Assembly: GCF_014651915.1 (NCBI RefSeq)
Contig: NZ_BMXU01000003.1
Coordinates: forward strand, 1-64,000
Length of the DNA: 64,000 bases
Origin: Parvularcula lutaonensis
GTDB taxonomy: Bacteria > Pseudomonadota > Alphaproteobacteria > Caulobacterales > Parvularculaceae
Reading direction: 5' to 3'
Shown piece after piece: positions 1-64,000 of this stretch; position 1 is the stretch's first letter; the number at the start of each line of letters is the position of its first letter. Below the pieces are notes generated by a model, which worked only from the letters and a program-made list of their open reading frames with translations, searched no databases and had not been told where the DNA came from. Both the position numbers and the translations under genes were made by a program.

Positions 1-41
1 CTGATCTGGCCTCCACCATGTGAAGGTTCCGGCCAGATCAG
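1..41. repeat. 11-bp perfect inverted repeat
   Basis: CTGATCTGGCC at 1-11 is exactly complementary to GGCCAGATCAG at 31-41, with a 19-nt loop. It lies inside the partial coding frame, so it may be chance or part of an element extending left of the window. Confidence 0.4.
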
Positions 42-360
42 CCTTCCATCGGGAGCAACGCCGTGGTTACATAAAGGGTGGCTGCGCCATCGGGGTCTCG
101 TCAGTTCTTCGGGCGATCCACCTGGGGGAGGGGTTCCGGCAGACGAGGTCTTCAACCATGAATTGGGGCACGTAGCATTGGACTTGGGTATGATCCCACC
201 GACGCACCAAACCAGGACTCCAAATGGTATGAGGACGCTTGCCACAAGACCAGGCAACGATGAGAGTACATCCATCGCTGTCGGAAACCGCTATCGGTTG
301 ATGAAAGGGCGGTCGTATTATCGGGTGTCACACAGTCCACAAGGGAAGGCAGGCCAATGA
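1..360 (+). CDS. C-terminal part of putative HExxH zinc metallopeptidase (toxin-like), cut by window edge
   Basis: The frame is open from the first base of the window to a TGA at 358-360, so the N-terminus lies outside. The visible 119 residues contain NHELGH (about residues 51-56), an HExxH zinc-binding helix. About 33 residues later comes DESTSIAVGNRYR, which resembles the downstream acidic/ENxxR segment of M91-like (NleD/RHS-toxin) peptidase domains. The domain sits at the extreme C-terminus, as in polymorphic toxins. The stop overlaps the start of the next gene by ATGA, so the two are probably co-translated. That is the usual arrangement for a toxin and its immunity protein, but immunity is inference. 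Calling the fragment a peptidase rests on the motif and its spacing only. Confidence 0.45.
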   Translation: MIWPPPCEGSGQISLPSGATPWLHKGWLRHRGLVSSSGDPPGGGVPADEVFNHELGHVALDLGMIPPTHQTRTPNGMRTLATRPGNDESTSIAVGNRYRLMKGRSYYRVSHSPQGKAGQ

Positions 361-854
361 TTTTCCCGGTGGAGTTTGCTGTAATCGTCGTCGGTACCCA
401 CTTGCTTGCCCACGGCGCTCCGACTTGCGGAACAGGGTTCGGTGAACAGATCGATGACATACGTTCGAGTGCCGAATACGTCGCACTCTTTCGTGTCACA
501 GACGCACGCCCGGCGGAAGATGAGGAGCAGTTCGGTACTGTGTCTCTCTCGCTAGTTCGTGCTGTCTCGGGGCGACCGCCGGAGACAATTACAGCTCAAG
601 GAAACGGCACCGAGATCATCCCTCCAGAATACCTCGATCTCGATTATCGACACCGACAGATTGTCGAGAGCGGTTATGCAAATGCCGGTCTATCCGTGAT
701 CGTTAATGGCGAACCATGCTTCGCCACACCCGCCGATGGCTTTGTTCCTGGCTACTCGTATCTTGTCTTCGGAAATGTCGCCTCCAAGATCTCTTTCGAA
801 CCTGTGGTGAGCGACGTAGACCCATTGGTCCTCTATCTCCTCAAAGAGAAATGA
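357..854 (+). CDS. Small secreted TIMP/netrin-like protein
   Basis: 165 aa. The hydrophobic N-terminus (FAVIVVGTHLLAHGA) looks like a signal sequence, and a Cys follows at about residue 24. The body has a beta-rich pattern (VALFRVTDAR, then VSLSLVRAVSG, then PCFATPADGF, then GYSYLVFG). This resembles bacterial tissue-inhibitor-of-metalloproteinase/netrin-type OB-fold proteins, which have a Cys near the mature N-terminus, a second Cys and a G-x-x-YLVF strand. The start overlaps the upstream HExxH frame by ATGA and has GGGAAGG upstream. An inhibitor or immunity role against the overlapping peptidase is attractive because TIMPs inhibit zinc proteases through an N-terminal Cys, but this is inference. 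A plain periplasmic protein of unknown role is the alternative. Confidence 0.5.
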   Translation: MIFPVEFAVIVVGTHLLAHGAPTCGTGFGEQIDDIRSSAEYVALFRVTDARPAEDEEQFGTVSLSLVRAVSGRPPETITAQGNGTEIIPPEYLDLDYRHRQIVESGYANAGLSVIVNGEPCFATPADGFVPGYSYLVFGNVASKISFEPVVSDVDPLVLYLLKEK

Positions 855-884
855 TATCGGCTTCCTGGTACCCCCACCCCCTTA

Positions 885-1815
885 GAGCCTGATCCAAAAG
901 TAGCTGGGTGATTTCAACGACTTATGATTCTCTTTGTTTGCTTAGAACACGGAGGATCACGATGCCCTGGAATGAAACCACCCGAAGAAAGTATGCGCGC
1001 AAGTCGGCGCGCTATGCAAGCGACCTCACGGACGCGGAATGGGCTTTGATTGAGCCGGACATGCCGCTGCCGAACAAGATGGGTCGGCCGCGCAAATGGC
1101 CCATGCGGGAGATCATGAACGCGCTTTTGTATATCGCCTCAACGGGTTGCCAGTGGCGGTTCCTTCCGAAGGATTTCCCGCCCTTTTCGACGGTGCAGAA
1201 GTATTTCTACTGGTGGCGCGACGCGAGACTGCTTGAAAGGCTCAATCATCGGCTGCTGCTCGGCCATCGCGAAGCGCAGGGCAAATGCCCGCAACCAACC
1301 GCGGGCGTGATCGACAGCCAGAGCGTGAAAACGACGGAAAGCGGCGGCATGACGGGCTTTGATGCAGGCAAGAAGGTCAAGGGTCACAAACGCCATATCC
1401 TGACCGACACGGAAGGGTTTTTGGTGACGGCGCTGGTGCACGCCGCCGACATTCAGGATCGCGACGGCGCGCCCGCCGTTCTCGCCGAAGCGCGCGACAG
1501 GTTTCCGTGGCTGCGTCACGTCTTCGCCGATGGCGGTTATGCGGGACAAGAACTGCGCCGTTCCCTGACAAAAATCGGAAGCTGGACCGTCGAAATCATC
1601 AAGCGGTCCCATACCGCAAAGGGTTTCGAAATCCTGCCCAGACGATGGGTCGTCGAGCGCACTTTCGCATCGCTCGGAAGGTCTCGCCGCCTCGCCAAAG
1701 ACTGGGAACGAGACTGGACATCCGCCATCGCATGGCTCTTCATCGCCCACATCCGTATCGCAATACGACGTATGGCAAGAGCCTGATAAATCACGAGGAC
1801 TTATGATTCAGGCTC
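885..1815 (+). mobile_element. Complete IS5-family insertion sequence, 931 bp
   Basis: The left end GAGCCTGATCCAAAAG (885-900) matches the complement of the right end (GAGCCTGAATCATAAG, read inward from 1815). Both ends are flanked by TTA (882-884 and 1816-1818), a 3-bp target duplication of the TNA type known for the IS1031-like group of IS5. One intact transposase frame fills the element. Perfect flanks and an open transposase suggest a recent, possibly still mobile insertion. Confidence 0.88.
962..1786 (+). CDS. IS5-family transposase
   Basis: 274 aa from ATG 962, which follows GGAGG (a longer GTG/TTG-type start upstream is possible). The N-terminal part (LTDAEWALIEPDMP...GRPRKWPMREIMNALLY) is the DUF4096-type DNA-binding region, and the DDE catalytic region follows: GVIDSQSVKT, then HVFADGGYAG, then RRWVVERTFASLGRSRRLAKDWE (the Y-(2)-R-(3)-E-(6)-K-like signature region). 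It catalyses cut-and-paste transposition of the surrounding element. The frame is intact and needs no programmed frameshift. Confidence 0.92.
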   Translation: MPWNETTRRKYARKSARYASDLTDAEWALIEPDMPLPNKMGRPRKWPMREIMNALLYIASTGCQWRFLPKDFPPFSTVQKYFYWWRDARLLERLNHRLLLGHREAQGKCPQPTAGVIDSQSVKTTESGGMTGFDAGKKVKGHKRHILTDTEGFLVTALVHAADIQDRDGAPAVLAEARDRFPWLRHVFADGGYAGQELRRSLTKIGSWTVEIIKRSHTAKGFEILPRRWVVERTFASLGRSRRLAKDWERDWTSAIAWLFIAHIRIAIRRMARA

Positions 1816-1864
1816 TTAGCCGCTCGAACTGCGCCTCCGTCAGCCAGAACAGATTGTCCGCCAT
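1808..1864 (-). pseudogene. Remnant of a second IS5-type transposase (N-terminus only)
   Basis: On the minus strand ATG 1864 opens a frame reading MADNLFWLTEAQFERL, the typical opening of another IS5-type transposase subgroup. It stops inside the right end of the complete IS at 1808. The rest of this older transposase is not found on the other side of the IS (bases 855-884 do not continue it), so insertion plus deletion removed it. The remaining 1865-2067 stretch holds a small TCTCC/GGAGA hairpin near 1870-1885 and no gene I recognise. Confidence 0.6.
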
Positions 1865-2067
1865 CGCTAGTCTCCCTTCGGAGACCGTGAATCACGAACT
1901 GCTTCACACCGCTAGACGGTTTATGGGTCCGGAGCCTAGCTATCCGGTGACACTCTTACTTGGCAGCTACACAGGTGGAAGCGCACAATTTATCTTGTCG
2001 AAAGTTTTGGCCTTCAATGCGAGATCGGGGTTTCATGGTGCCTTTGGTCTCAAGCACCGATATTCCT

Positions 2068-2658
2068 TCAAGCCGCTTTCGCGCCCAGCTTGTCGATACG
2101 GCGCAGCCAGCGTTCACGGTACTCCGATCCTCCCGCCTCGACTCTACCGATCAGGGTGCTGCGGATCGGCTTGAAGCCGCAAAGGCCGAGAAGGCTTCGC
2201 TCGAGGTTCTTGAGACCATGCGCACGGAATATGAACCGGTAAGCAGCGGCGGGCATTCCCATCGTCATGATGATGCGCGCTGACTTGCCCTTCATCAGCT
2301 GCTTGGGAAATGAGGTTGGATCACTCATATCCAGAGCGAAACCAGGCCGAAAAGTCTGCTCGATGAGGGCTTTCGTGTAGGCGGGCAGCGTGCCCATCCA
2401 CATCGGAAAAACGATGACGAAGTGTTCGCCCTCGGAGATCGCGGCCTGCAGCGGGCGCACCGATTCCGGCGGCTCTCCGCTTTCGAATTCCTCCGTGTTG
2501 TGAAGAAAGGGAACATCCAGGCTCGCGCCGTCGAAAAACGAGATGCCGTGCCCCGCTTTGACCGCGGCATCGCGGTAGCGCTCGGCAAGAGCCCGGCAGT
2601 AACTCCGATTGCGGCTCGGATGCCCAAGCAGGAGCGTGATGCGCTTCGGCTCAACCAC
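2068..2658 (-). CDS. Flavodoxin-fold NAD(P)H-dependent oxidoreductase
   Basis: 196 aa from a GTG start at 2658. GGAGG lies 7 nt upstream, and the start overlaps the end of the preceding cytochrome gene by 8 bp, so translation is coupled. A longer in-frame ATG start at 2721 would sit inside the cytochrome gene and is less likely. The N-terminal strand plus phosphate-binding loop (ITLLLGHPSRNRSYCRAL) and the central IVFPMWMGTLPAYTKALIEQ segment are typical of the NQO/MdaB/KefF flavoprotein family. Such proteins transfer hydride from NAD(P)H through bound FMN or FAD to quinones or other acceptors. The substrate is not evident. Confidence 0.8.
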   Translation of the reverse strand: MVEPKRITLLLGHPSRNRSYCRALAERYRDAAVKAGHGISFFDGASLDVPFLHNTEEFESGEPPESVRPLQAAISEGEHFVIVFPMWMGTLPAYTKALIEQTFRPGFALDMSDPTSFPKQLMKGKSARIIMTMGMPAAAYRFIFRAHGLKNLERSLLGLCGFKPIRSTLIGRVEAGGSEYRERWLRRIDKLGAKAA

Positions 2659-3235
2659 CGCCTGACCTCCTCGAGAACTCGAGCCACTCCTCGTCCTGGT
2701 AGCGGTCCTCGAGGTCGTCATCGATGTAGAACTGGTCGAGGAAATATTCCCTGATGTCCTCCGGCACCTCGTCTTCGGTCAGCGCTTCTTGCGCCTTTGG
2801 GTCATTCGCGAAGGCGGCGAGGTCGCGAAGCTCCGCACCCGTGATGTCGATCTGATAGCCGATCCATGCGTCCTGGAGCTTCAGCATCACCGGCGCGCCA
2901 GCCCACATCCGTGCGGCAAATTCCATCTCGTCGACAGGTGCCATTGTCGGCATTCGGTCCAATGGCGGGCCAGCACGACCGCCAATGCCGCGAATGGCAT
3001 GGCAAGCGATACAGCCTTTGGTGATGAAGAGCGCGCGCCCATGCTCGGGGTCACCACCGGGCGCCGGAGACACCGTTTCCTCCTTCGCCGGATCGGTTCG
3101 AGGCCCCTCCCCGGCACCGAGGAAGCCGCCGGCGCTTGCCAATACGGCAAAGGCACCGATGAGAGCGATCGGAACGATCAGAAAACCGAGAGCACGCACA
3201 GGGATCCCCTTGTTTGCTCCTCTCACGTTTCTCAT
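2651..3235 (-). CDS. Membrane-anchored monohaem cytochrome c
   Basis: 194 aa. An N-terminal hydrophobic segment (LGFLIVPIALIGAFAVLASAGGFLG, residues about 17-41) acts as signal or anchor. A class I cytochrome c fold follows, with CIACH (about residues 75-79) for covalent haem attachment and a Met-rich region (DRMPTMAP) as a candidate for the sixth ligand. The acidic C-terminus after the fold (EDIREYFLDQFYIDDDLEDRYQDEEW) is unusual. It faces the periplasm and probably carries electrons. It overlaps the downstream flavodoxin-fold gene, so the pair may share a redox job, though that is inference. Confidence 0.85.
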   Translation of the reverse strand: MRNVRGANKGIPVRALGFLIVPIALIGAFAVLASAGGFLGAGEGPRTDPAKEETVSPAPGGDPEHGRALFITKGCIACHAIRGIGGRAGPPLDRMPTMAPVDEMEFAARMWAGAPVMLKLQDAWIGYQIDITGAELRDLAAFANDPKAQEALTEDEVPEDIREYFLDQFYIDDDLEDRYQDEEWLEFSRRSGGG

Positions 3236-3327
3236 GGTGGCGGCGCAGCGGCTTTGCGCTGCCGCAAAGCCCGTGGGCCGAACCTAAGCTGGAGGGTCGG
3301 CATCTGAGCAATCGAGCGGAGCCAAAC

Positions 3328-5175
3328 ATGGACGGAAGCTTGCCCGTGACTGTCCCGGCGGAGACTGTGCAGCGCCAGTCGACGACCCCCCTATGGATGG
3401 ACTTCGGACCGTCCACCGGCGGTTCAGGGTTCCTCCACGAGCTTAGCCACGAGCTTCCCGACTATCTTGACCGCAGCGTGCACGCAGCCGTCGCGAAGGC
3501 GACGGGCGGTGTCTCTCCGCTATCGATCGCGGGCAGCTTCCTTGATTGGGGGGCTCACTTTTGGTTCTCACCGGGCAAACAGATGCACATCGCGTTCAAG
3601 GGCTGGGACAAGCTTCGGCGCTTGACGTCCTACAGCTTTCGCCTCGCCGGCGACCTCGAAAACGAACCGTGCATCGAGCCATTGGTGCAGGACCGGCGCT
3701 TCCGGGCCGAGAGCTGGAAGAGCTTCCCCTTCAACCTCATCCATCAGCAGTTCCTGCTCACGCAACAGTTCTGGCACAACGTCTTCACGGGGGTGCCTGG
3801 GGTCCAGCCCAAGCATGAAGCCCTCGCCGACTTCACGGCACGGCAGTTCCTCGACACCGTGGCCCCGAGCAATTTCTTCTTCACAAACCCGGAAGTCCTT
3901 GAGCGGACGATCGAGGAGCGGGGGGCAAACCTCGCAAGAGGAGCAGCATATTTTGTCGACGACATGCTCCGCCGCTATTCCGGTCGCCCGCCTGCGGGAC
4001 ATGAAGCCTACAAAGTCGGGCGGGACCTTGCGGCGACACCTGGGAAAGTGGTCTTCAGGAATCGCCTGATCGAACTCATTCAGTACACGCCGACGACTTC
4101 TGAAGTGAAAGCCCCGCCGGTCCTGATCCTGCCGGCCTGGATCATGAAGTACTATATTCTCGATTTGTCGGAAACGAACTCGCTCGTTCGTTATCTCGTC
4201 GATGCAGGCCACACCGTTTTCATCGTCTCCTGGCGCAATCCGACTGCAGAGGACCGTGACCTCAGCTTTGAAGACTATCTCGACCTCGGCGCGTTCGCGG
4301 CGGTCGACGCAGTGAAAGTCGCCGTCCCCGACGAACAGGTCCATCTCGTCGGGTACTGCCTCGGAGGGACCTCTGCCGCAATCGCGGCAGCGACGATGGC
4401 ACGGGACGGAAACGACGCCATCCGCAGCCTGACAATGCTCGCTGCACAGGTTGATTTCAGCCAGGCCGGAGAGCTGGCCCTGTTCATCAGCGATAGCCAG
4501 CTTGCCTTTCTCGAAGACCTGATGTGGGATCAGGGATATCTCGCCGCGGAACAGATGGCCGGGGCGTTCCAGGTGCTCCGCTCGAACGACCTCATATGGT
4601 CCCGGTCGCTGCGCAGCTACTGGCTTGGAGAACGACGTCCTCCGAATGACCTGATGGTCTGGAATGCCGATGGAACCCGCATGCCCTACCGAATGCATAG
4701 CGAGTACCTGCGCAAGCTGTACCTCAACAACGACCTTGCCCACGGACGGTTCGAGGTCCATGGCCGTCCCGTTTCCATTGGCGATATCAATGTTCCTGTC
4801 TTCGCGGTCGGCACGACGCGCGACCATGTGGCGCCTTGGAAGTCTGTGTACAAACTTCACCTCTTATCGGACACGGATCTGACCTTCGTGCTGACTGACG
4901 GGGGCCACAATGGCGGGATCATCAGCGAGCCTGGTCATCCGGGCCGATCTTTCAAATCTGCATTTACGGCCTCTGATGCAGCATACCGAAGCCCGGAGCA
5001 GTGGCTGGAGGAAGCGAAGGACCACCCCGGTTCCTGGTGGCCGAAGTGGGAGGCGTGGCTCTCGAGCTTCACCGACCGCACCGAACCGGCACGGACACCG
5101 CATTTGATCGACGTCCCAGCCAACGAACTGGCCGCATGCGTGGACGCTCCGGGTACCTACGTTTTCCAGAAATAG
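3328..5175 (+). CDS. phaC: Poly(R)-hydroxyalkanoate synthase, class I
   Basis: 615 aa from ATG 3328; upstream in-frame codons run into the divergent cytochrome promoter and do not look coding. It polymerises (R)-3-hydroxyacyl-CoA into PHA storage granules. The N-terminal PhaC domain (WDKLRR...HQQFLLTQQFW) is followed by an alpha/beta-hydrolase domain. The lipase-like box GYCLGG carries the catalytic Cys at about residue 344, with Asp in TTRDHVAPW (about 499) and His in DGGHNGG (about 527), so the triad is complete. PhaA/PhaB are not nearby. The adjoining genes (PRPP synthetase, phosphorylase, beta-CASP protein) resemble clusters induced under low-oxygen or energy stress. Confidence 0.93.
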   Translation: MDGSLPVTVPAETVQRQSTTPLWMDFGPSTGGSGFLHELSHELPDYLDRSVHAAVAKATGGVSPLSIAGSFLDWGAHFWFSPGKQMHIAFKGWDKLRRLTSYSFRLAGDLENEPCIEPLVQDRRFRAESWKSFPFNLIHQQFLLTQQFWHNVFTGVPGVQPKHEALADFTARQFLDTVAPSNFFFTNPEVLERTIEERGANLARGAAYFVDDMLRRYSGRPPAGHEAYKVGRDLAATPGKVVFRNRLIELIQYTPTTSEVKAPPVLILPAWIMKYYILDLSETNSLVRYLVDAGHTVFIVSWRNPTAEDRDLSFEDYLDLGAFAAVDAVKVAVPDEQVHLVGYCLGGTSAAIAAATMARDGNDAIRSLTMLAAQVDFSQAGELALFISDSQLAFLEDLMWDQGYLAAEQMAGAFQVLRSNDLIWSRSLRSYWLGERRPPNDLMVWNADGTRMPYRMHSEYLRKLYLNNDLAHGRFEVHGRPVSIGDINVPVFAVGTTRDHVAPWKSVYKLHLLSDTDLTFVLTDGGHNGGIISEPGHPGRSFKSAFTASDAAYRSPEQWLEEAKDHPGSWWPKWEAWLSSFTDRTEPARTPHLIDVPANELAACVDAPGTYVFQK

Positions 5176-5249
5176 ACCGACTCCCTGCTTGACCGACCTG
5201 GCGGGATCATCGGCCGCCCGACATCGAAACGCGGTTGGCAGTCCAACGG

Positions 5250-6164
5250 CTAGCGGAGCGCAGGATTTTCCGGCGCGCTTCCGAGCATGCGGGCCACACC
5301 CGCCGCGAGGATTGGTGCAACGTCGATAGCGGCATTCGGATTGATGACGGTGTTGGTCGTCACGACCCTTTGCGCACCGGCCTTGACGATGGTCGAAGCC
5401 GCGTCCTCGGCGAAGATTCCGTGTACCGCTATAGAAACAGGCGCCACGCTCCCTGCGGAAAGCAGGGCACGAACAGTCTCGGCCGTTGTGTGTCCTGAGG
5501 ATATGATATCATCAACGATCACGGGTGTGTGGTTGCTGAGATCCACTTGGGAGTCCGTCACGATCTCGACCTCCCTGTCGCCCCTGCGGCGCTTTTGGAA
5601 GAGAAGCCGCGGGGCGCCGAGATATTCCGCAAGGGGGTCGATCCACTGCGCACTCTCCACGTCCGGACCGACGATCAGGGGGTGTTTGACATTGTCTCGC
5701 ACCCACGATGCCAAGGCCGGCACCGCACTCTCCGCAGTCGAGGGGATGGAGTAGACTTCCGAAAGGTCCCTATACCGATGGAGATGGGGGTCGATCGTGG
5801 CGAGCCACGAAAACGCCCCGGAGATCAGCCTTGCGAAGGACAGCGAGGTCACCGCCTCTCCGTCTTTGAATGCCTTGTCCTGCCGCAGATAGGGAAGATA
5901 CGGCACCGCCAGACCGACGGAAACAGCACCCTGGGCCTTCGCAGCATCTGCCGCCATCAGCAGTGGCAGGGTCTTGTCGTTGGGATGGTCGAGATAAGCA
6001 ATGAATACGGCGTGCGCGCCTTTCAGGCTGTCGCGGAAGCGGAGATAGCTCTCCCCGTCCGGAAACTGGCGGAGTTCGAGCGTGCCGTTCTCCCCTGCGA
6101 TCGCTTTCCTGACAGCATCAGCGAACGGCTCTGATCCGAAGAAGGAGTAAACTCTTTTGGTCAT
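5250..6164 (-). CDS. prs: Ribose-phosphate pyrophosphokinase (PRPP synthetase)
   Basis: 304 aa. It makes PRPP from ribose 5-phosphate and ATP. Visible signatures are the opening GSEPFADAVRKAIAGE, the ATP-site DPHLHRY loop and the PRPP-binding loop VIVDDIISSGHT near residues 215-226. It is slightly shorter and more divergent than the housekeeping Prs (about 315 aa), so it may be a second, specialised copy. The start overlaps the stop of the upstream phosphorylase gene by ATGA, showing a tight operon with 6161-7675 and 7672-9036. The context suggests channelling of phosphorylase-derived ribose phosphates into PRPP. Confidence 0.9.
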   Translation of the reverse strand: MTKRVYSFFGSEPFADAVRKAIAGENGTLELRQFPDGESYLRFRDSLKGAHAVFIAYLDHPNDKTLPLLMAADAAKAQGAVSVGLAVPYLPYLRQDKAFKDGEAVTSLSFARLISGAFSWLATIDPHLHRYRDLSEVYSIPSTAESAVPALASWVRDNVKHPLIVGPDVESAQWIDPLAEYLGAPRLLFQKRRRGDREVEIVTDSQVDLSNHTPVIVDDIISSGHTTAETVRALLSAGSVAPVSIAVHGIFAEDAASTIVKAGAQRVVTTNTVINPNAAIDVAPILAAGVARMLGSAPENPALR

Positions 6165-7675
6165 GGTGTCGTGAGCATGAAGATATCAGGCTCCCCCAAC
6201 AGGAAGGCGATGGCATAGTCGAGCTCGCCGGGCGTCTCGGCATGGAGGGTGAGCAGGGGCTCACCCATCGTAACCGGGTCACCAATGCGCTTGTGGATCT
6301 CGGCACCCGCCGCAGGAGCACCAGGAGCACCGGCGAGCTTGGCCACGCGTGCCAGCTTCCGGCAGTCAATCGCAGCGACCAGCCCGTCTGTCGAGGCCGT
6401 CACCGCACGGGTATGCGGAGCAACCGGGGGTTCTCGCAGGCCGCCCTGCGCTTCGGCGATTCGGAGGAATTTCTTCCAGGCCCGCCCGTCATCAAGCACT
6501 TCGCGGGCGGTCTTTGTGCCTTTCCCGGCCTCGACTGCGCCAGCGAGCTCGAGGACGGCCCCGGCCAGAGTGACCGCGCGGTCACGGAGGTCTTGCGGCG
6601 CATCCGGCTCGCCTCTCAGGACAGCCACGACATCCCTCGCCTCCAGCGCAGGCCCTACCCCACGCCCGACGGGCTGACGTCCGTCAGTCTTGATGATCCG
6701 TGTGCGAACGCCGAAGGCCTGCGCAACACTCGCGAGGCTTGTTGCAAGCGAGGCCGCCGCCTTCTCGGACCGGACCTTCACGCTTGGACCCACGGGGATG
6801 TCGATCACGACATGCGTCGAACCGGCGGCGATCTTCTTGGACAGGACCGACGCCACCATCGGCCCCTGAGCGTCAAAGTCGAGAGCCCTCGAGACCCTGA
6901 TGAGGATGTCGTCGGAGGGCGCAAGATGCACGCTTCCGCCCCAGACGATGCACCCGCCCTCACGCTCGACGACACGCCGCATCGCCGTCAGGGACAGGTT
7001 CACGGGTGCCAGCGTCTCCATCACGTCCGCCGTGCCCGCTGGGGAGGTGATCCCACGGGACGACGTCTTCGGCATGGTCAACCCGAAGGCAGCGACGATC
7101 GATACGATGATGGGCGTTGTCCTGTTACCGGGAAGCCCTCCGACGCAGTGCTTGTCGACAATGGGCGCCTGGTTCCAATGGAGCCGGTCACCCGTTTCGA
7201 CCATCGCGCGTGTCAGCGCGATCATCTCCGGCTCGTCCAGAGGCGTTGCAGAGCAGTCCGTCAGGAACGCCGCAAGGTGAATATCCGAGTACTGCTGGGC
7301 GACAACATCGGCGATCACTTCCCGCGCGCCCTCGTCATCAATCCGTCCACCGAACACCCTGCGCCGCACGATGCTGAATGAAGCAAGGGGCGGGGCGTGC
7401 GTGACAGTGACGACATCTCCCTGCTCGAGGCCAAGCTGTTGCCAAGCGGCCTCCGAGAGGCCGGCTTCGTCGCTTTCGAGGATGTCGGAAATCACATGGA
7501 AGAGCGTCGCGGTGACAGAACGCCCCTTGTGATGGATCTCGACCTGCGCGCGCGCATCGAAGCCCTCGGAGCGGCAGACGCCACAATCAGACCTCAGAAA
7601 GACGAAGGCCGCGCCGGGAGCGACCACGCCCAAACGCCGGGCGCGCAGAGCGGATAAAGATTGACCGCCCTTCAT
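6161..7675 (-). CDS. Long-form thymidine phosphorylase / AMP phosphorylase family protein
   Basis: 504 aa, clearly longer than DeoA (about 440 aa), because it has the extra N-terminal domain found in archaeal AMP phosphorylases and their bacterial relatives. Core motifs are DKHCVGGLPGNRTTPIIV (phosphate/nucleobase site), SSRGITSPAGTADVMETL (the family signature) and a C-terminal barrel-sandwich region ending GELDYAIAFLLGEPD. It cleaves a nucleoside or nucleoside monophosphate with phosphate. If it uses AMP, the product is ribose 1,5-bisphosphate. It overlaps both neighbours by ATGA. Substrate choice between thymidine and AMP cannot be read from the sequence. Confidence 0.85.
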   Translation of the reverse strand: MKGGQSLSALRARRLGVVAPGAAFVFLRSDCGVCRSEGFDARAQVEIHHKGRSVTATLFHVISDILESDEAGLSEAAWQQLGLEQGDVVTVTHAPPLASFSIVRRRVFGGRIDDEGAREVIADVVAQQYSDIHLAAFLTDCSATPLDEPEMIALTRAMVETGDRLHWNQAPIVDKHCVGGLPGNRTTPIIVSIVAAFGLTMPKTSSRGITSPAGTADVMETLAPVNLSLTAMRRVVEREGGCIVWGGSVHLAPSDDILIRVSRALDFDAQGPMVASVLSKKIAAGSTHVVIDIPVGPSVKVRSEKAAASLATSLASVAQAFGVRTRIIKTDGRQPVGRGVGPALEARDVVAVLRGEPDAPQDLRDRAVTLAGAVLELAGAVEAGKGTKTAREVLDDGRAWKKFLRIAEAQGGLREPPVAPHTRAVTASTDGLVAAIDCRKLARVAKLAGAPGAPAAGAEIHKRIGDPVTMGEPLLTLHAETPGELDYAIAFLLGEPDIFMLTTP

Positions 7676-9036
7676 GAGCCGAGCTGGTGCACACTGTTAT
7701 GCTCGGGCACGGTGCAAGCCCAGCCGAGTTCCTCCTGTATCCGTAGGCGAAGTGCATCGGATGCATTCGGCTCACCATGGGTGATGAAGGTCTGGCGGGG
7801 AGGGCTATCGAACATCTTCAGCCAGCCGATGATTTCGTCCACATCTGCGTGGGCCGATAGCATCCGGAGGTTCGCAACCTCCGCCGCCACCGAGAAATAC
7901 TCTCCGTGGATCTTGATACGCCGCTCGCCGCTGGTCAGTCTCGCGCCTCTTGTGCCCCCTGCCTGGAAGCCGGCGAAGAGAATCGTGTTTCGCGAGTCCT
8001 CGATAAAGCTCTTGAGATGATGCAGAACCCTGCCTCCAGTCGCCATGCCACTTGCGGAAATGATGATCTTCGGCGCGCGGTTCCGGTCGAGAGCCTTGGA
8101 TCCATCCGTACTGCGAACATACTTGACGGAACCGAAGGCCGCCCGGCAGTCCTCCGGCGAGAGCTTGTGGTCCCGTGGATGAGCAAGGAAAATCTCCGTC
8201 GCGTCGACAGCCATCGGGCTATCGAGATACACGGGAAGATCAGGAATTCGGTTCGCAGCCTTCAACCGGTGCAGGTGATAGAGAAGCGTCTGCGTCCGGC
8301 CCACGGCGAAGGCCGGGATAATCACGGTCCCATCCCGGCGACTGGTCCGCGTTATGATGTCTTCCAGCACGTCTTCGGGGTCTGTTTGATCGTGCGTTCG
8401 GTCTCCATAAGTCGACTCGACGACGAGGAAATCCGTAGACGCTATATCCTCCGGATCATGCATCGTCAGGCTGTTCGGCCGGCCGATGTCACCAGAGAAG
8501 AGAACCTTCCGGCCCTCGGACAGGATTTCGATAGAAGCTGCGCCGAGGATATGGCCGGCCCGACGGAAGGTAATCCGTATGCCCTCGATCTCGAAAGCCT
8601 TGCCGAACTCCTTCGGGCGCAGTCTTTTCAGCGCCCTCTCCGCGTCCTTCAAGGTGTAGAGCGGCTTGGCCGGGCGGTGCTTCCCGATGCCATGGCGGTT
8701 CAGGAAATCGGCTTCACGCTCCTGGAGAAATCCGGAATCCGGCAGCAAGATCCGGCACAGATCGGCCGTTGCGGACGTGCAATACACTTTGCCCGAAAAG
8801 CCGTTGCGGACGAGCAGGGGCAAGTACCCGGAGTGATCGATATGGGCGTGCGTGAGCACCACGGCGTCAATATCCGAAGGCGAGACTGGCAGAGACGCCC
8901 AGTTCCGCAGGCGAAGCTGCTTGTATCCTTGGAACAGACCGCAATCGACGAGTATTCTGCGCCCATGCGCGTGAAGCAGGAATTTCGAGCCCGTCACGGT
9001 CCCGACGCCGCCAAGGAATTCCAGTCGCAAGCCCAT
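7672..9036 (-). CDS. MBL-fold metallo-hydrolase with beta-CASP and RMMBL domains
   Basis: 454 aa from ATG 9036, which opens directly into the fold (MGLRLEFLGGVGTVTGSKF); an alternative upstream start at 9087 adds 17 unconserved residues. The metal-binding motif THAHIDHSG is present, followed by FSGDIGRPN, the beta-CASP insert (VDATEIFLAHPRDHK) and the C-terminal SAHADVDEIIGW and ITHGEPNASDALR segments. This is the CPSF/Ysh1-type family, often called an RNA-specificity exonuclease. It likely acts on RNA or nucleic acid ends. It is the first gene of a three-gene overlapping operon with the phosphorylase and PRPP synthetase, as in stress-related clusters of many proteobacteria. Confidence 0.88.
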   Translation of the reverse strand: MGLRLEFLGGVGTVTGSKFLLHAHGRRILVDCGLFQGYKQLRLRNWASLPVSPSDIDAVVLTHAHIDHSGYLPLLVRNGFSGKVYCTSATADLCRILLPDSGFLQEREADFLNRHGIGKHRPAKPLYTLKDAERALKRLRPKEFGKAFEIEGIRITFRRAGHILGAASIEILSEGRKVLFSGDIGRPNSLTMHDPEDIASTDFLVVESTYGDRTHDQTDPEDVLEDIITRTSRRDGTVIIPAFAVGRTQTLLYHLHRLKAANRIPDLPVYLDSPMAVDATEIFLAHPRDHKLSPEDCRAAFGSVKYVRSTDGSKALDRNRAPKIIISASGMATGGRVLHHLKSFIEDSRNTILFAGFQAGGTRGARLTSGERRIKIHGEYFSVAAEVANLRMLSAHADVDEIIGWLKMFDSPPRQTFITHGEPNASDALRLRIQEELGWACTVPEHNSVHQLGS

Positions 9037-9215
9037 TTCTGGCGGTTCTCCGAGATTGGTGTCCTCAGCGCAACTTAGCAGCCACACCCGGTCCGTATTT
9101 GCGTTGGCTCAGTAAGACAGCTCTCAGCACGGGCCCTCGAGCAGCGCTGAGCGGGTCGAGAATGGGGCATCCATCTCCCCCCGTTCCGGGCCAGCCGCCC
9201 GGGCTACGGCGCTTC

Positions 9216-10838
9216 TCACCCATGCACGTGGTTCCACACATGACTGATGACGACCGAGCCCTCGCCGACCGCCGAGGCCACCCGCTTGACCGAGCCTGAC
9301 CGGACGTCACCGACAGCGTAGATACCCGGTGCTGATGTGGCGTAGGCTGAAGGACAATGCTCGGACTGTCCCGTCCTGACGAAGCCTTTCTCGTCCTTCT
9401 CCACGCACTCGCCCAGCCAATCGGTGCGCGGCGCGGCACCAACCATGACGAAGAGGGCCGGGGTCTCGATGCGGTGCTCTTTTCCCTGAATCTTGTTCCG
9501 TATCGTGATCGCCTCAAGACAGTCTTTGCCGTGAAGCTCCGTGCACTCGGTTTCGTAGTGGACCGTGATCCTGGGATCCTGCTCGAGCCTGCTCGAGAGA
9601 TAGGCGGACATGGATTGGGCGAGCTCGTTTCCGCGCACCAGCACATGAACGTGCCTGGCCGAGCGGGAGAGATACATGGCCGCTTGCCCTGCCGAATTGC
9701 CGCCGCCGATGATGACGGCCTCTGCGCCCTGGCAGTAGCGGGCCTCCATATCGGTCGCGGCGTAGTAGACGCCTTCGCCCTCGAACTCTTCGAGCTTGTC
9801 CAGTGGCAGCCGGCGATACTGGACACCGGTTGCAATCACCACGGAGCGTGTACGGACTTCTTCGCCGTCCTCGAGCCCGATGCAGTAGCCCTTTCGGCCT
9901 TCGCCCAGCGGCCTGATCGCGGCGACCCGGCGCGGCATGACGAAGCGTGTGCCGAGGCGCATGGCCTGGATCTCCCCGCGGAAACAGAGGTCGGCGCCGG
10001 AAATGCCGGTGGGAAAGCCCATATAGTTCTCGATCCGGCTCGACGTTCCGGCCTGCCCGCCGATCACCTGGTCTTCGATCACGAGAGCAGACAGGCCCTC
10101 CGCACCCGCATAAACCGCAGCGGCAATGCCTGCCGGTCCCCCGCCGACCACGACCACGTCGAAATCGTCTTCGCCCGCCAGGGGCAGGTCGAGGCCGACA
10201 AAGCGCGCAAGCCCCCGCGGAGTGGGATTCTCGATGACCTTGTCCTTGCCGAAAATCAGCGCCGGCTCATTCGTTTCGAGACTCGCTCGCCTGAGGGCAG
10301 CGTCCGCCTCCCGACTTCCCAGGGCGTGGCGCCTGACGGGAATCTTGTTGCGCGAGGCGAAGCTCGCCACCCGCCGGAGCCCGCCATCCTCTTCATCGCC
10401 GATGATCGTGATGGCAGAGTTCTGGTCCTCGAAGGTCCGCCTGCGGCGTGCGGCGAAAACAGTGACGATGATGTCGCTCATCTCCGGCACGCGCGCCATG
10501 AGGTCGAGCATGTCCTTGCGTGGAACCACCGTACACCGCGTATCCACCACCGCTCGCATCGGCATGTGCCAGGTGCCGCCGTTCAGAAAACTGATCTCGC
10601 CGAGATATTGCGTCGGCCCGATCGTCGCCTCCACAGCCTTGCCGCCGGTGCGCATGTCGACGACCTCGATCTCGCCTTCCTCGCAGAAGATGAACTCGTC
10701 CATCGGCTGCCCCGGCTCGACGACCATCTCGCCCGCAGCGTAGCGCCGCTCCTCCCCGAGTTCGCGCAGCATGGCGACATGCGCATCGTCCAGGGGAGTT
10801 CGCTTCATCTGGCGGAGGTCTTGGGCAAGGGATTCCAT
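9216..10838 (-). CDS. FAD-dependent oxidoreductase with N-terminal cyclic-nucleotide-binding domain
   Basis: 540 aa. Residues about 15-125 form a cNMP-binding jelly roll (GEMVVEPGQPMDEFIFCEEGE...GEISFLNGG). Residues about 205-540 form a thioredoxin-reductase-like two-domain flavoprotein, with FAD loop VVVVGGGPAGIAAAVYA, NAD(P)H loop VIIGGGNSAGQAAMY and C-terminal GIYAVGDVRSGSVKRVASAVGEG. The CxxC redox pair of thioredoxin reductase is missing: the site reads ATDMEARYC. It is therefore not a classical TrxB and more likely an NAD(P)H-dependent enzyme switched by a nucleotide or sensing through the jelly roll. It lies between the beta-CASP operon and the epimerase on the same strand. Confidence 0.86.
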   Translation of the reverse strand: MESLAQDLRQMKRTPLDDAHVAMLRELGEERRYAAGEMVVEPGQPMDEFIFCEEGEIEVVDMRTGGKAVEATIGPTQYLGEISFLNGGTWHMPMRAVVDTRCTVVPRKDMLDLMARVPEMSDIIVTVFAARRRRTFEDQNSAITIIGDEEDGGLRRVASFASRNKIPVRRHALGSREADAALRRASLETNEPALIFGKDKVIENPTPRGLARFVGLDLPLAGEDDFDVVVVGGGPAGIAAAVYAGAEGLSALVIEDQVIGGQAGTSSRIENYMGFPTGISGADLCFRGEIQAMRLGTRFVMPRRVAAIRPLGEGRKGYCIGLEDGEEVRTRSVVIATGVQYRRLPLDKLEEFEGEGVYYAATDMEARYCQGAEAVIIGGGNSAGQAAMYLSRSARHVHVLVRGNELAQSMSAYLSSRLEQDPRITVHYETECTELHGKDCLEAITIRNKIQGKEHRIETPALFVMVGAAPRTDWLGECVEKDEKGFVRTGQSEHCPSAYATSAPGIYAVGDVRSGSVKRVASAVGEGSVVISHVWNHVHG

Positions 10839-11022
10839 CGTGCTCTCCAGTCAGGCCATGGGGACTTAGGGTGCTCGCCGCCTCCCCGCCACGCTTCGCG
10901 CTGCTCAAGCCTGGGGAAGGACGCGCGGATCGGGCGCGCGATCGCGGGCGAGCCGTTGAAACCATTGCCGGAGCGCGCCTCGTGCCCCGATGGCAAAAGG
11001 CATGTATCGTCAAGGAGGTCCG

Positions 11023-11937
11023 CTAACGCCAGTCAAAGCTGTACCGGATCGCTCGCCTGTAGACCCCTCCGGGACGGAGGATCGTGTCGCCGAGGGTCGC
11101 ATGGTTGGGCGCATCGGGCGGGCTCTGCGGCTCGATCGCAATCCCGGCATAGGGCGCGTTGGGTCCGCTCAGCCCCTGTCCTGTGTAGACCTGCACGGCC
11201 GGAGCGTCGGAGGTGATGACAAGGCTCCGGCCCGAGCCCTCGTGCGCGAGGCGTGCCCTGACGCCCCCCGGTGTCATGTAGCAGTGGTCAAAGCCCTGAA
11301 AAGCGTCGAGCAGTCCGATCCGCTCGCCAAGCACGGGGCCATCCGACAGGTCGAGCGCGCCACCGACCAGCGGCATGATTTCTCCTGTCGGCACCTGCCT
11401 GCTATCGGTGGCCAACACGCCCTGCGCAGGCAACGTCAGGCGATGTCCGTGTACGGTTTCGTCGCCAAGCCGGAAATAAGGGTGATAGCTCAAGTTGACC
11501 GGGGTCGGCTGATCGGTCTCGGCCTCGAAGGAGACAAGCAGAGCGCGACCTTCAACGCGAACCGTCAGCAAGACCCTGAGATGGCCCGGATAGCCCTGGT
11601 CGCCATCCTCGCTCTCGAGGCGAAACACGGCGCGATCTCGGCTGTGGTCGAGGACATCCCATTCACGGCGGGCAAAGCCGCGAGGCCCGCCATGGAGCGC
11701 CACGTCGCCGCCGTCCGTTTCCGCGTCGAAACGCCTCCCGTCGAGGGTGAAGCCTCCATCGATCCTGTTGGCATAGCGCCCCAGCGCGGCGCCGATATAG
11801 GCCGGGTCCTCGCGGTCATCATCGCCGCCCGGAGGCGACAGTGCCGCCTGCCAGCCATCGCCCAGCTCCACAGACACGAGCCGCGCCCCGTAAGGGAGCA
11901 GCCCCGCTTTCAGCTCGTCATTGCTCAGTTCGATCAT
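11023..11937 (-). CDS. Aldose 1-epimerase (mutarotase) family protein
   Basis: 304 aa. It interconverts alpha and beta anomers of sugars. Family marks include NRIDGGFTLDGRRF, ALHGGPRGFARREWDV (catalytic His region), NLSYHPYFRLG (second conserved His) and GFDHCYM, with a conserved Glu near the C-terminus (GIAIEPQSPPDAPNH). Length matches GalM-type enzymes. It is a single gene; the 184-bp space to the upstream oxidoreductase holds nothing I recognise. Confidence 0.88.
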   Translation of the reverse strand: MIELSNDELKAGLLPYGARLVSVELGDGWQAALSPPGGDDDREDPAYIGAALGRYANRIDGGFTLDGRRFDAETDGGDVALHGGPRGFARREWDVLDHSRDRAVFRLESEDGDQGYPGHLRVLLTVRVEGRALLVSFEAETDQPTPVNLSYHPYFRLGDETVHGHRLTLPAQGVLATDSRQVPTGEIMPLVGGALDLSDGPVLGERIGLLDAFQGFDHCYMTPGGVRARLAHEGSGRSLVITSDAPAVQVYTGQGLSGPNAPYAGIAIEPQSPPDAPNHATLGDTILRPGGVYRRAIRYSFDWR

Positions 11938-11965
11938 CCACCAGACCTAGCGCGGCAGCGAACAA

Positions 11966-11996
11966 TTGACACGAGGTCGCATGGCGACGACACTAT
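11966..11996 (+). promoter_or_regulatory. Candidate sigma-70-type promoter for the btu operon
   Basis: TTGACA (11966-11971) and CACTAT (11991-11996) are separated by 19 bp, immediately upstream of the cobalamin riboswitch. The spacer is longer than ideal, so this is a candidate only. Confidence 0.35.
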
Positions 11997-12000
11997 GCCC

Positions 12001-12158
12001 AGATGGTTCCAGCGTAATAGCTGGCGAAGAGGGAAGCCGGTGAAAATCCGGCGCTGTACCCGCAACTGTCATCCGTGAGCGGATGGTCATCATGCCACTG
12101 GGGTATCAGCCCTGGGAAGGCGACCTGACGCAGTGACCGGAGAGCCAGGAGACCTGCC
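12001..12158 (+). ncRNA. Cobalamin (AdoCbl) riboswitch
   Basis: The region contains the conserved cobalamin aptamer in order: GATGGTTCC, then GGGAAGCCGGTGAAAATCCG, GCTGTACCCGCAACTGT, GCCACTGG, CCTGGGAAGGC and GCCAGGAGACCTGCC. It lies on the same strand as btuB and ends about 160 nt before its start. Binding of adenosylcobalamin is expected to repress the downstream B12-uptake genes. The 12159-12321 leader beyond it probably carries the expression platform. Confidence 0.95.
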
Positions 12159-12321
12159 ATCGCGTCGTTCGCTCCCCGGTCCGGGAATAGGCCACGGGAA
12201 CGGGAGAGCTTTCTCCTCCGAAACGGCATCGATTCCGGCCGCCAGCGGGCAGGGCTCCGCGACCGGGTATAGCCGCGTTCATCGCGCAGGGTTCAGGCGG
12301 GCCGTGCGCTGGAGAGAGACG

Positions 12322-14151
12322 ATGAAGCGAAAGCTTCTCCTGGCAGTATCGCTCAGCCTGCTGAGCACCCCGGCCTTCGCGCATGACGCGGGGCAGGACC
12401 CCGACACCATCGTTGTCTATGGCAGCCGTCTTGACCAGACGCTTGCAGAGGCCGGAACGGCCGTCACCATTCTCACCCGCGAGGACCTCGAGCGTCAGGG
12501 CTACGCCTTTGCCATCGACGCCCTCGCCTCGGCACCCGGCGTGACGCTCAACCAGTCGGGCGGGCTCGGCGGTGCGGCGACCATCCGCATCCGCGGCGCG
12601 GCCAGTGACCAGACACTGGTCCTCATCGACGGCGTCCCGGTGGGGGATACCTCCGCACCCGGAGGAGGGTTCGATTTTGCCCGCCTCGATACCGACCAGA
12701 CCGAGAGGATCGAAATCCTCCGTGGCCCACAGTCAACCCTATGGGGTTCAGAAGCCATCGGCGGTGTGGTTTCCATCACCACCCGCAGCCCCGAGCCCGG
12801 TGCGGGCGTTCTGAGCCAGGGCGCCGTCTTTGCCGAGGTCGGCAGCTTCGACAGCTACCGCGGCGGCGTGCGGGGCACCCTCGGCAACCAGCAGCATAAC
12901 CTGCGGATCGGGATCACGTCCGTTGTCTCGGACGGCTTCTCCAAGGCCGATGAAGATGCTGGCAACACGGAGGATGACGGCTTTCGGTCGACGTCAGCCA
13001 GTCTCCGGCACCGCTCGGACTTCGGAGCGGCCCTTCTCGACACCGGGCTCTATGTCCAGACCGCGGAGACGGAGTTCGACAGCTTCGACTTCCTCGCCCC
13101 CGGTTTCGTCGCCGATGGGGACGAGCGTTCCGAGACCGACGAGCTGACCGGGCACGTCGCGCTGTCAACGCCCGAGGACAAGATCGTCAGCCACCGCCTC
13201 TTCGCAGGCTACAGCCAGATCGACCGCAGCAACTTCACGGGCGAGGTCCCTGCGTTCGATGCCCGTGGCGAGCGCAACATCCTGCGCTACCAGCTCACGG
13301 CCGATGCCCCTGACTGGCCCGTCGCCGTGACGCTCGGCGCGGAGCGCGATGGCCGCGAGGCCAATGACGAGGAGACCTCGATCGCATCGGGCTTCGCCCT
13401 CGCCGCGTTGAAACCCACTGCCGGCCTTACCCTGACCGGCGGTGTACGGATCGACGACCACGAACAGTTCGGCAGCGAAACCACGGGCCGCATCGCGGTG
13501 AGCTGGCAGGCGCACCCTGCTCTCACCCTGCGCGGCAATTGGGGTCAGGGCTTCAAAGCCCCAAGCCTGTTCCAGCAGACATTTTTCTGCTGTGGTGCGA
13601 CAGCGGTGCCTGTAGGCCTCATGCCCGAGCGCTCCGAGGGCTTTGACATCGGTGCGCTCTATTTCCGCGAGGGTTTCAACCTCGAGATCGGCTATTTCGA
13701 ACTCGACACGGACGATTTGATCGATTTCTCCTTCGCCCTCGGCGGCTACGATAACATCGCACGCGCCGAAACGAGAGGCATCGAAACTGCATGGTCCGTC
13801 AGCCTGCCGAGAAAGCTGGTGGCACGCGGCAGCTATACCTGGCTCGAGGCGGAGGACGGAGCCGGCAACGCCCTCGCCCGCCTGCCCGAGCATTCCGGCG
13901 ATGCGAGCCTCAGCTATGAGGGGGAAACCTTCCGCGCGACGTTCATTCTGCGGCACAATGGCGAAGAGACCGACAGCTTCGGGACCGTCGACGCTTGGAC
14001 CCGGCTCGACGCCAGCCTCAGCTATGATGTCTCCGAGAAGGCAGAGATCTACCTGCGCGCCGAGAACCTGACGGACACGGATTACCAGCAGGTCTTCGGC
14101 TACGGGACCGCAGGCGCTTCGGCGACGGTCGGGATCCGCCTCAGCCAATGA
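12322..14151 (+). CDS. btuB: TonB-dependent cobalamin receptor
   Basis: 609 aa from ATG 12322 with GGAGAG just upstream; the longer in-frame extension to 12133 runs back into the riboswitch and is not coding. Signal peptide MKRKLLLAVSLSLLSTPAFA is followed by a TonB box (DTIVVYG), a plug domain (LASAPGVTLNQSGG, ERIEILRGPQSTLWGSEAIGGV) and a 22-strand-type barrel ending in an aromatic-rich final strand. It imports corrinoids across the outer membrane. The riboswitch and the following BtuFCD genes fix the substrate. Confidence 0.93.
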   Translation: MKRKLLLAVSLSLLSTPAFAHDAGQDPDTIVVYGSRLDQTLAEAGTAVTILTREDLERQGYAFAIDALASAPGVTLNQSGGLGGAATIRIRGAASDQTLVLIDGVPVGDTSAPGGGFDFARLDTDQTERIEILRGPQSTLWGSEAIGGVVSITTRSPEPGAGVLSQGAVFAEVGSFDSYRGGVRGTLGNQQHNLRIGITSVVSDGFSKADEDAGNTEDDGFRSTSASLRHRSDFGAALLDTGLYVQTAETEFDSFDFLAPGFVADGDERSETDELTGHVALSTPEDKIVSHRLFAGYSQIDRSNFTGEVPAFDARGERNILRYQLTADAPDWPVAVTLGAERDGREANDEETSIASGFALAALKPTAGLTLTGGVRIDDHEQFGSETTGRIAVSWQAHPALTLRGNWGQGFKAPSLFQQTFFCCGATAVPVGLMPERSEGFDIGALYFREGFNLEIGYFELDTDDLIDFSFALGGYDNIARAETRGIETAWSVSLPRKLVARGSYTWLEAEDGAGNALARLPEHSGDASLSYEGETFRATFILRHNGEETDSFGTVDAWTRLDASLSYDVSEKAEIYLRAENLTDTDYQQVFGYGTAGASATVGIRLSQ

Positions 14152-14954
14152 TCCGGCGTGCGGCCCTTGTTCTCCTGGCCCTCGGGGCTTGTGGCGAGAG
14201 CGAAGGGCCGCCACTTGCCGCGGCACCGCAGCGGATCGTGAGTCTCGACCACTGCGCCGACATCCACGTCCTCGCTCTTGCCGAAACGGACGCGATCGCC
14301 GCCGTTTCGCCAGGAGCGGGCGAGGACTACACCTTCCTCAATGAGCGCGCCGCCGACATCCCTGTCGTCCGTCCGTCTGCAGAGGATGTGCTCCTTCTAA
14401 AGCCCGATCTCATCGTCCGGTCCTATGGCGGAGGCCCACGGGCGACCGAACTTTTCAGGCGCGCGGGTGTCCCGGTGGTCGAGCTTGGCTGGGCAGCAAC
14501 GCTGGACGACGTGGCGGCGAACACGGAAAGGCTTGGCGCGGCCCTCGGCGCACCGGAGAAAGGTGCCGCGCTCGCAGCCGACCTCCGCCAGCAGATCGCA
14601 CAGCCCGCCGAAGGCGCTGAGCAGGCGCTCTACGTCACCCCTTCAGGCGTGACGACCGGGCCGGGTTCGCTTGTCGACCAGGTCCTTTCCGCAGCGGGTC
14701 TCGAGAATTACGAAACCCGGCCGGGCTGGCACCCTCTGCCCCTCGAGCGCCTCGCCTATGAAAGCCCGGACCGGCTCGTGACCGGCTTTTTTGACAGCCG
14801 CGACCGCTTCGAGGGGCGTTGGGACAGCCTCCGCCATCCGGTCGCCCGGGACCTCATGGCCCTTCCGCGCACGGATGTGCCGGGCGCCCTCCTCGGCTGC
14901 GCGGCCTTCCCCCTTGGCGAAGCGATCCGGCTGATCCGGGAGGGCCGGGAATGA
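14148..14954 (+). CDS. btuF: Cobalamin ABC transporter, substrate-binding lipoprotein
   Basis: 268 aa. The N-terminus has a lipobox (LLALGAC), so it is a lipid-anchored periplasmic binding protein. The fold is the two-lobed class III (BtuF/FhuD) type: RIVSLDHCADIHVLAL, then VRPSAEDVLLLKPDLIV, then a long helix and PDRLVTGFF. It overlaps btuB by ATGA and the permease gene by ATGA. It delivers corrinoid to BtuC. Confidence 0.9.
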   Translation: MIRRAALVLLALGACGESEGPPLAAAPQRIVSLDHCADIHVLALAETDAIAAVSPGAGEDYTFLNERAADIPVVRPSAEDVLLLKPDLIVRSYGGGPRATELFRRAGVPVVELGWAATLDDVAANTERLGAALGAPEKGAALAADLRQQIAQPAEGAEQALYVTPSGVTTGPGSLVDQVLSAAGLENYETRPGWHPLPLERLAYESPDRLVTGFFDSRDRFEGRWDSLRHPVARDLMALPRTDVPGALLGCAAFPLGEAIRLIREGRE

Positions 14955-15937
14955 GCCGGGACCTGCGCCTTTCTCTCACTCTCCTCACGATGAGCTTGGC
15001 CGCGTTTTTTGCGGCCATTCTCCTGGGGCCGACGCCGCTCTCCCCGGTCCGTGCTCTCGCGGGACTGTTTGGCCAGGGGCCGAGCGGCGACAACACCGTC
15101 ATCCAGCTCATCCGCGCACCCCGCGCCGTTGCTGCGTTCCTGACAGGGGGCAGCCTGGCTCTCGCCGGCGCGGCGCTACAGGGTCTTCTCCGCAATCCGC
15201 TGGCAGAACCCGGCGTTCTGGGCGTCACCGCCAGTTCCATCTTCGGCGCGACGCTCGTCATCTATTTCGGCGTCGCCAGTGCGGGGCCTGCCGTGCCCAT
15301 CGCCGCGGTCGCAGGGGCCCTTGCGGCGACGGCGCTGATCTCCGTCGCCGCTATCCGCTTGCGGTCCGTCGCGACGCTCATTCTCTTCGGCATCGGCCTG
15401 TCGAGCTTCATTGGTGCACTGATGAGCCTCCTCCTCAGCCTCGCGCCCACGCCGTTCACGCTGATGGAGATGGTCAACTGGACCTTCGGCTCCGTCGCCA
15501 ACCGCAGCTGGCAGGACATCGCTCTCGCGGCCCCCTTCATGGCGGCAGGTGGGGCGCTCGTCCTGCTCGCAAGACGCGGCTACACGGCGCTGACACTGGG
15601 CGAGGACGCGGCGGCGGCGGCAGGGCTCGACCTTCAGAAGCACCGCTTGCTGACAGTTCTCGGGACGGGCCTCCTCACTGGTGCCTCGGTTTCCCTGGCC
15701 GGCGGGATCGGTTTCGTCGGTATCGTTGCGCCGCATATTGTCCGGCCGCTCACCGGCCATGATCCGGGTGCCAGTCTTGCTCCGTCCTTCCTCGCAGGCG
15801 GCCTTCTCCTGACGCTCGCAGACATCGCGATCAGGCTTCTCCCCGGCACGGCAGAGCTACGGCTGGGCGTGCTCGCCGCGCTGATTGGCGCCCCCGTTTT
15901 CGTGCTCATCTCGCTCCGGCGAAGGGGTGGTCTCTGA
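14951..15937 (+). CDS. btuC: Cobalamin ABC transporter permease (FecCD family)
   Basis: 328 aa from ATG 14951, which overlaps the btuF stop. There are about ten hydrophobic segments. Family signatures are RAPRAVAAFLTGGSLALAGAALQG, LAEPGVLGVTASS, GEDAAAAAGL and GGIGFVGIVAPHIVRPLTGHDP, the last being the cytoplasmic coupling region to the ATPase. It forms the inner-membrane channel. Confidence 0.93.
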   Translation: MSRDLRLSLTLLTMSLAAFFAAILLGPTPLSPVRALAGLFGQGPSGDNTVIQLIRAPRAVAAFLTGGSLALAGAALQGLLRNPLAEPGVLGVTASSIFGATLVIYFGVASAGPAVPIAAVAGALAATALISVAAIRLRSVATLILFGIGLSSFIGALMSLLLSLAPTPFTLMEMVNWTFGSVANRSWQDIALAAPFMAAGGALVLLARRGYTALTLGEDAAAAAGLDLQKHRLLTVLGTGLLTGASVSLAGGIGFVGIVAPHIVRPLTGHDPGASLAPSFLAGGLLLTLADIAIRLLPGTAELRLGVLAALIGAPVFVLISLRRRGGL

Positions 15938-16686
15938 TGGCCCTCCGCATGAAGAACATAGCCGTGAGAAAGGCTGCGGCGGTGCTGGTCGAAGACGTCG
16001 ACTTCACCGTCGATCCGGGTAGGCTCGTCGCCATTATCGGGCCGAACGGAGCAGGCAAGACATCGCTCCTGCGCGCTGGCATCGGCCTCGAGGACCACCG
16101 CGGTTCCGTGTCCGTCGACGGCGCCGATTGGGCCTCCCTGTCCCCGACCGAACGGGCGCGGAAGATCTCCTATCTTCCCCAGAAGCGTCCGCTGGCCTGG
16201 CCTCTGAAGGTCCGGGACATCGTCGCGCTGGGGCGCTTCGCCTACGGAGCAGCGCCCCGCTCTCTCGCCGGGACGGATGCGAGGGCCGTGGATGCGGCGA
16301 TTGCCAGCTGCAGCCTCGAGCCTTTCGCCGACCGCGCCGCCGACACGCTTTCGGGGGGGGAAGAAGCCCGCCTGCACTGCGCGCGCGCATTTGCAGCCGA
16401 GACGCCCTACATCCTCGCCGACGAACCTGCGACATCCCTTGACCCCTACCACCAGCGACAGGTGATGAAGCTGTTCAAGGGGTACACGGAGAGAGGCGGG
16501 GGCGCTGCTGTCGTCCTTCATGACATGGGCCTTGCCGCGCACTATGCCGACGACCTGCTCGTTCTCAAGCAAGGCCGTGTGGTCGCTGAAGGTCCGACAG
16601 CATCGACACTGACAGCTGACCTCATCGAAGACGTCTATGGCGTAAAGGCAAGGGTGACGGATGACGGGGTCACGGTCCTACCCTAG
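15937..16686 (+). CDS. btuD: Cobalamin ABC transporter ATP-binding protein
   Basis: 249 aa. Walker A is GPNGAGKTSLLRA (about residues 35-47), the ABC signature is LSGGEEARLHCARA, Walker B is YILADEPATSLDP and the switch His is in VLHDMGLAAHYADD. It starts one base into the btuC stop. Its last 9 bp overlap the end of the convergent Hsp70 gene, so no room is left for a terminator between them. Confidence 0.92.
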   Translation: MALRMKNIAVRKAAAVLVEDVDFTVDPGRLVAIIGPNGAGKTSLLRAGIGLEDHRGSVSVDGADWASLSPTERARKISYLPQKRPLAWPLKVRDIVALGRFAYGAAPRSLAGTDARAVDAAIASCSLEPFADRAADTLSGGEEARLHCARAFAAETPYILADEPATSLDPYHQRQVMKLFKGYTERGGGAAVVLHDMGLAAHYADDLLVLKQGRVVAEGPTASTLTADLIEDVYGVKARVTDDGVTVLP

Positions 16687-18687
16687 CCCGTCACTACCCA
16701 TCAACAGAGTCCGTGCGCGTTGCGTCTGCCGTTCGATCGATGCCGCAACCGCGGCTTCGACCTGCGCCAGGATGCTTTCCTTTGCCTTGTCGAAGGACTG
16801 GGCGAGTTGCTTCTCGACCCGGCCTTTCACCTGGGAGTCGAAGAGACGCTCGCGACCCGGCAGGCGATCGGGCAGCTTCCTTGCGAAGGACGGCACGTCG
16901 AGCCCAGCGATCCAGTTACGCGTGAACCGTCCGCCCACGGCAACAGCAGCCGCCAGCGTGCCGGAGAAGAACGGGATCCCGCCCATCGCCATGTCGATCG
17001 ACACCGTGACGACGAAGGCCAGCGTGATGATCGCGGCTTGGATGATGGTCTCGAAGGGCAGGTCGATCGCCGCGGCATCGAAGCGGAAAAAATCCGGCTC
17101 GATCGCGCGGTCGAACTGCAACTGGATATCCCGCGAAATGTCATAGGCCTCGTGCAGGCGGTCGAGTTCCCTGTCGAGTTCGTGCTTGACCTCGTCGCGC
17201 CACCACTGATTGATCGTCTGCACAAAGAAGGAAGAACCTTCGTCGGAGACCAGCCATTCCTGGTAGCGCGCCTCGATCTCCCTGCGGACATCGTGGCCCG
17301 TCCGGAAGGCGCCGTCCTTCCATTTCTCCACGGTCGGCATGACGAAGCGATCATAGATGACCTCGGCAAGGCCGCGTGCGAGGAGTATCTTGAGCGCCTC
17401 GAACTCCTGGTCGATGAGCTGCGGCAGGCGCTCCTTCATCAGCTTTCGGGCTTCGCGGGCAAACTCTTCGACATTGTCCCGCTTGCGGCCCCAGCGGGCC
17501 AGCCCGCGGCTCACCATATGTGACGGCTCGGGGTCCATCAGCACACGGCCATCATTCCCGAAAACCCGCTCGGCAATCTCCCGCGTGAACGGCATCCGCG
17601 ATGCGCCGCCAGCCAGCAGCACACGGCCATAGCTCGTCCCCCGTCGCTCGATCGCGTCGTTCAGCGCGCGCAGGCTTTCCTCGTAAATCTCTTCCCAGGA
17701 TTTTGACTGCAGGAGCACGGGATCGAGATTCAGTTCCTTGGACGGATGAAGCTCGCGGTCGTAGGGGGCCTTACGGAATGCCTTCATGTCCTTGCCGGTA
17801 ATGGCGATCTCGAGACTGCGCCGCCTCCCGCCGGTGAAGTAAGGCTGCAGCGGTGCGCCCGAGACAAGCTCGTCATCATCTTCCGGCGCGTCGATGAAAT
17901 ACTGCTCCTTGGTCCTTCGCGCATAGAAGAGCCAAAGATCCCTGTAGTGAGGATTGTGTTTGAGGAACTCCCGAGCCTTGGGCTCCCTCGCCAGAACCGC
18001 CTCCAGCACCTTTCGGTCGAAGAACGACGCTCCGAGATCGAGCCCCGCGTCGAGAAGCGGCGAGGCTTTCTGCTCCGGCGCGATCAGGGAGAAATCGAGA
18101 GTCGAGGAGCCGATGTCGATGACGAGGATATTTTCGCCCCGCGCCTCGGTGGTCAGGGGCGAATTGGGATTGTCGATAGCCTGCAGCAACGCCGCCCGGC
18201 TCTCGGGCACCACAGTGACCTCAGCGCCCTCCATCTCGGTTCCGGCGAGGCCCTCGACCAGGATCTCCCGGTACTGACGGATATCCTCCTCCGCTGACCA
18301 GCCAGAAGGGCAACCCACCGCGATAGCGGTCCCCGCCCAGCCCTCCGGGGGCAGCGGGTCAAAAGACGCCTCGGCCAGGCAGGTCGCGAAAAAGTCGCGG
18401 ATGTCGTCCCTCGCTTCACCGAGATCCTTCGGCCGGGTCTTGAAGGCCGCGCGCAGGCGCGAGCTAGCCGCGTTCTCCGCCTTCGAAGCCTCGCGAATGG
18501 CCCGGCTGCCGATCACCAGTTCCTCACGCCCGTTCTTCTCGATACGGACAAGGGCCGTCGGCTGGATCGTCTGCCCCTGGATCTCGATATTGGCAGGCGC
18601 GGCGAAGCGCTCCTGACGGCCACCTGAGACGAGCGCGATCGCCGTATCGGCGTGGCCGAGGTCGAAGCCGAGATAATGGTTCTTCAT
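16678..18687 (-). CDS. Hsp70-family ATPase with C-terminal membrane hairpin
   Basis: 669 aa. The N-terminal actin-like ATPase domain is clear: MKNHYLGFDLGHADTAIAL (phosphate 1), NILVIDIGSSTLDFSLI (phosphate 2), GRVLLAGGASRMPFTREIAE (adenosine motif). No DnaK substrate-binding domain follows. Instead residues about 400-545 are helical and charged. Two hydrophobic stretches at about 548-587 (IIQAAIITLAFVVTVSI; FFSGTLAAAVAVGG) look like a membrane hairpin, and an amphipathic helical tail follows (QVKGRVEKQLAQSFDKAKES). It is 0 bp from the partner gene 18688-19470 on the same strand. It probably works as a membrane-bound chaperone-like ATPase; the client is unknown. Confidence 0.75.
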   Translation of the reverse strand: MKNHYLGFDLGHADTAIALVSGGRQERFAAPANIEIQGQTIQPTALVRIEKNGREELVIGSRAIREASKAENAASSRLRAAFKTRPKDLGEARDDIRDFFATCLAEASFDPLPPEGWAGTAIAVGCPSGWSAEEDIRQYREILVEGLAGTEMEGAEVTVVPESRAALLQAIDNPNSPLTTEARGENILVIDIGSSTLDFSLIAPEQKASPLLDAGLDLGASFFDRKVLEAVLAREPKAREFLKHNPHYRDLWLFYARRTKEQYFIDAPEDDDELVSGAPLQPYFTGGRRRSLEIAITGKDMKAFRKAPYDRELHPSKELNLDPVLLQSKSWEEIYEESLRALNDAIERRGTSYGRVLLAGGASRMPFTREIAERVFGNDGRVLMDPEPSHMVSRGLARWGRKRDNVEEFAREARKLMKERLPQLIDQEFEALKILLARGLAEVIYDRFVMPTVEKWKDGAFRTGHDVRREIEARYQEWLVSDEGSSFFVQTINQWWRDEVKHELDRELDRLHEAYDISRDIQLQFDRAIEPDFFRFDAAAIDLPFETIIQAAIITLAFVVTVSIDMAMGGIPFFSGTLAAAVAVGGRFTRNWIAGLDVPSFARKLPDRLPGRERLFDSQVKGRVEKQLAQSFDKAKESILAQVEAAVAASIERQTQRARTLLMGSDGLG

Positions 18688-19470
18688 TTAGCTCCGCCCC
18701 CTGACCTTCACGCCAAACACGATCTTGCCGGGATCGGTCCGATGCACCAATGCCGGCTTGAGCAGGATCTCTTCAGCTACCTCCGGGTCGATCATGACTT
18801 CGAAAAGGTCGTCACTCCCCTCACAGACGATCCGGTAACCCGCCCGTTCGATCAGCCTTTCGGCATTGGCGGCCAGCTCGTCGGCTTCGTCGGAGAGGCC
18901 CCTCACCATCACCGCATCCTGCAGGAAAGACAGCACGTCATCATCCGAAAGAGACGTCCCCTGCCTAGAGGGAGCTTCGAGGGCGAGCGGGGCCGTCATC
19001 GAGGAGAGGGTCCGCTCGGCTGCCGAGACCAGCCCTTCGAATTTCGCCGCCACCGCCTTCGGGGGCTCGCGACGTGGCTTTCCCCCGCCTCCGCGCCTTT
19101 GCCCGACCAGGGTCAGCACAGCGCCCACACCGCACGCCACAGCCAGCATGGTCGACTCGTCGGCCACCAGCGGCGCGCAGGCTGCGAGCAGCAGGCCGCC
19201 TCCATATTGGGCGAGGAGGCCCGGAACCTTGAGAAACCAGGCCGCGGCAGGGCGGCGCTCTTCGATGGGCACAGGCGGGAAGGACGCACCCAATGCCAGC
19301 GCCCGCTCGGCCACCTCGTAGATCTCCTCGAGCCGTTCAGCCGCAAAAGCGTTGGACCGCTTCTGGGCCTCGAGGAACAGCTCTTCGAGGTGCTCCTCCG
19401 CCTCGGCGCGGCTTTCCGCGCGGCTCAGCTCGGGGTGCTCCGAGAGGATGTCGTCCAATGGTCGGCGCAT
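18688..19470 (-). CDS. Membrane protein partner of the Hsp70-like ATPase, unknown family
   Basis: 260 aa. The N-terminal third is helical and charged (SRAEAEEHLEELFLEAQKRS). Two hydrophobic segments follow at about 80-128 (VPGLLAQYGGGLLLAACAP; TMLAVACGVGAVLTLVG). A second helical part and a C-terminal beta-like stretch (DLFEVMIDPEVAEEILLKPALV...GKIVFGVKVRG) end the protein. The gene ends exactly where the Hsp70-like gene starts, so they form a two-gene operon. The C-terminal KPALV...GKIV stretch is faintly GrpE-like, and a nucleotide-exchange role is possible, but I cannot show homology. Confidence 0.6.
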   Translation of the reverse strand: MRRPLDDILSEHPELSRAESRAEAEEHLEELFLEAQKRSNAFAAERLEEIYEVAERALALGASFPPVPIEERRPAAAWFLKVPGLLAQYGGGLLLAACAPLVADESTMLAVACGVGAVLTLVGQRRGGGGKPRREPPKAVAAKFEGLVSAAERTLSSMTAPLALEAPSRQGTSLSDDDVLSFLQDAVMVRGLSDEADELAANAERLIERAGYRIVCEGSDDLFEVMIDPEVAEEILLKPALVHRTDPGKIVFGVKVRGRS

Positions 19471-19659
19471 GGAACTCCAGCGATCTCCTTGGGCACCATA
19501 TGTTGCGCGGCGCGCATTTGCGCCACCCCTCTTGCATCACGCAGGTGTCAGGGCTCCGTCTGCATCCCACAGAGTTCGGTAGTCCAAACAGGCCCGGCCG
19601 GCAGGGCTCTCCTCGCCGGCTTGGACGATGAGAAGCACCTCGGCCGGGTGTCACCGTCT

Positions 19660-20139
19660 CTAGTGGCGGTGACCCTTGAGCTCGCCACCCTGGGTGTAGA
19701 CCGTGGTGACGGTTTCTCCCGAGCGCTCGTCATTGACCCGGTTGGTCCAGCTTTCATAGGCGGATGAAAGCACGGACGCATCGGTGATGACCGTTCCCGG
19801 CTTCGCGGTGAAAAAGAGGTACACGGCGTTCCCGTCCGTCTCGCCGCCGAAGTAGTCGAGCGTTCCGCCTTCGGTTACGACCTTGGCCTCCGCCTTGGCT
19901 GCCATCATGGCGAGAACCTTGGGGTCGCTGAGATCCACATCGACCGCGCGATCGAGGCCTAGCGCCTTCAGAACGTCGGCGGCGTGGAAACGGAAGGTGA
20001 AGGCCGCAACTTCCTCGCCACCGACTTCCGACGTGGCGATGGTGATATCGACCTCCGGCATCCGGTGCGCCGAGGCGATGCCGGGCGCCAGCAGGGCGAT
20101 CAGCGCCAGCGCCTGGAGGAAACGCTTAGCGACCGCCAT
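19660..20139 (-). CDS. Periplasmic DUF6702-like protein
   Basis: 159 aa from ATG 20139, which has GGAGCC upstream and lies inside the last codons of the M1 peptidase gene (14-bp overlap). The signal peptide (RFLQALALIALLAPGIASA) is followed by HRMPEVDITIATSE and a small beta-rich domain, ending in a His-rich tail (GELKGHRH). Small periplasmic proteins of this kind commonly sit beside M1 peptidases. Function is unknown; a helper or metal-related role for the peptidase is possible. Confidence 0.6.
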   Translation of the reverse strand: MAVAKRFLQALALIALLAPGIASAHRMPEVDITIATSEVGGEEVAAFTFRFHAADVLKALGLDRAVDVDLSDPKVLAMMAAKAEAKVVTEGGTLDYFGGETDGNAVYLFFTAKPGTVITDASVLSSAYESWTNRVNDERSGETVTTVYTQGGELKGHRH

Positions 20140-22624
20140 CGACAGGCTCCAGCGGGACCTCCGGTCCCTGCTCGTTTGCAGTCTCGCCCTTCTCGTCGCC
20201 GTCCAGCTCATAGAGGCTGTCCGCCATCTGATTGTTCGAGCTGCGCTTTGAACGATAGAGCTCGAAACGGCTCTTGTTCACGCGTTGGGGGAAGGTGTTG
20301 TTGCTTTCGTCCGCATCGGCGATCTGGTTCGCACGATCGATCTCCACCGAGACGATCTCCTTGTCGGTGACGAACATCTTCGAGAAACGCTCCGCGTTGT
20401 AACGCCAGATTTCGGCCGGCAGCATCATGTCCATTTCCGAACCATCGGCATAGGTGATGGTCAGCGGAATCGGCATGACCAGACCGCCGACATTTTCGAA
20501 ATCGATGACATGCACCCACGGGTCACGCTCCATCATGCGGTCATAGAGCGCGCGCTCCTGCGGGTTCAGGCTCTCGAGGAAAGACTTGAACGCGTTGCGC
20601 TGCTTGTTGGTCGGTTCGAACTCGTCGTTCTCGTTATAGAAATCCGCAAGGCGTTCGCGGCGACGCTCGAGGCGCGTCGTCAGGCCCTCTTCGCGGTTGC
20701 GGATCTGGGTGATCGGTTCAGGCTCGCGGGCTTTCCGCTCCTCGCGTTTGTAGTCCGCCTCGACATCGGGGTCCTGGGTCGAGATCTTCAGGGTCTGAAG
20801 GCCGACGACAGCAAGATCGACATGGTCCGTCGTGTACCACCAGCCGCGCCAGAACCAGTCGAGGTCCTTGCCGGACACCTCCTCCATGGTGCGGAAGAAG
20901 TCCGCAGGCTGAGGACGCTTGAACTTCCAGCGGCGAGAATACTCGCGGAACGCCTCATCGAAGAGCTCGCGCCCCAGAATGGTCTCCCGCAGGATCACAA
21001 GGGCGGAGGCCGGCTTCGAATAGGCGTTGGGGCCGAACTGGATGATCGAGTCCGACTGGGTCATCACCGGGACCTGGTTCGAGCTGACCATGTAGTCCGT
21101 AATCACATCGAGCGGGTTCGGCTTGCCGCCGAGGATCGGGAAGTCTTCCTCCCACTCGTACTCGGCCACATATTCGAGGAAGGTGTTGATCCCCTCGTCC
21201 ATCCACGTCCACTGGCGTTCGTCGGAGTTCACCGTCATCGGGAAATAGATATGGCCGATCTCGTGGATGATGACGCCGATCAGGCCGTATTTGATGTTCC
21301 GTGAATAGGTCACCTCGCCGTTCGGCGCATCCTTCGTGTTCGGACGATAACCGTTGAAGGTGATCATCGGGTATTCCATCCCGCCGCGCTCCCATGCGTT
21401 CACGGACTGGGCGGTGGGATAGGGATAGTTGAAGGCGAACTTGTTGTAGACTTCCATCGTGTGGATGACCGCCTCGGTCGAGTATGTCGACCAGATCGGC
21501 TCGGCTTCGTTGGGGTAGAAGCTCATCGCCATGACAAGCGGGTTTTCGTCATCGTCCTGACGGAAGCCCATCGCATCCCAGATGAACTTTCGCGAGGAGG
21601 CCCAGGCGAAGTCGCGGACATTCTCGGCCTTGAACTTCCAGGTCTTGGTCTTGTCGGTCCCCTCTTTCTCGTTCTCCTTCGCCTCTTCAGGTGTCACGAT
21701 GAAGACAGGGTTCTCAGCGGTCTTCGCCCTTTCGAGGCGGCGGCGCTGCTGCCGGGTCAGGACCTGGCCGGGGTTCTGCAACACGCCGGTTGCGGAGACG
21801 ATATGGTCCGCAGGCACCGTGATATCGACTTCGTAGTCGCCGAACTCGAGGGTGAACTCGCCACGACCGAGAAACGCCTTGTTGTGCCAGCCCTCATAGT
21901 CCGTGAACGCCGCCATGCGTGGGAACCACTGGGCGAGGAAGAAAATCGTGTCGTCGGTCGGCTCTTCTGCGTCGACAGGGAAGCTCTCATAGCCGCCGCG
22001 GCCGCCGACCACGCTTTCGTTGATGATATTGAACGACCAAGGGATCGTGAACTCTGTCTCCGCACCCGGAGCAAGCGGCTCGGGAAGGTCGATCCGCATC
22101 ATCGTGTCGACGACGGTGTAGCTCAGCTCGTTGCCATCACCATCGGTGACGGTGCCGATCTTGAAGCCGTAGTCATTGTTTTCGAAGTTCTCGAGACGCG
22201 CAAGCGCACCGAAGTCCAGGCGCGGCGCGGAGTTCGAACCCGGACGGCGGCCCATGTCCGACATTCGCTCGGATGTCCGCGCCAGCGATCCATCGGCGAA
22301 GCGGTTCTGGTCCAAGGCCACCCAGAGATAGCGAAGCTCGTGCGGCGAGTTGTTCTTGTAGATGATGTCTTCTGACGCCTCGATGCGCTTGGCATCCTCG
22401 TCGAGCACGACGTTGATCTTGTAATCCGCCTGCTGCTGCCAGTAGGCGGGGCCCGGCTCGCCGGTCGCCGCGCGGTAGGCGTTCGGCGTCGGCAGCTTGT
22501 CGTCGAGCTGTTCGAAGGCCCTCGCCCCTGAACCCACGCCGGTGAAGGTCGGCCCGTTTTTCTGCGCCAGCGCGGGGCTGGCTGCAATCATGACAAGAGA
22601 GGCGATCGAGAAAACAATCCGCAC
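20126..22624 (-). CDS. M1-family metallopeptidase (aminopeptidase-like), secreted
   Basis: 832 aa with signal peptide MRIVFSIASLVMIAASPALAQ. It has an N-terminal beta-saddle domain and a gluzincin catalytic domain. The zinc motif IIHEIGHIYFP is followed 18 residues later by WMDEGINTF (third ligand Glu). The substrate-recognition GxMEN of classical aminopeptidases is replaced by GGMEYP. A long C-terminal region contains VDGGR at the end. It likely trims peptides in the periplasm. The divergent neighbour is a TonB receptor, and the downstream DUF6702-like gene overlaps, suggesting a peptide-use unit. Confidence 0.88.
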   Translation of the reverse strand: MRIVFSIASLVMIAASPALAQKNGPTFTGVGSGARAFEQLDDKLPTPNAYRAATGEPGPAYWQQQADYKINVVLDEDAKRIEASEDIIYKNNSPHELRYLWVALDQNRFADGSLARTSERMSDMGRRPGSNSAPRLDFGALARLENFENNDYGFKIGTVTDGDGNELSYTVVDTMMRIDLPEPLAPGAETEFTIPWSFNIINESVVGGRGGYESFPVDAEEPTDDTIFFLAQWFPRMAAFTDYEGWHNKAFLGRGEFTLEFGDYEVDITVPADHIVSATGVLQNPGQVLTRQQRRRLERAKTAENPVFIVTPEEAKENEKEGTDKTKTWKFKAENVRDFAWASSRKFIWDAMGFRQDDDENPLVMAMSFYPNEAEPIWSTYSTEAVIHTMEVYNKFAFNYPYPTAQSVNAWERGGMEYPMITFNGYRPNTKDAPNGEVTYSRNIKYGLIGVIIHEIGHIYFPMTVNSDERQWTWMDEGINTFLEYVAEYEWEEDFPILGGKPNPLDVITDYMVSSNQVPVMTQSDSIIQFGPNAYSKPASALVILRETILGRELFDEAFREYSRRWKFKRPQPADFFRTMEEVSGKDLDWFWRGWWYTTDHVDLAVVGLQTLKISTQDPDVEADYKREERKAREPEPITQIRNREEGLTTRLERRRERLADFYNENDEFEPTNKQRNAFKSFLESLNPQERALYDRMMERDPWVHVIDFENVGGLVMPIPLTITYADGSEMDMMLPAEIWRYNAERFSKMFVTDKEIVSVEIDRANQIADADESNNTFPQRVNKSRFELYRSKRSSNNQMADSLYELDGDEKGETANEQGPEVPLEPVDGGR

Positions 22625-22789
22625 GCGATTTTACCCTTCGAGAACGCGGCACGACAGTAACGTCTCACCCCGTTGAGTCCAGTGAAACGACCGTTTTAAT
22701 ATACCACCCCTAAAGAGCCGATAATCGCGCCCGACCTGCGCTAGGGTCACGGCGTCCCAAAGTCTTTCTCCCACTAGGAAAAAACTGTC

Positions 22790-25018
22790 ATGCGTTACCT
22801 GACCGGCGTCTCGGCTGCGGCACTTTGTATCGCCAGCACGGCCTTCGCCAGCGAGCCCTCCACCGACGAAATCATCGTCACCGCAACCAAGCGCCCCCTG
22901 CCCCTGTCGGAGGTCGCCGGCAGCGTCGATGTGATCGAGCTCGGCAGCCAGCCGGGCGGCCTCGACCGGGCGGAGGAGATCACCCGCCTCGTCACCGGCC
23001 TGCAGGCCGCCGTCGCAAACGGCAGCCAGATCGCCTACCAGATCCGCGGCATCGGAGCGGTGGATCACCAGGCCCTGACCCCCGGCGCCGCGGCGGTCTA
23101 CCGCGATGGCGTTCTGCTCGCGACCAATGTCCAGACCGGCTTCCTTCTTTATGACATGGCGCGCGTCGAGGTCCTCAAAGGCCCCCAAGGCACGCTTTAC
23201 GGCCGCAATGCATCGAGCGGCTCGATCAACTTCGTCACGAACCGTCCGGGCACGGATGCCCCGTCGTCCCTCCGCCTGCGCGCAGGCAGCTACGACCTGC
23301 TCGACGTGGCCGGAGCTTTCGAAACTTCATTGGCCGAAGACCTCGCCGCCCGCCTCGCCTTTCGCGGCAGGTTGCAGGGCCCGGTCCTCGACAATGTCGC
23401 CAGCGGCGGCTTCCCCGCAGGCTCCGACCGTGCAGCCGGGGAAACCGAAGACTTCGGCATGCGCCTGTCCGTCCTGCGCGAGGGTGATCGGAGCACGGCC
23501 CTTCTTCGCCTTCACTACGAGGCCCAGAAGGGCACCAATCCGGCCCCTCTCAACAGCGCCCTCGACCTCGGTGACCACGAGATCTCCGTCGGAAATGACG
23601 GCCTGCAGCCCCGAGACAATGACTTCTACGGAGCATCGCTCGAGACGACATGGACAAGCGGGGGCTGGGACATGACCTCGCTCACGGCCTTCGAGGGTTA
23701 CGCGCAAAACTACGGCTTCGACTTTGACGGCACACCGGCGCCTTTCGGCATTCCGTCGCTCAATGCCAACCTGCGCTACAATCGCGACTATTGGCAGGCG
23801 AGCCAGGAACTCCGCGGCGTGAAAGAGCTGGAGCGCGGATCGCTCCTCATCGGACTTGCGGCGTCGACGGATGACTTCCAGCAGGACTACCTCATCTGGT
23901 GCGGCAGGCTCGACGAAGCGACCCTGCTTGGCAGCTGCACCTATGTCGGTGCTCCGGGCCGCGTCGGCCCGACCCCCGCCTCTCCGAGCCCGGTGCGCTC
24001 GCTCCTCACCACGATCGAGCAGCAGCGCAGCACGGGCGCCCTGTTCGCGAGCCTTCAGCACGACCTGACGGACCGCCTCGCCCTCACCCTTGGCGGGCGA
24101 CTCACGGCGGAAGACATCGACGGCGAAGGTTTCGGCATCCACCTCTTCGAAGATGGCACGCGGGCCTTCAACGACCGCGATGGCCTCGGCGATGCCGTCG
24201 GCAGCAATTCCATCGAAGAAACCCGCTTCACCGGGGATGCGGCCCTTCGCTATGCGATCAGCTTACGGACCAATGTTTATGCCTCTGTCGCCAGCGGCTT
24301 CAAAAGCGGCGGTTTCAACGGCGAGGTCGCGAACAATGCCGGGCACTACGCCGATGAAGGGCTGTTCGGCGCGGAGACCGTCATCGCCTATGAACTCGGC
24401 CTTCGAAGCCGGGTGACGGACCGGCTGCGCGGCAGTATCGCGGCCTTCATACTCGATTATGACGATCCGCAAGCCCGCATCTTCGTGCCGTTCACCCAGC
24501 CCGACGGCACCACGATCATCTCCAACTCGCTCTCGAACCTCGACGCAGCCGGTGTCCGTGGCCTTGAGATCGAAGCTGAAGCACAGCCTACGGATCGTCT
24601 AGACTTGCGGGCCAGTGTCACTCTTCTCGACACGGAGATCTACCAGCCCTTCGATGGCAGCAGCAACGCAGCGCTCTTCGACGGCAACCCGCTGCCCTTC
24701 GCCTCGGAAGTCTCCGCCACCCTCAGCGGCCGCTGGCTCCTTCCATTCGCAGGCGACCGCTTCTCCATCGCAGCCGATGCCAAGTACCGCAGCGACTACC
24801 AGCTCGATGCCGAAGGGCTCGACGAGCGCAAGCAGGAAGGCTTCACCACGGTCAACGCAGCCTTCGAAGCTGCCGTGACCGACGACCTCACGTTCTCCAT
24901 CTGGGGACGCAATCTGAGCGACGAAGACTATGCCGTCTCAGGCTACGGCTTCATCGGCACCAACACCTTCCGTAGCGCTCCGCGTACTGTGGGAATGGAT
25001 CTCAGGCTCGTGTTCTGA
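22790..25018 (+). CDS. TonB-dependent outer-membrane receptor
   Basis: 742 aa with signal peptide (MRYLTGVSAAALCIASTAFA) and TonB box (DEIIVTATKR). The plug contains ITRLVTGLQAAVANGSQIAYQIRG-type and VEVLKGPQGTLYGRNASSGSI motifs. The C-terminal barrel ends GMDLRLVF, with the terminal Phe needed for assembly. It resembles the CirA/iron-complex receptor group, but substrates in this family are broad. It lies between the divergent M1 peptidase and the convergent S9 peptidase, so peptide or siderophore uptake are both plausible. Confidence 0.9.
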   Translation: MRYLTGVSAAALCIASTAFASEPSTDEIIVTATKRPLPLSEVAGSVDVIELGSQPGGLDRAEEITRLVTGLQAAVANGSQIAYQIRGIGAVDHQALTPGAAAVYRDGVLLATNVQTGFLLYDMARVEVLKGPQGTLYGRNASSGSINFVTNRPGTDAPSSLRLRAGSYDLLDVAGAFETSLAEDLAARLAFRGRLQGPVLDNVASGGFPAGSDRAAGETEDFGMRLSVLREGDRSTALLRLHYEAQKGTNPAPLNSALDLGDHEISVGNDGLQPRDNDFYGASLETTWTSGGWDMTSLTAFEGYAQNYGFDFDGTPAPFGIPSLNANLRYNRDYWQASQELRGVKELERGSLLIGLAASTDDFQQDYLIWCGRLDEATLLGSCTYVGAPGRVGPTPASPSPVRSLLTTIEQQRSTGALFASLQHDLTDRLALTLGGRLTAEDIDGEGFGIHLFEDGTRAFNDRDGLGDAVGSNSIEETRFTGDAALRYAISLRTNVYASVASGFKSGGFNGEVANNAGHYADEGLFGAETVIAYELGLRSRVTDRLRGSIAAFILDYDDPQARIFVPFTQPDGTTIISNSLSNLDAAGVRGLEIEAEAQPTDRLDLRASVTLLDTEIYQPFDGSSNAALFDGNPLPFASEVSATLSGRWLLPFAGDRFSIAADAKYRSDYQLDAEGLDERKQEGFTTVNAAFEAAVTDDLTFSIWGRNLSDEDYAVSGYGFIGTNTFRSAPRTVGMDLRLVF

Positions 25019-25021
25019 CGA

Positions 25022-25050
25022 AAAGGGGCGCCGCGGCGCCCCTTTCCTTT
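25022..25050. terminator. Bidirectional intrinsic terminator
   Basis: AAAGGGGCGCC (25022-25032) pairs perfectly with GGCGCCCCTTT (25035-25045). The A-run on the left and T-rich run on the right allow termination in both directions, between the convergent TonB receptor and S9 peptidase genes. Confidence 0.85.
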
Positions 25051-25052
25051 CC

Positions 25053-27278
25053 CTATTCACCCGGCTTCAGGTGCCTGTCGAAGAACCGCATCGAGTGGGT
25101 GAAGCGGTGCTGTCCCTGCGGCCCAGAATGGATCGAGTGGCGCTGGCCCGGATAGGTCATCATCTCGAAGTCCTTGCCCATCGCCTGCAGCCTTGCGAAC
25201 ACGCGTGTCGAATTGTCGAACGTCACGTTGTCGTCGGCCATGCCGTGGATGATGAGCAGCGGCGTCTCGAGCTGTCCGAGATAGGGAAACACGGACGAGC
25301 GCTCATAGCCTTCGGGGTTGTCCTGCGGCGTATCCATGTAACGCTCCGTGTAGAACGTGTCATACAGCGACCAGTCCGACACCGGCGCGCCCGAGACCGC
25401 AGCCGCGAAGGTCCCTTCCGGTGCGCGCAGCGCGAGGTGCAGGGTCATGTAGCCGCCATAGGACCAGCCGGTGACACCGATGCGGTCCTCGTCCACGTAA
25501 GGCAAAGAGGCCAGGAAGTCCGTGCCCTGAAGCTGGTCGGTCACCTCGACGCCCGCCATGTTCCGGTAGAGATGGTCCTCGAAGCCTTTGCCCCGGCCGC
25601 CCGAGCCGCGCCCGTCGATCGTGAAAACGACATAGCCCTGCTGCTGCATGTACTGGTCGAACAGGAACCAGCGGCCGAAGCTGTTGGTCACGAGCTGCGG
25701 CCCCGGCCCGCCATAGACGCGCAGGATCGCCGGGTATTCCTTGCTCTCGTCGAAATCGTGAGGCTTCAGGATAGAGTAATAGAGCGCCTCGCCCGTTTCG
25801 GCCGTCAGTGTGCCGAATTCCGGGGTCTGGTGGGCGTCGAGATAGGGGTAGTAGGGATGCATTCGGTCGAGGGCATTCTCCTCGATCCAGGTGATCCGCT
25901 CGCCGTCCGCGTCATAGAGCCCGGTCTGCGGCGGCGTCGAGGAGTTGGACGAAGTCGCCACGAAACTCCCTGCATCCGGAGCCATCGACACCGACCACGT
26001 CGAGCCGAGCCGGGTCACCCGCTCGGGCGCGCCGGGGTCCTTGTAGCTCACCCGGTAGAGGTGCCGTTCCAGCGGCGTGTCGACATGGGCGACGAAATAG
26101 ACCTCGCCAGCCTCTTCATCGACGGCGGCAATCCCCCGCACCTGCCAGTCGCCGAGCGTGACCTGCGTTTTCTCTCCGTCCTCGGAGAAATGGAGAATGT
26201 GCCGGAAGCCCGTTTCCTCCGTCGTCCAGAGAAACCCGCCCTCTGCGAGCGGATGGAAGTCATCGGACAGGTTGATCCATGCGTCCTGCTTCTCCGTGTA
26301 GACCTCTTCGACTTGCCCGGTTCCGAGGTTCACCTTGCTGAGGGTCAGCTCGGTCTGGTCCCGGTTGACCGTCTGGATGAAGAGATCCTCCGGCGATGCC
26401 CAGTCCACGCGCGCAAGATAGGTGTCCGGCGAGGCGCCCCACATCACCTTGACAGGGCGGCGCTTGTCCATGTCCTTGATGAAGAGGTCGACCACTGCAT
26501 TCGGGCGTCCTGCCCGCGGGTAGCGCTGCTCGATCACCGTCACGTCATTGGCGGCAATATCAAAGCGCGGGATGATGTCGACGCCGGTTTCGTCCGTGCG
26601 CGTATAGACAATGCGCTGGTCGTCGGGACTCCACCAATTGCCGGTGTAGCGGTTCATCTCTTCCTGCGCGACGAACTCCGCCGTGCCGTAGGAGACGGCG
26701 CCCTCGCCCTGGGGCGAGATCCGGCGCTCGCGGCCGCTGTCGAGATCGATCGCATAGAGGGTGCCGTCCCGCAGGAAGCTGACGTACTCTCCTGACGGAG
26801 AGACCTTGGCGTCATACTCGAAACCCTCGGTCTCGGTCAGCCTGCGGACGCTCTTGTCGTCAAGCGCCACGAGGAAGAGGTCGCCGGCCAGCGGCACGAG
26901 GATCTGTTCGCCTTCGGAATCCCACTGGTACTGGACGATGCCCTTCGAGCTCGAGATCCGCTTGCGCTCGCGCAGGGCCTTCTCCTCTTCGGACAGCTCG
27001 AAATCGTCAGGCTCGAGGAGCTTCGAATCGACCAGCATCGAAGCCTCGCCGGTCTCCACGTCATAGGCCCACAGGTCGAGCCTGGAGGCGTCGTCTTCGC
27101 GCGCCTTCAGGAAGGTGACGAGCGAGCCGTCCGGGGCGTAGGCCACGGCCCGCGGGCTGGTCCCGGTCAGGCTCGGGCTGGCGAACAGCCTGTCGAGGGA
27201 AAGCTCCTCCGCGAAGGACGTCGCGGGCAGGAGGGCGGTGGCGGCGAGGATACTGGCTCGCAGGATGGTGCGCGTCAT
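25053..27278 (-). CDS. S9-family peptidase (dipeptidyl-peptidase IV type), secreted
   Basis: 741 aa with signal peptide (ILRASILAATALLPATSFA). An eight-bladed beta-propeller domain fills residues about 30-480; within it EFVAQEEMNRYTGNWWSPD contains the double-Glu motif that binds the substrate amino terminus in DPP IV. The alpha/beta-hydrolase domain carries the nucleophile in GWSYGGYM, Asp in HGMADDNV and His in GQRHSI. It removes dipeptides, typically X-Pro, in the periplasm. Confidence 0.92.
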   Translation of the reverse strand: MTRTILRASILAATALLPATSFAEELSLDRLFASPSLTGTSPRAVAYAPDGSLVTFLKAREDDASRLDLWAYDVETGEASMLVDSKLLEPDDFELSEEEKALRERKRISSSKGIVQYQWDSEGEQILVPLAGDLFLVALDDKSVRRLTETEGFEYDAKVSPSGEYVSFLRDGTLYAIDLDSGRERRISPQGEGAVSYGTAEFVAQEEMNRYTGNWWSPDDQRIVYTRTDETGVDIIPRFDIAANDVTVIEQRYPRAGRPNAVVDLFIKDMDKRRPVKVMWGASPDTYLARVDWASPEDLFIQTVNRDQTELTLSKVNLGTGQVEEVYTEKQDAWINLSDDFHPLAEGGFLWTTEETGFRHILHFSEDGEKTQVTLGDWQVRGIAAVDEEAGEVYFVAHVDTPLERHLYRVSYKDPGAPERVTRLGSTWSVSMAPDAGSFVATSSNSSTPPQTGLYDADGERITWIEENALDRMHPYYPYLDAHQTPEFGTLTAETGEALYYSILKPHDFDESKEYPAILRVYGGPGPQLVTNSFGRWFLFDQYMQQQGYVVFTIDGRGSGGRGKGFEDHLYRNMAGVEVTDQLQGTDFLASLPYVDEDRIGVTGWSYGGYMTLHLALRAPEGTFAAAVSGAPVSDWSLYDTFYTERYMDTPQDNPEGYERSSVFPYLGQLETPLLIIHGMADDNVTFDNSTRVFARLQAMGKDFEMMTYPGQRHSIHSGPQGQHRFTHSMRFFDRHLKPGE

Positions 27279-27674
27279 GGAGCGAAGAGATGCCTTAAAT
27301 TCGGGCTATCGCCAAGCTCGGAGAAGCGATAAGCGCCCCTCGCGCTACCCGAGAGGCCCTCGCTCAGGTGCAGGTTGAGAAAACCTGCGAAGGTCGATAA
27401 TGGCCGTTTCGTGCTCACGCGCGCTTATTTCTGCATCATACGACCAAAAACAATTCACCGAATAGCTCCTTCGGCCAAAATCCAAATTGAGTTGACGGAG
27501 TCGTGGAGCTGCCGCACCGCTGTGTTTCCTCTTCATAAGAAGAGACCGGAGGCAGCGTGAAACCGGCACCTGCCGGTCCTCCGACCCAATCCGATTTCTT
27601 GTTCGTGGCCCATCACGCGCGCCGCGAAGGAAAGCGCACTGCCGTGTGAATGCTGGCCTGTGCGTGAGAGTTTT
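27279..27674. other. 396-bp intergenic region with divergent promoters
   Basis: No gene recognised. It separates the divergent S9 peptidase and DEAD-box helicase genes. The helicase side is structured: CCTCTTC-ATAA-GAAGAG near 27528-27545 and the perfect stem ACCGGCA/TGCCGGT at 27562-27577. These could form a long 5' leader as in cold-shock RNA helicases, but this is inference. Confidence 0.35.
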
Positions 27675-28976
27675 ATGAGTGATTTTTCCGAGTTCGGGCT
27701 CGCCCCCTCCATTGCCAGAGTGCTGGAGGCTGAAGGCTATGACCGCCCGACTCCCATCCAACAACAGGCGATCCCGGTCGCCCTTGAAGGCAAGGACCTC
27801 CTCGGCATCGCCCAGACGGGCACCGGCAAGACCCTCGGCTTTGCAGCCCCGATCCTGACCCGCCTCCTCGCCGAAAAGCGCCGCGCGCCGCAAAAGAGCT
27901 GCCGCACGCTGGTCCTCGCTCCGACGCGGGAGCTTGCCGCACAGATCGCGACCAGCTTCCGGACTTACGGCAAGGGCACGCGGCTCTCGGTCGAAGTCTG
28001 CTTCGGCGGCGTGAACATCAACCCGCAAAAGGCCAGGCTGCGCCAGGGTGTCGACATCCTCGTCGCCACGCCGGGCCGCCTTGAAGACCTGATGGGCCAG
28101 AAGGCCCTCAACCTCGACGGCGTCAGCCACCTCGTCCTCGACGAGGCGGACCAGATGCTCGACCTCGGTTTCATCCACGCCCTGCGCCGGATCGCCAAGG
28201 CGCTGCCGAAGAACCGCCAGACGATGTTGTTCTCGGCCACCATGCCGAAGCCGATCCGCCAGCTCGCGTCCGAATTCCTGACCGACCCGGTGGAAGTTTC
28301 CGTTGCCCCGGAAAGCACCACGGCAGAGAAGGTCGATCAGTCCGCCTACTTCATCAAGCGCGAAGACAAACCGCGCCTTCTGGCGGAGATTCTCCGCCGC
28401 GAGGAGGTCGAACAGGTCATTGTCTTCACGCGGACCAAGCACGGCGCTGACAAGCTCGTGCGTTACCTCGCCAAGCAGGACATCGACGCCGCTGCTCTCC
28501 ACGGCAACAAGAGCCAGAACCAGCGCCTGCGTGCCCTTGGCGCCTTCCGCGACAAGAAGCTGAACGTCCTGATCGCGACCGACATCGCCGCTCGCGGCAT
28601 CGACATTTCGGGCCTCGGCCACGTCATCAATTACGAGCTTCCCAACGTACCCGAACAGTACGTGCACAGAATCGGCCGCACAGGCCGCGCTGACCGCGAA
28701 GGCAATGCGATTGCCCTCGTGCAAGGCGATGAAAAGTCCTACCTCAGAGCCATTGAGAAGACGATCCGGCAGAAGATCGTCGTCGCTCCGCTACCTTCTG
28801 GCTTTGAGGAGGACTTGTCCGACCTGCCCCCGGCGAAACGCCAGCAGAACCAGGGCCGTCCGCAGCAGCGTCGCAGCGGCCCGGGACGCGGCAAGCCCGG
28901 CGCTGGCCAGTCACAGAAGCCCCGCCGCGGCGGCAACCGCCGCCCGCAAGGCCGGAAAGTCGCGGCGAAGGTCTAG
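27675..28976 (+). CDS. DEAD-box ATP-dependent RNA helicase (RhlE type)
   Basis: 433 aa from ATG 27675. All helicase motifs are seen in order: Q motif GYDRPTPIQQQAIP, motif I AQTGTGKT, Ia PTRELAAQ, Ib TPGRL, II VLDEADQM, III SATMP, IV VIVFTRTK, V ATDIAARGID, VI HRIGRTGR. The basic, Gly/Gln/Arg-rich tail (GPGRGKPGAGQSQKPRRGG) is typical of RhlE and binds RNA non-specifically. Role: RNA unwinding in ribosome assembly, mRNA decay or cold adaptation. It ends 4 bp beyond the convergent serine-hydrolase stop, so the 3' ends overlap. Confidence 0.94.
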   Translation: MSDFSEFGLAPSIARVLEAEGYDRPTPIQQQAIPVALEGKDLLGIAQTGTGKTLGFAAPILTRLLAEKRRAPQKSCRTLVLAPTRELAAQIATSFRTYGKGTRLSVEVCFGGVNINPQKARLRQGVDILVATPGRLEDLMGQKALNLDGVSHLVLDEADQMLDLGFIHALRRIAKALPKNRQTMLFSATMPKPIRQLASEFLTDPVEVSVAPESTTAEKVDQSAYFIKREDKPRLLAEILRREEVEQVIVFTRTKHGADKLVRYLAKQDIDAAALHGNKSQNQRLRALGAFRDKKLNVLIATDIAARGIDISGLGHVINYELPNVPEQYVHRIGRTGRADREGNAIALVQGDEKSYLRAIEKTIRQKIVVAPLPSGFEEDLSDLPPAKRQQNQGRPQQRRSGPGRGKPGAGQSQKPRRGGNRRPQGRKVAAKV

Positions 28977-30703
28977 TTCTTCGCCGTCAGTGCAGGGATG
29001 ATGTGACCGCCGACGAAGCGGTCACGCCACCTGCCCCAGATATAGCCTTGGCCGTAATTCCCGCCGTTGAACGCAATGACGAGGTCGAGCTCGGGCACCA
29101 CCACGACGACCTGTCCGCCGTTGCCTGCCGCTTCGAAGGAGCGGTAGGTCCGTCCGTCCACGTCGATATCGAACATGTGCCAGGCAAGACCGTCCTTGCC
29201 GCCGAAATACATGTTGCCAAAGGCTTCCTCGGACAGCCCCGTCGTCGCCGCGCTGATCTCCACCCAAGGCGTCGTTGAACGTTCGATCCACTCCTCGCTG
29301 ACCAGCCGCTCGCCGTTCCAGACACCGCCATCGAGCGCCATCTGCCCGAGCTTCAGGAAATCCCGCGGTATGAGCTCCGCTCCGCCACCCAGATAGGCGT
29401 CACCGCTCGGCATCAGGTTCCAGTGATAGCGAGACCAGCCAAGCGGCTCTGCAATCAGCCGGTCGATCAGGGACAACGCGCGCTCCTCCAACGCAGCCGC
29501 GAGGGCACCGCCAACGAGGTTCATACCGCCGGAGCAGTAGGCATAGATCTCGCCGGGGCGCCGCACCATCGGCAGGCGCGCTGTCTGGGCCCAGAGGTTG
29601 TCTTCGCCACTTTCCCAAAGCCGCCACTCCGTACCCGGACTCTGGTCATCATTATCATCGCAGGCAAGGCCGCTACGGTGGGTCATCAGGTCCGCGAGCG
29701 TCATCGCCTCGCGGCCGTCGCCCTCGGGAATGGCAGGGATCGTCCGGCGAAGGAGCGGCATGACGGGCGTGCTCTCGTCCAGCTCCGCACCATCTGCCAT
29801 GGCCGCGCCGAGGAGGATGGAGGCGAAGGTCTTTCCGGCCGAGCGGAGATCATGCCCGTCTTCCCGACCGTGGCCGAAGAAATACTCCTCGAGAACGAGC
29901 CTTCCATCCCGTGCGACGAGAACGCTGTGCACCAGGTCAGGACGTGCGGAGAGAGGGTCATGTTCAGCCAGTATACGGACGAGCTCCTCTAGCCTCTCGA
30001 CATTGAACCCGGCAGCTTCCGGCTCACCTGCTTGCCAACCATGTCCATCGGCAATCGGTGTCAGCCCATTGAACCCACCCATGCGAGGCAGAAAATCCGC
30101 CACCTGCGCACTGTCGGCGCGGACCATGGCAATCTCACCGAGCCTCGGGAAAGTCAGATGGAGCGTGTCCGCGGCTTCGTCATAGCGGTAGGATAGATTG
30201 ATCTCGCGCCCACCCCGGTTCGCCGACAAAACACCCTCCTCCGCCTTGTACTGAATGACACCACCGGTGAAATTCCACTCGGGATTTCTGATCGCGGCTA
30301 CCGACTCACCATCCCGCTTTCCAAATCCTATCAGTAGCCGGACATCGCGCTCGCGCGGCTGGGGTTCCCCGCGGAAGGTCCCACGCGCGGAGCGCATGAG
30401 GTCGAGGGGCGTCGCCATTGCCTGCCCGCCGAAGCCGTCCTCGGGCTGGATCCAGAAACCCTCGATGGCTAGTCGTCCGATCTCGCCCTCGAACCGCTCT
30501 CCGCTCGCAAGCGAGAAGGAGATGCCCCTCCCCTCCCGTTCGACCTCCAGGGGCTCGCCGTCCGCGTGAGTCTTGCATTCTCTCCGCCTGCAAACGACCT
30601 CTATGGCTCCGACCGGGGAACGGTAGACCTCCTTCCGGTAGGCAAAAATCCCCTCCGGCACAGCCTGCGCCAGAAGCACAGCCGTCAGTGTCGCGATCAT
30701 CAT
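28973..30703 (-). CDS. Serine hydrolase of the class C beta-lactamase/PBP fold with long N-terminal domain
   Basis: 576 aa. A short signal peptide (MMIATLTAVLLAQA) is followed by about 200 residues of beta-rich sequence of unknown family, with two Cys (VVCRRREC). The catalytic domain begins near LVHSVLVARDGRLVLEEYF. Motifs are SAGK (nucleophile Ser-x-x-Lys), YCSGG (Tyr of the Y-x-N site) and AGNGGQ where H/KTG is expected. It is more likely an esterase or peptidase than a true beta-lactamase. The start overlaps the GntR gene stop by ATGA, so the two are co-transcribed. Confidence 0.82.
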   Translation of the reverse strand: MMIATLTAVLLAQAVPEGIFAYRKEVYRSPVGAIEVVCRRRECKTHADGEPLEVEREGRGISFSLASGERFEGEIGRLAIEGFWIQPEDGFGGQAMATPLDLMRSARGTFRGEPQPRERDVRLLIGFGKRDGESVAAIRNPEWNFTGGVIQYKAEEGVLSANRGGREINLSYRYDEAADTLHLTFPRLGEIAMVRADSAQVADFLPRMGGFNGLTPIADGHGWQAGEPEAAGFNVERLEELVRILAEHDPLSARPDLVHSVLVARDGRLVLEEYFFGHGREDGHDLRSAGKTFASILLGAAMADGAELDESTPVMPLLRRTIPAIPEGDGREAMTLADLMTHRSGLACDDNDDQSPGTEWRLWESGEDNLWAQTARLPMVRRPGEIYAYCSGGMNLVGGALAAALEERALSLIDRLIAEPLGWSRYHWNLMPSGDAYLGGGAELIPRDFLKLGQMALDGGVWNGERLVSEEWIERSTTPWVEISAATTGLSEEAFGNMYFGGKDGLAWHMFDIDVDGRTYRSFEAAGNGGQVVVVVPELDLVIAFNGGNYGQGYIWGRWRDRFVGGHIIPALTAKN

Positions 30704-31365
30704 CGGTTACTCCCCCTCTCCTGTTGGCCCCTGCTGGCAAGCCACGCAAGGATCGGCCCCTCCCCGGAAGACAGGTTCCGCCGCAGCGCATCCGCCGCCG
30801 CTTCCAGGTCGCCCCCGCGGAGGGCATCGAGGATTTGGTCGTGCTCGTCCCCGGCCCGATAGGTCTGCCGGACCTCGCGGAAGAGCGCGAGCTCGTAACG
30901 CCGTGTCCGGACCATCATCTGCTCGATCAGGCCCAGAAGCACCCGGTTGGGGCACTGGGACAGGAGCAGCCTGTGCCAGGCCTCGTCCAGCTGCACCGCC
31001 TCTGCCGGATCGGTGGTTCCCTTCAGCCGCGCATTCATCATGGAAAGCTCGCCAAGTGTCCGGTCACGGAGCAACCCGCCAAGGCGCAGCGCCTCGGTAT
31101 CGAGGATCGGCCGCACGGCGTAGAGCTGGCTGAACTCCGAACCGGTCAGCGGCGGCACGAAGAAGCCCTTGCGGGGCTTCGAGGCGAGAAGCCCCTCCGC
31201 TTCGAGCTGCAGCAGGCTCTCCCGCAATGGCGTGCGGCTCACCCCCAGATCGGACGACAGCGCGACCTCGTTCACCCGGTCGCCATCCGGGATCCGGCCG
31301 CCAAGGATCATCTCCCGAACGGCCGCTGTGATATCATCGCGGATGTTGCTGCGCTCTATTATCAT
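30700..31365 (-). CDS. GntR-family regulator (FCD/FadR subfamily)
   Basis: 221 aa from ATG 31365; a GTG two codons earlier is possible. The N-terminal winged helix (IREMILGGRIPDGDRVNEVALSSDLGVSRTPLRESLLQLEAEGLL) and the C-terminal all-helical FCD domain (RPILDTEALRLGG, DEAWHRLLL, EHDQILDALRGGDLEAA) are both present. The FCD domain binds a carboxylate effector with metal. Its promoter region at 31363-31396 contains two GCATAC copies separated by 8 bp, a possible autoregulatory site. It likely controls the downstream serine hydrolase. Confidence 0.9.
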   Translation of the reverse strand: MIIERSNIRDDITAAVREMILGGRIPDGDRVNEVALSSDLGVSRTPLRESLLQLEAEGLLASKPRKGFFVPPLTGSEFSQLYAVRPILDTEALRLGGLLRDRTLGELSMMNARLKGTTDPAEAVQLDEAWHRLLLSQCPNRVLLGLIEQMMVRTRRYELALFREVRQTYRAGDEHDQILDALRGGDLEAAADALRRNLSSGEGPILAWLASRGQQERGSNR

Positions 31366-31433
31366 GCACACCGCATACTACACACTGCATACAGTCGACA
31401 ACACTGACGAACATGCGCTGTCTTCGAGGGGCC

Positions 31434-31796
31434 TCAGCCCTTGATGACGTCCTTGATGGTGTTGTCTTCATTCATCAGCACGACGGTCGGCTCGTGCTCC
31501 AGCGCCTCGTCGGCATCGACGTCACAGAAAGCAGCGATGATGACCCGGTCGCCCACATGGGCGTGGCGCGCCGCCGCGCCGTTCAGCATGATCTGGCCGC
31601 TGCCCGGCTCACCGGCCAGGGCATAGGTCGTCAGACGGGCGCCATTGGTGATGTTCCAGACATCGACCCGCTCATTGGGCAGGATGCCCGCCGCTTCGAG
31701 CAGTTCGGAATCGATCGCGATCGACCCCTCATAGTGAAGGTCGGTCATGGTGAGCGTAGCCTGGTGCAGCTTCGCCTTCAGCATCGACAGACGCAT
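31434..31796 (-). CDS. panD: Aspartate 1-decarboxylase
   Basis: 120 aa, the normal PanD length. It converts L-aspartate to beta-alanine for pantothenate and CoA. The proenzyme self-cleaves at Gly-Ser in [10 protein letters not shown] (Gly24-Ser25) to make the pyruvoyl cofactor. Other marks are Lys9 ([12 protein letters not shown]), Tyr58-type NGARLTTYA and GDRVIIAAF. No other pantothenate genes are adjacent. Confidence 0.95.
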
Positions 31797-32150
31797 GGCA
31801 TCTCCCCGGGCAGCACGCCCTTGTACAACGTGCCCAATAGCAGACAGCGCCTATGCTGCAACTGCGTTCTACCCTTAAGAATCCTTTGGCCTACACCCGT
31901 TTTGCGTGTGGCCGATTGCCGACTTCACAACTTACCTTAAGTGCGCCAGTCCGTTCAATTGTGAAACAATCACGCCGAAACCCGCATGTTTGCTAGCGTG
32001 ACTGTGTCACCCACCCTTCCGGAGGCTCAAGATTTCTCGGCTGTAACTGTGTCTTATGGTTGCATAAAAATGAAAACTCTGCACTAACTTCCGTGTAACC
32101 ATGGCAGAGTTCCGCGCGGCCCCCTCCCGCGTCGGGTTCGAGGAAGCGTG
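31797..32150. other. 354-bp intergenic region upstream of the DLHIDPL protein
   Basis: No gene recognised. It is AT-richer than its surroundings. It contains the interrupted palindrome GTGAC-TGT-GTCAC at 31998-32010, a possible operator, and an A/T-rich block around 32055-32080 (GGTTGCATAAAAATGAAAAC) that could hold the promoter of the downstream gene. GAGGAA precedes the ATG at 32151. Confidence 0.35.
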
Positions 32151-35100
32151 ATGAAAAAGTTTTTTCTAAGTTCTGGTGTTATCGCTCTCGCGATTGGTAG
32201 CGCGGCTTCAGCGGCTGATACCGCATCGTTCACCCCGCAGGATCTGCACATCGACCCGCTCGATCTGCATATTGATCCGCTGGATCTCCACATTGATCCC
32301 CTCGACCTGCATATTGATCCCTTGGATCTGCACATCGATCCGCTTCAGAAGATACTCAGCACAAGGATCTTCGAGGCAAACGACCTGCACATCGATCCGT
32401 TAGCGTTGCACCTGGACGTGCTGGACCTGCATATCGACCCGCTCGATCTGCATATTGATCCGCTGGATCTCCACATCGATCCCCTCGACCTGCATATCGA
32501 CCCGCTGAAGCTCGGGGCGCTGGCGATGCACTGGGACTCCCTCTCGGGCAACCAGGCGATGCTGTCGGGAGGGGCCGATCTTTTCTGGGGCACCTTCCAG
32601 CCCATGGATCTGCATATCGATCCGCTCGATCTGCACATTGATCCGTTGGACCTGCATATTGATCCGCTGGCGTTGCACCTGGACGTGCTGGACCTGCATA
32701 TCGACCCGCTCGATCTGCATATTGATCCGCTGGATCTCCACATCGATCCCCTCGACCTGCATATCGATCCGCTTGCAGCCTGGTTCGATCCGTCGAGGAG
32801 CCTAACGGCGGCTCATTTGTGGATCGATCCTCTGGATCTGCATATCGATCCGCTTGACCTGCACATCGATCCCTTGGATCTGCATATCGATCCCCTCGAC
32901 CTGCACATTGATCCTCTGGACCTGCACATCGATCCGCTGGCGATGCAGCTCCAAGCGCTGGCGCTCCATCTCGATGTCCTCGACCTGCATATTGATCCGC
33001 TGGATCTGCATATCGATCCCCTGGATCTCCACATCGATCCCCTCGACCTGCATATCGATCCTCTGGACCTGCATATCGACCCGCTGGCGATGCAGCTGCA
33101 GGCACGGGCGCTCCATCTCGATGTCCTCGACCTGCATATTGATCCGCTGGATCTCCACATCGATCCCCTCGACCTGCACATCGACCCGCTGGATCTCCAC
33201 ATCGACCCTCTGGTCTTGAACAGCCTTCTCGCTTTCGAACGGCTTAGTGATCCTTCGCAGGCTGACAATCTCCACCTGATATTGGAGCCTCTGCAGCAAC
33301 TTGGTGCGATCGCTGACCAGCTGGACGTCCTCCACGCCCGGCTCAGCGCGCTTGATGTCGAAACCCTCGACCTTCACATCGATCCGCTCGCCGAAGGGCA
33401 GGTCCAATCCATCCTCGGCGCGCTCGAAGGCATTCAGGGCCTGTCCGCCCAGTTGCGGCAGATCGGTGAGATCGCCATCGCTGTCACCAACGCCTACGAT
33501 CAGTACCAGGCGCTCTACGCGCGTGCAGAGGCCAGCTATGGCGCGCTTATCGAAGGTGAGACGGGCAAGGGCTTCGAGGACGGGTTCCTCACCGGATTCC
33601 TCGCCAAGCACGGCCTGTCGGGCGACGGCTTCATCGACTTCCTCCAGATGTCGGAAGGAGAGCGCGCCCAATTCCTGATCGACCTCAACGATCAGCTCTT
33701 CACCTTTGCTGGGGTCGACCACCCGGATCACTGGATGGGCGCTGTCAACTGGTCGCCGCGTCTGTCGGAGGTCGCGGGCTTTGGCGAAGGCGTCACCATC
33801 GGCGTGGTGGACCAGGCCTTCGCAGGAAATGGCGCGCTGGGCGATGCACCCGAGACGCTGGGTGCCATCGTCGAAGGGCAGGATCACGGCCTCGCGGTCA
33901 CCGGCGTCCTTGCCGGCGCGCTCGACGGCGAAGGCGTCATGGGCGTTGCTCCCGAGGCGTCCATCGTGCTCGCCAACCCCTTCGACCGGCAGTCCGAAGC
34001 CGACGAGAAATCGGTGATGCGCGCCATTCGCCGCGTCGGCCAATCCGGTGCCAGCATCATCAACCTGTCCCTCGGCGAGGAAGGCGCCGCCTTCTCGGAG
34101 GGCTGGGCAGAGGTGTTCCAGAACGCTGGCGTCCAAAGCGCGACCGATAGCGCGCTCTTCGTCATGGCCGCGGGCAACACCGGCGTCGAGCAGGACTACG
34201 ACGTCGATATGGCCGGCACCAACGGCGCCATCGAGCGGCTCATCCTCGTCGGCTCGATCGACCCCAGCGGCGACATCGCAAGTTTCTCGAACACCCCAGG
34301 GGATGCCTGCTTCACCACGGCCGATGGCTGCACGCCCATGATGGAGCGTTTCCTCGTTGCCCCCGGACAGCAGATTCTCGTCTCCACCCCGGACGGCGTT
34401 GGTCGTGCCTCGGGCACCAGCTTCGCAACACCGATGGTCTCTGGTGCGGCCGCGCTCCTGCAGAGCCGCTGGGCTTGGCTGGCTGACAACCCTGAGGCCA
34501 CCGCCGAGATCCTTTTCCGGTCGGCCGACGATCTCGGTGCGCCGGGCGTCGATGAAGTCTTCGGCTGGGGGCTTCTCAACATCAGCGCGTCGCAGCGTCC
34601 GCTCGATGCTGGTGCCCTCTTCTTCCGTACGGGCGGTGGGGATCGTTCGATCACCAATGCCGGATTCACCCCGAACCTTATGGCCCGCGTGAACCGGGGG
34701 GCCACGGTCACCGTCTTCGAAACCGTCGGCGACACCTTCCGCGACTTCAAAATCCCCGTCGGCGTCCTCGAGGCTGGCGTCATCGATCCCCGCGTCACGC
34801 TCCAGAACGACGCCGAGGCCTATTTCGGTGACCGCGTCGGTGCTTCATCTGGACAGAACCAGGCTGTCGCGGGTCTCTCCTTCTCCGGATCAGGCCGCTT
34901 CAGCGACGTGGCGCCGAAAGGAACAGTCGCGTTTGGCGGCCAGGACGCAGGCTGGGTCCTGTCGCTTGAAGCCCGTGAACCCTCCCACGGTCTCGTCGTC
35001 CCCGAAGGCGACCTCGCCTTTGAGACCCACGCCACGCTCGAGGCTACGGAAACCGGGATGACCTTCCGCTTCGGCCATGGTGACGGGGCGCTCGGCTTCT

Positions 35101-35939
35101 CCGGTTCGGCTTTCGGTCTGACGTCCGACCACGACATCCGCACGGGCGGTGTCAATCCGATGCTTGGCCTCGCTTCGGGCGGTGCCTACTTCCAGGCGCA
35201 GCTCCCTGTGACGGAAAGGCTGACCCTCTCCGGCGGCGTTTCGTCCCGTGATCGTGCCGACCTCGTACTCAACCCGTTCTCGGGTGAAATCTCCGAACGT
35301 GTCGCCGGAACTGAAGGCTACAGCGCTGCAGCTGCCAACGCCGCGATCGTCTATTCGATGTCTGACCGCTTGACCCTCAATGTCGGCGTCACTGCCTTGC
35401 GCGAGACCGATGGCTTCCTCGGCGGCCAGTCCGTCGGCGCCCTCAGCTTCGGCGAGCAGGCTCTCAGCCGATCGGTCACGGTCGGTTTTGACAGCGATCT
35501 GGGCGCCGGTTTCAACGTCGCCGTCAGTGCAACCGCGGGCCGGACCACGGGTCGTGGTTCGGATGACGGCCTTCTCGCGGTTGGTGACGAAGGCGTTGTT
35601 TCGACCGCTTACCAGGCCGCGCTCGGGAAAACGGGGGTGTTTGGCGATGACGACCGCCTCCGCATCTCCTTCGCTCAGCCGCTCCACATCGAGGAAGGCA
35701 GTCTCGCCGTTCAAAGCCTGGGCGTGATCGACCGCCAGACCGGCACGCTCGGCCTGATGCCTGATACCATCGGCCTTGGATCGGCGGACCGTCGCTATGT
35801 CGGCGAAGTGCTCTATGGCCGACCCGTCTTCGATGGTCGCGCCCAATTGTCTTTCTTCGGGCAGGTCGACACGAGTCCCTTCCTGTCACCCGGTGAAGCA
35901 GCCACAACCGGAGGCCTGCGCTTCTCGATCGGCTTCTAA
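32151..35939 (+). CDS. Secreted subtilisin-family autotransporter with DLHIDPL heptapeptide repeats
   Basis: 1262 aa from ATG 32151 (GAGGAA 8 nt upstream). Signal peptide MKKFFLSSGVIALAIGSAASA. Residues about 31-354, plus one copy at about 407, hold 32 exact copies of DLHIDPL, four ALHLDVL variants and a WIDPL, broken by short spacers into blocks of 3-5. A helical linker follows (to about 540). Then comes an S8 subtilase domain with Asp in IGVVDQAF (about 554), His in QDHGLAVTGVLAG (about 579) and Ser in GTSFATPMVSGAAALL (about 757). The C-terminal about 260 residues form an autotransporter-like beta-barrel ending RFSIGF. It should reach the cell surface. The repeats probably form an extended, possibly metal-binding, surface module; that is inference. 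A strong terminator follows. Confidence 0.85.
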   Translation: MKKFFLSSGVIALAIGSAASAADTASFTPQDLHIDPLDLHIDPLDLHIDPLDLHIDPLDLHIDPLQKILSTRIFEANDLHIDPLALHLDVLDLHIDPLDLHIDPLDLHIDPLDLHIDPLKLGALAMHWDSLSGNQAMLSGGADLFWGTFQPMDLHIDPLDLHIDPLDLHIDPLALHLDVLDLHIDPLDLHIDPLDLHIDPLDLHIDPLAAWFDPSRSLTAAHLWIDPLDLHIDPLDLHIDPLDLHIDPLDLHIDPLDLHIDPLAMQLQALALHLDVLDLHIDPLDLHIDPLDLHIDPLDLHIDPLDLHIDPLAMQLQARALHLDVLDLHIDPLDLHIDPLDLHIDPLDLHIDPLVLNSLLAFERLSDPSQADNLHLILEPLQQLGAIADQLDVLHARLSALDVETLDLHIDPLAEGQVQSILGALEGIQGLSAQLRQIGEIAIAVTNAYDQYQALYARAEASYGALIEGETGKGFEDGFLTGFLAKHGLSGDGFIDFLQMSEGERAQFLIDLNDQLFTFAGVDHPDHWMGAVNWSPRLSEVAGFGEGVTIGVVDQAFAGNGALGDAPETLGAIVEGQDHGLAVTGVLAGALDGEGVMGVAPEASIVLANPFDRQSEADEKSVMRAIRRVGQSGASIINLSLGEEGAAFSEGWAEVFQNAGVQSATDSALFVMAAGNTGVEQDYDVDMAGTNGAIERLILVGSIDPSGDIASFSNTPGDACFTTADGCTPMMERFLVAPGQQILVSTPDGVGRASGTSFATPMVSGAAALLQSRWAWLADNPEATAEILFRSADDLGAPGVDEVFGWGLLNISASQRPLDAGALFFRTGGGDRSITNAGFTPNLMARVNRGATVTVFETVGDTFRDFKIPVGVLEAGVIDPRVTLQNDAEAYFGDRVGASSGQNQAVAGLSFSGSGRFSDVAPKGTVAFGGQDAGWVLSLEAREPSHGLVVPEGDLAFETHATLEATETGMTFRFGHGDGALGFSGSAFGLTSDHDIRTGGVNPMLGLASGGAYFQAQLPVTERLTLSGGVSSRDRADLVLNPFSGEISERVAGTEGYSAAAANAAIVYSMSDRLTLNVGVTALRETDGFLGGQSVGALSFGEQALSRSVTVGFDSDLGAGFNVAVSATAGRTTGRGSDDGLLAVGDEGVVSTAYQAALGKTGVFGDDDRLRISFAQPLHIEEGSLAVQSLGVIDRQTGTLGLMPDTIGLGSADRRYVGEVLYGRPVFDGRAQLSFFGQVDTSPFLSPGEAATTGGLRFSIGF
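32241..33212 (+). repeat. Tandem 21-bp coding repeats (DLHIDPL units) in blocks
   Basis: The 21-bp unit repeats in phase with the reading frame. Codons differ between units (GAT/GAC, CTG/CTC, CAT/CAC, ATT/ATC, CCG/CCC, CTG/CTC/TTG) while the peptide stays the same, so the protein sequence is kept by selection. Higher-order copies also exist: about 105 bp starting near 32402 (GCGTTGCACCTGGACGTG) recurs near 32667. A block starting with ATGCAGCT near 32942 recurs near 33089. Confidence 0.95.
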
Positions 35940-35962
35940 CTGCGGCGACATCCGGAACGACG

Positions 35963-35992
35963 AAGCCCGGCTCATATGAGCCGGGCTTTTTT
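35963..35992 (+). terminator. Rho-independent terminator after the autotransporter
   Basis: AAGCCCGGCTCAT (35963-35975) is fully complementary to ATGAGCCGGGCTT (35976-35988) and is followed by a run of T. It closes the DLHIDPL gene. Confidence 0.92.
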
Positions 35993-36120
35993 CATTCGGA
36001 GCCTTGGGTGATCCACCGTGACAACCGGTGCAAATGCCTGCAACGCTTGATCGTCGGGCCAGACAGAAGAGAAATCTTAACCACAACTCGGCAAGACGAG
36101 GCTCGTTGTTCGAGGCGATA

Positions 36121-38619
36121 ATGAGGGTTTGGACATTACAGCTGGCCGCTGCTGCGCTGATCGCCATCAGTGCGATTCTTCCTGCCCGTTCATATGCACT
36201 CCAGGCCGGTGACACCCCGGATGCCCTGCTCGACCAGGCCCAAGCAACCCTCGTGTCGGAGACGGAATCCGGTCTCGCGCTTGCCCGCAGGGCCGAGGCT
36301 GCCGAACGTGCGAGTCCCCAGCCGAGGCCTGACATCCTCCTGCGTGCCGCCTGGCTCGAAGGCGAAGCCCTTTTCCGTCTGGGGCGCGTCGACGAGGCCG
36401 CCATTCACCTCGAAGACGCCCTCAACCGGACGCCGCCAACCAATTCTGACATCTATGGCAAGCTCCTCATCGCGTCAGGCCGCGTCGCCCGGGCCCGTGG
36501 AGACAATGGACTGGCGCTGAAGAATTTCCAGGATGCCTTCGCGGTCTTCTCGGAGACACAGAACCGCCGCTACATGGCCATCGCGCTGCAAAGCGTGGGC
36601 ACGCTCTACACCAATGCCCGGCAGTATGAGCGCGCGATCGAATATGACGAGCGCGCCGCTGCGATCTACCCCGACGACGCAATGATCCGCATCGCTTCGC
36701 TCAAAAACCGCGGCAACGCTTACCGCTATCTCGGCCGGTTCGACGAAGCACGCGTCATGCTGACCGAAGCGCTCAGCACCGAAGCCGTGCAGGGTATTCC
36801 CAGCATCGCGGTGCGAATCTACACCAATCTCGCAGCGCTGGAATTCGATGCGGGAAACATGGCGAGCGCCAAGCGCGCCGTCGAGAGCATCAAGCGCCTC
36901 ATCGAAGAGAACGAAGCGATTCGTATGCCTGTCGTGGCCTCGGCGATCGAAGCGTCGATCCTCGCGAGCGAAGGAGGAACGCAGGAGGCCGCGGCGCTTC
37001 TCGACGCGGCTTTCGAAGGGGTCGACCTGACCCAGACGAGCGAGGACTTCAAATCTGCACACGAGCGCGCCTATGAAGTCTACAGCCGTGCCGATCGTCC
37101 GCGTGCGGCGCTCGCGCACCTTGAGGCATTCAAGCGGCTCGAGGACATCGAGCGAGATATCGCCGCCTCTGCCAATCTTGCGCTGATGAATGCCGAGTTC
37201 GAGCTCTCCAACAAGGAGCTCACCATTGCCAATCTCCGTTCCGAACGCCTCGAGGCCGACGTCGCCTTAATCAAGGCACGCCGACAGCAGGAGCAGGGCA
37301 TCGCCGCAGCGATCATCCTTCTGGCCATCGCCATCAGTGCCTTCTTCATCTGGCAGACGATGCAGTCTAGCCGTGTGCGGAGAATAACCGAGAGACTCAA
37401 CAAGGAACTCGAAGGTGTCAACCAGAAGCTCCGTCGCTCCAATATCGAATTGGAGAAGGCAAACTCTGCCAAGACCGAGTTCCTCGCCACGACCAGCCAT
37501 GAAGTTCGTACCCCGCTCAATGCAGTCATCAACCTGACCGCCGCAGTTCTCGATAACAACGATCTTGGTCCGGATGCGAAGAAAAAACTTTCGACAGCCC
37601 TGAAGTCTGCAGAACACCTCCACGAAATCGTCAGTGATGTGCTCGATGTTGCGCGCTTCGAAGGGAAGCGGGTCAAGGCGCATGTCACGGAGGTTGACCT
37701 GCCTGATACCGTCGTTGACGTGGTCAACCTCTGGCGTCCCAAGGCAGAGGAAAAAGGACTCACCTTCGAGACCGATATCGATATCCGCTGCGATCGTTTC
37801 CAGACGGACGAGAAGCTGCTGCGGCAGCTCCTTTCCAACCTTCTGTCGAACGCCATCAAGTTCACCTCCGAGGGGGTCGTGAAGATGAAGGTCCAGGGCG
37901 GGATAGACATGCCGCTCAGGATCGAAATCAGCGACACCGGCATCGGAATAGCCAAGGAAGACCAAAAGGTCATCTTCGAGAGCTTCCGCCAGGTTGAAAC
38001 TGGTGGCACTCGGAGCTTTGGCGGCACCGGACTGGGACTTGCAATTTGCCGCCAGATCACCGGCCTTCTCGGCGGTAGCATTACAGTTGAGAGTGACGCA
38101 GGCGAAGGCTCGACGTTCACAGTCGAGCTACCCGTCCAGGCTTCAGTCGATACGAGTGCGTCTGACAAGGCGCCGACCGCCGAGGAGCTCGTGGACATCG
38201 ACAAGACACTGTCCGGGCTTCGGGTCCTCGCAGCGGAGGACAATGCGGTGAACGCCATGGTGATCCAGGCCATTCTCAAGACGAAGGTCGAGACACTGAC
38301 GATTGTCGAGAACGGCCTTGAGGCGGTGAACGCGGTCATCGATGGCGATTTCGACGTGGTTCTCATGGACAAACAGATGCCGGTCATGGACGGCGTGGAA
38401 GCCATACGGCGAATCCGATCCATTGGCGGGGCTGCGGCGAATATCCCGATTATCGCGGTCACTGCGGACGCGTTCAGCGCGGCGCGGGAGGAGCTCATTC
38501 AGGCGGGTGCGGACGATTACCTCTCGAAGCCCGTCAAGCCGGACGACCTCAAACGATCGATCGCCCAAACACTCGCGCGCCAGAAAAAGGGGACAGACGC
38601 AGCGGCATCGGCTAAGTGA
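36121..38619 (+). CDS. TPR-containing hybrid sensor histidine kinase/response regulator
   Basis: 832 aa from ATG 36121 (GAGGCG upstream). Signal sequence VWTLQLAAAALIAISAILPARSYA. About residues 30-380 hold TPR-like helical repeats on the periplasmic side, and one membrane span lies at about 395-415 (IAAAIILLAIAISAFFIW). Then come a coiled coil, a HisKA domain (TTSHEVRTPLNAV, phospho-His) and a HATPase domain (LSNAIKFTSEG, DTGIGIAKED, GGTGLGLAI). The C-terminal receiver has acidic residues AAEDN, phospho-Asp in VVLMDKQMPVMDG and YLSKPVKPDD. No output domain follows, so phosphate must pass to another protein. Its GTGA end overlaps an alternative start of nagA, linking it to cell-wall recycling. 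Confidence 0.9.
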   Translation: MRVWTLQLAAAALIAISAILPARSYALQAGDTPDALLDQAQATLVSETESGLALARRAEAAERASPQPRPDILLRAAWLEGEALFRLGRVDEAAIHLEDALNRTPPTNSDIYGKLLIASGRVARARGDNGLALKNFQDAFAVFSETQNRRYMAIALQSVGTLYTNARQYERAIEYDERAAAIYPDDAMIRIASLKNRGNAYRYLGRFDEARVMLTEALSTEAVQGIPSIAVRIYTNLAALEFDAGNMASAKRAVESIKRLIEENEAIRMPVVASAIEASILASEGGTQEAAALLDAAFEGVDLTQTSEDFKSAHERAYEVYSRADRPRAALAHLEAFKRLEDIERDIAASANLALMNAEFELSNKELTIANLRSERLEADVALIKARRQQEQGIAAAIILLAIAISAFFIWQTMQSSRVRRITERLNKELEGVNQKLRRSNIELEKANSAKTEFLATTSHEVRTPLNAVINLTAAVLDNNDLGPDAKKKLSTALKSAEHLHEIVSDVLDVARFEGKRVKAHVTEVDLPDTVVDVVNLWRPKAEEKGLTFETDIDIRCDRFQTDEKLLRQLLSNLLSNAIKFTSEGVVKMKVQGGIDMPLRIEISDTGIGIAKEDQKVIFESFRQVETGGTRSFGGTGLGLAICRQITGLLGGSITVESDAGEGSTFTVELPVQASVDTSASDKAPTAEELVDIDKTLSGLRVLAAEDNAVNAMVIQAILKTKVETLTIVENGLEAVNAVIDGDFDVVLMDKQMPVMDGVEAIRRIRSIGGAAANIPIIAVTADAFSAAREELIQAGADDYLSKPVKPDDLKRSIAQTLARQKKGTDAAASAK

Positions 38620-38645
38620 CCGAGCGCAAGAGCGGAGCCCAGAGC

Positions 38646-39788
38646 ATGACTCCCACCGCCCTGATTGGCGGCACCCTTCTCCTTCCCGACCGGTGTCTGG
38701 AAGGTCACGCCCTTGTCGTGAGCGCCGGAAAAATCACGAAGGTCTGTGCTAACGCTGATCTTCCGGCCGGTGTTGTGCAACGGGATATTGCCGGCTTGAC
38801 CGTTGCTCCGGGCTTCATTGACCTCCAGGTCAATGGCGGAGGCGGTGTCCTGTTCAATGACGATCCCTCCCTGGAGGCGATCAAGGCGATCGGCGCTGCG
38901 CATCGCAACTTTGGCACAACATCATTCCTCCCTACACTGATATCCGATACAGTTGAGAAGATCGACCTTGCCCTGATAGCCGCTGAGCAGGGGCTTGCGG
39001 AAAACACTCCCGGACTCATCGGTATTCATCTTGAGGGACCGTTTCTCAGCCCACAGAGGCACGGCATCCACAATCCCGCCCACTTCCAGACACCTGACGC
39101 CGAATTGCTCGATCGCCTGAAAGCCCCGAAGGGCGGATCCTTGATGATGACACTTGCCCCCGAGGAGGTCCCGGCCAAGCTGTTGCGGCAGCTTTCCTCC
39201 CGCGGCGTGAAGCTCGCGGCGGGCCACACTGCTGCGACCTATGCGCAGACAGTTGACGCGCTCAAGGCGGGCGTCACCGGGTTCACGCATCTCTTCAACG
39301 CCATGCCCCCCATGCTCAGCCGGGCACCGGGCCCGGTTGCGGCTGCGCTCGAGAGCGAAGCATGGTGCACACTGATCGCCGATGGCCATCATGTCGACGA
39401 CGCCATGCTCCGCCTCGCCATTCGCGCCAAGGCAGACGGACGCATGATCTTCGTCACGGACGCTATGAGCTGCGCGGGGACGGACGCGACCAGTTTCCAG
39501 TTCGACGGGAAAACGATCCGTGTCAGGGACGGCCGGTGCGAGGACGATGCAGGGACGCTAGCCGGATCCAATCTCACGATGATCGATGCGGTACGCCGAG
39601 GGGTCCGTGAACTCGACCTGCCCCTTCACATCGCGGTCAACATGGCGACTTTCCAACCGGCGAGCTTCCTTGGCATCGAGGCAGAGCGCGGCTCGCTTAA
39701 ACCGGGCAGCCGTGCCGACCTCGTCTTCCTCAATGGGGCATTGGACTTGGTTGCTGTCGTGCAGGACGGCAACCTAGAGGAACTATGA
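38646..39788 (+). CDS. nagA: N-acetylglucosamine-6-phosphate deacetylase
   Basis: 380 aa from ATG 38646 (AGCGGAG upstream); a GTG at 38616 overlapping the kinase stop is an alternative. It removes acetate from GlcNAc-6-P, feeding amino-sugar recycling. Motifs are VAPGFIDLQVNGGGGV, HLEGPFLSPQRHGIHNP (first metal Glu), AAGHTAATY, THLFNAMPP and FVTDAMSCAGT (catalytic Asp). It is followed by nagZ and anmK, giving a murein-recycling unit. Confidence 0.92.
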   Translation: MTPTALIGGTLLLPDRCLEGHALVVSAGKITKVCANADLPAGVVQRDIAGLTVAPGFIDLQVNGGGGVLFNDDPSLEAIKAIGAAHRNFGTTSFLPTLISDTVEKIDLALIAAEQGLAENTPGLIGIHLEGPFLSPQRHGIHNPAHFQTPDAELLDRLKAPKGGSLMMTLAPEEVPAKLLRQLSSRGVKLAAGHTAATYAQTVDALKAGVTGFTHLFNAMPPMLSRAPGPVAAALESEAWCTLIADGHHVDDAMLRLAIRAKADGRMIFVTDAMSCAGTDATSFQFDGKTIRVRDGRCEDDAGTLAGSNLTMIDAVRRGVRELDLPLHIAVNMATFQPASFLGIEAERGSLKPGSRADLVFLNGALDLVAVVQDGNLEEL

Positions 39789-39891
39789 GCAAAGACCGGA
39801 TTGAGAGAAATAGAGTCAAATCGAACTTTCCCGGAGAGGAAACCATTCACAGCCGGTTGCTTCATGTAAAAGTCTGAAGCGGAGCGAGGCC

Positions 39892-40920
39892 ATGACCGCA
39901 CGTACATCTGCTCTTTACGGCTGCTCCGGCGTGGAGCTGACTGACTGGGAGCGCTCATTCTTCAGGGACCAGAGGCCTTGGGGATACATACTCTTTGGGC
40001 GGAATATCGATTCACCTGACCAGGTCCGGGCATTGACCGCAGCCCTGCGCGAAGCAAGCGATGATCCTGACGCTCCTGTCTTTATCGACCAGGAAGGCGG
40101 TCCGGTTGCGCGGCTGCGGCGCCCTCACTTCAGGCATCCGCCCGCTCCCCGTCGCTTTGCCGAGCTTTATGCTGATGACCCGGAAGCGGCGGCGGAAGCC
40201 TCATGGCTGAACGCCAGGCTCATGGCGGACGAGATGAAGTCTCTCGGGATCAATGCGGATTGCGCGCCGATGCTCGATGTGGTCCAGCCCTCGGCACACG
40301 AATTCCTGCAGGAGCGCGCCTTGGGAAGCGACCCCGAGACCGTCACCGTCCTTGGCAAGGCTACAGCCCTTGGCCTTCGTGAAGGGGGTGTCGCTCCCTG
40401 CGTCAAGCACGCTCCCGGACATGGCCGGGGCGATGCGGACAGCCACCACGATCTTCCCCGCGTCAGCGCTAGCAGGAAGGTCCTTGAGCAGACAGACTTC
40501 GTACCTTTCCTTGCACTGAAAAAGGAGGCGATGCTGATGACGGCGCATGTCCTCTACGAGGATATCGATGCCGATCGTCCGGGCACGCTATCGCCGCTGG
40601 TCGTCCGCGAGCTGATCCGCGAGAGCTGGGGCTACCAGGGGCTGATCCTGACTGACGACATCAATATGAACGCGCTCGGAGGAACGATCGAGGAGCGCAG
40701 TCGCGCGGCGCTGGAAGCCGGTTGCGAGATCATCTGCCACTGCAATGCCGAGCCTGCGGACATGGAGAGTGTCGCGCGTGCCGCGATCGAGCTGACTGGC
40801 CCGACCAAGGAGCGCGCTGACCGTGCACGGAGTATTGCTGCCGGGTCGCCGAAGCCCTTCGACCGAGGAGAGGCAGAGGAGCGCCTGAAACAACTCAGGC
40901 TATACGAGGCTGCCGCATGA
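39892..40920 (+). CDS. nagZ: Beta-N-acetylhexosaminidase (GH3)
   Basis: 342 aa. It releases GlcNAc from GlcNAc-anhydroMur muropeptides in the cytoplasm. GH3 NagZ signatures are FIDQEGGPVARLR, the KHAPGHGRGDADSHHDLP loop carrying the catalytic His and Asp, and the nucleophile in LILTDDINMNALGG. GGAGCGAGG precedes the ATG, and a 103-bp gap separates it from nagA. Its stop overlaps the anmK start by ATGA. Confidence 0.94.
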   Translation: MTARTSALYGCSGVELTDWERSFFRDQRPWGYILFGRNIDSPDQVRALTAALREASDDPDAPVFIDQEGGPVARLRRPHFRHPPAPRRFAELYADDPEAAAEASWLNARLMADEMKSLGINADCAPMLDVVQPSAHEFLQERALGSDPETVTVLGKATALGLREGGVAPCVKHAPGHGRGDADSHHDLPRVSASRKVLEQTDFVPFLALKKEAMLMTAHVLYEDIDADRPGTLSPLVVRELIRESWGYQGLILTDDINMNALGGTIEERSRAALEAGCEIICHCNAEPADMESVARAAIELTGPTKERADRARSIAAGSPKPFDRGEAEERLKQLRLYEAAA

Positions 40921-42110
40921 GCCTCGCCGGAGTCAGGCATCTGGCTGGTATCGCTGGAAAGGACCGGCGCCTGATTATCGGCCTGATGAGCGGCACGTCT
41001 CTCGACGGCCTCGATATCGCCTTGTGCGAGGTGTCGGGCGCGGGGTTCGACACCGAAGCCCGGATCCTGAAGTTCGAGACCGCGGACTATTCAGAAAGCT
41101 TCCGCTCACGGATCAGGGCTGTCTTTGCAAAGACAAGCGTCGATCTAGAAGCGCTGACCCTGCTCCACCCGGTCATTGCTGACACCCATGCGGAACTCGT
41201 TCTCGATGCGCTGTCCCGATGGGGCGTGAGCCCGGCCGAGGTCGATCTTGTCGCCAGCCATGGGCAGACCATCTACCACGCCCCGCGCTCCCTCCATGGG
41301 GACGAGGCCAGTCCGAATGCCACCCTGCAGATCGGGGATGGCGATCACCTTTCCGTCCGCACCGGGATCATCACAATCTCGGACTTCAGGCAGAAGCATA
41401 TTGCGGCTGGCGGGGAAGGTGCCCCGCTTGCCGCCTATGGTGACGCCCTGCTGTTCAGCGCCCCCGACAGGGCGCGCGTGCTTCTCAACATTGGCGGCAT
41501 TGCCAACTATACCTTCCTTCCGCCCTCGGAGGGCCATGCGGAAGCTTTCAGCAGCGACATTGGCCCCGGCAACACGCTCATGGACGCGGTAGCGCGGCAG
41601 CACGACCCCTCCCTCCCCTATGACCGTGATGCGGCACTGGCGAGGGCGGGATCCGTGAACGACGCATTGCTCAGAAGGCTTAAGGGCGAAGCATTCTTCG
41701 GCCTTTCGATGCCGAAGACGACGGGGCCGGAGCTTTTTTCGATGCGTTGGCTGGAGCGCCATCTGCATTCGCTCGGGGCCCAGGTGAGCACGCCCGACCT
41801 CATGGCAACCCTCAATCGGTTCTCCGCAGAGACGATTGCCGATGCCATCGGCGCACTCGATCCGATCCCAGAGATTTTTGTCAGTGGCGGCGGCGCGCGG
41901 AACCCTCTCCTGATGGAGAACCTCGCACATCTCCTGCCCGGAGCGTCGGTTCAGACCACCGAAGCACTCGGGATCGAACCGGACGCCAAGGAGGCCGTCC
42001 TTTTCGCTGTGCTCGCCAACGAGCTGGTGGCGGGCAGCATGGAGACGTTCCGTGGACGGATCCGGGGTGGCCCTGCGGTCACGATGGGGAAGGTCAGCTT
42101 CCCGGATTGA
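40917..42110 (+). CDS. anmK: Anhydro-N-acetylmuramic acid kinase
   Basis: 397 aa. It phosphorylates and opens 1,6-anhydroMurNAc to MurNAc-6-P. Motifs are LIIGLMSGTSLDGLDIALCEV (phosphate loop), SHGQTIYHAP, SDFRQKHIAAGGEGAPL, NIGGIANYT and DIGPGNTLMD. It is a partner of nagZ in the same operon. The end overlaps the convergent aminotransferase gene by 17 bp. Confidence 0.94.
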   Translation: MSLAGVRHLAGIAGKDRRLIIGLMSGTSLDGLDIALCEVSGAGFDTEARILKFETADYSESFRSRIRAVFAKTSVDLEALTLLHPVIADTHAELVLDALSRWGVSPAEVDLVASHGQTIYHAPRSLHGDEASPNATLQIGDGDHLSVRTGIITISDFRQKHIAAGGEGAPLAAYGDALLFSAPDRARVLLNIGGIANYTFLPPSEGHAEAFSSDIGPGNTLMDAVARQHDPSLPYDRDAALARAGSVNDALLRRLKGEAFFGLSMPKTTGPELFSMRWLERHLHSLGAQVSTPDLMATLNRFSAETIADAIGALDPIPEIFVSGGGARNPLLMENLAHLLPGASVQTTEALGIEPDAKEAVLFAVLANELVAGSMETFRGRIRGGPAVTMGKVSFPD

Positions 42111-43290
42111 GTTGCGGCGCCATCTTGCGCGCGATCTCGTCGATCCGGTCTTCGCTCAGGCCCGCAATGTTCACACGTCCGGAGCCGGGCATATAAATCG
42201 CGTGCGCTTCCCGGATGGCTTCCACGCCGCCCTTCTTGAACGGGAGTGTTGCGAACATACCCTTCTCATGGGCGATCCGGGCGAAGCTGTCCGAATTGGT
42301 CTCACGCACGAGAGCCGAAGCAAAATTCTCGCGAATGAAATTCAGCCTACCCCGCATCTCGTCGAGCTCTGCCAGCCACTTCTCCCGCAGGGCCGGGCGC
42401 GACAGGATGGTCGCCACGACAGCCGGGCCGTGGGCAGGCGGCATGGAGTAGGACGTACGAATGATCCCGGCCGCCTGGCCTCGCGCAGCGTCGAGTGCAT
42501 CTGCTGAAGGCGCCTGCAGGACCAGCGCACCGGTACGCTCCCGGTAGAGACCGAAATTCTTCGAGCAGGAATAGGTGACGATAGCCTCGGGCAAGGCCGC
42601 GAGAAAGTCGCGAATCGGGGCGATATCTTCTTCGAGGCCAACCCCGAAACCCTGATAGGCCACGTCGATGAACGGCAACACGCCCTTGCCGCCAAGAAAT
42701 GACGAGATCTCCGACCACTGCGCCGGAGAAAAATCCGTGCCCGTTGGATTGTGGCAGGGTCCCTGAAGCAGGACGACGTCACCTGCGCGCGCATCGGCCA
42801 GGCCGGCCTTCACCCGCTCCATGTCCGGCGTCCCGTCGGAGGACGAGACCCAGTCGAAAGTGTGAATGTCGTAGCCGACGGCCTTGCCGATGCCGACATG
42901 GTTCGGCCAATTGGGTTGCGAGACGAAGAGGCGGGCGCCAGGCGATGCAACCTTCGCCAGCTGCATGCCGATCGACAGGCCGCCCGACCCGCCGGGCGTC
43001 GCAAACACCGTGTGCCGATCAGTCAACTCGCCAAGGATCATCTTGCCAACCTGATCGCAGTAAAGAGGATTGCCGTGTGGCCCTTCATAGGCCTTGGTCG
43101 TCTCCTCCTCGATCAGGATGCGCTCGGCCTCCTTCACGGCGGCCATGACGGGCGTTTCGCCTTCGCTGTTCTTGTAGATGCCCACGCCGAGGTCGATCTT
43201 GTCGGGGCGCGTGTCCGCGCGTGCCGCAGCCATCACGCCGAGAAGCGGGTCGGCGGGAGCTTTTTCGAGCTTGTCCAGCAAGGTGGTCAT
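42094..43290 (-). CDS. Class I aromatic amino acid / aspartate aminotransferase
   Basis: 398 aa from ATG 43290 with GGAGA upstream; the longer frame to 43443 lacks family similarity. PLP-dependent transaminase of the AspC/TyrB group: KIDLGVGIYKNSEGETPVM, AYEGPHGNPLYCDQV, GGSGGLSIGMQL, QPNWPNHVGI, HNPTGTDFS, FIDVAYQGFG and the PLP lysine in YSCSKNFGLYRERTG. Substrate preference (Asp versus Phe/Tyr) cannot be decided. It is divergent from a MarR gene that may regulate it. Confidence 0.92.
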   Translation of the reverse strand: MTTLLDKLEKAPADPLLGVMAAARADTRPDKIDLGVGIYKNSEGETPVMAAVKEAERILIEEETTKAYEGPHGNPLYCDQVGKMILGELTDRHTVFATPGGSGGLSIGMQLAKVASPGARLFVSQPNWPNHVGIGKAVGYDIHTFDWVSSSDGTPDMERVKAGLADARAGDVVLLQGPCHNPTGTDFSPAQWSEISSFLGGKGVLPFIDVAYQGFGVGLEEDIAPIRDFLAALPEAIVTYSCSKNFGLYRERTGALVLQAPSADALDAARGQAAGIIRTSYSMPPAHGPAVVATILSRPALREKWLAELDEMRGRLNFIRENFASALVRETNSDSFARIAHEKGMFATLPFKKGGVEAIREAHAIYMPGSGRVNIAGLSEDRIDEIARKMAPQLNPGS

Positions 43291-43423
43291 GACAGTCTCC
43301 AAGCGAAGTGCGGCCCCTACCGCGAAGATGCGCGCGAGGGAACAGCCGCCTTTGGTTTCATCTGCAACCGGTTGAACGCAAGGCCCCGCCACGGCTAGCC
43401 TGTCGCTTCGATTGGGGAGATCC

Positions 43424-43864
43424 GTGACCGTTCCGCCGCTCAAACTGGAAGAGTTCCTGCCGTTCCGGCTGTCGCTGGCGTCGAACCTGGTTTCGCGCAG
43501 GATAGCCGAGACCTATGAGGCGGAGTTCGGCCTGTCGACCACCCAGTGGCGGGTGATGGCCGTGCTTGGCGAGTATCCCGGCATGACGGCCACGGAGCTG
43601 ACCCAGAAGACGGCCCTCGACAAGGTCGCCGTCAGCCGCGCGGCGAGCGCTCTGGTCAATCGTGGCCTGATTCAAAAGAGAACGCGCCCCGACGACAACC
43701 GGCGCGCCGCGCTCAGCCTCACCGAAGCGGGCGAGCGGGTCTATGCCGAGGTGATTCCCCGCGCACGAAAGATGGAAGCCGACCTGCTGAAGGCGCTACC
43801 GAGAGAAACGCTCGACGCTCTCGACAAGGCGCTCAGCGAGCTGACCGAAGCCGCGGAGGCTTAG
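43424..43864 (+). CDS. MarR-family transcriptional regulator
   Basis: 146 aa from a GTG at 43424 (GGGGAG 4 nt upstream). It is a winged-helix dimer: LSTTQWRVMAVLGEYPGMTATELTQKTALDKVAVSRAASALVNRGLI, then the wing QKRTRPDDNRRAALSLTEAGE. It is divergent from the aminotransferase across 133 bp, the usual place for its operator. Its stop codon overlaps the stop of the tiny convergent ORF at 43861-44013. Confidence 0.9.
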   Translation: MTVPPLKLEEFLPFRLSLASNLVSRRIAETYEAEFGLSTTQWRVMAVLGEYPGMTATELTQKTALDKVAVSRAASALVNRGLIQKRTRPDDNRRAALSLTEAGERVYAEVIPRARKMEADLLKALPRETLDALDKALSELTEAAEA

Positions 43865-44013
43865 GGCGCAGCGCCGAGAAATCCGCCGAAAGCTCCGCCA
43901 TTGGGCTTGTCGGCAACCGGCTTGGCCTTGCTCACCGCGCGCGGCTTGGCACGGGGCTTGGGGGGGGTCACGGTCTTCGCCGATCTTCCCAGATATCTCT
44001 CGGCTTGCATCAT
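43861..44013 (-). CDS. Tiny basic protein encoded directly after ilvC
   Basis: 50 aa: starts MMQAERYLGRSAKTVT, has a Lys/Pro/Arg/Ala-rich middle (PKPRAKPRAVSKAKPVADKP) and a Gly/Phe tail (NGGAFGGFLGAAP). GGAG lies at the end of ilvC, and the ATG is 2 nt after the ilvC stop, so translation should be coupled. No family recognised. Composition resembles small disordered nucleic-acid- or ribosome-binding tails, but that is a guess. Confidence 0.6.
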   Translation of the reverse strand: MMQAERYLGRSAKTVTPPKPRAKPRAVSKAKPVADKPNGGAFGGFLGAAP

Positions 44014-44015
44014 CG

Positions 44016-45038
44016 TCAGTCTCCTGAGTTATTCCCTCCGCCCTCAAGCCAGGGCATGAAGCTCCTGACGTGCTGGCCGATATCTTCGATGTCGTGATCG
44101 CGCTTCCGGGCCTTCATCGCTTCAAAGCGTGCTTTCCCGGCCTGGTTCTCCAGGATCCATTCATGGGCAAACTGGCCTGAGCGGATCTGGTCCAGCACCC
44201 CCTTCATGCGCTCCTTGACCTCTGGCCCGATGATCGAGCCGCCGTTCAACAGATCGCCGAAGGCCGCAGTCTCGCTGATAGAGCTGTACATTTTGTTGAG
44301 GCCGCCCTCATGGAGGATGTCGACCACCAGCTTCAGCTCGTGAAAACACTCCGTATACGCAAGTTCACGCGGATAGCCTGCCTCGACCAGCGTTTCGTAG
44401 GCGCGCAGGAACAGCTCCGTGACGCCGCCGCAGAGGACCGCCTGTTCACCGAACATGTCGGTTTCGGCCTCGTCGCGGAAGGTTGTCTCCCAGATCGCCG
44501 CTGCCGTACCGCCGATCCCGTCGGCATAGCCGAGCGCGGTCTTCGTCGCGTTGCCCGTTGCGTCCTGATGGATCGAGAAGAGAGCAGGCACCCCCCTCCC
44601 CTTTTCATATTCCCGGCGGACCAGCTGGCCGATGCCCTTGGGCGCGACCATCACCACGTCGATGTCCGCGGCGGGCTTCACCAGGCCATAGAGGACCGAG
44701 AAGCCGTGCCCGAAGAGAAGCGTGTCACCTTCCTTCATCCGGGGTCGGAGCACCTGTTCGTAAATCTCGCCATGGGCCATGTCAGGCGCCAGCATCGCGA
44801 TGACATCGGCTTCCTCGGCGGCGTCTTCGACCGACAGGGTATGGAAGCCATCTGCCCGGGCGCGCTGTTCGCTCCCGCCTCCGGCCCTCGCGCCGACGAT
44901 CACCTCAAGACCTGAGTCCCTAAGATTGAGGCCCTGGGCGCGGCCCTGGGCACCGTAGCCGATCACGGCGATGGTCTTGTCCTTCAGGGCGTCAGGATCG
45001 ACGTCATCCTTGGTGAAAACGCGCAGGCGGTCGGTCAT
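44016..45038 (-). CDS. ilvC: Ketol-acid reductoisomerase, class I
   Basis: 340 aa. It converts acetolactate/acetohydroxybutyrate to the dihydroxy acids of branched-chain amino acid synthesis, using NADPH and Mg. The Rossmann loop reads GYGAQGRAQGLNLRDSG, differing from the common GYGSQGHAH form. The metal/active-site regions AETDMFGEQAVLCGG, AYTECFHELKLVVDIL and SISETAAFGDL are intact. GGGAGAG precedes the ATG. The 258-bp upstream region has a stem CAGGCGC/GCGCCTG near 45100-45120 and a -10-like TAATAT near 45238, but no clear leader peptide. Confidence 0.94.
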   Translation of the reverse strand: MTDRLRVFTKDDVDPDALKDKTIAVIGYGAQGRAQGLNLRDSGLEVIVGARAGGGSEQRARADGFHTLSVEDAAEEADVIAMLAPDMAHGEIYEQVLRPRMKEGDTLLFGHGFSVLYGLVKPAADIDVVMVAPKGIGQLVRREYEKGRGVPALFSIHQDATGNATKTALGYADGIGGTAAAIWETTFRDEAETDMFGEQAVLCGGVTELFLRAYETLVEAGYPRELAYTECFHELKLVVDILHEGGLNKMYSSISETAAFGDLLNGGSIIGPEVKERMKGVLDQIRSGQFAHEWILENQAGKARFEAMKARKRDHDIEDIGQHVRSFMPWLEGGGNNSGD

Positions 45039-45296
45039 TGGCTCTCTCCCAATAAGAAGAGAGCGCGCCTAGCCGAGCGAGGCGCCGGTGCAAACGCCTC
45101 AGGCGCTACTCCGCGCCTGGGGTGCCTTCCGTTCGGTTTTGGTCGCCGTTCTGCCATCATCGCTCTTCGCACCTGCAAAAACGCACGTGCCGCAAACAGA
45201 TGAAGCAAGGATTGCCACCGGACAACCCCCGTGCGCTATATTATGCCGCCTGGATCGCTGGTCGCGCGAGAATGTTATCTTTGTGTGGCGCGTCCG

Positions 45297-46454
45297 TCAC
45301 AATTGCGCAGCCGAAAGGGCTTTCGCCAGGTCGTCCTGCAGGTCGCTTGCGTCCTCAAGCCCGATCGAGAACCGCAAGAGCCCCGGCGTGATCCCTGCTT
45401 CGCGCCGTGCCTGCTCCTCCATCCCCGCATGGGTCATGGTGTCAGGCACGCAAACGAGCGTCTCGAAGCCGCCCAGGGACTCGGCCAGCGTCGGGATCGT
45501 CAAGGCTTCGAGGAATTTGGGCAGGGACAGCCCGTCCCGCAGCTCCGCTGAAAGCATCGAGCCGAAGCCCTTTTGCTGGCGCTTCGCAAGGGCGTGCTGC
45601 GGATGGCTTTCAAGGCCCGGATAGTGGACGCGGGCGATCCGTTCATCGGCTTCAAGGAACCGCGCCAGCCGCTCCGCCGTGCGCTGCTGCTCCTCTACCC
45701 GCACCTTCAGGGTCCTGACCCCGCGCAGGGTCAGCCAGCTGTCAAAGGCGGGCCCGGTCACACCCGTGCAGTTCGCCCACCATGCCAGCTCATCCCCCAG
45801 ATCTCGTTTCGCCGCCAAAACGGCACCCCCTACGACATCGCTGTGGCCGGAGATGAACTTGGTCGTGGAATGCACCACCAGGTCGCAGCCGAGCGCGATC
45901 GGGTTCTGCAGGACAGGTGAGAGGAACGTGTTGTCTGCCACCGTCAGGCATCCGGCCGCCCTCGCCTTCTGGGTACAGGCAGCAAGGTCGGTGACTCGCA
46001 TCAGCGGGTTGGACGGCGTCTCGAGATAGGCGAGCTTGGGCTTCAGGGCGAACGCAGCATCGCGCGCCTCGGGATCGGAGAGATCCGCGAAGAGAATATC
46101 GAACAGACCCCGCCGCGCCTTGTGGGTCAGGAGCCTGTGCGTCCCGCCGTAACAGTCATGGGGCGCGAGCACGAGGTCGCCCGGCCCGACGAGGTTCAGG
46201 CACAGATCGATCGCCGCCATCCCGCTCGCCGTGATGACGCCCCTCTCCGCCCCTTCGAGCTTCGCAAGGCACGCCGCCAGCTCTTCCCGGTTCGGCGTCT
46301 CCTTGCGGGCATAGTCATAGCGAGGCGGCTTGCGATGGTCCTGCCAGCGGAAGGTTGTGGACAGGCCGATCGGCGGCGCGACCGAGCCGAACGCCTCGTC
46401 CCGCGCGACGCCCGTGGTGGCCAGGATCGTCGCCAGCTTCTTCTCGTCATTCAT
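45297..46454 (-). CDS. metB: Cystathionine gamma-synthase / O-acylhomoserine sulfhydrylase family (PLP)
   Basis: 385 aa. Cys/Met metabolism PLP enzyme: YDYARKETPNREELAACLAKLEG, ASGMAAIDL, PSNPLMRVTDL, VADNTFLSP and the PLP lysine in VVHSTTKFISGHSDVVGG. It condenses an activated homoserine with cysteine (or sulfide). The start overlaps the metX stop by ATGA, so both are under the SAM-II riboswitch. metB versus metZ activity cannot be fully separated by sequence alone. Confidence 0.88.
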   Translation of the reverse strand: MNDEKKLATILATTGVARDEAFGSVAPPIGLSTTFRWQDHRKPPRYDYARKETPNREELAACLAKLEGAERGVITASGMAAIDLCLNLVGPGDLVLAPHDCYGGTHRLLTHKARRGLFDILFADLSDPEARDAAFALKPKLAYLETPSNPLMRVTDLAACTQKARAAGCLTVADNTFLSPVLQNPIALGCDLVVHSTTKFISGHSDVVGGAVLAAKRDLGDELAWWANCTGVTGPAFDSWLTLRGVRTLKVRVEEQQRTAERLARFLEADERIARVHYPGLESHPQHALAKRQQKGFGSMLSAELRDGLSLPKFLEALTIPTLAESLGGFETLVCVPDTMTHAGMEEQARREAGITPGLLRFSIGLEDASDLQDDLAKALSAAQL

Positions 46455-47503
46455 CCCAGCACCCTCCTCAAAAGCGGCGCGATCGTAGCGGTTTCCTTGA
46501 GGAAGGCATCATGGCCGAACGCCGAGCGCAACACTTCATAGCCAAGAAGCTTCGGCAGCCCCGCCGCCATCTCCTGCACGATCGAAAGGGGCACCACCCG
46601 GTCGCTCTCCGCCGCGATCACCAATGTCGGCACGCGGATCGTCCGTGGGTCCTCGCGATGGTTGTCGATAGCGAGACTCAGGGTCCGGTAGCGTGCAGCG
46701 GTGACCCCGCCCGCATATTTGGTGCCATGATGATGGAGATAGCTGCGGAGCTCCCCCTGGTCGGCGAAACGCGCGCCGAATTCCTCCGCCGTCCGATAGG
46801 TTGTCATCGCCAGCTGCCTCGCCAGCGCCACGCCGTCAGCCTCGCGATTGGTGCCCTCGGTCAGGTCGAGGATCTGCCGTTGCACATGGCGCAGGGCCGT
46901 CGCCATCGGGTGGGGCCGGTGCCCCGCGCAGAGCACAACCAATGTCGACACCGTTTCGGGATAGAGACGAGCGAATGCGAGCCCGACCATCCCCCCGAAC
47001 GATGATCCGACCACCGCTTCGAGGTGCTGAACGCCCGCCTCGTCGAGCGCTTCACGGATCAATCGGGCGAAGTCTTCGGGACAGAGATCCTTCGCCTCGC
47101 ATCGGCCCGAAGGGGGGTAGTCCGCACCGATGACGAGAAAGCGGTCCGTGTCGATCACCCGCCCGGGCCCGGCCAGCCCGCTCCACCAGCCGTCATCGAG
47201 CGAGGTCACGCAGCGCCCTGCGGAGATCCCGCCGAGCACGAGCACCCGCGGGCCCGCCGGGTTGCCGACCATCCGCAGGCGCACGGTCTCGCCCTCGAGA
47301 CCCTGCCCCGACCGCGACCGCCAATCGGAACGCACCTTCATCGAGACGTTGCGCATCACCAATGGCGCCAGCCTCGCAAAAGGCGGACACGGACATTCGG
47401 CGGTCTCTACAGCGGCAAGGCTCATCACAGGGCTCCGTCTCGAATGCGCCGGAACCATCAGCCTGCGGGGGGAAGCGGAGCGTGCGCCCATCATGGAGAG
47501 CAT
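46451..47503 (-). CDS. metX: Homoserine O-acyltransferase (MetX type)
   Basis: 350 aa from the ATG at 47503, which has GAGGAG 8 nt upstream; the longer open frame to 47617 covers the riboswitch and is not translated. Alpha/beta-hydrolase fold: GNPAGPRVLVLGGISAGR, nucleophile elbow VVGSSFGGMVGLAFA, Asp in IAAESDRVVP and His in FGHDAFLKE. It acylates homoserine for methionine synthesis. Several internal Met codons make the exact start uncertain within about 50 residues. Confidence 0.87.
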   Translation of the reverse strand: MLSMMGARSASPRRLMVPAHSRRSPVMSLAAVETAECPCPPFARLAPLVMRNVSMKVRSDWRSRSGQGLEGETVRLRMVGNPAGPRVLVLGGISAGRCVTSLDDGWWSGLAGPGRVIDTDRFLVIGADYPPSGRCEAKDLCPEDFARLIREALDEAGVQHLEAVVGSSFGGMVGLAFARLYPETVSTLVVLCAGHRPHPMATALRHVQRQILDLTEGTNREADGVALARQLAMTTYRTAEEFGARFADQGELRSYLHHHGTKYAGGVTAARYRTLSLAIDNHREDPRTIRVPTLVIAAESDRVVPLSIVQEMAAGLPKLLGYEVLRSAFGHDAFLKETATIAPLLRRVLG

Positions 47504-47517
47504 CTGCGGCTCTCCTC

Positions 47518-47582
47518 GCGCACCCTTCGCTTTAGCGACACTTGTCGAGCGCCCCGCAAGCTGAAGGGTCAAATCGGCGCCT
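47518..47582 (-). ncRNA. SAM-II riboswitch
   Basis: Read on the minus strand, the conserved elements occur in order: GATTTGACCCTTC, GCTTGCGGGGCGC, ACAAGTGTCGCTAAAGC and GAAGGGT. ACCCTTC and GAAGGGT form P1. GCTTG and CAAGT provide the pseudoknot. The Shine-Dalgarno GAGGAG of metX follows directly, so SAM binding should block translation of metX-metB. SAM-II is known mainly from alphaproteobacterial met genes. Confidence 0.9.
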
Positions 47583-47714
47583 GCCGGCTCCATGCGCTCA
47601 ACGCCGCCCACCGTCAAGCGGGGCGTGTGCGCCGCGCCAATGCGGCGGCCGGTTGACCTTCGCTGGCACTTGGCGGACCGTCAGGCAGCGCGGAAGAAAT
47701 GGCGAGGGAAAACG

Positions 47715-48311
47715 GTGTCTTGGCGAAAAATCTTGGGGCTTCCCGTAGCAGGGGCCGTGGTGACCCTCCTCTTCCTCTTCATGGCCGGCGTGATTTCTGT
47801 CGATGACATCACGCCCGGCGAGAAGGTCGAGCGGGAGAAGATCACCATCGGCATGCCCGATCCCGAGCCTGAACGGACGAAGCCGGAAAAACCGAAAATC
47901 GACGAGATCGTCGAGCCCGACCCGCCGGAATGGGAGAAGCCCTCGCTCGACCCCAATCCTCTCGGCAAGGATGATCTGACCTTCGACGATCCTTCGGGCG
48001 GCGCCGCTGATCCAAGTTCGCTGCAACTGAACACCGCGCCGACACCCCTGATCCGGGCCGATCCCACGGGTTTCGACAATTGCTTCGCAGGCGGCAGGGC
48101 AAACCAGGTGCAGCGGGTCCGTGTCGAGTTCGACATCACGCCTGCGGGCGAAACCGCCAATGTGCGGGTCGTCGATTCGACCGATAGCTGCTTTGACCGC
48201 TCCGCGGTCAGGGCCGTGCGCCGCTGGCGGTACAACCCGAAGGTCGAGCGCGGTGAGGCCGTCTGGCAATACGGCGTCCAGACCACCATCGTCTATCAGC
48301 CGCCGGAATGA
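47715..48311 (+). CDS. TonB-family energy transducer
   Basis: 198 aa from GTG 47715 (GAGGG upstream). One N-terminal membrane helix (VAGAVVTLLFLFMAGVI) is followed by a Pro/Glu/Lys-rich periplasm-spanning region (PDPEPERTKPEKPKIDEI) and a TonB C-terminal domain with VRVEFDITPAGETANVRVV, then SAVRAVRRWRYNPKV. Two Cys flank the domain strands (FDNC; DSCFD), a pair shared by the paralogues downstream, suggesting a disulfide. It should power outer-membrane receptors. ExbB/ExbD are not nearby. Confidence 0.85.
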   Translation: MSWRKILGLPVAGAVVTLLFLFMAGVISVDDITPGEKVEREKITIGMPDPEPERTKPEKPKIDEIVEPDPPEWEKPSLDPNPLGKDDLTFDDPSGGAADPSSLQLNTAPTPLIRADPTGFDNCFAGGRANQVQRVRVEFDITPAGETANVRVVDSTDSCFDRSAVRAVRRWRYNPKVERGEAVWQYGVQTTIVYQPPE

Positions 48312-48445
48312 CCATGCGCCGAACGATCATGGGTGTAGTCACCGTCGCCCTCGTCGTGGTGGCCATCGTCATCATTGTGCAGTCCGGTCCTGAGCAGGTC
48401 ATCCCGCCAGCCGATGGATCGGCCATCTCTCCTGCCGCAAAATGA
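48308..48445 (+). CDS. Small single-span membrane protein
   Basis: 45 aa (MTMRRTIMGVVTVALVVVAI...). One hydrophobic helix at about 9-24, then a short Pro/Ser tail. ATGA overlap with the TonB gene upstream and ATGA-type overlap with the next small frame. It may be the surviving N-terminus of a decayed TonB paralogue rather than an independent protein. Confidence 0.4.
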   Translation: MTMRRTIMGVVTVALVVVAIVIIVQSGPEQVIPPADGSAISPAAK

Positions 48446-48628
48446 TGGTCAAACGCCTGCTCATCGCCCTGTTCCCTGCTGGGCTGATCGTGCTGGGGCT
48501 CACCCTGCTTCGCCCGCACCGCGGCGCGCCAGGTCGCCACATGGTCCTTCACTGCCAAAGAACTCAGCGGTGATCCCGTGTGGGCCTACGATCACAAGAT
48601 CGCGCTTCGCTTCGTCCTCGAGAACTGA
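48442..48628 (+). pseudogene. Decayed TonB C-terminal-domain paralogue
   Basis: ATG 48442 opens a 43-aa frame with a hydrophobic start (MVKRLLIALFPAGLIVLGL) ending at 48573. In another frame, ending TGA 48626-48628, the sequence reads PCFARTAARQVATWSFTAK then DHKIALRFVLEN, which aligns with the second half of the TonB C-terminal domain of its neighbours, including the conserved Cys. At least one frameshift separates the pieces, so this copy looks non-functional. Confidence 0.5.
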
Positions 48629-48678
48629 GCGTGAGCCGGAGACTCGCCTGCCCGGTGCCTGCCCGCTAGCTTCTTCCC

Positions 48679-49163
48679 ATGTTCGGGGATGATCGAGGGA
48701 CATCGGGCTTCGTGCTGTCGCTTGGCGCTGCAGTGATCGCCGCGATTGTCCTCCATATGGTCCTGACCCGTCAGCCGCCTTCGGTGGACGATGCCGTTTC
48801 GCAACCAGAACCACCTGCTCCGGCTTCTGTCAGCTATCGCTCCCTGGGAACGCCGCCAGGACACCGCCTGCCCTGCGACGGCCCCGGCGCCACGGCCAGG
48901 GGACCCCGATCGACAGTCCCGGTCGCGGGCGTGGACAGCTGCCGCATGATCGCCCCGCCAGAGCGCGTGACCGTGGAGGTGCTGTTCGACGTCACCCCGC
49001 AAGGCCTGCCCGCCAACGTGATGATCGAAGGCTCCATCCCTGTCTCGATCCCGTGATCGAGGAAGCCCTTCGCGGGTTCACCTACTGCCCGAAAAAGGTT
49101 CGCGGCGAGCCGGCTTGGCGGTACGGAGAGCGCGCCCAGTTCAGCTTTGTCCGGTATCCCTGA
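48679..49163 (+). pseudogene. TonB C-terminal-domain paralogue with a single-base frameshift
   Basis: The first frame (125 aa, ends at 49056) has an N-terminal membrane helix (FVLSLGAAVIAAIVLHMVL), VDSC and the domain strand VTVEVLFDVTPQGLPANVMIEGSIP. It then stops. A different frame continues the domain at once as CLDPVIEEALRGFTYCPKKV and ends FVRYP at 49163. One added C near 49040 (SIP-CLDP) would join them and restore the conserved Cys. This is a true frameshift or an assembly error. The stop overlaps the ATG of the next lipoprotein. Confidence 0.6.
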
Positions 49164-49522
49164 TGAAACGTCTTCTCCCCGCCCTCCTCCTCGGCGCCTG
49201 CGCCTCCAGCCCGCCCCCGACCCCTGTCGTGTCCGACCCCAGCGCCCAGCCCCTGCGCCGGGTCAGCCCCGAGGGTTTCGAGGGTTGCCTGCGCGGGAAG
49301 CCCCTGCCCTATCGCGGCGTTGTCGAGGTGGAGCTTGAAACCGGTCCCGAGGGCTTCGTCACCGGGGCCGAGATTGTCGACAGCTCCGATCCCTGCCTCA
49401 ACCCCTCGGTCCTCGCGGCCGTCCAGCAATGGCGTTACCCCCCGAAGATGGTCGATGGTGTCCTCGCTGCCCGCACCGGCATCCGCGCCCTCATCGTCAT
49501 CAATGCAGAGGACGACGAGTGA
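49163..49522 (+). CDS. TonB C-terminal-domain lipoprotein
   Basis: 119 aa from ATG 49163. Lipobox LLLGAC near residue 13 gives a lipid-anchored protein, so it is not a classical membrane-helix TonB. The domain shows VVEVELETGPEGFVTGAEIV, then CLNPSVLAAVQQWRYPPKM, with the same Cys pair (FEGC; DPCLN) as the paralogues. It may act as a TonB-like partner in the periplasm. It overlaps the GFA gene start (GTGA). Confidence 0.7.
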   Translation: MKRLLPALLLGACASSPPPTPVVSDPSAQPLRRVSPEGFEGCLRGKPLPYRGVVEVELETGPEGFVTGAEIVDSSDPCLNPSVLAAVQQWRYPPKMVDGVLAARTGIRALIVINAEDDE

Positions 49523-49950
49523 GCGACCTCGAGATCACCGGCCGCTGTCTTTGCGGCGCCGTCACCTACGAGGCGACCAGCAAGAACGGCCGTCTGGGCG
49601 TCTGCCACTGCAGCGACTGCCAGCGATGGAAAGGCGGGCCGTTCATCGGTCTCGATGTCGAAACGATCTCCATCGAAGGGCCGGTGCGCTGGTATTCGAG
49701 TTCCGAATGGGCCGAGCGCGGCTCCTGCTCGGAATGCGGCTCGGCCCTGTTCTGGCGGATGAAGGACGGGAGGCACCAAACCGTATCGGCCGGCAGCGTG
49801 GACGACCCCTCGGCCATCAAGGACATCAAGTCCCACATCTTTATCGATTCAAAGCCGGACTATTATGACTTCACCGGGGACGCCCCGCGTCTTACCGGCG
49901 AAGAGACCCTCGCCATGGTCATGGAGCAGATGAAGGCCGAGGACGCCTGA
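49519..49950 (+). CDS. GFA/CENP-V family zinc-binding protein
   Basis: 143 aa from GTG 49519. Glutathione-dependent formaldehyde-activating enzyme family. Zinc-binding cysteines are seen in GRCLCGAVTYE, VCHCSDCQRW and GSCSECGSALFW. Such proteins bind small thiol adducts; formaldehyde activity is known for only a few members. It overlaps the TonB lipoprotein by GTGA but probably only shares transcription. Confidence 0.85.
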   Translation: MSDLEITGRCLCGAVTYEATSKNGRLGVCHCSDCQRWKGGPFIGLDVETISIEGPVRWYSSSEWAERGSCSECGSALFWRMKDGRHQTVSAGSVDDPSAIKDIKSHIFIDSKPDYYDFTGDAPRLTGEETLAMVMEQMKAEDA

Positions 49951-49952
49951 GT

Positions 49953-50324
49953 TCAGCCGAGGCTGACGACGTCCACGAGCTTCTGGGTCCTGCGCTCCAA
50001 GATGCCGAGATCGCCATCGACGATGGCGTATTCATAGCCCTCATTAAGCTTGGGCAGCTCCTCGACCAGTTCCCCCGGCAGGCGCCGGACGACAACCTTT
50101 CGCGACAACACCTTGCCAAGCGCGTAGTTGGTGCCGCGTCGGCCGGACCGGCTGCAGTCGGAGCCGCGGCGCCCCGGTGCGCAGCGCCCTTTCTCGGCAT
50201 AGTAGTCGGTCACGACCCGCGCCTCGCTGGCCCCGAGACTGACACCGGGGTTCAGCCACAAGGCATGGCTCGTCCCCAGAAGGAGGGCTCCCGCCGCGGC
50301 GCCAATCATCATCATACGGAGCAT
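49953..50324 (-). CDS. Small secreted protein, DUF1236/RcnB-like C-terminus
   Basis: 123 aa. Signal peptide (MMIGAAAGALLLGTSHA) is followed by a short region with a Cys pair (GRCAPGRRGSDC). The C-terminal segment (VVVRRLPGELVEELPKLNEGYEYAIVDGDLGILERRTQKLVDVV) has the strand pattern of DUF1236/RcnB-like periplasmic proteins. Function unknown. Confidence 0.6.
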   Translation of the reverse strand: MLRMMMIGAAAGALLLGTSHALWLNPGVSLGASEARVVTDYYAEKGRCAPGRRGSDCSRSGRRGTNYALGKVLSRKVVVRRLPGELVEELPKLNEGYEYAIVDGDLGILERRTQKLVDVVSLG

Positions 50325-50337
50325 ATCCTGCCCTCCC

Positions 50338-51357
50338 CTATACGTTGCCGGTGAGCTTCCCGTAAGCCCTGACCACCGCAGCGGCCAGCTCTTCTGGCTT
50401 GGGTTTCGCAGCGAGGTCGATGTCCAGCTTGAGGCTGTCGCCCTCGATCCTCGCGGTCAAGAACGGAAGGCCGCCAGCGCTCTCGCTGACCTCCCGCGGC
50501 CGTTTGGGCTTGCTCGGTTTCGCGGATCCCTTCAGCAGCTTGAAGACCTCGGCGCCGCCCATGAGGGTCGTCCCGCCGAGTTCACGAGCCTTGTCCTGGG
50601 CCTTGGCGATCTCTCTCGCCCTCGCAAGCACGAGGTCCCGCGTCTCCCCCTTGAGCAGCGGCGAAAGCTGCTGGCCGTGGCGGACGGCGATCTGGCGCGG
50701 GTCGCCATAGGCGTCGAGGACTTCGCGGGGCAGCCTAGCGATGGAAATGTAGCTCGACAGCAGGGACTTCGAGACCTCCATCCGCTGGGCCATGCGGGTC
50801 ATGTTGTTGTCGTAGTAGTCCCCAAGCGCCTTGAGATACTCCCTGCCCCGCTCGTAATCGGAGATGTCCTGGCGCCCCCGGTTTTCGAGATCGGCAAAAC
50901 GGAAGGCCTCTTCGTCGGCGAGGTCCTTGATTTCGACGAGATAGAAGATCTCCTTCCGGTTCTCCTCCTCGCGCAGGTAGCTGACGGCGAAATGGCGCCG
51001 CGCGCCTGAAATGACCTCATATTCGAAGCCTTCGGGGTCGTCCCTGAGGCGGCGAACCACTGCGGGGATTTCCTGCTTCCCCTGCGCCCGGATCGACCCG
51101 ATGAGGTCGGCGCAGTTCTCGGCATCGAGCAGGTCGTAGATCCGGTTGTGCTTCTCCCACATCCGGCAGACTTTCGGGTCCACCATCCGCAGCCGCACAT
51201 CGCGGATCCGACCTTGCGCAATATCGGCCAAGGCCCCTTCCCGCTGGGCGAAGGGGTTGATCTGAGGCCCTGGACTTTTGGGCTCGGCCCCTTGGGATGC
51301 GCCGGACGTCTCCCGGGCAGCGTTCACGGCGTCGGCTAGAATTCGTTTCCGGGCCAT
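50338..51357 (-). CDS. repB: ParB/RepB-family partition protein
   Basis: 339 aa. ParB N-terminal CTPase/nuclease-like domain with LIGSIRAQGKQEIPAVVRR and YEVISGARRHFAVSYLREE (here ARRH where chromosomal ParB has ERRW/ERRxRA). The HTH is MTRMAQRMEVSKSLLSSYISIARLP, and a C-terminal dimerisation segment follows. It should bind the GTTCAACGCGTTGAAC palindromes just upstream. It lies downstream of the repA-like ATPase on the same strand, as in plasmid/chromid partition operons. Confidence 0.88.
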   Translation of the reverse strand: MARKRILADAVNAARETSGASQGAEPKSPGPQINPFAQREGALADIAQGRIRDVRLRMVDPKVCRMWEKHNRIYDLLDAENCADLIGSIRAQGKQEIPAVVRRLRDDPEGFEYEVISGARRHFAVSYLREEENRKEIFYLVEIKDLADEEAFRFADLENRGRQDISDYERGREYLKALGDYYDNNMTRMAQRMEVSKSLLSSYISIARLPREVLDAYGDPRQIAVRHGQQLSPLLKGETRDLVLARAREIAKAQDKARELGGTTLMGGAEVFKLLKGSAKPSKPKRPREVSESAGGLPFLTARIEGDSLKLDIDLAAKPKPEELAAAVVRAYGKLTGNV

Positions 51358-51379
51358 CTCAGCGCCCTCCCCAGTTGGC

Positions 51380-51395
51380 GTTCAACGCGTTGAAC
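51380..51395. repeat. Centromere-like palindrome, copy 1
   Basis: GTTCAACGCGTTGAAC, a perfect 16-bp palindrome just upstream of the repB-like start. It is identical to the copy at 51506-51521. Size, symmetry and position between repA and repB fit a partition (parS-like) site. Confidence 0.8.
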
Positions 51396-51505
51396 GCGGA
51401 ACAGTCTACGGTGACCAGAGACCGTGCGGACAAGGTGGCTGCGCAGTGGAACCGCTCGGCCGAATACCTGTTCCAAGTTGGCTGCCACGCCTCGGCGGTC
51501 CCACT

Positions 51506-51521
51506 GTTCAACGCGTTGAAC
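51506..51521. repeat. Centromere-like palindrome, copy 2
   Basis: Second GTTCAACGCGTTGAAC, immediately after the repA-like stop. The two copies lie 126 bp apart (start to start) at either end of the 165-bp repA-repB gap. Confidence 0.8.
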
Positions 51522-51522
51522 A

Positions 51523-52698
51523 TCATGCCACCCCCTCCCGGCGAAGCCTTGCTTCATGGGACGGCCAGGTGTTCCGCACTGCGAGTTCGAGGTCGTTCAT
51601 CACCCTGTCGAGGTTCGCCCGGCACCGGCGGTAGGTCCGGTTCGACGGGCCGTCATACTCATACACCGTGCGCATCTCGATCGAGGCATTGTCGAACTCC
51701 GAGCTGTCCAGCAGAGCCGTCGTCAGGATATCGCCAGCGAACATTTCGCGCATGGCGTCCCGCATCTCCTGATGGGCCGACTTGTTCTCGTCCACCTTCG
51801 TCGCCAGCAGCTGGACGAATCGATAGTCCATCGCCGCGCCATGCTGCTCCATCGTTTCAAGGACCGATGTCAGCATCCGCAGGAAAGAGACGGTCGAGGC
51901 GTAATCAATTGAACTCGGGGGCGTGGGAATGAGAAGCGCATTGGCAGCCCTCAAGGCGTTGAGAGAAATCATGCCAAGGGCAGGGGGCGGGTCCAGCACC
52001 ACGATGTCGTACCCTTCCGCCACCTCTCGCAGGCCGTGACGAAGCCGCTCGAAACGATCCGAGCCGGCGCCGGTCGAGGCAAGGTGGTACTCGGCATTGT
52101 AAAGGCCGAGGCAGGCGGGGATCAGGTCTAGCCCGTCCCAGTACGTTTTCCGTACCGCGTAATGGAGGCCATCGCGGCCACCCGGCTCGAGATAGGCGAG
52201 CAGGGTATCCTCCTCGCGGATATCCGTCTCGGGGTTGTAACCGAACAGACCCGTCGAGCTCGCCTGGGGATCAGCATCCACAAGCAGAACCCGGTAACCT
52301 TGGAGCGCGAAATACTGCGCGCAGTGGGTGGCGATCGTCGACTTGCCGACGCCCCCCTTGAAGTTCTGGACGCCGAGAATGAGCGGTGGATCGCTCTCCG
52401 CTCGCCCCGGCCGGGTGCCGAAGACGTCCCGCATCCGGTTCACGTCTTCCAGCGTGAAGCCGACCCGGTGCCCGCTTTCGCGCTTTTGCGGCGGGGGCAA
52501 GGTGCCTTCCTGCTCTGCCCGCCTGATCGTCATGTCGGACTTGCCGACCATCTTTGCCGCTTGCCGGATGCTGAACCGGAGGGGGAGGGACTTCTCCTCG
52601 GTCTCTCCGAGAAGCTGGGCGCGCATGGCATCGAGCAGGCCCACTGACCGCTCCTGAAGCCGCGCCACTCGCCGGGTCGCTGGGCTGAAATCCGCCAT
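51523..52698 (-). CDS. repA: ParA/RepA-family partition ATPase
   Basis: 391 aa from ATG 52698 (GGAG 6 nt upstream); the longer frame to 52836 is not conserved. N-terminal helix-turn-helix (FSIRQAAKMVGKSDMTIRRAEQEGTLP) marks the plasmid/chromid type Ia ParA. The deviant Walker A is FKGGVGKSTIATH, with switch I DADPQAS and switch II VVLDPPPALG. It drives DNA segregation with the ParB partner and probably autoregulates its promoter through the HTH. Confidence 0.9.
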   Translation of the reverse strand: MADFSPATRRVARLQERSVGLLDAMRAQLLGETEEKSLPLRFSIRQAAKMVGKSDMTIRRAEQEGTLPPPQKRESGHRVGFTLEDVNRMRDVFGTRPGRAESDPPLILGVQNFKGGVGKSTIATHCAQYFALQGYRVLLVDADPQASSTGLFGYNPETDIREEDTLLAYLEPGGRDGLHYAVRKTYWDGLDLIPACLGLYNAEYHLASTGAGSDRFERLRHGLREVAEGYDIVVLDPPPALGMISLNALRAANALLIPTPPSSIDYASTVSFLRMLTSVLETMEQHGAAMDYRFVQLLATKVDENKSAHQEMRDAMREMFAGDILTTALLDSSEFDNASIEMRTVYEYDGPSNRTYRRCRANLDRVMNDLELAVRNTWPSHEARLRREGVA

Positions 52699-52930
52699 AG
52701 GTTCTCCTGTCGGGGGCTTCGCTAACGGGAGTCGGTGTCGCGGTGTAGGGGTTAACCTTCCGTTTACCTCGAAAGTCGCACTTTCCGCACGCACTGACGA
52801 AAATGTGCAACATCGGCCGGTTCTGGCAGGGTCCATCGACTCTTCCGCAGAATCGTCGCCAGAAACTTATCCCCCCATCCTGCGCCGGGCGTAGGCAGGG
52901 GATCAAATGACGAAAGGACCAGAGCGAAGG

Positions 52931-52962
52931 CAAAGAAAAACCCGGCCAGAGGCCGGGCTTTC
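52931..52962 (-). terminator. Intrinsic terminator reading toward repA
   Basis: On the minus strand the stem GCCCGGCC/GGCCGGGT (7-8 bp, loop TCT) is followed by TTTTTCTTT. It lies in front of repA and opposite the repC leader, not at the end of any gene. Confidence 0.75.
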
Positions 52963-52996
52963 AAGCGGAACCGATGGCTCCCGCATAAGATTGACA
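52931..52996 (-). ncRNA. Candidate counter-transcribed antisense RNA (ctRNA) for the repC-like gene
   Basis: Minus-strand TTGCAC (53030-53025) and TACGCA (53007-53002) are 17 bp apart and would start an RNA near 52995. It would end at the terminator about 65 nt later. Size, strong terminator and position antisense to the initiator leader match repABC ctRNAs, which control copy number and incompatibility. The -10 match is weak, so the promoter is tentative. Confidence 0.4.
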
Positions 52997-53091
52997 CCGA
53001 ATGCGTAGCCCTCTCCGCGACAAAGTGCAAGCCGAAAGCGCGATTCGCGCCACAGGTGATCTTTGGCTTCGCGCCGGACAGGGTGCGCGCG

Positions 53092-54321
53092 ATGACAGGA
53101 CAGATGTGCCTCAAGCCAGGCTTGGCCCGGCGGCACGACCGCTATGAGGACGAGGTGCTACGCTGCCAGACGGAGCGGGCGTCCCTCGATCTCAACAGGC
53201 TGATGATCGACAAGGCGCTGGCGCTGGGGACCGCCGAAGTGCTGACGGCGCAAGAGCGCTGCTTGATGATGGCCCTGTGCGCCCATCTCGACATCCAGGG
53301 CATAGCGGCTGGTGAAACCTCCGTGTGGCCGGGCTCGGCGCGGCTGTGCCGCCTCCTCGGGCTAGGCGAAAGCACCCTGCGCCGCCTCAAAGGCTCCCTC
53401 GAGGAAAAAGGCTTCCTCCTGCGCCGGTATGACCGGAGGAACCGGCCGCTGAAGGGTGGCGCAATCGACCTCAAGCCATTCCTGCTCAAGGTCCCCGAGC
53501 TGTGCCGCGCGGTCGGCCATACCGAGGCCGAGATCCGTCGGTCACGAGAGAACTCGGCAAGCGAGAGGTATGACCATCGCTCAGAAGAGGGCGCCCACCC
53601 GCTCGCGATTGAGCGGGCCACAGGAAATACAAAGATTCAAACCTCCGAACGTCCGCTCCGGCAAAAGGACAGGGAAGGGGAGGGGATCGAACCGGTTCGC
53701 CCTGACGAAGAAAGCGCTATGATCGAACGGGCCGAAGCCATCATGCCCGGGATTTCCGCCGACCCGTCGAAAGCCGCAGCAGAGGCCCTCGGCGAGAAAA
53801 AAGGACGGCGCCTTTGGTCATGGGCCCATAGGCGCCACGGGCCTGACGCCATTCTCGCTCTCGCGATTGCTTCGAAAAGCGCCAAGATCAAAGACCCCGA
53901 GGCCTGGTTCGCCTGGTACGCCACCAACGCCGCCGAGGTGGATCTCGAGGGCCTCGCCGCCAGGGTGACCAAGGCACCGCAAAAAGCAGCCCCCCCCAGC
54001 GACCCGCTGCTCGCCCGCTTCGCCGAAGCCTTCGCCGAAACCGCAGGGGAGGGGGCTGCTCTCTCCTATCTCTCGAACGCCGCCATCGCGGCGAGGGGCA
54101 AGCTGTTGGTCATACGCACGGCCAGCAGGATCGCCATGGACCGCCTCGCCAGCGCCCACATGGATAACCTCCAGCGGGCAGCCGCCTTGATGGGCTTTGC
54201 GGAGGTGCAGCTTAACCCGAAGGCTCTCCCGCCAAATGAGACCGCTCGGCCGAAAGAGACAGCATCAATGCCTGGTTCGCAGACCAGCGCAGGAATGCAG
54301 ACCTCAACCGCCCGCCGATAA
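53092..54321 (+). CDS. repC: RepC-like replication initiator
   Basis: About 409 aa; the start is uncertain (53056, 53092 or 53104). The RepC-type N-terminal winged-helix region shows VWPGSARLCRLLGLGESTLRRLKGSLEEKGFLLRRYDRRNRPLKGGAIDLKPFL. The C-terminal half has a helical bundle (DAILALAIASKSAKIKDPEAWFAWY). It should open the replicon origin, which in repABC plasmids lies inside repC. Unlike standard repABC operons it is divergent from repA-repB. Its last 110 bp overlap the convergent glycosyltransferase gene. Confidence 0.7.
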   Translation: MTGQMCLKPGLARRHDRYEDEVLRCQTERASLDLNRLMIDKALALGTAEVLTAQERCLMMALCAHLDIQGIAAGETSVWPGSARLCRLLGLGESTLRRLKGSLEEKGFLLRRYDRRNRPLKGGAIDLKPFLLKVPELCRAVGHTEAEIRRSRENSASERYDHRSEEGAHPLAIERATGNTKIQTSERPLRQKDREGEGIEPVRPDEESAMIERAEAIMPGISADPSKAAAEALGEKKGRRLWSWAHRRHGPDAILALAIASKSAKIKDPEAWFAWYATNAAEVDLEGLAARVTKAPQKAAPPSDPLLARFAEAFAETAGEGAALSYLSNAAIAARGKLLVIRTASRIAMDRLASAHMDNLQRAAALMGFAEVQLNPKALPPNETARPKETASMPGSQTSAGMQTSTARR

Positions 54322-55033
54322 AGTTGGGCAACTGGCGGGGTGCCGTGGCCAAGACCTCCTGTCGGTAGGCTTCGGCCTGCTTCTCCGACCGGTTATCGCC
54401 ATGGCGGCGGAACCCGCCGAGCAACGTCGGGATGGTTGAAAGATGGGCGTTCCTGGCAAAAGCGCGCCAGAGAATGAAATCCCCAGCGAGACGGGCACTC
54501 GTGAATTTCTTCCTCTCCTCAGCCGGAAGGCCGTCGTAGAGCGTGCGGTCGAAGAACATCGATTCCTGCTGAAGGTATCCCAGGAGGCCGTCATGGAACC
54601 AACCCTCCCGGATCATCCACCTCGGCCAGGATGCGAGCGGCTTGAGATAGGTCAATGCGCCGGTTTCATCCCAGCAGGCCGGGAATCCCGTCACCCAGCG
54701 CTCCTTGGGGAAGGCGGTCTTCCAGCGGAGTACCGTGGAGAACGCCCAGGGCAGATACATGTCGTCGGCGTTCAGCCACGCTATGATCTGGCCTCGCGAT
54801 TGAGAGAAACCGATGTCTATGGCCTCGTATTGGGATGTGCCCGGACTTTCCACGAGCCGGAACCGGGGGTCCTGATGGGCGAACTCCTGCACGATTGCCG
54901 TCGTCGAGTCCTCGGAGCCGCCATCGACCGTGATATGTTCAAATGAGACTTCCGATTGCGATCGAACACTCTCGAGTGTCTCGCGGAGGAAGCGTTCTCC
55001 GTTCAGGACGGGCGTGACGATCGAAATGAGCAT
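54212..55033 (-). CDS. Family 2 glycosyltransferase
   Basis: 273 aa. GT-A fold: MLISIVTPVLNGERFLRETLESVRSQ, ITVDGGSEDST, metal/nucleotide DxD-like WLNADDMYLPW. Close in style to the GT at 56795-57856 (also WLNADD). Probably adds a sugar in surface-polysaccharide synthesis. The C-terminus overlaps the repC-like gene by 110 bp, so one of the two ends may be longer than the functional protein. Confidence 0.85.
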   Translation of the reverse strand: MLISIVTPVLNGERFLRETLESVRSQSEVSFEHITVDGGSEDSTTAIVQEFAHQDPRFRLVESPGTSQYEAIDIGFSQSRGQIIAWLNADDMYLPWAFSTVLRWKTAFPKERWVTGFPACWDETGALTYLKPLASWPRWMIREGWFHDGLLGYLQQESMFFDRTLYDGLPAEERKKFTSARLAGDFILWRAFARNAHLSTIPTLLGGFRRHGDNRSEKQAEAYRQEVLATAPRQLPNFIGGRLRSAFLRWSANQALMLSLSAERSHLAGEPSG

Positions 55034-55223
55034 GACGGGGTTTGGGGCTCTCGGCGCAGGTTGGGTTTAATGTCGCTTGAGGGTTTGCATGGTTCGGCTT
55101 TCACTGGCCTTGCCAAAGAGCAACATGACCCGCACTCCCCGAAGACGGAGGACCATGGATCAATCTGACTGTCCTCTGCTACCGATTACCGCTTTGTTCC
55201 CTCTGTTCGGCGCAATTTCCTAG

Positions 55224-56051
55224 ATGACCCCAGCACAGATTTTTTCTGCGAAGAACGCTTCCGGGATTCGTGCGGTTCTTCGTGACCTTGCACAGGGCTG
55301 GAGCATGCGCGCGGTCTGGCGGACATTCGCCTGGGACGAGATTCAGTCCCGCTACCGGCGAAGCGCGCTGGGGCTCGCGTGGATCGTTCTGTCCTATCTG
55401 ATGTTCGCCGGGGGGATAGCTCTCTTCTTCGGCGGCCTCGCGAACAGCGAGGGTTTCGGCTATTTCCACTATATCGCTGTGGGCTACCCCGTCTTCACGC
55501 TGCTGGTCGGGAACCTGAGCGAAGGGTGCTGGGTGTTTCGAGGGGCTTCCTCGTGGATCCAGAGCTCATCGATGCCCTATTCCGTCTACGTATTCAAAGG
55601 CGTTGCCCGTTCGGCTTTTCCGTTCGCTATCCAGATTACCGCAGCCGTCGTTGTTCTGCTCCTGACCGGATGGAGGCCGACGCTCCCGGTAATCCTGCTG
55701 TGCGTGCCGGCCCTCCTGCTGATCCTGGCCACTGCGATACCCCTCCAGCTTTGCCTCGGCTTTCTCGGGGCCCGCTATCGCGACCTCCAGCATCTCATCG
55801 CTTCGGTGCAGAGGCTGCTGATCTTCATCACGCCAGTCATCTGGATCTACGAAGACACTTCGGGTCTCAGGCGGGCACTGGCGATCTTCAATCCGCTTAC
55901 GCATTATCTGGAGGTCTTCAGGGCTCCCATGCTCGGTCGCGTGCCGCCCTTGGAATCAATGGTCATTGCGCCGGCGCTGACGGTTTTGACGTGGTTGCTC
56001 GCCCTCTTCGTCGCGGCGAGGATGCGCAAGAACTTGCCATTCTGGATCTAA
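55224..56051 (+). CDS. wzm: ABC-2 type polysaccharide export permease
   Basis: 275 aa with six predicted membrane segments (LGLAWIVLSYLMFAGGIALFFG; FAIQITAAVVVLLLTGW; LPVILLCVPALLLILATAIPL). The family motif around RYRRSALGLAWI and the late PLTHYLEVFRAP are typical of Wzm/KpsM/TagG permeases. It forms the inner-membrane channel for O-antigen- or capsule-like glycans. The ATPase gene follows after 3 bp. Confidence 0.88.
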   Translation: MTPAQIFSAKNASGIRAVLRDLAQGWSMRAVWRTFAWDEIQSRYRRSALGLAWIVLSYLMFAGGIALFFGGLANSEGFGYFHYIAVGYPVFTLLVGNLSEGCWVFRGASSWIQSSSMPYSVYVFKGVARSAFPFAIQITAAVVVLLLTGWRPTLPVILLCVPALLLILATAIPLQLCLGFLGARYRDLQHLIASVQRLLIFITPVIWIYEDTSGLRRALAIFNPLTHYLEVFRAPMLGRVPPLESMVIAPALTVLTWLLALFVAARMRKNLPFWI

Positions 56052-56054
56052 GCA

Positions 56055-56798
56055 ATGCCCCGAATCCTTGCCGAGAACGTGTCCCTTGTTCACCCGCTGT
56101 TTGTCGGTAGGAACCAGACCGTTGAATTTCAGGGGTCTGACAAATTTGTCCGCAACCGCGCCGGGCGGCCGATTGGCGTCAAGGCCCTGCGGGATGTCTC
56201 TTTCGAATTTAGCGAAGGGAGCCGTGTCGGGCTCATCGGAGCCAATGGTTCGGGCAAGACCACGCTGCTGCGCGTCCTTGCGGGCATACTGCCCCCCGAC
56301 GAGGGAGTCGTGACCATCGAGGGGCGCAGCACGAATCTGATCAACATCAATCTCGGCACGAAGGCGGACGCCTCAGGCCATCGGAACATCACGCTCCAGG
56401 CACTCGCTTCTGGCTATTCACGCGAAGAAATCGAAAGCAAGCGGAGAGAGATCGTCGAGTTTTCCGAACTCGGAGATTTTCTTGAACTCCCCGTCAACAC
56501 TTATTCGGCCGGTATGCGAATGCGGCTCAGTTTTGCGATCGCGACGGCATTCGAACCGGAGATCCTCCTGCTGGACGAGTGGTTGAGTGCTGGCGATATC
56601 GACTTCAAACGTAAGGCATCCAAGCGCATGGCGTCATTCATTGATCGAGCGGGCGTGCTCGTGCTTGCGAGCCACAGCAAGGCCATGCTCGAGGAAAACT
56701 GTGAGCGTGCCATCTGGCTAGATGAAGGCATCATCCGCGCAGACGGGCCGGTGAAAGAGGTGTTCGCCGAGTATCAAAAAGAGAAGAGCACTGATTAG
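56055..56798 (+). CDS. wzt: ABC transporter ATPase for polysaccharide export
   Basis: 247 aa. Walker A GANGSGKTTLLRVLAG, the Wzt/TagH-type insertion INLGTKADASGHRNI, signature TYSAGMRMRLSFAIA, Walker B EILLLDEWLSAGD and the switch His in VLASHSKAM. No C-terminal carbohydrate-binding domain, so it is the short (KpsT-like) type. Ends 4 bp into the convergent GT gene. Confidence 0.9.
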   Translation: MPRILAENVSLVHPLFVGRNQTVEFQGSDKFVRNRAGRPIGVKALRDVSFEFSEGSRVGLIGANGSGKTTLLRVLAGILPPDEGVVTIEGRSTNLININLGTKADASGHRNITLQALASGYSREEIESKRREIVEFSELGDFLELPVNTYSAGMRMRLSFAIATAFEPEILLLDEWLSAGDIDFKRKASKRMASFIDRAGVLVLASHSKAMLEENCERAIWLDEGIIRADGPVKEVFAEYQKEKSTD

Positions 56799-57856
56799 GC
56801 GAAACGGGCATTCTCGAAGAAGGCACGATTGTTCGCCTTGAAACGAAGATCCAGGTCGAACCGCTCACCCGCCCTCATAGGCAGATTTGGTCTCACGAAG
56901 AGTGTCCGATCTTGCAGGTCGACAGTGCACTCCGATCCGTTCACGGAAGCACCCTCAATCCCCGGTGTGGAGCGGAACGATACCTCGATGGTTTCGAACG
57001 GTCGATCCTCGTAGTGGCAAAGAGAAAGGCGAACCCTTTGCTCGACGCTGCCATCGGCTGCGAGACCATTGATCGCCCTTTCGCCCGGCATGAGCATTCT
57101 TCGCAGGAAACGGTTGATCGCAGGCGGAGCATTGTCGATCACGTTCTGCACACCGAAACCGAACAGTGTACGGAGAGGAGAAGGACCCGCAGACCGGGGA
57201 CCGACAATCCGCGAAATCTCTTCGCGCCGCCTTTTGTTCAGCGAGGACGTTTTCGTTTCGTTTCCCCAGAGAATGACTGATAGGGGCTCGTCAATGAAAT
57301 CGAACCTTGCACCGGTATCGTAGATCCGAAGGAACAGATCCCAGTCCATCGTATAATGAAGCTGGCGATCGAGCCCTCCGGCTTCCTCGCAGACGGCCCT
57401 CGTGAAGAAACACGACGGCTGGGAAATGATTGCGCCATAGCCCAAGCGTTCGGACGGTGGCTCCACGCCGTACTGATAGCCCGTCGTTCTTTTGCTTTCG
57501 TCGATGATGGTGCTGTGGGCATAAACGATATCGGGCGCCTGTGCCGACGCGAATCGGCCCGAAACCCGCGATAGCGCATCCGGGAACAAGAAATCGTCTG
57601 CGTTCAGCCATCCCAGAACGTCGCCCGAAGTGTTCGCCCAACCTGTCGCGATGGCATCAGCCTGGCCCGCATCAGGACCGTGGTGGCGGTAGGAGAAAAG
57701 ATCGCGATACTGATCAGCGAGCCTCTTCACGCGGTCATCATTGGACGCATCGAGAAGCGCGACTTCGACCTCGGCCTGCTGAACGGCCAGTGATGCAAGG
57801 CAATCAGGAAGAAACGGATGCCAGCAGCCGACCGGGACGGTAATGGAATAGCGCAT
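56795..57856 (-). CDS. Family 2 glycosyltransferase with C-terminal extension
   Basis: 353 aa from ATG 57856; longer upstream frame lies opposite the next gene and is not conserved. GT-A core: SITVPVGCWHPFLPDCLASL, HHGPDAGQADAIATGW, WLNADDFLFPDAL, DRQLHYTMDWDLFLR. After about residue 250 a beta-rich tail follows (GERFDLDLRFKANN) that may bind glycan. Stop overlaps wzt by 4 bp. Confidence 0.86.
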   Translation of the reverse strand: MRYSITVPVGCWHPFLPDCLASLAVQQAEVEVALLDASNDDRVKRLADQYRDLFSYRHHGPDAGQADAIATGWANTSGDVLGWLNADDFLFPDALSRVSGRFASAQAPDIVYAHSTIIDESKRTTGYQYGVEPPSERLGYGAIISQPSCFFTRAVCEEAGGLDRQLHYTMDWDLFLRIYDTGARFDFIDEPLSVILWGNETKTSSLNKRRREEISRIVGPRSAGPSPLRTLFGFGVQNVIDNAPPAINRFLRRMLMPGERAINGLAADGSVEQRVRLSLCHYEDRPFETIEVSFRSTPGIEGASVNGSECTVDLQDRTLFVRPNLPMRAGERFDLDLRFKANNRAFFENARFA

Positions 57857-57878
57857 GTCTTGGTCCTGCCAGCGATGG

Positions 57879-59159
57879 TCAGCTTGGTCGACCGGAAGCG
57901 ACATCGAGAAGGGCCCTCGGCGCTGCTCTTTCGGCAATCCGGCGGAAATATTCGATCGGGGCATTGAGGCGCTGATACTCTGCAAACGCCTTGGCGTGGG
58001 CCTCGAGTCTAGCCTCCCAGTTCTCGAAAATATCGAGGATTGCCTGGGCAAGTTCCCTTGGGTGGGTGCCCGCACCGCCGCCGAAAGCCTTGGCCATGTG
58101 CCCTGGGTAGGAATCGTCAGTGGCCACCGCAAACTTCGAGGCCGCGATCGCTTCGCTGATGACTCCCGACCCGCGAACACGATACTTGTCCTTCGCATAG
58201 GGCATCAGCACGACGTCTGCTGCCAAGAGAAGGTTCCGGTATTCGTCCACGCTCAGAGAATGTTCGAGAAGCTGGACGCGCTCTTTCCCGAGGCTGTTGA
58301 TCTTGTCGATGGCACGCTGGATGGCATCCTCACGTCCGATGATTTGTGGCGTCGCCTGAATGACGAAGTGGATCTCGTCAGCAAAGGAGCGATCCTGGGC
58401 AAATTCATAGGTACGCCGAATGACATCAGGGAGCAGGTGGAATCCCTTTTCCATCCGAGCCGATCCGAGGACCGTCACAATCCTTGCATCCGGCTCGATC
58501 TTCAGTTCCTGCGTCTTGTATCGGCGCGCTTGCTCGTGATGCTCATTCGAGAATCGGGGGAGGGGCAGGTTCAGCGGTGCGACCGGCGTCCGCCAGAGGG
58601 CTGACAGGTGGTCCGCCAACAAATCGTTCTCGGCATAGAGAAAGACATGCGTGCCGATGACCCCGAGATAGCCCATCAGGTCGATCGCCTTGGCGACCGT
58701 CCGGGGACTGTCACGGTTGGGCATCACCCCAACTGGATCGTAGGGGGTACAGAGATGTATTGACGGAAGCGCTTCGAGCGGGATTGCTTCGGTCATGGCC
58801 GCTACCGCCTCATAGGTCGCGCCGTCGCAGGTATGAAAGAAAAGAATATCGTGAGCACCGATCTCGAATTCCGCGATGGCCTTCATCAGGCCTTCGAGCA
58901 TTTGGTCCGACAGCGATGCTTCCTTGGCCGCTCCGCCCTGCTTGTATCTGTCATACATCCCCAGCGAAAAGACCGGGTGGGCATGCTCGTGGCGCTCGAG
59001 AAGGGATTTCTCCGCTGACTCGTTGATGAGCCAGCGCGGATCGGCACCGCCCTCTCTTGCGGCGAGATCGGCGTTCAAGGTGAGCTGGTAGTGATGGCCC
59101 CTCAGATCGGTGAGTGAGGGGTCCACTACGAAAAACCTGCCGTGATTGGGATTGTACAT
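57879..59159 (-). CDS. GT-B type glycosyltransferase (group 1-like)
   Basis: 426 aa from ATG 59159 (a start 9 codons earlier is possible). The N-terminal half begins RFFVVDPSLTDLRGHHYQLT. The C-terminal half has the GT4-like donor site: IVTVLGSARMEKGFHLLPDVI, VQLLEHSLSVDEYRNLLLAADVVLMPY, then RVRGSGVISEAIAASKFAV. Probably a retaining sugar transferase of the same surface glycan. It is 22 bp upstream of the GT2 gene and 41 bp downstream of the sulfotransferase fusion. Confidence 0.82.
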   Translation of the reverse strand: MYNPNHGRFFVVDPSLTDLRGHHYQLTLNADLAAREGGADPRWLINESAEKSLLERHEHAHPVFSLGMYDRYKQGGAAKEASLSDQMLEGLMKAIAEFEIGAHDILFFHTCDGATYEAVAAMTEAIPLEALPSIHLCTPYDPVGVMPNRDSPRTVAKAIDLMGYLGVIGTHVFLYAENDLLADHLSALWRTPVAPLNLPLPRFSNEHHEQARRYKTQELKIEPDARIVTVLGSARMEKGFHLLPDVIRRTYEFAQDRSFADEIHFVIQATPQIIGREDAIQRAIDKINSLGKERVQLLEHSLSVDEYRNLLLAADVVLMPYAKDKYRVRGSGVISEAIAASKFAVATDDSYPGHMAKAFGGGAGTHPRELAQAILDIFENWEARLEAHAKAFAEYQRLNAPIEYFRRIAERAAPRALLDVASGRPS

Positions 59160-59200
59160 CGGACGCTCTTTCAGGACAGCAATCAAAAGCGATACACTGC

Positions 59201-61675
59201 TCAGTATAGTGACCAGATGTCTTCGGGCGACACCATGTTGAACGGGGGCTTCCGGAAATGCGCGAAGTCGCCGAAGTGTGTCGAGCCAGCACCGAGCCCG
59301 AAATTGTAGATCAGCCGTTCGGTGGTGGGCCGGTGATATAGCTTCTTCTTGCCCGTCAGCAACGTCACGGTCTCATCCCAGGCGAAAAACTTCTTGAGCG
59401 TGTCCGAAGGGCTCCTTCCAGGCGTGACTTCGATCCACTTCTTGACATCGTCCGTAAGCGACTCATCCACGAAGCGAAGGTACTCTTCCTCCGACATCAG
59501 GTAACAGTCCAGGAGTTCCTGCCAGATCGGCTCGAACTTGTCTTTCGTGGTGGCCCAGCCCCAGCCTTGGAACCGGGTGAAGAGCTCGCGCTCTCCGGGA
59601 ACAAGGAAAGGATGACCGTAAACGGAGAAGACATCGTCGCGGTTCTCGATGGCGTCGAGCTCTGCCGAGAAACCGCGGATGCAATGACGGGTCGGGAAAC
59701 AGTCATCCTCGAGGACGAGAACCCGGTCGTACATCTCGAACATCCTGCGCAGGGCAACGATGATCATTTTACGGAAGCCGTAGTTACCGCGGTTCCTGTG
59801 AATCGCCTTGACGTCGTAGGAAGAAACGACAGCTTCTGTCTCGTCGAGGAGCTTCCGTTTCGCCGGCCGGCCCTGGTCTCCGTCAATCCAGACGTGACAT
59901 TCGCCAAGACCGTCCTGGAGCTTCAGGCTTTCCAGGACGCTCCGCACACACTCCGTGCGATCGAATGTGAAAAGCGCAACGCCGAGCGGCTTCGATGGTT
60001 CATATCCGGCGTAGACGGAGTTCTCCTTCGCTTCGTCGCTGAGGGTCTTTGGCCTCGCAGGGGGGAGATTGCCGGAAATCTTCTCTTCGGATGTTGCCGT
60101 TTCGGTGACGGCGGCGGGGGTCATGCTCCGCGGTGGCGCTTCAGGAAGGTTAGCAGGCAGGAACAGTCCGTTCTCGCCAAGTTCGATTTCCCCGCGCTTC
60201 ACCCGGCTCCGTTGGGCAAGAACGACTCTCAGGGGGCGGAGTGTAAGAAGAGACTTAAGCCTCGGCTCGGTAGCGACCTGCAGATGGCGGAGTTCGGAGC
60301 TGTAAACCGAAAGGAGCTGCTGCGCATCACTGAGGCGTCGGCGCGCAATGTCCGCTTCGGCTTCGGCGCTGGAGCGGTCGGAATACGCTTTCTTGAGTTT
60401 CCGTTCCGTTTCGTCGAGGGCTTCCTGAATTCGCTGGCGTTCGGACTGGAAGGCGGATGATCGCTGGCGTGCGTCTTCGAGTTCGCCGTGAAGCAGTCGT
60501 ATTTCCTCTTCAAGCCCCGCCACATTCTTACTGCGATCTTCGAGCTCGGCCCGAGCGTTTGCGAGTTCGCCGTGAAGCAGTCGTATTTCCTCTTCAAGCC
60601 CCGCCACATTCTTACTGCGATCTTCGAGCTCGGCCCGAGCGTTTGCGAGTTCGTCCTTCGCCCGCTCCGCCGATACGGTGACTTCGGCGAGTTGCGTGGC
60701 CAGGGCGGTGGCCTCTGATATGCGGGCGTCAAGTCGGCCCTTGACGTCCTTGAGCTCTTCTTTTGCGAAGTGCAGAACGCGCTCTGCGCTTTGCGCCTGG
60801 GCCTGAAACGGCTTGAGTTGCGCGAGCGCCTGGTTGGCCTTTTCAAGCTCGAGCCGCCTCTGCTCCGCGCGCTGCCGGGCGTCGGCAAGTTCTGATCCCG
60901 CCTTGTCGAGCTTCATTTCAGCGGTACGCTGATGCTGCCTCGAGCTCCATAATTGTGGCGCGAGGTCGGCCAGGTAAGATGCGACCCGTGCCATATCGGG
61001 TGTCGCCTCGATCGAATAGCCGAGGCGGTCAATTTCATCTTTGTAAAGAGCGGCGATAGAGTCCCGCGCATCGTCGGGTAGCGCTTTGATATGTGGATCA
61101 TTACTCCCGACACGGAAGAAGCGCGGTTCGACACGTCGAAGCTCCGAGAAGTCGGTTCCTGTCATCGACCTCGGTTCCTGCTCAATGAAGTCACCGATAG
61201 CGCGGACCGTCTTTTCGAGATCGTCAGTGAGCTCTTCATAGCGCAGGAGGAGCGTATTGCTGCGCCGTTCCGGCGACCAGGCCCTGACATGGTGATCCCA
61301 CCTGCCGAAAGTCACGGCCCCGGCCACGACGTCGGCAAGCGAAAAGCCTAGTGTCCCGTACTCCCGCAGGTATGCGTGGTAGGAGGAAACTGCTGCCCGC
61401 GGGTCCCTGACGACATAGATTGCCTTGGCGTCGTCCGCGGGGTGGTCGTGCGTCTTGACGAAGTGGCGGGCCTGATCGTTCGACAGGCGGTCATAGGCCT
61501 CGGGCCATGATCCTTCATAGTGTTGATGCCCCACCAGCCGTGCGAATTCGCGGTTCGCTTCGATGTCACGTTCGTCATTGTACTGCGAGTAGGAGCCTGC
61601 GCCAAAAAACCTGTTCAGGACGATGCGCAGGAACGTATTCCCGGAACGTGGATAGGAAGCGAGCCAGATAATCAT
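59201..61675 (-). CDS. Sulfotransferase - coiled coil - glycosyltransferase fusion
   Basis: 824 aa. Residues about 1-230 are a PAPS-dependent sulfotransferase: [11 protein letters not shown] (5'-phosphosulfate loop) and [15 protein letters not shown] (3'-phosphate site). Residues about 245-465 are a long coiled coil containing a perfect 28-residue duplication. Residues about 565-824 look like a GNT-I/HlpA-like sugar transferase: [42 protein letters not shown] (DxD-like EDD). A single protein could thus glycosylate and sulfate a surface glycan, with the coil as spacer. Substrates unknown. Confidence 0.8.
60479..60652. repeat. 84-bp perfect tandem duplication in the coiled-coil region
   Basis: Two identical 84-bp units start at about 60481 and 60565; the third position diverges after GTTCG at 60649. 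It is in frame and adds 28 residues (four heptads) to the coil. Absence of any synonymous change shows a recent event. Confidence 0.93.
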
Positions 61676-61939
61676 GGGGGCCTAGTGTCTTGGGTGCGAA
61701 GTCGTCGAGCTTCCTGTGTGAACACGATCGCCCTCTCTGTCCAGAATTGGCAGAAATCCCCGGCTTCACCCTTCGCGCCAAGGCAAGCTCCCTTGCCCGG
61801 CCGGGTGGGATTCTTGAGCGTGGGGAAGGGATGTGCTCTGAGTCCATGGCGGCTCGTTAAGCCATTGATGTGGCGCGAAGGGCCAATTGAACCACGTGAG
61901 GCGCAACCAGCGCAGCGAAGGAAACGAGGGCTTGGTGTC

Positions 61940-63124
61940 ATGAAGATTCTTGTTATCGGGGGCGATGGCTTCTGTGGCTGGCCAACAGCGCTCCACCTTT
62001 CGGCAGTTGGCCACGACGTCGTCATCGTGGACAACCTTTCACGGCGCAAAATCGACCTCGAGCTGGAGGTCGAGTCCCTGACGCCGATCGCCCCGATTTC
62101 CGTGCGCAGGGCTGCGTGGGAAGAGGTCACGGGCAAGCGGATCGGCTTCGAGAACATTGATATTGCCGAGCAATACCATCGTCTGGTCACCCTGCTGAGA
62201 ATGTTCGAGCCGGATGCGATCGTGCACTTCGCCGAGCAGAGAGCGGCACCATACTCGATGAAGTCGCCCGACCATAAGCGGTATACGGTCGACAACAATA
62301 TCAGTGCGACCCACAATGTCCTTGCCGCCGTGGTGGAGTGCGGGCTCCAGTCGAAGTGCCACGTCGTGCACCTCGGAACCATGGGGGTTTACGGATACGG
62401 CACGGCAGGAATGCAGATTCCCGAAGGCTATCTCACCGTTCATCTTCGCACGGATAAAGGTGAAGAGGTGACGAAGGAAATCCTCTACCCGGCAAATCCG
62501 GGGTCGATCTATCACATGACCAAGACCCAGGATCAGCTCATGTTCGCATACTACAACAAGAACGATGGGCTGAAGATCACCGACCTCCATCAAGGTATCG
62601 TATGGGGCACACAGACAAAGGAAACCCGCCTGGACGAGCGGCTCATCAACCGGTTCGATTATGACGGTGACTATGGCACCGTTCTCAACAGGTTTCTCAT
62701 GCAGGCGGCCGTTGGATACCCCCTGACCGTGCACGGCACCGGCGGCCAGACACGCGCCTTCATCCACATTCAGGATACGGTGCGTTGCATCCAGCTCGCC
62801 ATCGAGAACCCTCCTGGCTCGAACGAGCGTGTGCGCATTCTCAACCAGATGACCGAAACCCACCGCGTTCGTGACCTTGCCAGGATGATAGCAGACATCG
62901 CCGATGCGAAAATCGAGATGGTCCCCAATCCTCGCAACGAGGATGACGAGAACGACTTGCACGTCGAAAACCGGCAGCTTCTCGGGTTGGGGCTCGAGCC
63001 GATCACGCTGGCCGAGGGGCTGATGGAGGAGGTGACGGAGATCGCTCGCAAATATGCCGACCGATGCGATCGGTCGAAGATTCCCTGCGTCTCGTACTGG
63101 AATGATGATCGCCGCCCGGCGTGA
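61940..63124 (+). CDS. sqdB: UDP-sulfoquinovose synthase
   Basis: 394 aa from ATG 61940 (the longer open frame upstream is not conserved). It makes UDP-sulfoquinovose from UDP-glucose and sulfite for sulfolipid. SDR fold: [72 protein letters not shown] (YxxxK) and [10 protein letters not shown] match SQD1/SqdB closely. The sulfite donor could come from the CysH pathway next door. No sqdX/sqdC-like transferase is adjacent. Confidence 0.93.
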
Positions 63125-63194
63125 CTGCCGACAGTAGGCAAGTATACGCCCCATCTCGCCAGAGTCTCACGGCCAGTCGCCGTGAGGCACGCAC

Positions 63195-63926
63195 CTAACG
63201 GTGAATACCGCACTCGGTCTTGTCGAGACCTCGCCAGCGGCCCGAGCGGTCGTCTTCACCCTCTTCTACCTTGGATGTGCACGGATAACACCCAATGGAC
63301 CCGTACCCCCTTGAGAGGAGGGGGTGCGGCGGCAGCTCATGTTCCTTGTGGTAGGCCTTGATCTGTTCTGCCGACCAGTTGGCGAGCGGCGTGAGCTTGA
63401 TGTGGGTCCCATCACGCTCGACGATCGACATGACCGATCGCACTGACGACTGGAACCTTTTTCTTCCGTTCATCCAGCTATCGAACGGTGCAAGGCCGCG
63501 GTCGAGAACATCAGTCTTCCGGATCCGGCAGCACTTGTCCGGGTCTGATGCGCTCAGCGTTCCGAGAGGGTCATGATGCTCGATGTCGCGCTTGCGCGGC
63601 GCGCAGATCCGAACGTCCTCGAGCCCGAGCGAATGCTGAAGCCGGTTCTGGTACTGCAGCGTTTCGCCGAAAAGCTTCAGCGTGTCGATCAGGAGAACAG
63701 GCGTCTCCGGCCGGACGGAGGCCACGAGGTGGAGGAGAACCGCCGATTCGGCACCAAAGCTGCTGACGACAGCCATCTTGCCAAAAAAGGGATCCTGCAC
63801 CGCCTCTTCGATGATGTCGCGAGGATGCAGTTTCTCGAAACGCTCATTCAAGGCTGCGATCTTGAGGGCTGTTTCCCGAACAGCCGCTATCTCGCGCGCG
63901 AAGTCTGAGGTCCGGTCGGATGGCAT
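63195..63926 (-). CDS. cysH: Assimilatory adenylyl-sulfate (APS) reductase
   Basis: 243 aa. It reduces APS (or PAPS) to sulfite with thioredoxin. PP-loop fold: VVSSFGAESAVLLHLV, LLIDTLKLFGETL. Four Cys in DKCCRIRK and GCYPCTSKV would bind a [4Fe-4S] cluster, which marks APS rather than PAPS specificity. The catalytic C-terminal ECGIH is present. It is convergent with sqdB, supporting a sulfur-assimilation theme. Confidence 0.93.
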   Translation of the reverse strand: MPSDRTSDFAREIAAVRETALKIAALNERFEKLHPRDIIEEAVQDPFFGKMAVVSSFGAESAVLLHLVASVRPETPVLLIDTLKLFGETLQYQNRLQHSLGLEDVRICAPRKRDIEHHDPLGTLSASDPDKCCRIRKTDVLDRGLAPFDSWMNGRKRFQSSVRSVMSIVERDGTHIKLTPLANWSAEQIKAYHKEHELPPHPLLSRGYGSIGCYPCTSKVEEGEDDRSGRWRGLDKTECGIHR

Positions 63927-64000
63927 GAGGCCGGTTTAGCAGGAGGGACCCCGCGGTCAATGAATCGAGGTCTTCCCGCCAATCGACAGGGTTTTCCTCG

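Follow-up and report, generated by a model that had tools for sequence, protein, structure and literature searches.

The window, a 64,000-nucleotide stretch of the genome of the marine bacterium Parvularcula lutaonensis, contains a gene for an S8 (subtilisin-like) protease with a long N-terminal heptapeptide array, next to a gene for a TPR sensor (Table 1). For the protease gene, the ATG at 32151 is taken here as the start, while the mechanical ORF list starts at the GTG at 32148.

Table 1. Positions of the two genes and their parts in the window
Feature	Position	Strand	Basis or remark
S8 protease gene, 1262 aa	32151-35939	+	ATG start
Probable Sec signal peptide, aa 1-21	32151..32213	+	Cleavage site after ASA judged by eye
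Heptad array, aa 31-413 (32 DLHIDPL, 4 ALHLDVL, one HLWIDPL, spacers)	32241..33389	+	
Helical linker, ~aa 353-531, partly overlapping the array end	33207..33743	+	AlphaFold2 helices
S8 protease domain	33810..34571	+	Pfam Peptidase_S8 and three invariant residues
Asp554 codon	33810-33812	+	
His579 codon	33885-33887	+	
Ser757 codon	34419-34421	+	
Beta-rich C-terminus, ~aa 924-1262, final residue Phe	34920..35936	+	Confident strands in model
Terminator-like hairpin between the two genes	35962..35989	+	Hairpin search, seen again by a separate script
TPR sensor (hybrid histidine kinase), 832 aa	36121..38619	+	Pfam TPR, HisKA, HATPase_c, Response_reg
Conserved TPR input half	36190..37386	+	Match of TPR profile A4
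Output half (HisKA, HATPase_c, receiver)	37468..38562	+	Pfam

The heptad protease gene and its neighbour

The sequence supports an exported S8 protease in the window, with Asp, His and Ser all in place. Both the S8 profile (Pfam Peptidase_S8, aa 573-807, E 2.8e-33) and the S8 fold were found. Asp554, His579 and Ser757, which we take from the S8 family pattern to be the catalytic triad, are identical in 50 of 50 aligned proteins (alignment A2, comprising the window protein and 49 of the 61 references, frames shorter than 900 aa having been excluded earlier). These results bear out the protease domain of the original prediction, and the terminal Phe that it described is present in the 1262-aa sequence. 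Upstream of the protease domain, the linker region is kept across the family from aa 449 onward.

A recount of the array agrees with the original prediction of 32 exact heptads plus ALHLDVL variants, arranged in blocks, and the array is also detected by Tandem Repeats Finder. The 32 exact units are encoded by 23 distinct DNA sequences, with a mean difference of 3.56 in 21 bases that is entirely synonymous (estimated dS 2.17); that no amino acid changes among them follows in part from the units having been picked for exactness. Because synonymous sites between units are close to saturation, the conserved thing is the protein word, and a DNA repeat devoid of protein meaning is ruled out. The array is a striking natural case of strict amino acid identity over scrambled codons. 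The heptad matches no Pfam family and its word did not turn up in the full texts searched, in line with the earlier remark that it belongs to no recognised family.

In the AlphaFold2 model of the window protein, which lacks the first 62 residues, no confident structure is predicted over aa 63-350; pLDDT per ten-residue block of the array is 24-41, and it is below 50 in the array of a modelled relative, values that are no proof of disorder. The original prediction suggested that the array could be a regular solenoid or extended rod, binding metal ions or mineral through an H-x-D motif, which all exact units of this gene do contain. Across 62 genes, by contrast, the His position is occupied by D in 31, N in 12, S in 4, E in 3 and H in only 5. 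Because the array has no confident structure and His is rare in the family, a metal-binding solenoid is unsupported and was dropped, and a metal- or mineral-binding surface rod is very improbable. It is possible that the array is displayed on the surface or freed by its own protease.

The C-terminal region is modelled as beta strands with high confidence, and is probably an outer-membrane barrel. Among Pfam barrel models none exceeds the cut-off on the window protein (one TonB-barrel match is sub-threshold), and for this reason the ‘barrel-like’ description is graded as likely only. The Autotransporter barrel (PF03797), whose cut-off is passed by another gene in the same genome, gives no match in the S8 gene even at E 10, and the C-terminus has no PDB sequence relative at E 10. 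PDB fold searches with the whole model return results filled by subtilisins, and a viral structure library gives weak porin and autotransporter rows with no matched range stated.

The neighbouring TPR sensor was overlooked in the original prediction. In the frame 36121-38616 the HisKA, HATPase_c and receiver domains all exceed the Pfam cut-offs, identifying a hybrid histidine kinase. The sensor's N-terminus is hydrophobic and its TPRs are followed by a helix, from which the TPR input half is probably periplasmic. Terminator-like hairpins number 4 in the region against 2.7 expected; a hairpin after the S8 stop occurs in only 11 of 62 downstream pairs (script, window included), and is therefore no family feature.

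Heptad arrays and TPR sensors across Alphaproteobacteria

The repeat is part of a family found widely in Alphaproteobacteria, with N-terminal arrays that differ in flavour from gene to gene. The DLHIDPL array is real, as first described, and is one flavour of a broad heptad family. In Parvularcula the word is [D/E/S][L/M]H[I/L]DPL, and elsewhere mostly G[D/N/S]IxPF[W/Y]. It is the same within genes and different between species, with scrambled codons, and each gene carries from 4 to 52 near-identical heptads; many arrays in other genera are not homogeneous. Five of the 80 related loci lack an S8-frame motif and were left out of the protein statistics (all 5 have a TPR neighbour), and of the 76 remaining genes, window included, 4 more were dropped from the periodicity test. 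A viral origin was rejected, as 0 of 16 candidate stretches in viral contigs encode a relative (tblastn).

The pairing of the S8-array gene with a TPR sensor is well supported in both directions. At 73 of the 80 loci the S8 gene has a homologue of the sensor beside it, which is the next gene in 72, a receiver gene intervening at L075. Such a pair is present in Maricaulis salignorans, for instance, and Parvularcula maris and P. mediterranea have homologues of the window sensor. Among the 7 loci with no sensor, the S8 frame reaches within 85 bases of a contig end in 4, and at L065, L094 and L102 heptad arrays have room beside them and still no sensor. In a reverse search of 100 genomes with the TPR profile alone, its own genome included, 21 of 23 sensors adjoin an S8 match; sensors lacking a neighbouring array occur in G108 and G335:C31, with a weak match in G029. 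As a control, 20 loci were taken where related S8 proteases carry no heptads, and the sensor is present at 0 of them; these loci are a selection from weaker S8 matches, of which the Ser-motif frame is recognised in 17 and the remaining 3 rest on the initial S8 match. Sensor outputs vary, with a hybrid histidine kinase in the window and EAL or GGDEF-EAL in others, while the TPR half is kept; these types derive from Pfam results for 10 sensors, short-motif typing being unreliable and unused.

Tests of co-variation disagree about contact between heptads and TPRs. Among 62 pairs (7 of 69 having been lost beforehand), heptad profiles track distance in the TPRs more closely than they track the remainder of the S8 protein (partial 0.285 vs 0.122), and track the TPR half but not the kinase half (0.46 vs -0.03), in Mantel-type tests that carry no correction for phylogeny. 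The nearest-neighbour test is weak: 14 vs 9 with every gene included (P 0.089), 15 vs 8 once Parvularcula is left out (P 0.048), and 12 vs 8 among G-type genes (P 0.156). Column-wise mutual information between the heptad word and sensor columns shows no enrichment in the TPRs, which speaks against the heptads being a ligand.

Comparison with known systems

The subtilisin-like autotransporters of Group 15 (Ssp, NalP, SphB1, EprS and others) share with the window protein a signal peptide, an S8 protease and a C-terminal translocator region (PMC9977779, PMC9289746). In Group 15 the protease is N-terminal and followed by a beta-helix stalk, whereas in the window protein the array and helical linker precede the protease, and the C-terminus is not assigned to the type Va barrel by PF03797. 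The portions available of the Group 15 descriptions include neither a heptad array nor a sensor partner (PMC9977779, PMC9289746), and the words ‘heptapeptide’, ‘tandem repeat’, ‘Alphaproteobacteria’ and ‘histidine kinase’ are absent from the main text of the autotransporter review.

Descriptions of signalling in Pseudomonadota typically involve enzyme-made small molecules, and propeptide-TPR pairs are described in Bacillota (PMC10075063). In these RRNPP systems (Rap-Phr, PlcR-PapR, NprR-NprX), a cytoplasmic TPR receptor of 250-500 aa is as a rule encoded beside a short gene for a propeptide of 10-100 aa (PMC10075063), and PapR is active as a heptapeptide (PMC6568020). The alphaproteobacterial pairs likewise have a TPR receptor in the adjacent gene, with the array as a putative peptide source, but here the array is one region of a protease of 1262 aa, and the receptor is a membrane sensor of 832 aa. 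The sensors resemble TPR-input hybrid histidine kinases and GGDEF-EAL proteins in having, behind TPRs, either HisKA, HATPase_c and a receiver or else EAL, alone or with GGDEF; they differ in that, across the genomes searched, this TPR family almost always adjoins a heptad S8 gene. In rotifer MMR-B, involved in mate recognition, the repeats of one gene are also nearly identical, while those of different lineages have diverged (PMC3495898). The likeness is one of evolutionary pattern only, the proteins being unrelated; as far as that source describes, MMR-B has 2-9 repeats with fewer synonymous differences than housekeeping genes, whereas the window units are near synonymous saturation. No description of a heptad protease-TPR sensor pair was found in the literature searched, and the pairing with a sensor whose type elsewhere binds short peptides suggests an undescribed signalling pair.

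Interpretation of the gene pair

Our tentative reading, with a likelihood placed just short of even, is that the two neighbouring genes work together as a sensing module and that the TPR domain has the heptads as its ligand. The first gene would supply an exported S8 protease that probably ends in an outer-membrane barrel and begins with an apparently unstructured array, and the second a probably periplasmic TPR receptor on an interchangeable output (hybrid kinase or EAL/GGDEF-EAL). The TPR domain would bind the intact array or pieces freed by the protease, and the receptor would signal to its output how much of the autotransporter or its peptides there is, or in what state. Having many identical copies would raise the effective ligand concentration, and because all of them must fit a single receptor they would stay alike within a gene, leaving the word free to drift between species. 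The computed facts on which this builds are an array conserved at the protein level, invariant Asp/His/Ser residues, two-way pairing and differing outputs; from them we infer a TPR half facing the periplasm, heptads that bind it and a protease that processes them. The ligand role draws support from pairing in both directions, its absence in all 20 controls and retention of the TPR half while outputs differ, and also from a word that is uniform within genes and variable between species, with heptad profiles that track the TPRs. The RRNPP rule of a TPR receptor encoded beside a short propeptide gene points the same way. Against it, the array is exported and the receptor periplasmic, so that a further step would have to bring them together; the window genes are parted by a terminator-like hairpin; and non-homogeneous arrays, arrays without sensors and sensors without arrays all occur.

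The pairing data (73 of 80 loci, 21 of 23 sensors) would also fit a secretion checkpoint, in which the TPRs sense an array still in the periplasm and the sensor watches its neighbour's export, involving no free peptide. In type V secretion the passenger is exported from its C- to its N-terminus; the array would be the last part of the passenger to leave, solving the compartment problem. This explanation depends on the predicted barrel and topology, and alone accounts neither for the change of word from species to species nor for the invariant protease residues; it is unlikely. Subtilases usually carry a propeptide N-terminal to the protease, where the array and linker lie, and the array could serve the S8 domain of its own chain as propeptide, chaperone or pseudosubstrate, with the sensor responding to protease activity elsewhere. 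No Pfam inhibitor domain was found in the N-terminal region, which favours such a role, but a cis element needs no 4 to 52 near-identical copies, and heptad profiles track the neighbouring TPRs no less closely than they track the protease to which they are joined, making this the less likely of the two.

Adjacent regulators often control neighbouring genes, and the sensor might regulate expression of the autotransporter gene and never touch its product, the two being merely co-inherited, as the intervening hairpin would allow. What the pairs have in common, however, is the input half, with outputs that differ between kinase and EAL/GGDEF-EAL, and c-di-GMP enzymes have no direct action at promoters; this account is more doubtful still.

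The sensing module also has a bolder form, in which the autotransporter would be a polyprotein with 4 to ~50 copies of one lineage-specific heptapeptide, cut by its own subtilase and sensed by the adjacent sensor (hybrid kinase or EAL/GGDEF-EAL protein) through its periplasmic TPR domain, the sameness of the word inside a gene and its change from species to species being pherotype evolution. This is unlikely as well, standing in probability between the sensor that watches export and the cis-acting propeptide. If true, it would constitute a Gram-negative peptide signalling system. The widespread alphaproteobacterial pair of heptad protease and TPR receptor, wired to phosphotransfer or c-di-GMP enzymes, would in turn offer a directly testable counterpart of RRNPP and a role for subtilases of so far unassigned function.

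The heptad S8 protease and its relatives

In the S8 protein of the window, a script counted 32 exact DLHIDPL units, four ALHLDVL units and one HLWIDPL unit between residues 31 and 413, which bears out the repeats and variants of the original prediction. The S8 protease with a complete Asp/His/Ser set and the C-terminal Phe that it claimed were likewise confirmed: Peptidase_S8 is the sole Pfam family above the cut-off, Asp554, His579 and Ser757 are identical in 50 of 50 aligned proteins, and the last residue is Phe. Long open frames opposite the array, with no evidence of genes, are apparently a by-product of the repeat. By eye, a frame resembling the aspartate decarboxylase PanD lies 0.35 kb upstream of the heptad gene, and another lies 4.4 kb upstream of its relative at locus L102.

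Coordinates of the heptad S8 gene, its partner and other features
Feature	Coordinates	Strand	Details
Heptad S8 gene	window 32151-35939		start ATG 32151; 1262 aa
Heptad array	window 32241-33389
Frame opposite array	window 32802-34136	minus	one of several
PanD-like frame	window 31434-31796
PanD-like frame, L102	724-1092
Partner TPR-sensor gene	window 36121-38619		hydrophobic N-terminus, TPR repeats, transmembrane-like helix, HisKA, HATPase_c, receiver
Tandem repeat	window 60471-60653		84-base unit, 2.2 copies, 97% matches; within the following frame
Long frame	window 59201-61675	minus
Own-genome S8 paralogue (L035)	G000:C1:311178-313496		in-frame TAG stop
TPR sensor adjoining L035	G000:C1:309788-310972
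Sensor locus L155 (genome G108)	G108:C1:3344000-3358000		TPR sensor kinase

A profile of the linker and S8 domain (A1), run on 340 candidate stretches of genome contigs, recovered 309 relatives, the best 80 of which form the loci analysed here. Named records include Parvularcula, Maricaulis, Marinicauda, Aquisalinus, Phenylobacterium, Sphingomonas, Erythrobacter, Novosphingobium and other Alphaproteobacteria, some titles read only 'bacterium' or 'Proteobacteria', and no relative is encoded by the 16 candidate stretches from viral contigs compared by tblastn. All 72 N-termini that could be tested (the window and 71 loci, with four further genes outside the test) show a periodicity of 7 or 14 residues stronger than in any of 200 shuffles, the best lag being 7 in 50 and 14 in 19. 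Genes carry 4 to 52 units (median 11), with the highest numbers in the three Parvularcula genes. The most frequent heptad words are of the G[D/N/S]Ix[P/A]F[W/Y] type (G-type), and individual genes carry GSVSPFW, GSIDPIW, GNLRPFY or GEIQPFW. A 33-residue spacer conserved in the three Parvularcula genes ends in FWGTFQPM, FWGTFRPM or FWGTFDPL, which by eye looks like a remnant of a G-type word. Two consecutive heptad S8 genes are present in each of loci L059 and L117, those of L117 being separated by the sensor.

Word identity and codon use in the arrays

Among exact units, chosen for that exactness, the 32 DLHIDPL units of the window comprise 23 different DNA sequences, differing pairwise by 3.56 of 21 bases, all synonymous (estimated dS 2.17), and the 44 EMHLDPL units of P. 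maris (L050) comprise 35. The 34 SLHIDPL units of P. mediterranea (L049) encode Ser by AGC 18 times and by TCN 16 times, two classes between which there is no one-step synonymous change; synonymous differences in L049 and L050 lie beyond the range that the dS correction can handle. Since synonymous codons are thus scrambled and near-variants within the arrays are few, the word is held within each gene. From one species to the next, all exact copies have a different word (D/S/E at position 1, L/M at 2, I/L at 4), and a fourth genome assigned to Parvularcula carries NLHLDAL, with N replaced by T or S in five units.

Array codon use differs from that of the gene body (e.g. GAT for Asp), so some common ancestry of the units is still visible. 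Blocks have been duplicated as well: in the window, the four units at residues 92-119 share 26 of their 28 codons unchanged with residues 181-208. Synonymous differences between adjacent units exceeded those in shuffled order in all five arrays tested: 4.26 versus 3.55 in the window (P 0.0056), 6.00 versus 4.76 in L049, 4.56 versus 3.86 in L050, 4.08 versus 2.77 in L113 and 4.64 versus 3.48 in L096. These arrays look as if identical heptad neighbours had been lost or selected against, and the pattern would follow if identical neighbours, being prone to slippage, were lost. The unlike neighbours of L113 reflect a 14-residue duplication unit, as its lag-2 units are alike.

Pairing with a TPR sensor

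A homologue of the TPR half of the window sensor is present in 73 of the 80 loci, as confirmed with eight TPR queries, and is the next gene in 72 of these; in L075, a receiver gene intervenes. Four loci lacking the sensor (L074, L093, L119, L122) have S8 frames reaching to within 85 bases of a contig end, while L065, L094 and L102 have room beside the S8 gene, yet no sensor was found. A TPR profile detects the sensor at 69 of the 76 genes whose S8 frame was recognised; in 62 of these it lies downstream in the same orientation, and the median gap over the 69 is 91 bases. By contrast, among 20 control loci that encode array-free S8 relatives, none has the sensor, and none contains an array or more than one heptad-like hexamer in any frame.

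The reverse search, with TPR profile A4 alone on 100 genomes, including that of the window, and adjacency taken from coordinates, found 23 sensors, 21 of which adjoin an S8 match. In G087 the contig ends on the partner side, and G029 gives a weak sensor match (E 7.8e-38) with the partner absent. Arrays are seen at all S8 genes inspected in these pairs, namely those other than the interrupted own-genome paralogue. Related species have a G-type copy of that paralogue that looks intact. Of 241 genomes of the class, including that of the window, five contain the sensor and three the S8 core (E 1e-60), these three being among the five. The G108 sensor has no heptad gene within 14 kb and is possibly an orphan receptor; it adjoins a receiver protein and, by eye, an EAL-like frame. 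Genome G335 contains one adjacent pair, one separate sensor and one separate S8 gene; the G185 sensor sits at a contig end, as the sensors and S8 genes of G208 nearly do.

Ten sensors scanned for outputs comprise three kinases and seven ending in EAL; five of the seven also match GGDEF, one of them under the cut-off. With outputs this varied, the common element of the pairs is their TPR input half. In 57 of 62 sensors the N-terminus is hydrophobic and a helix follows the TPRs, which is consistent with a TPR half in the periplasm.

Co-variation and a candidate signalling mechanism

Across 62 pairs, with kinship ignored, heptad-profile distance follows TPR distance more closely than rest-of-S8 distance (raw 0.431 versus 0.357; partial 0.285 versus 0.122; first-run partials 0.337 versus 0.049), also without Parvularcula (partial 0.180 versus 0.091). 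Among the 34 pairs of kinase type, heptads track the TPR half (partial 0.46) but not that of the kinase (-0.03), the S8 protein retaining 0.26 with both halves held. In a nearest-neighbour test, which is weak, the closer heptads belonged to the TPR neighbour 14 times, against 9 times for the S8 neighbour (P 0.089); the counts were 15 versus 8 without Parvularcula (P 0.048) and 12 versus 8 for G-type words only (P 0.156). Single-column mutual information shows no concentration in TPR columns, which counts against co-variation. All tests are without phylogeny correction. Heptad-TPR co-variation is suggestive only.

DLHIDPL and five G-type strings do not occur in the open-access papers searched, and the matches listed there for subtilase, subtilisin or autotransporter joined with TPR, EAL, c-di-GMP, histidine kinase or peptide pheromone (subscription papers lay outside the scope) include no description of the pair. 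The boldest reading would be that array and sensor form a categorically new signalling system; each component is of known kind, with array and pairing undescribed in the literature searched. RRNPP systems, as outlined in PMC10075063, are defined by TPR receptors beside their own propeptide genes, and the active form of PapR is described as a heptapeptide (PMC6568020); here, a TPR sensor adjoins a heptad S8 gene. Most likely, the TPR domain would recognise the heptads, whether or not proteolysis sets them free. Should the receptor half be periplasmic, either the array would be sensed before leaving the periplasm, or its peptides would return there.
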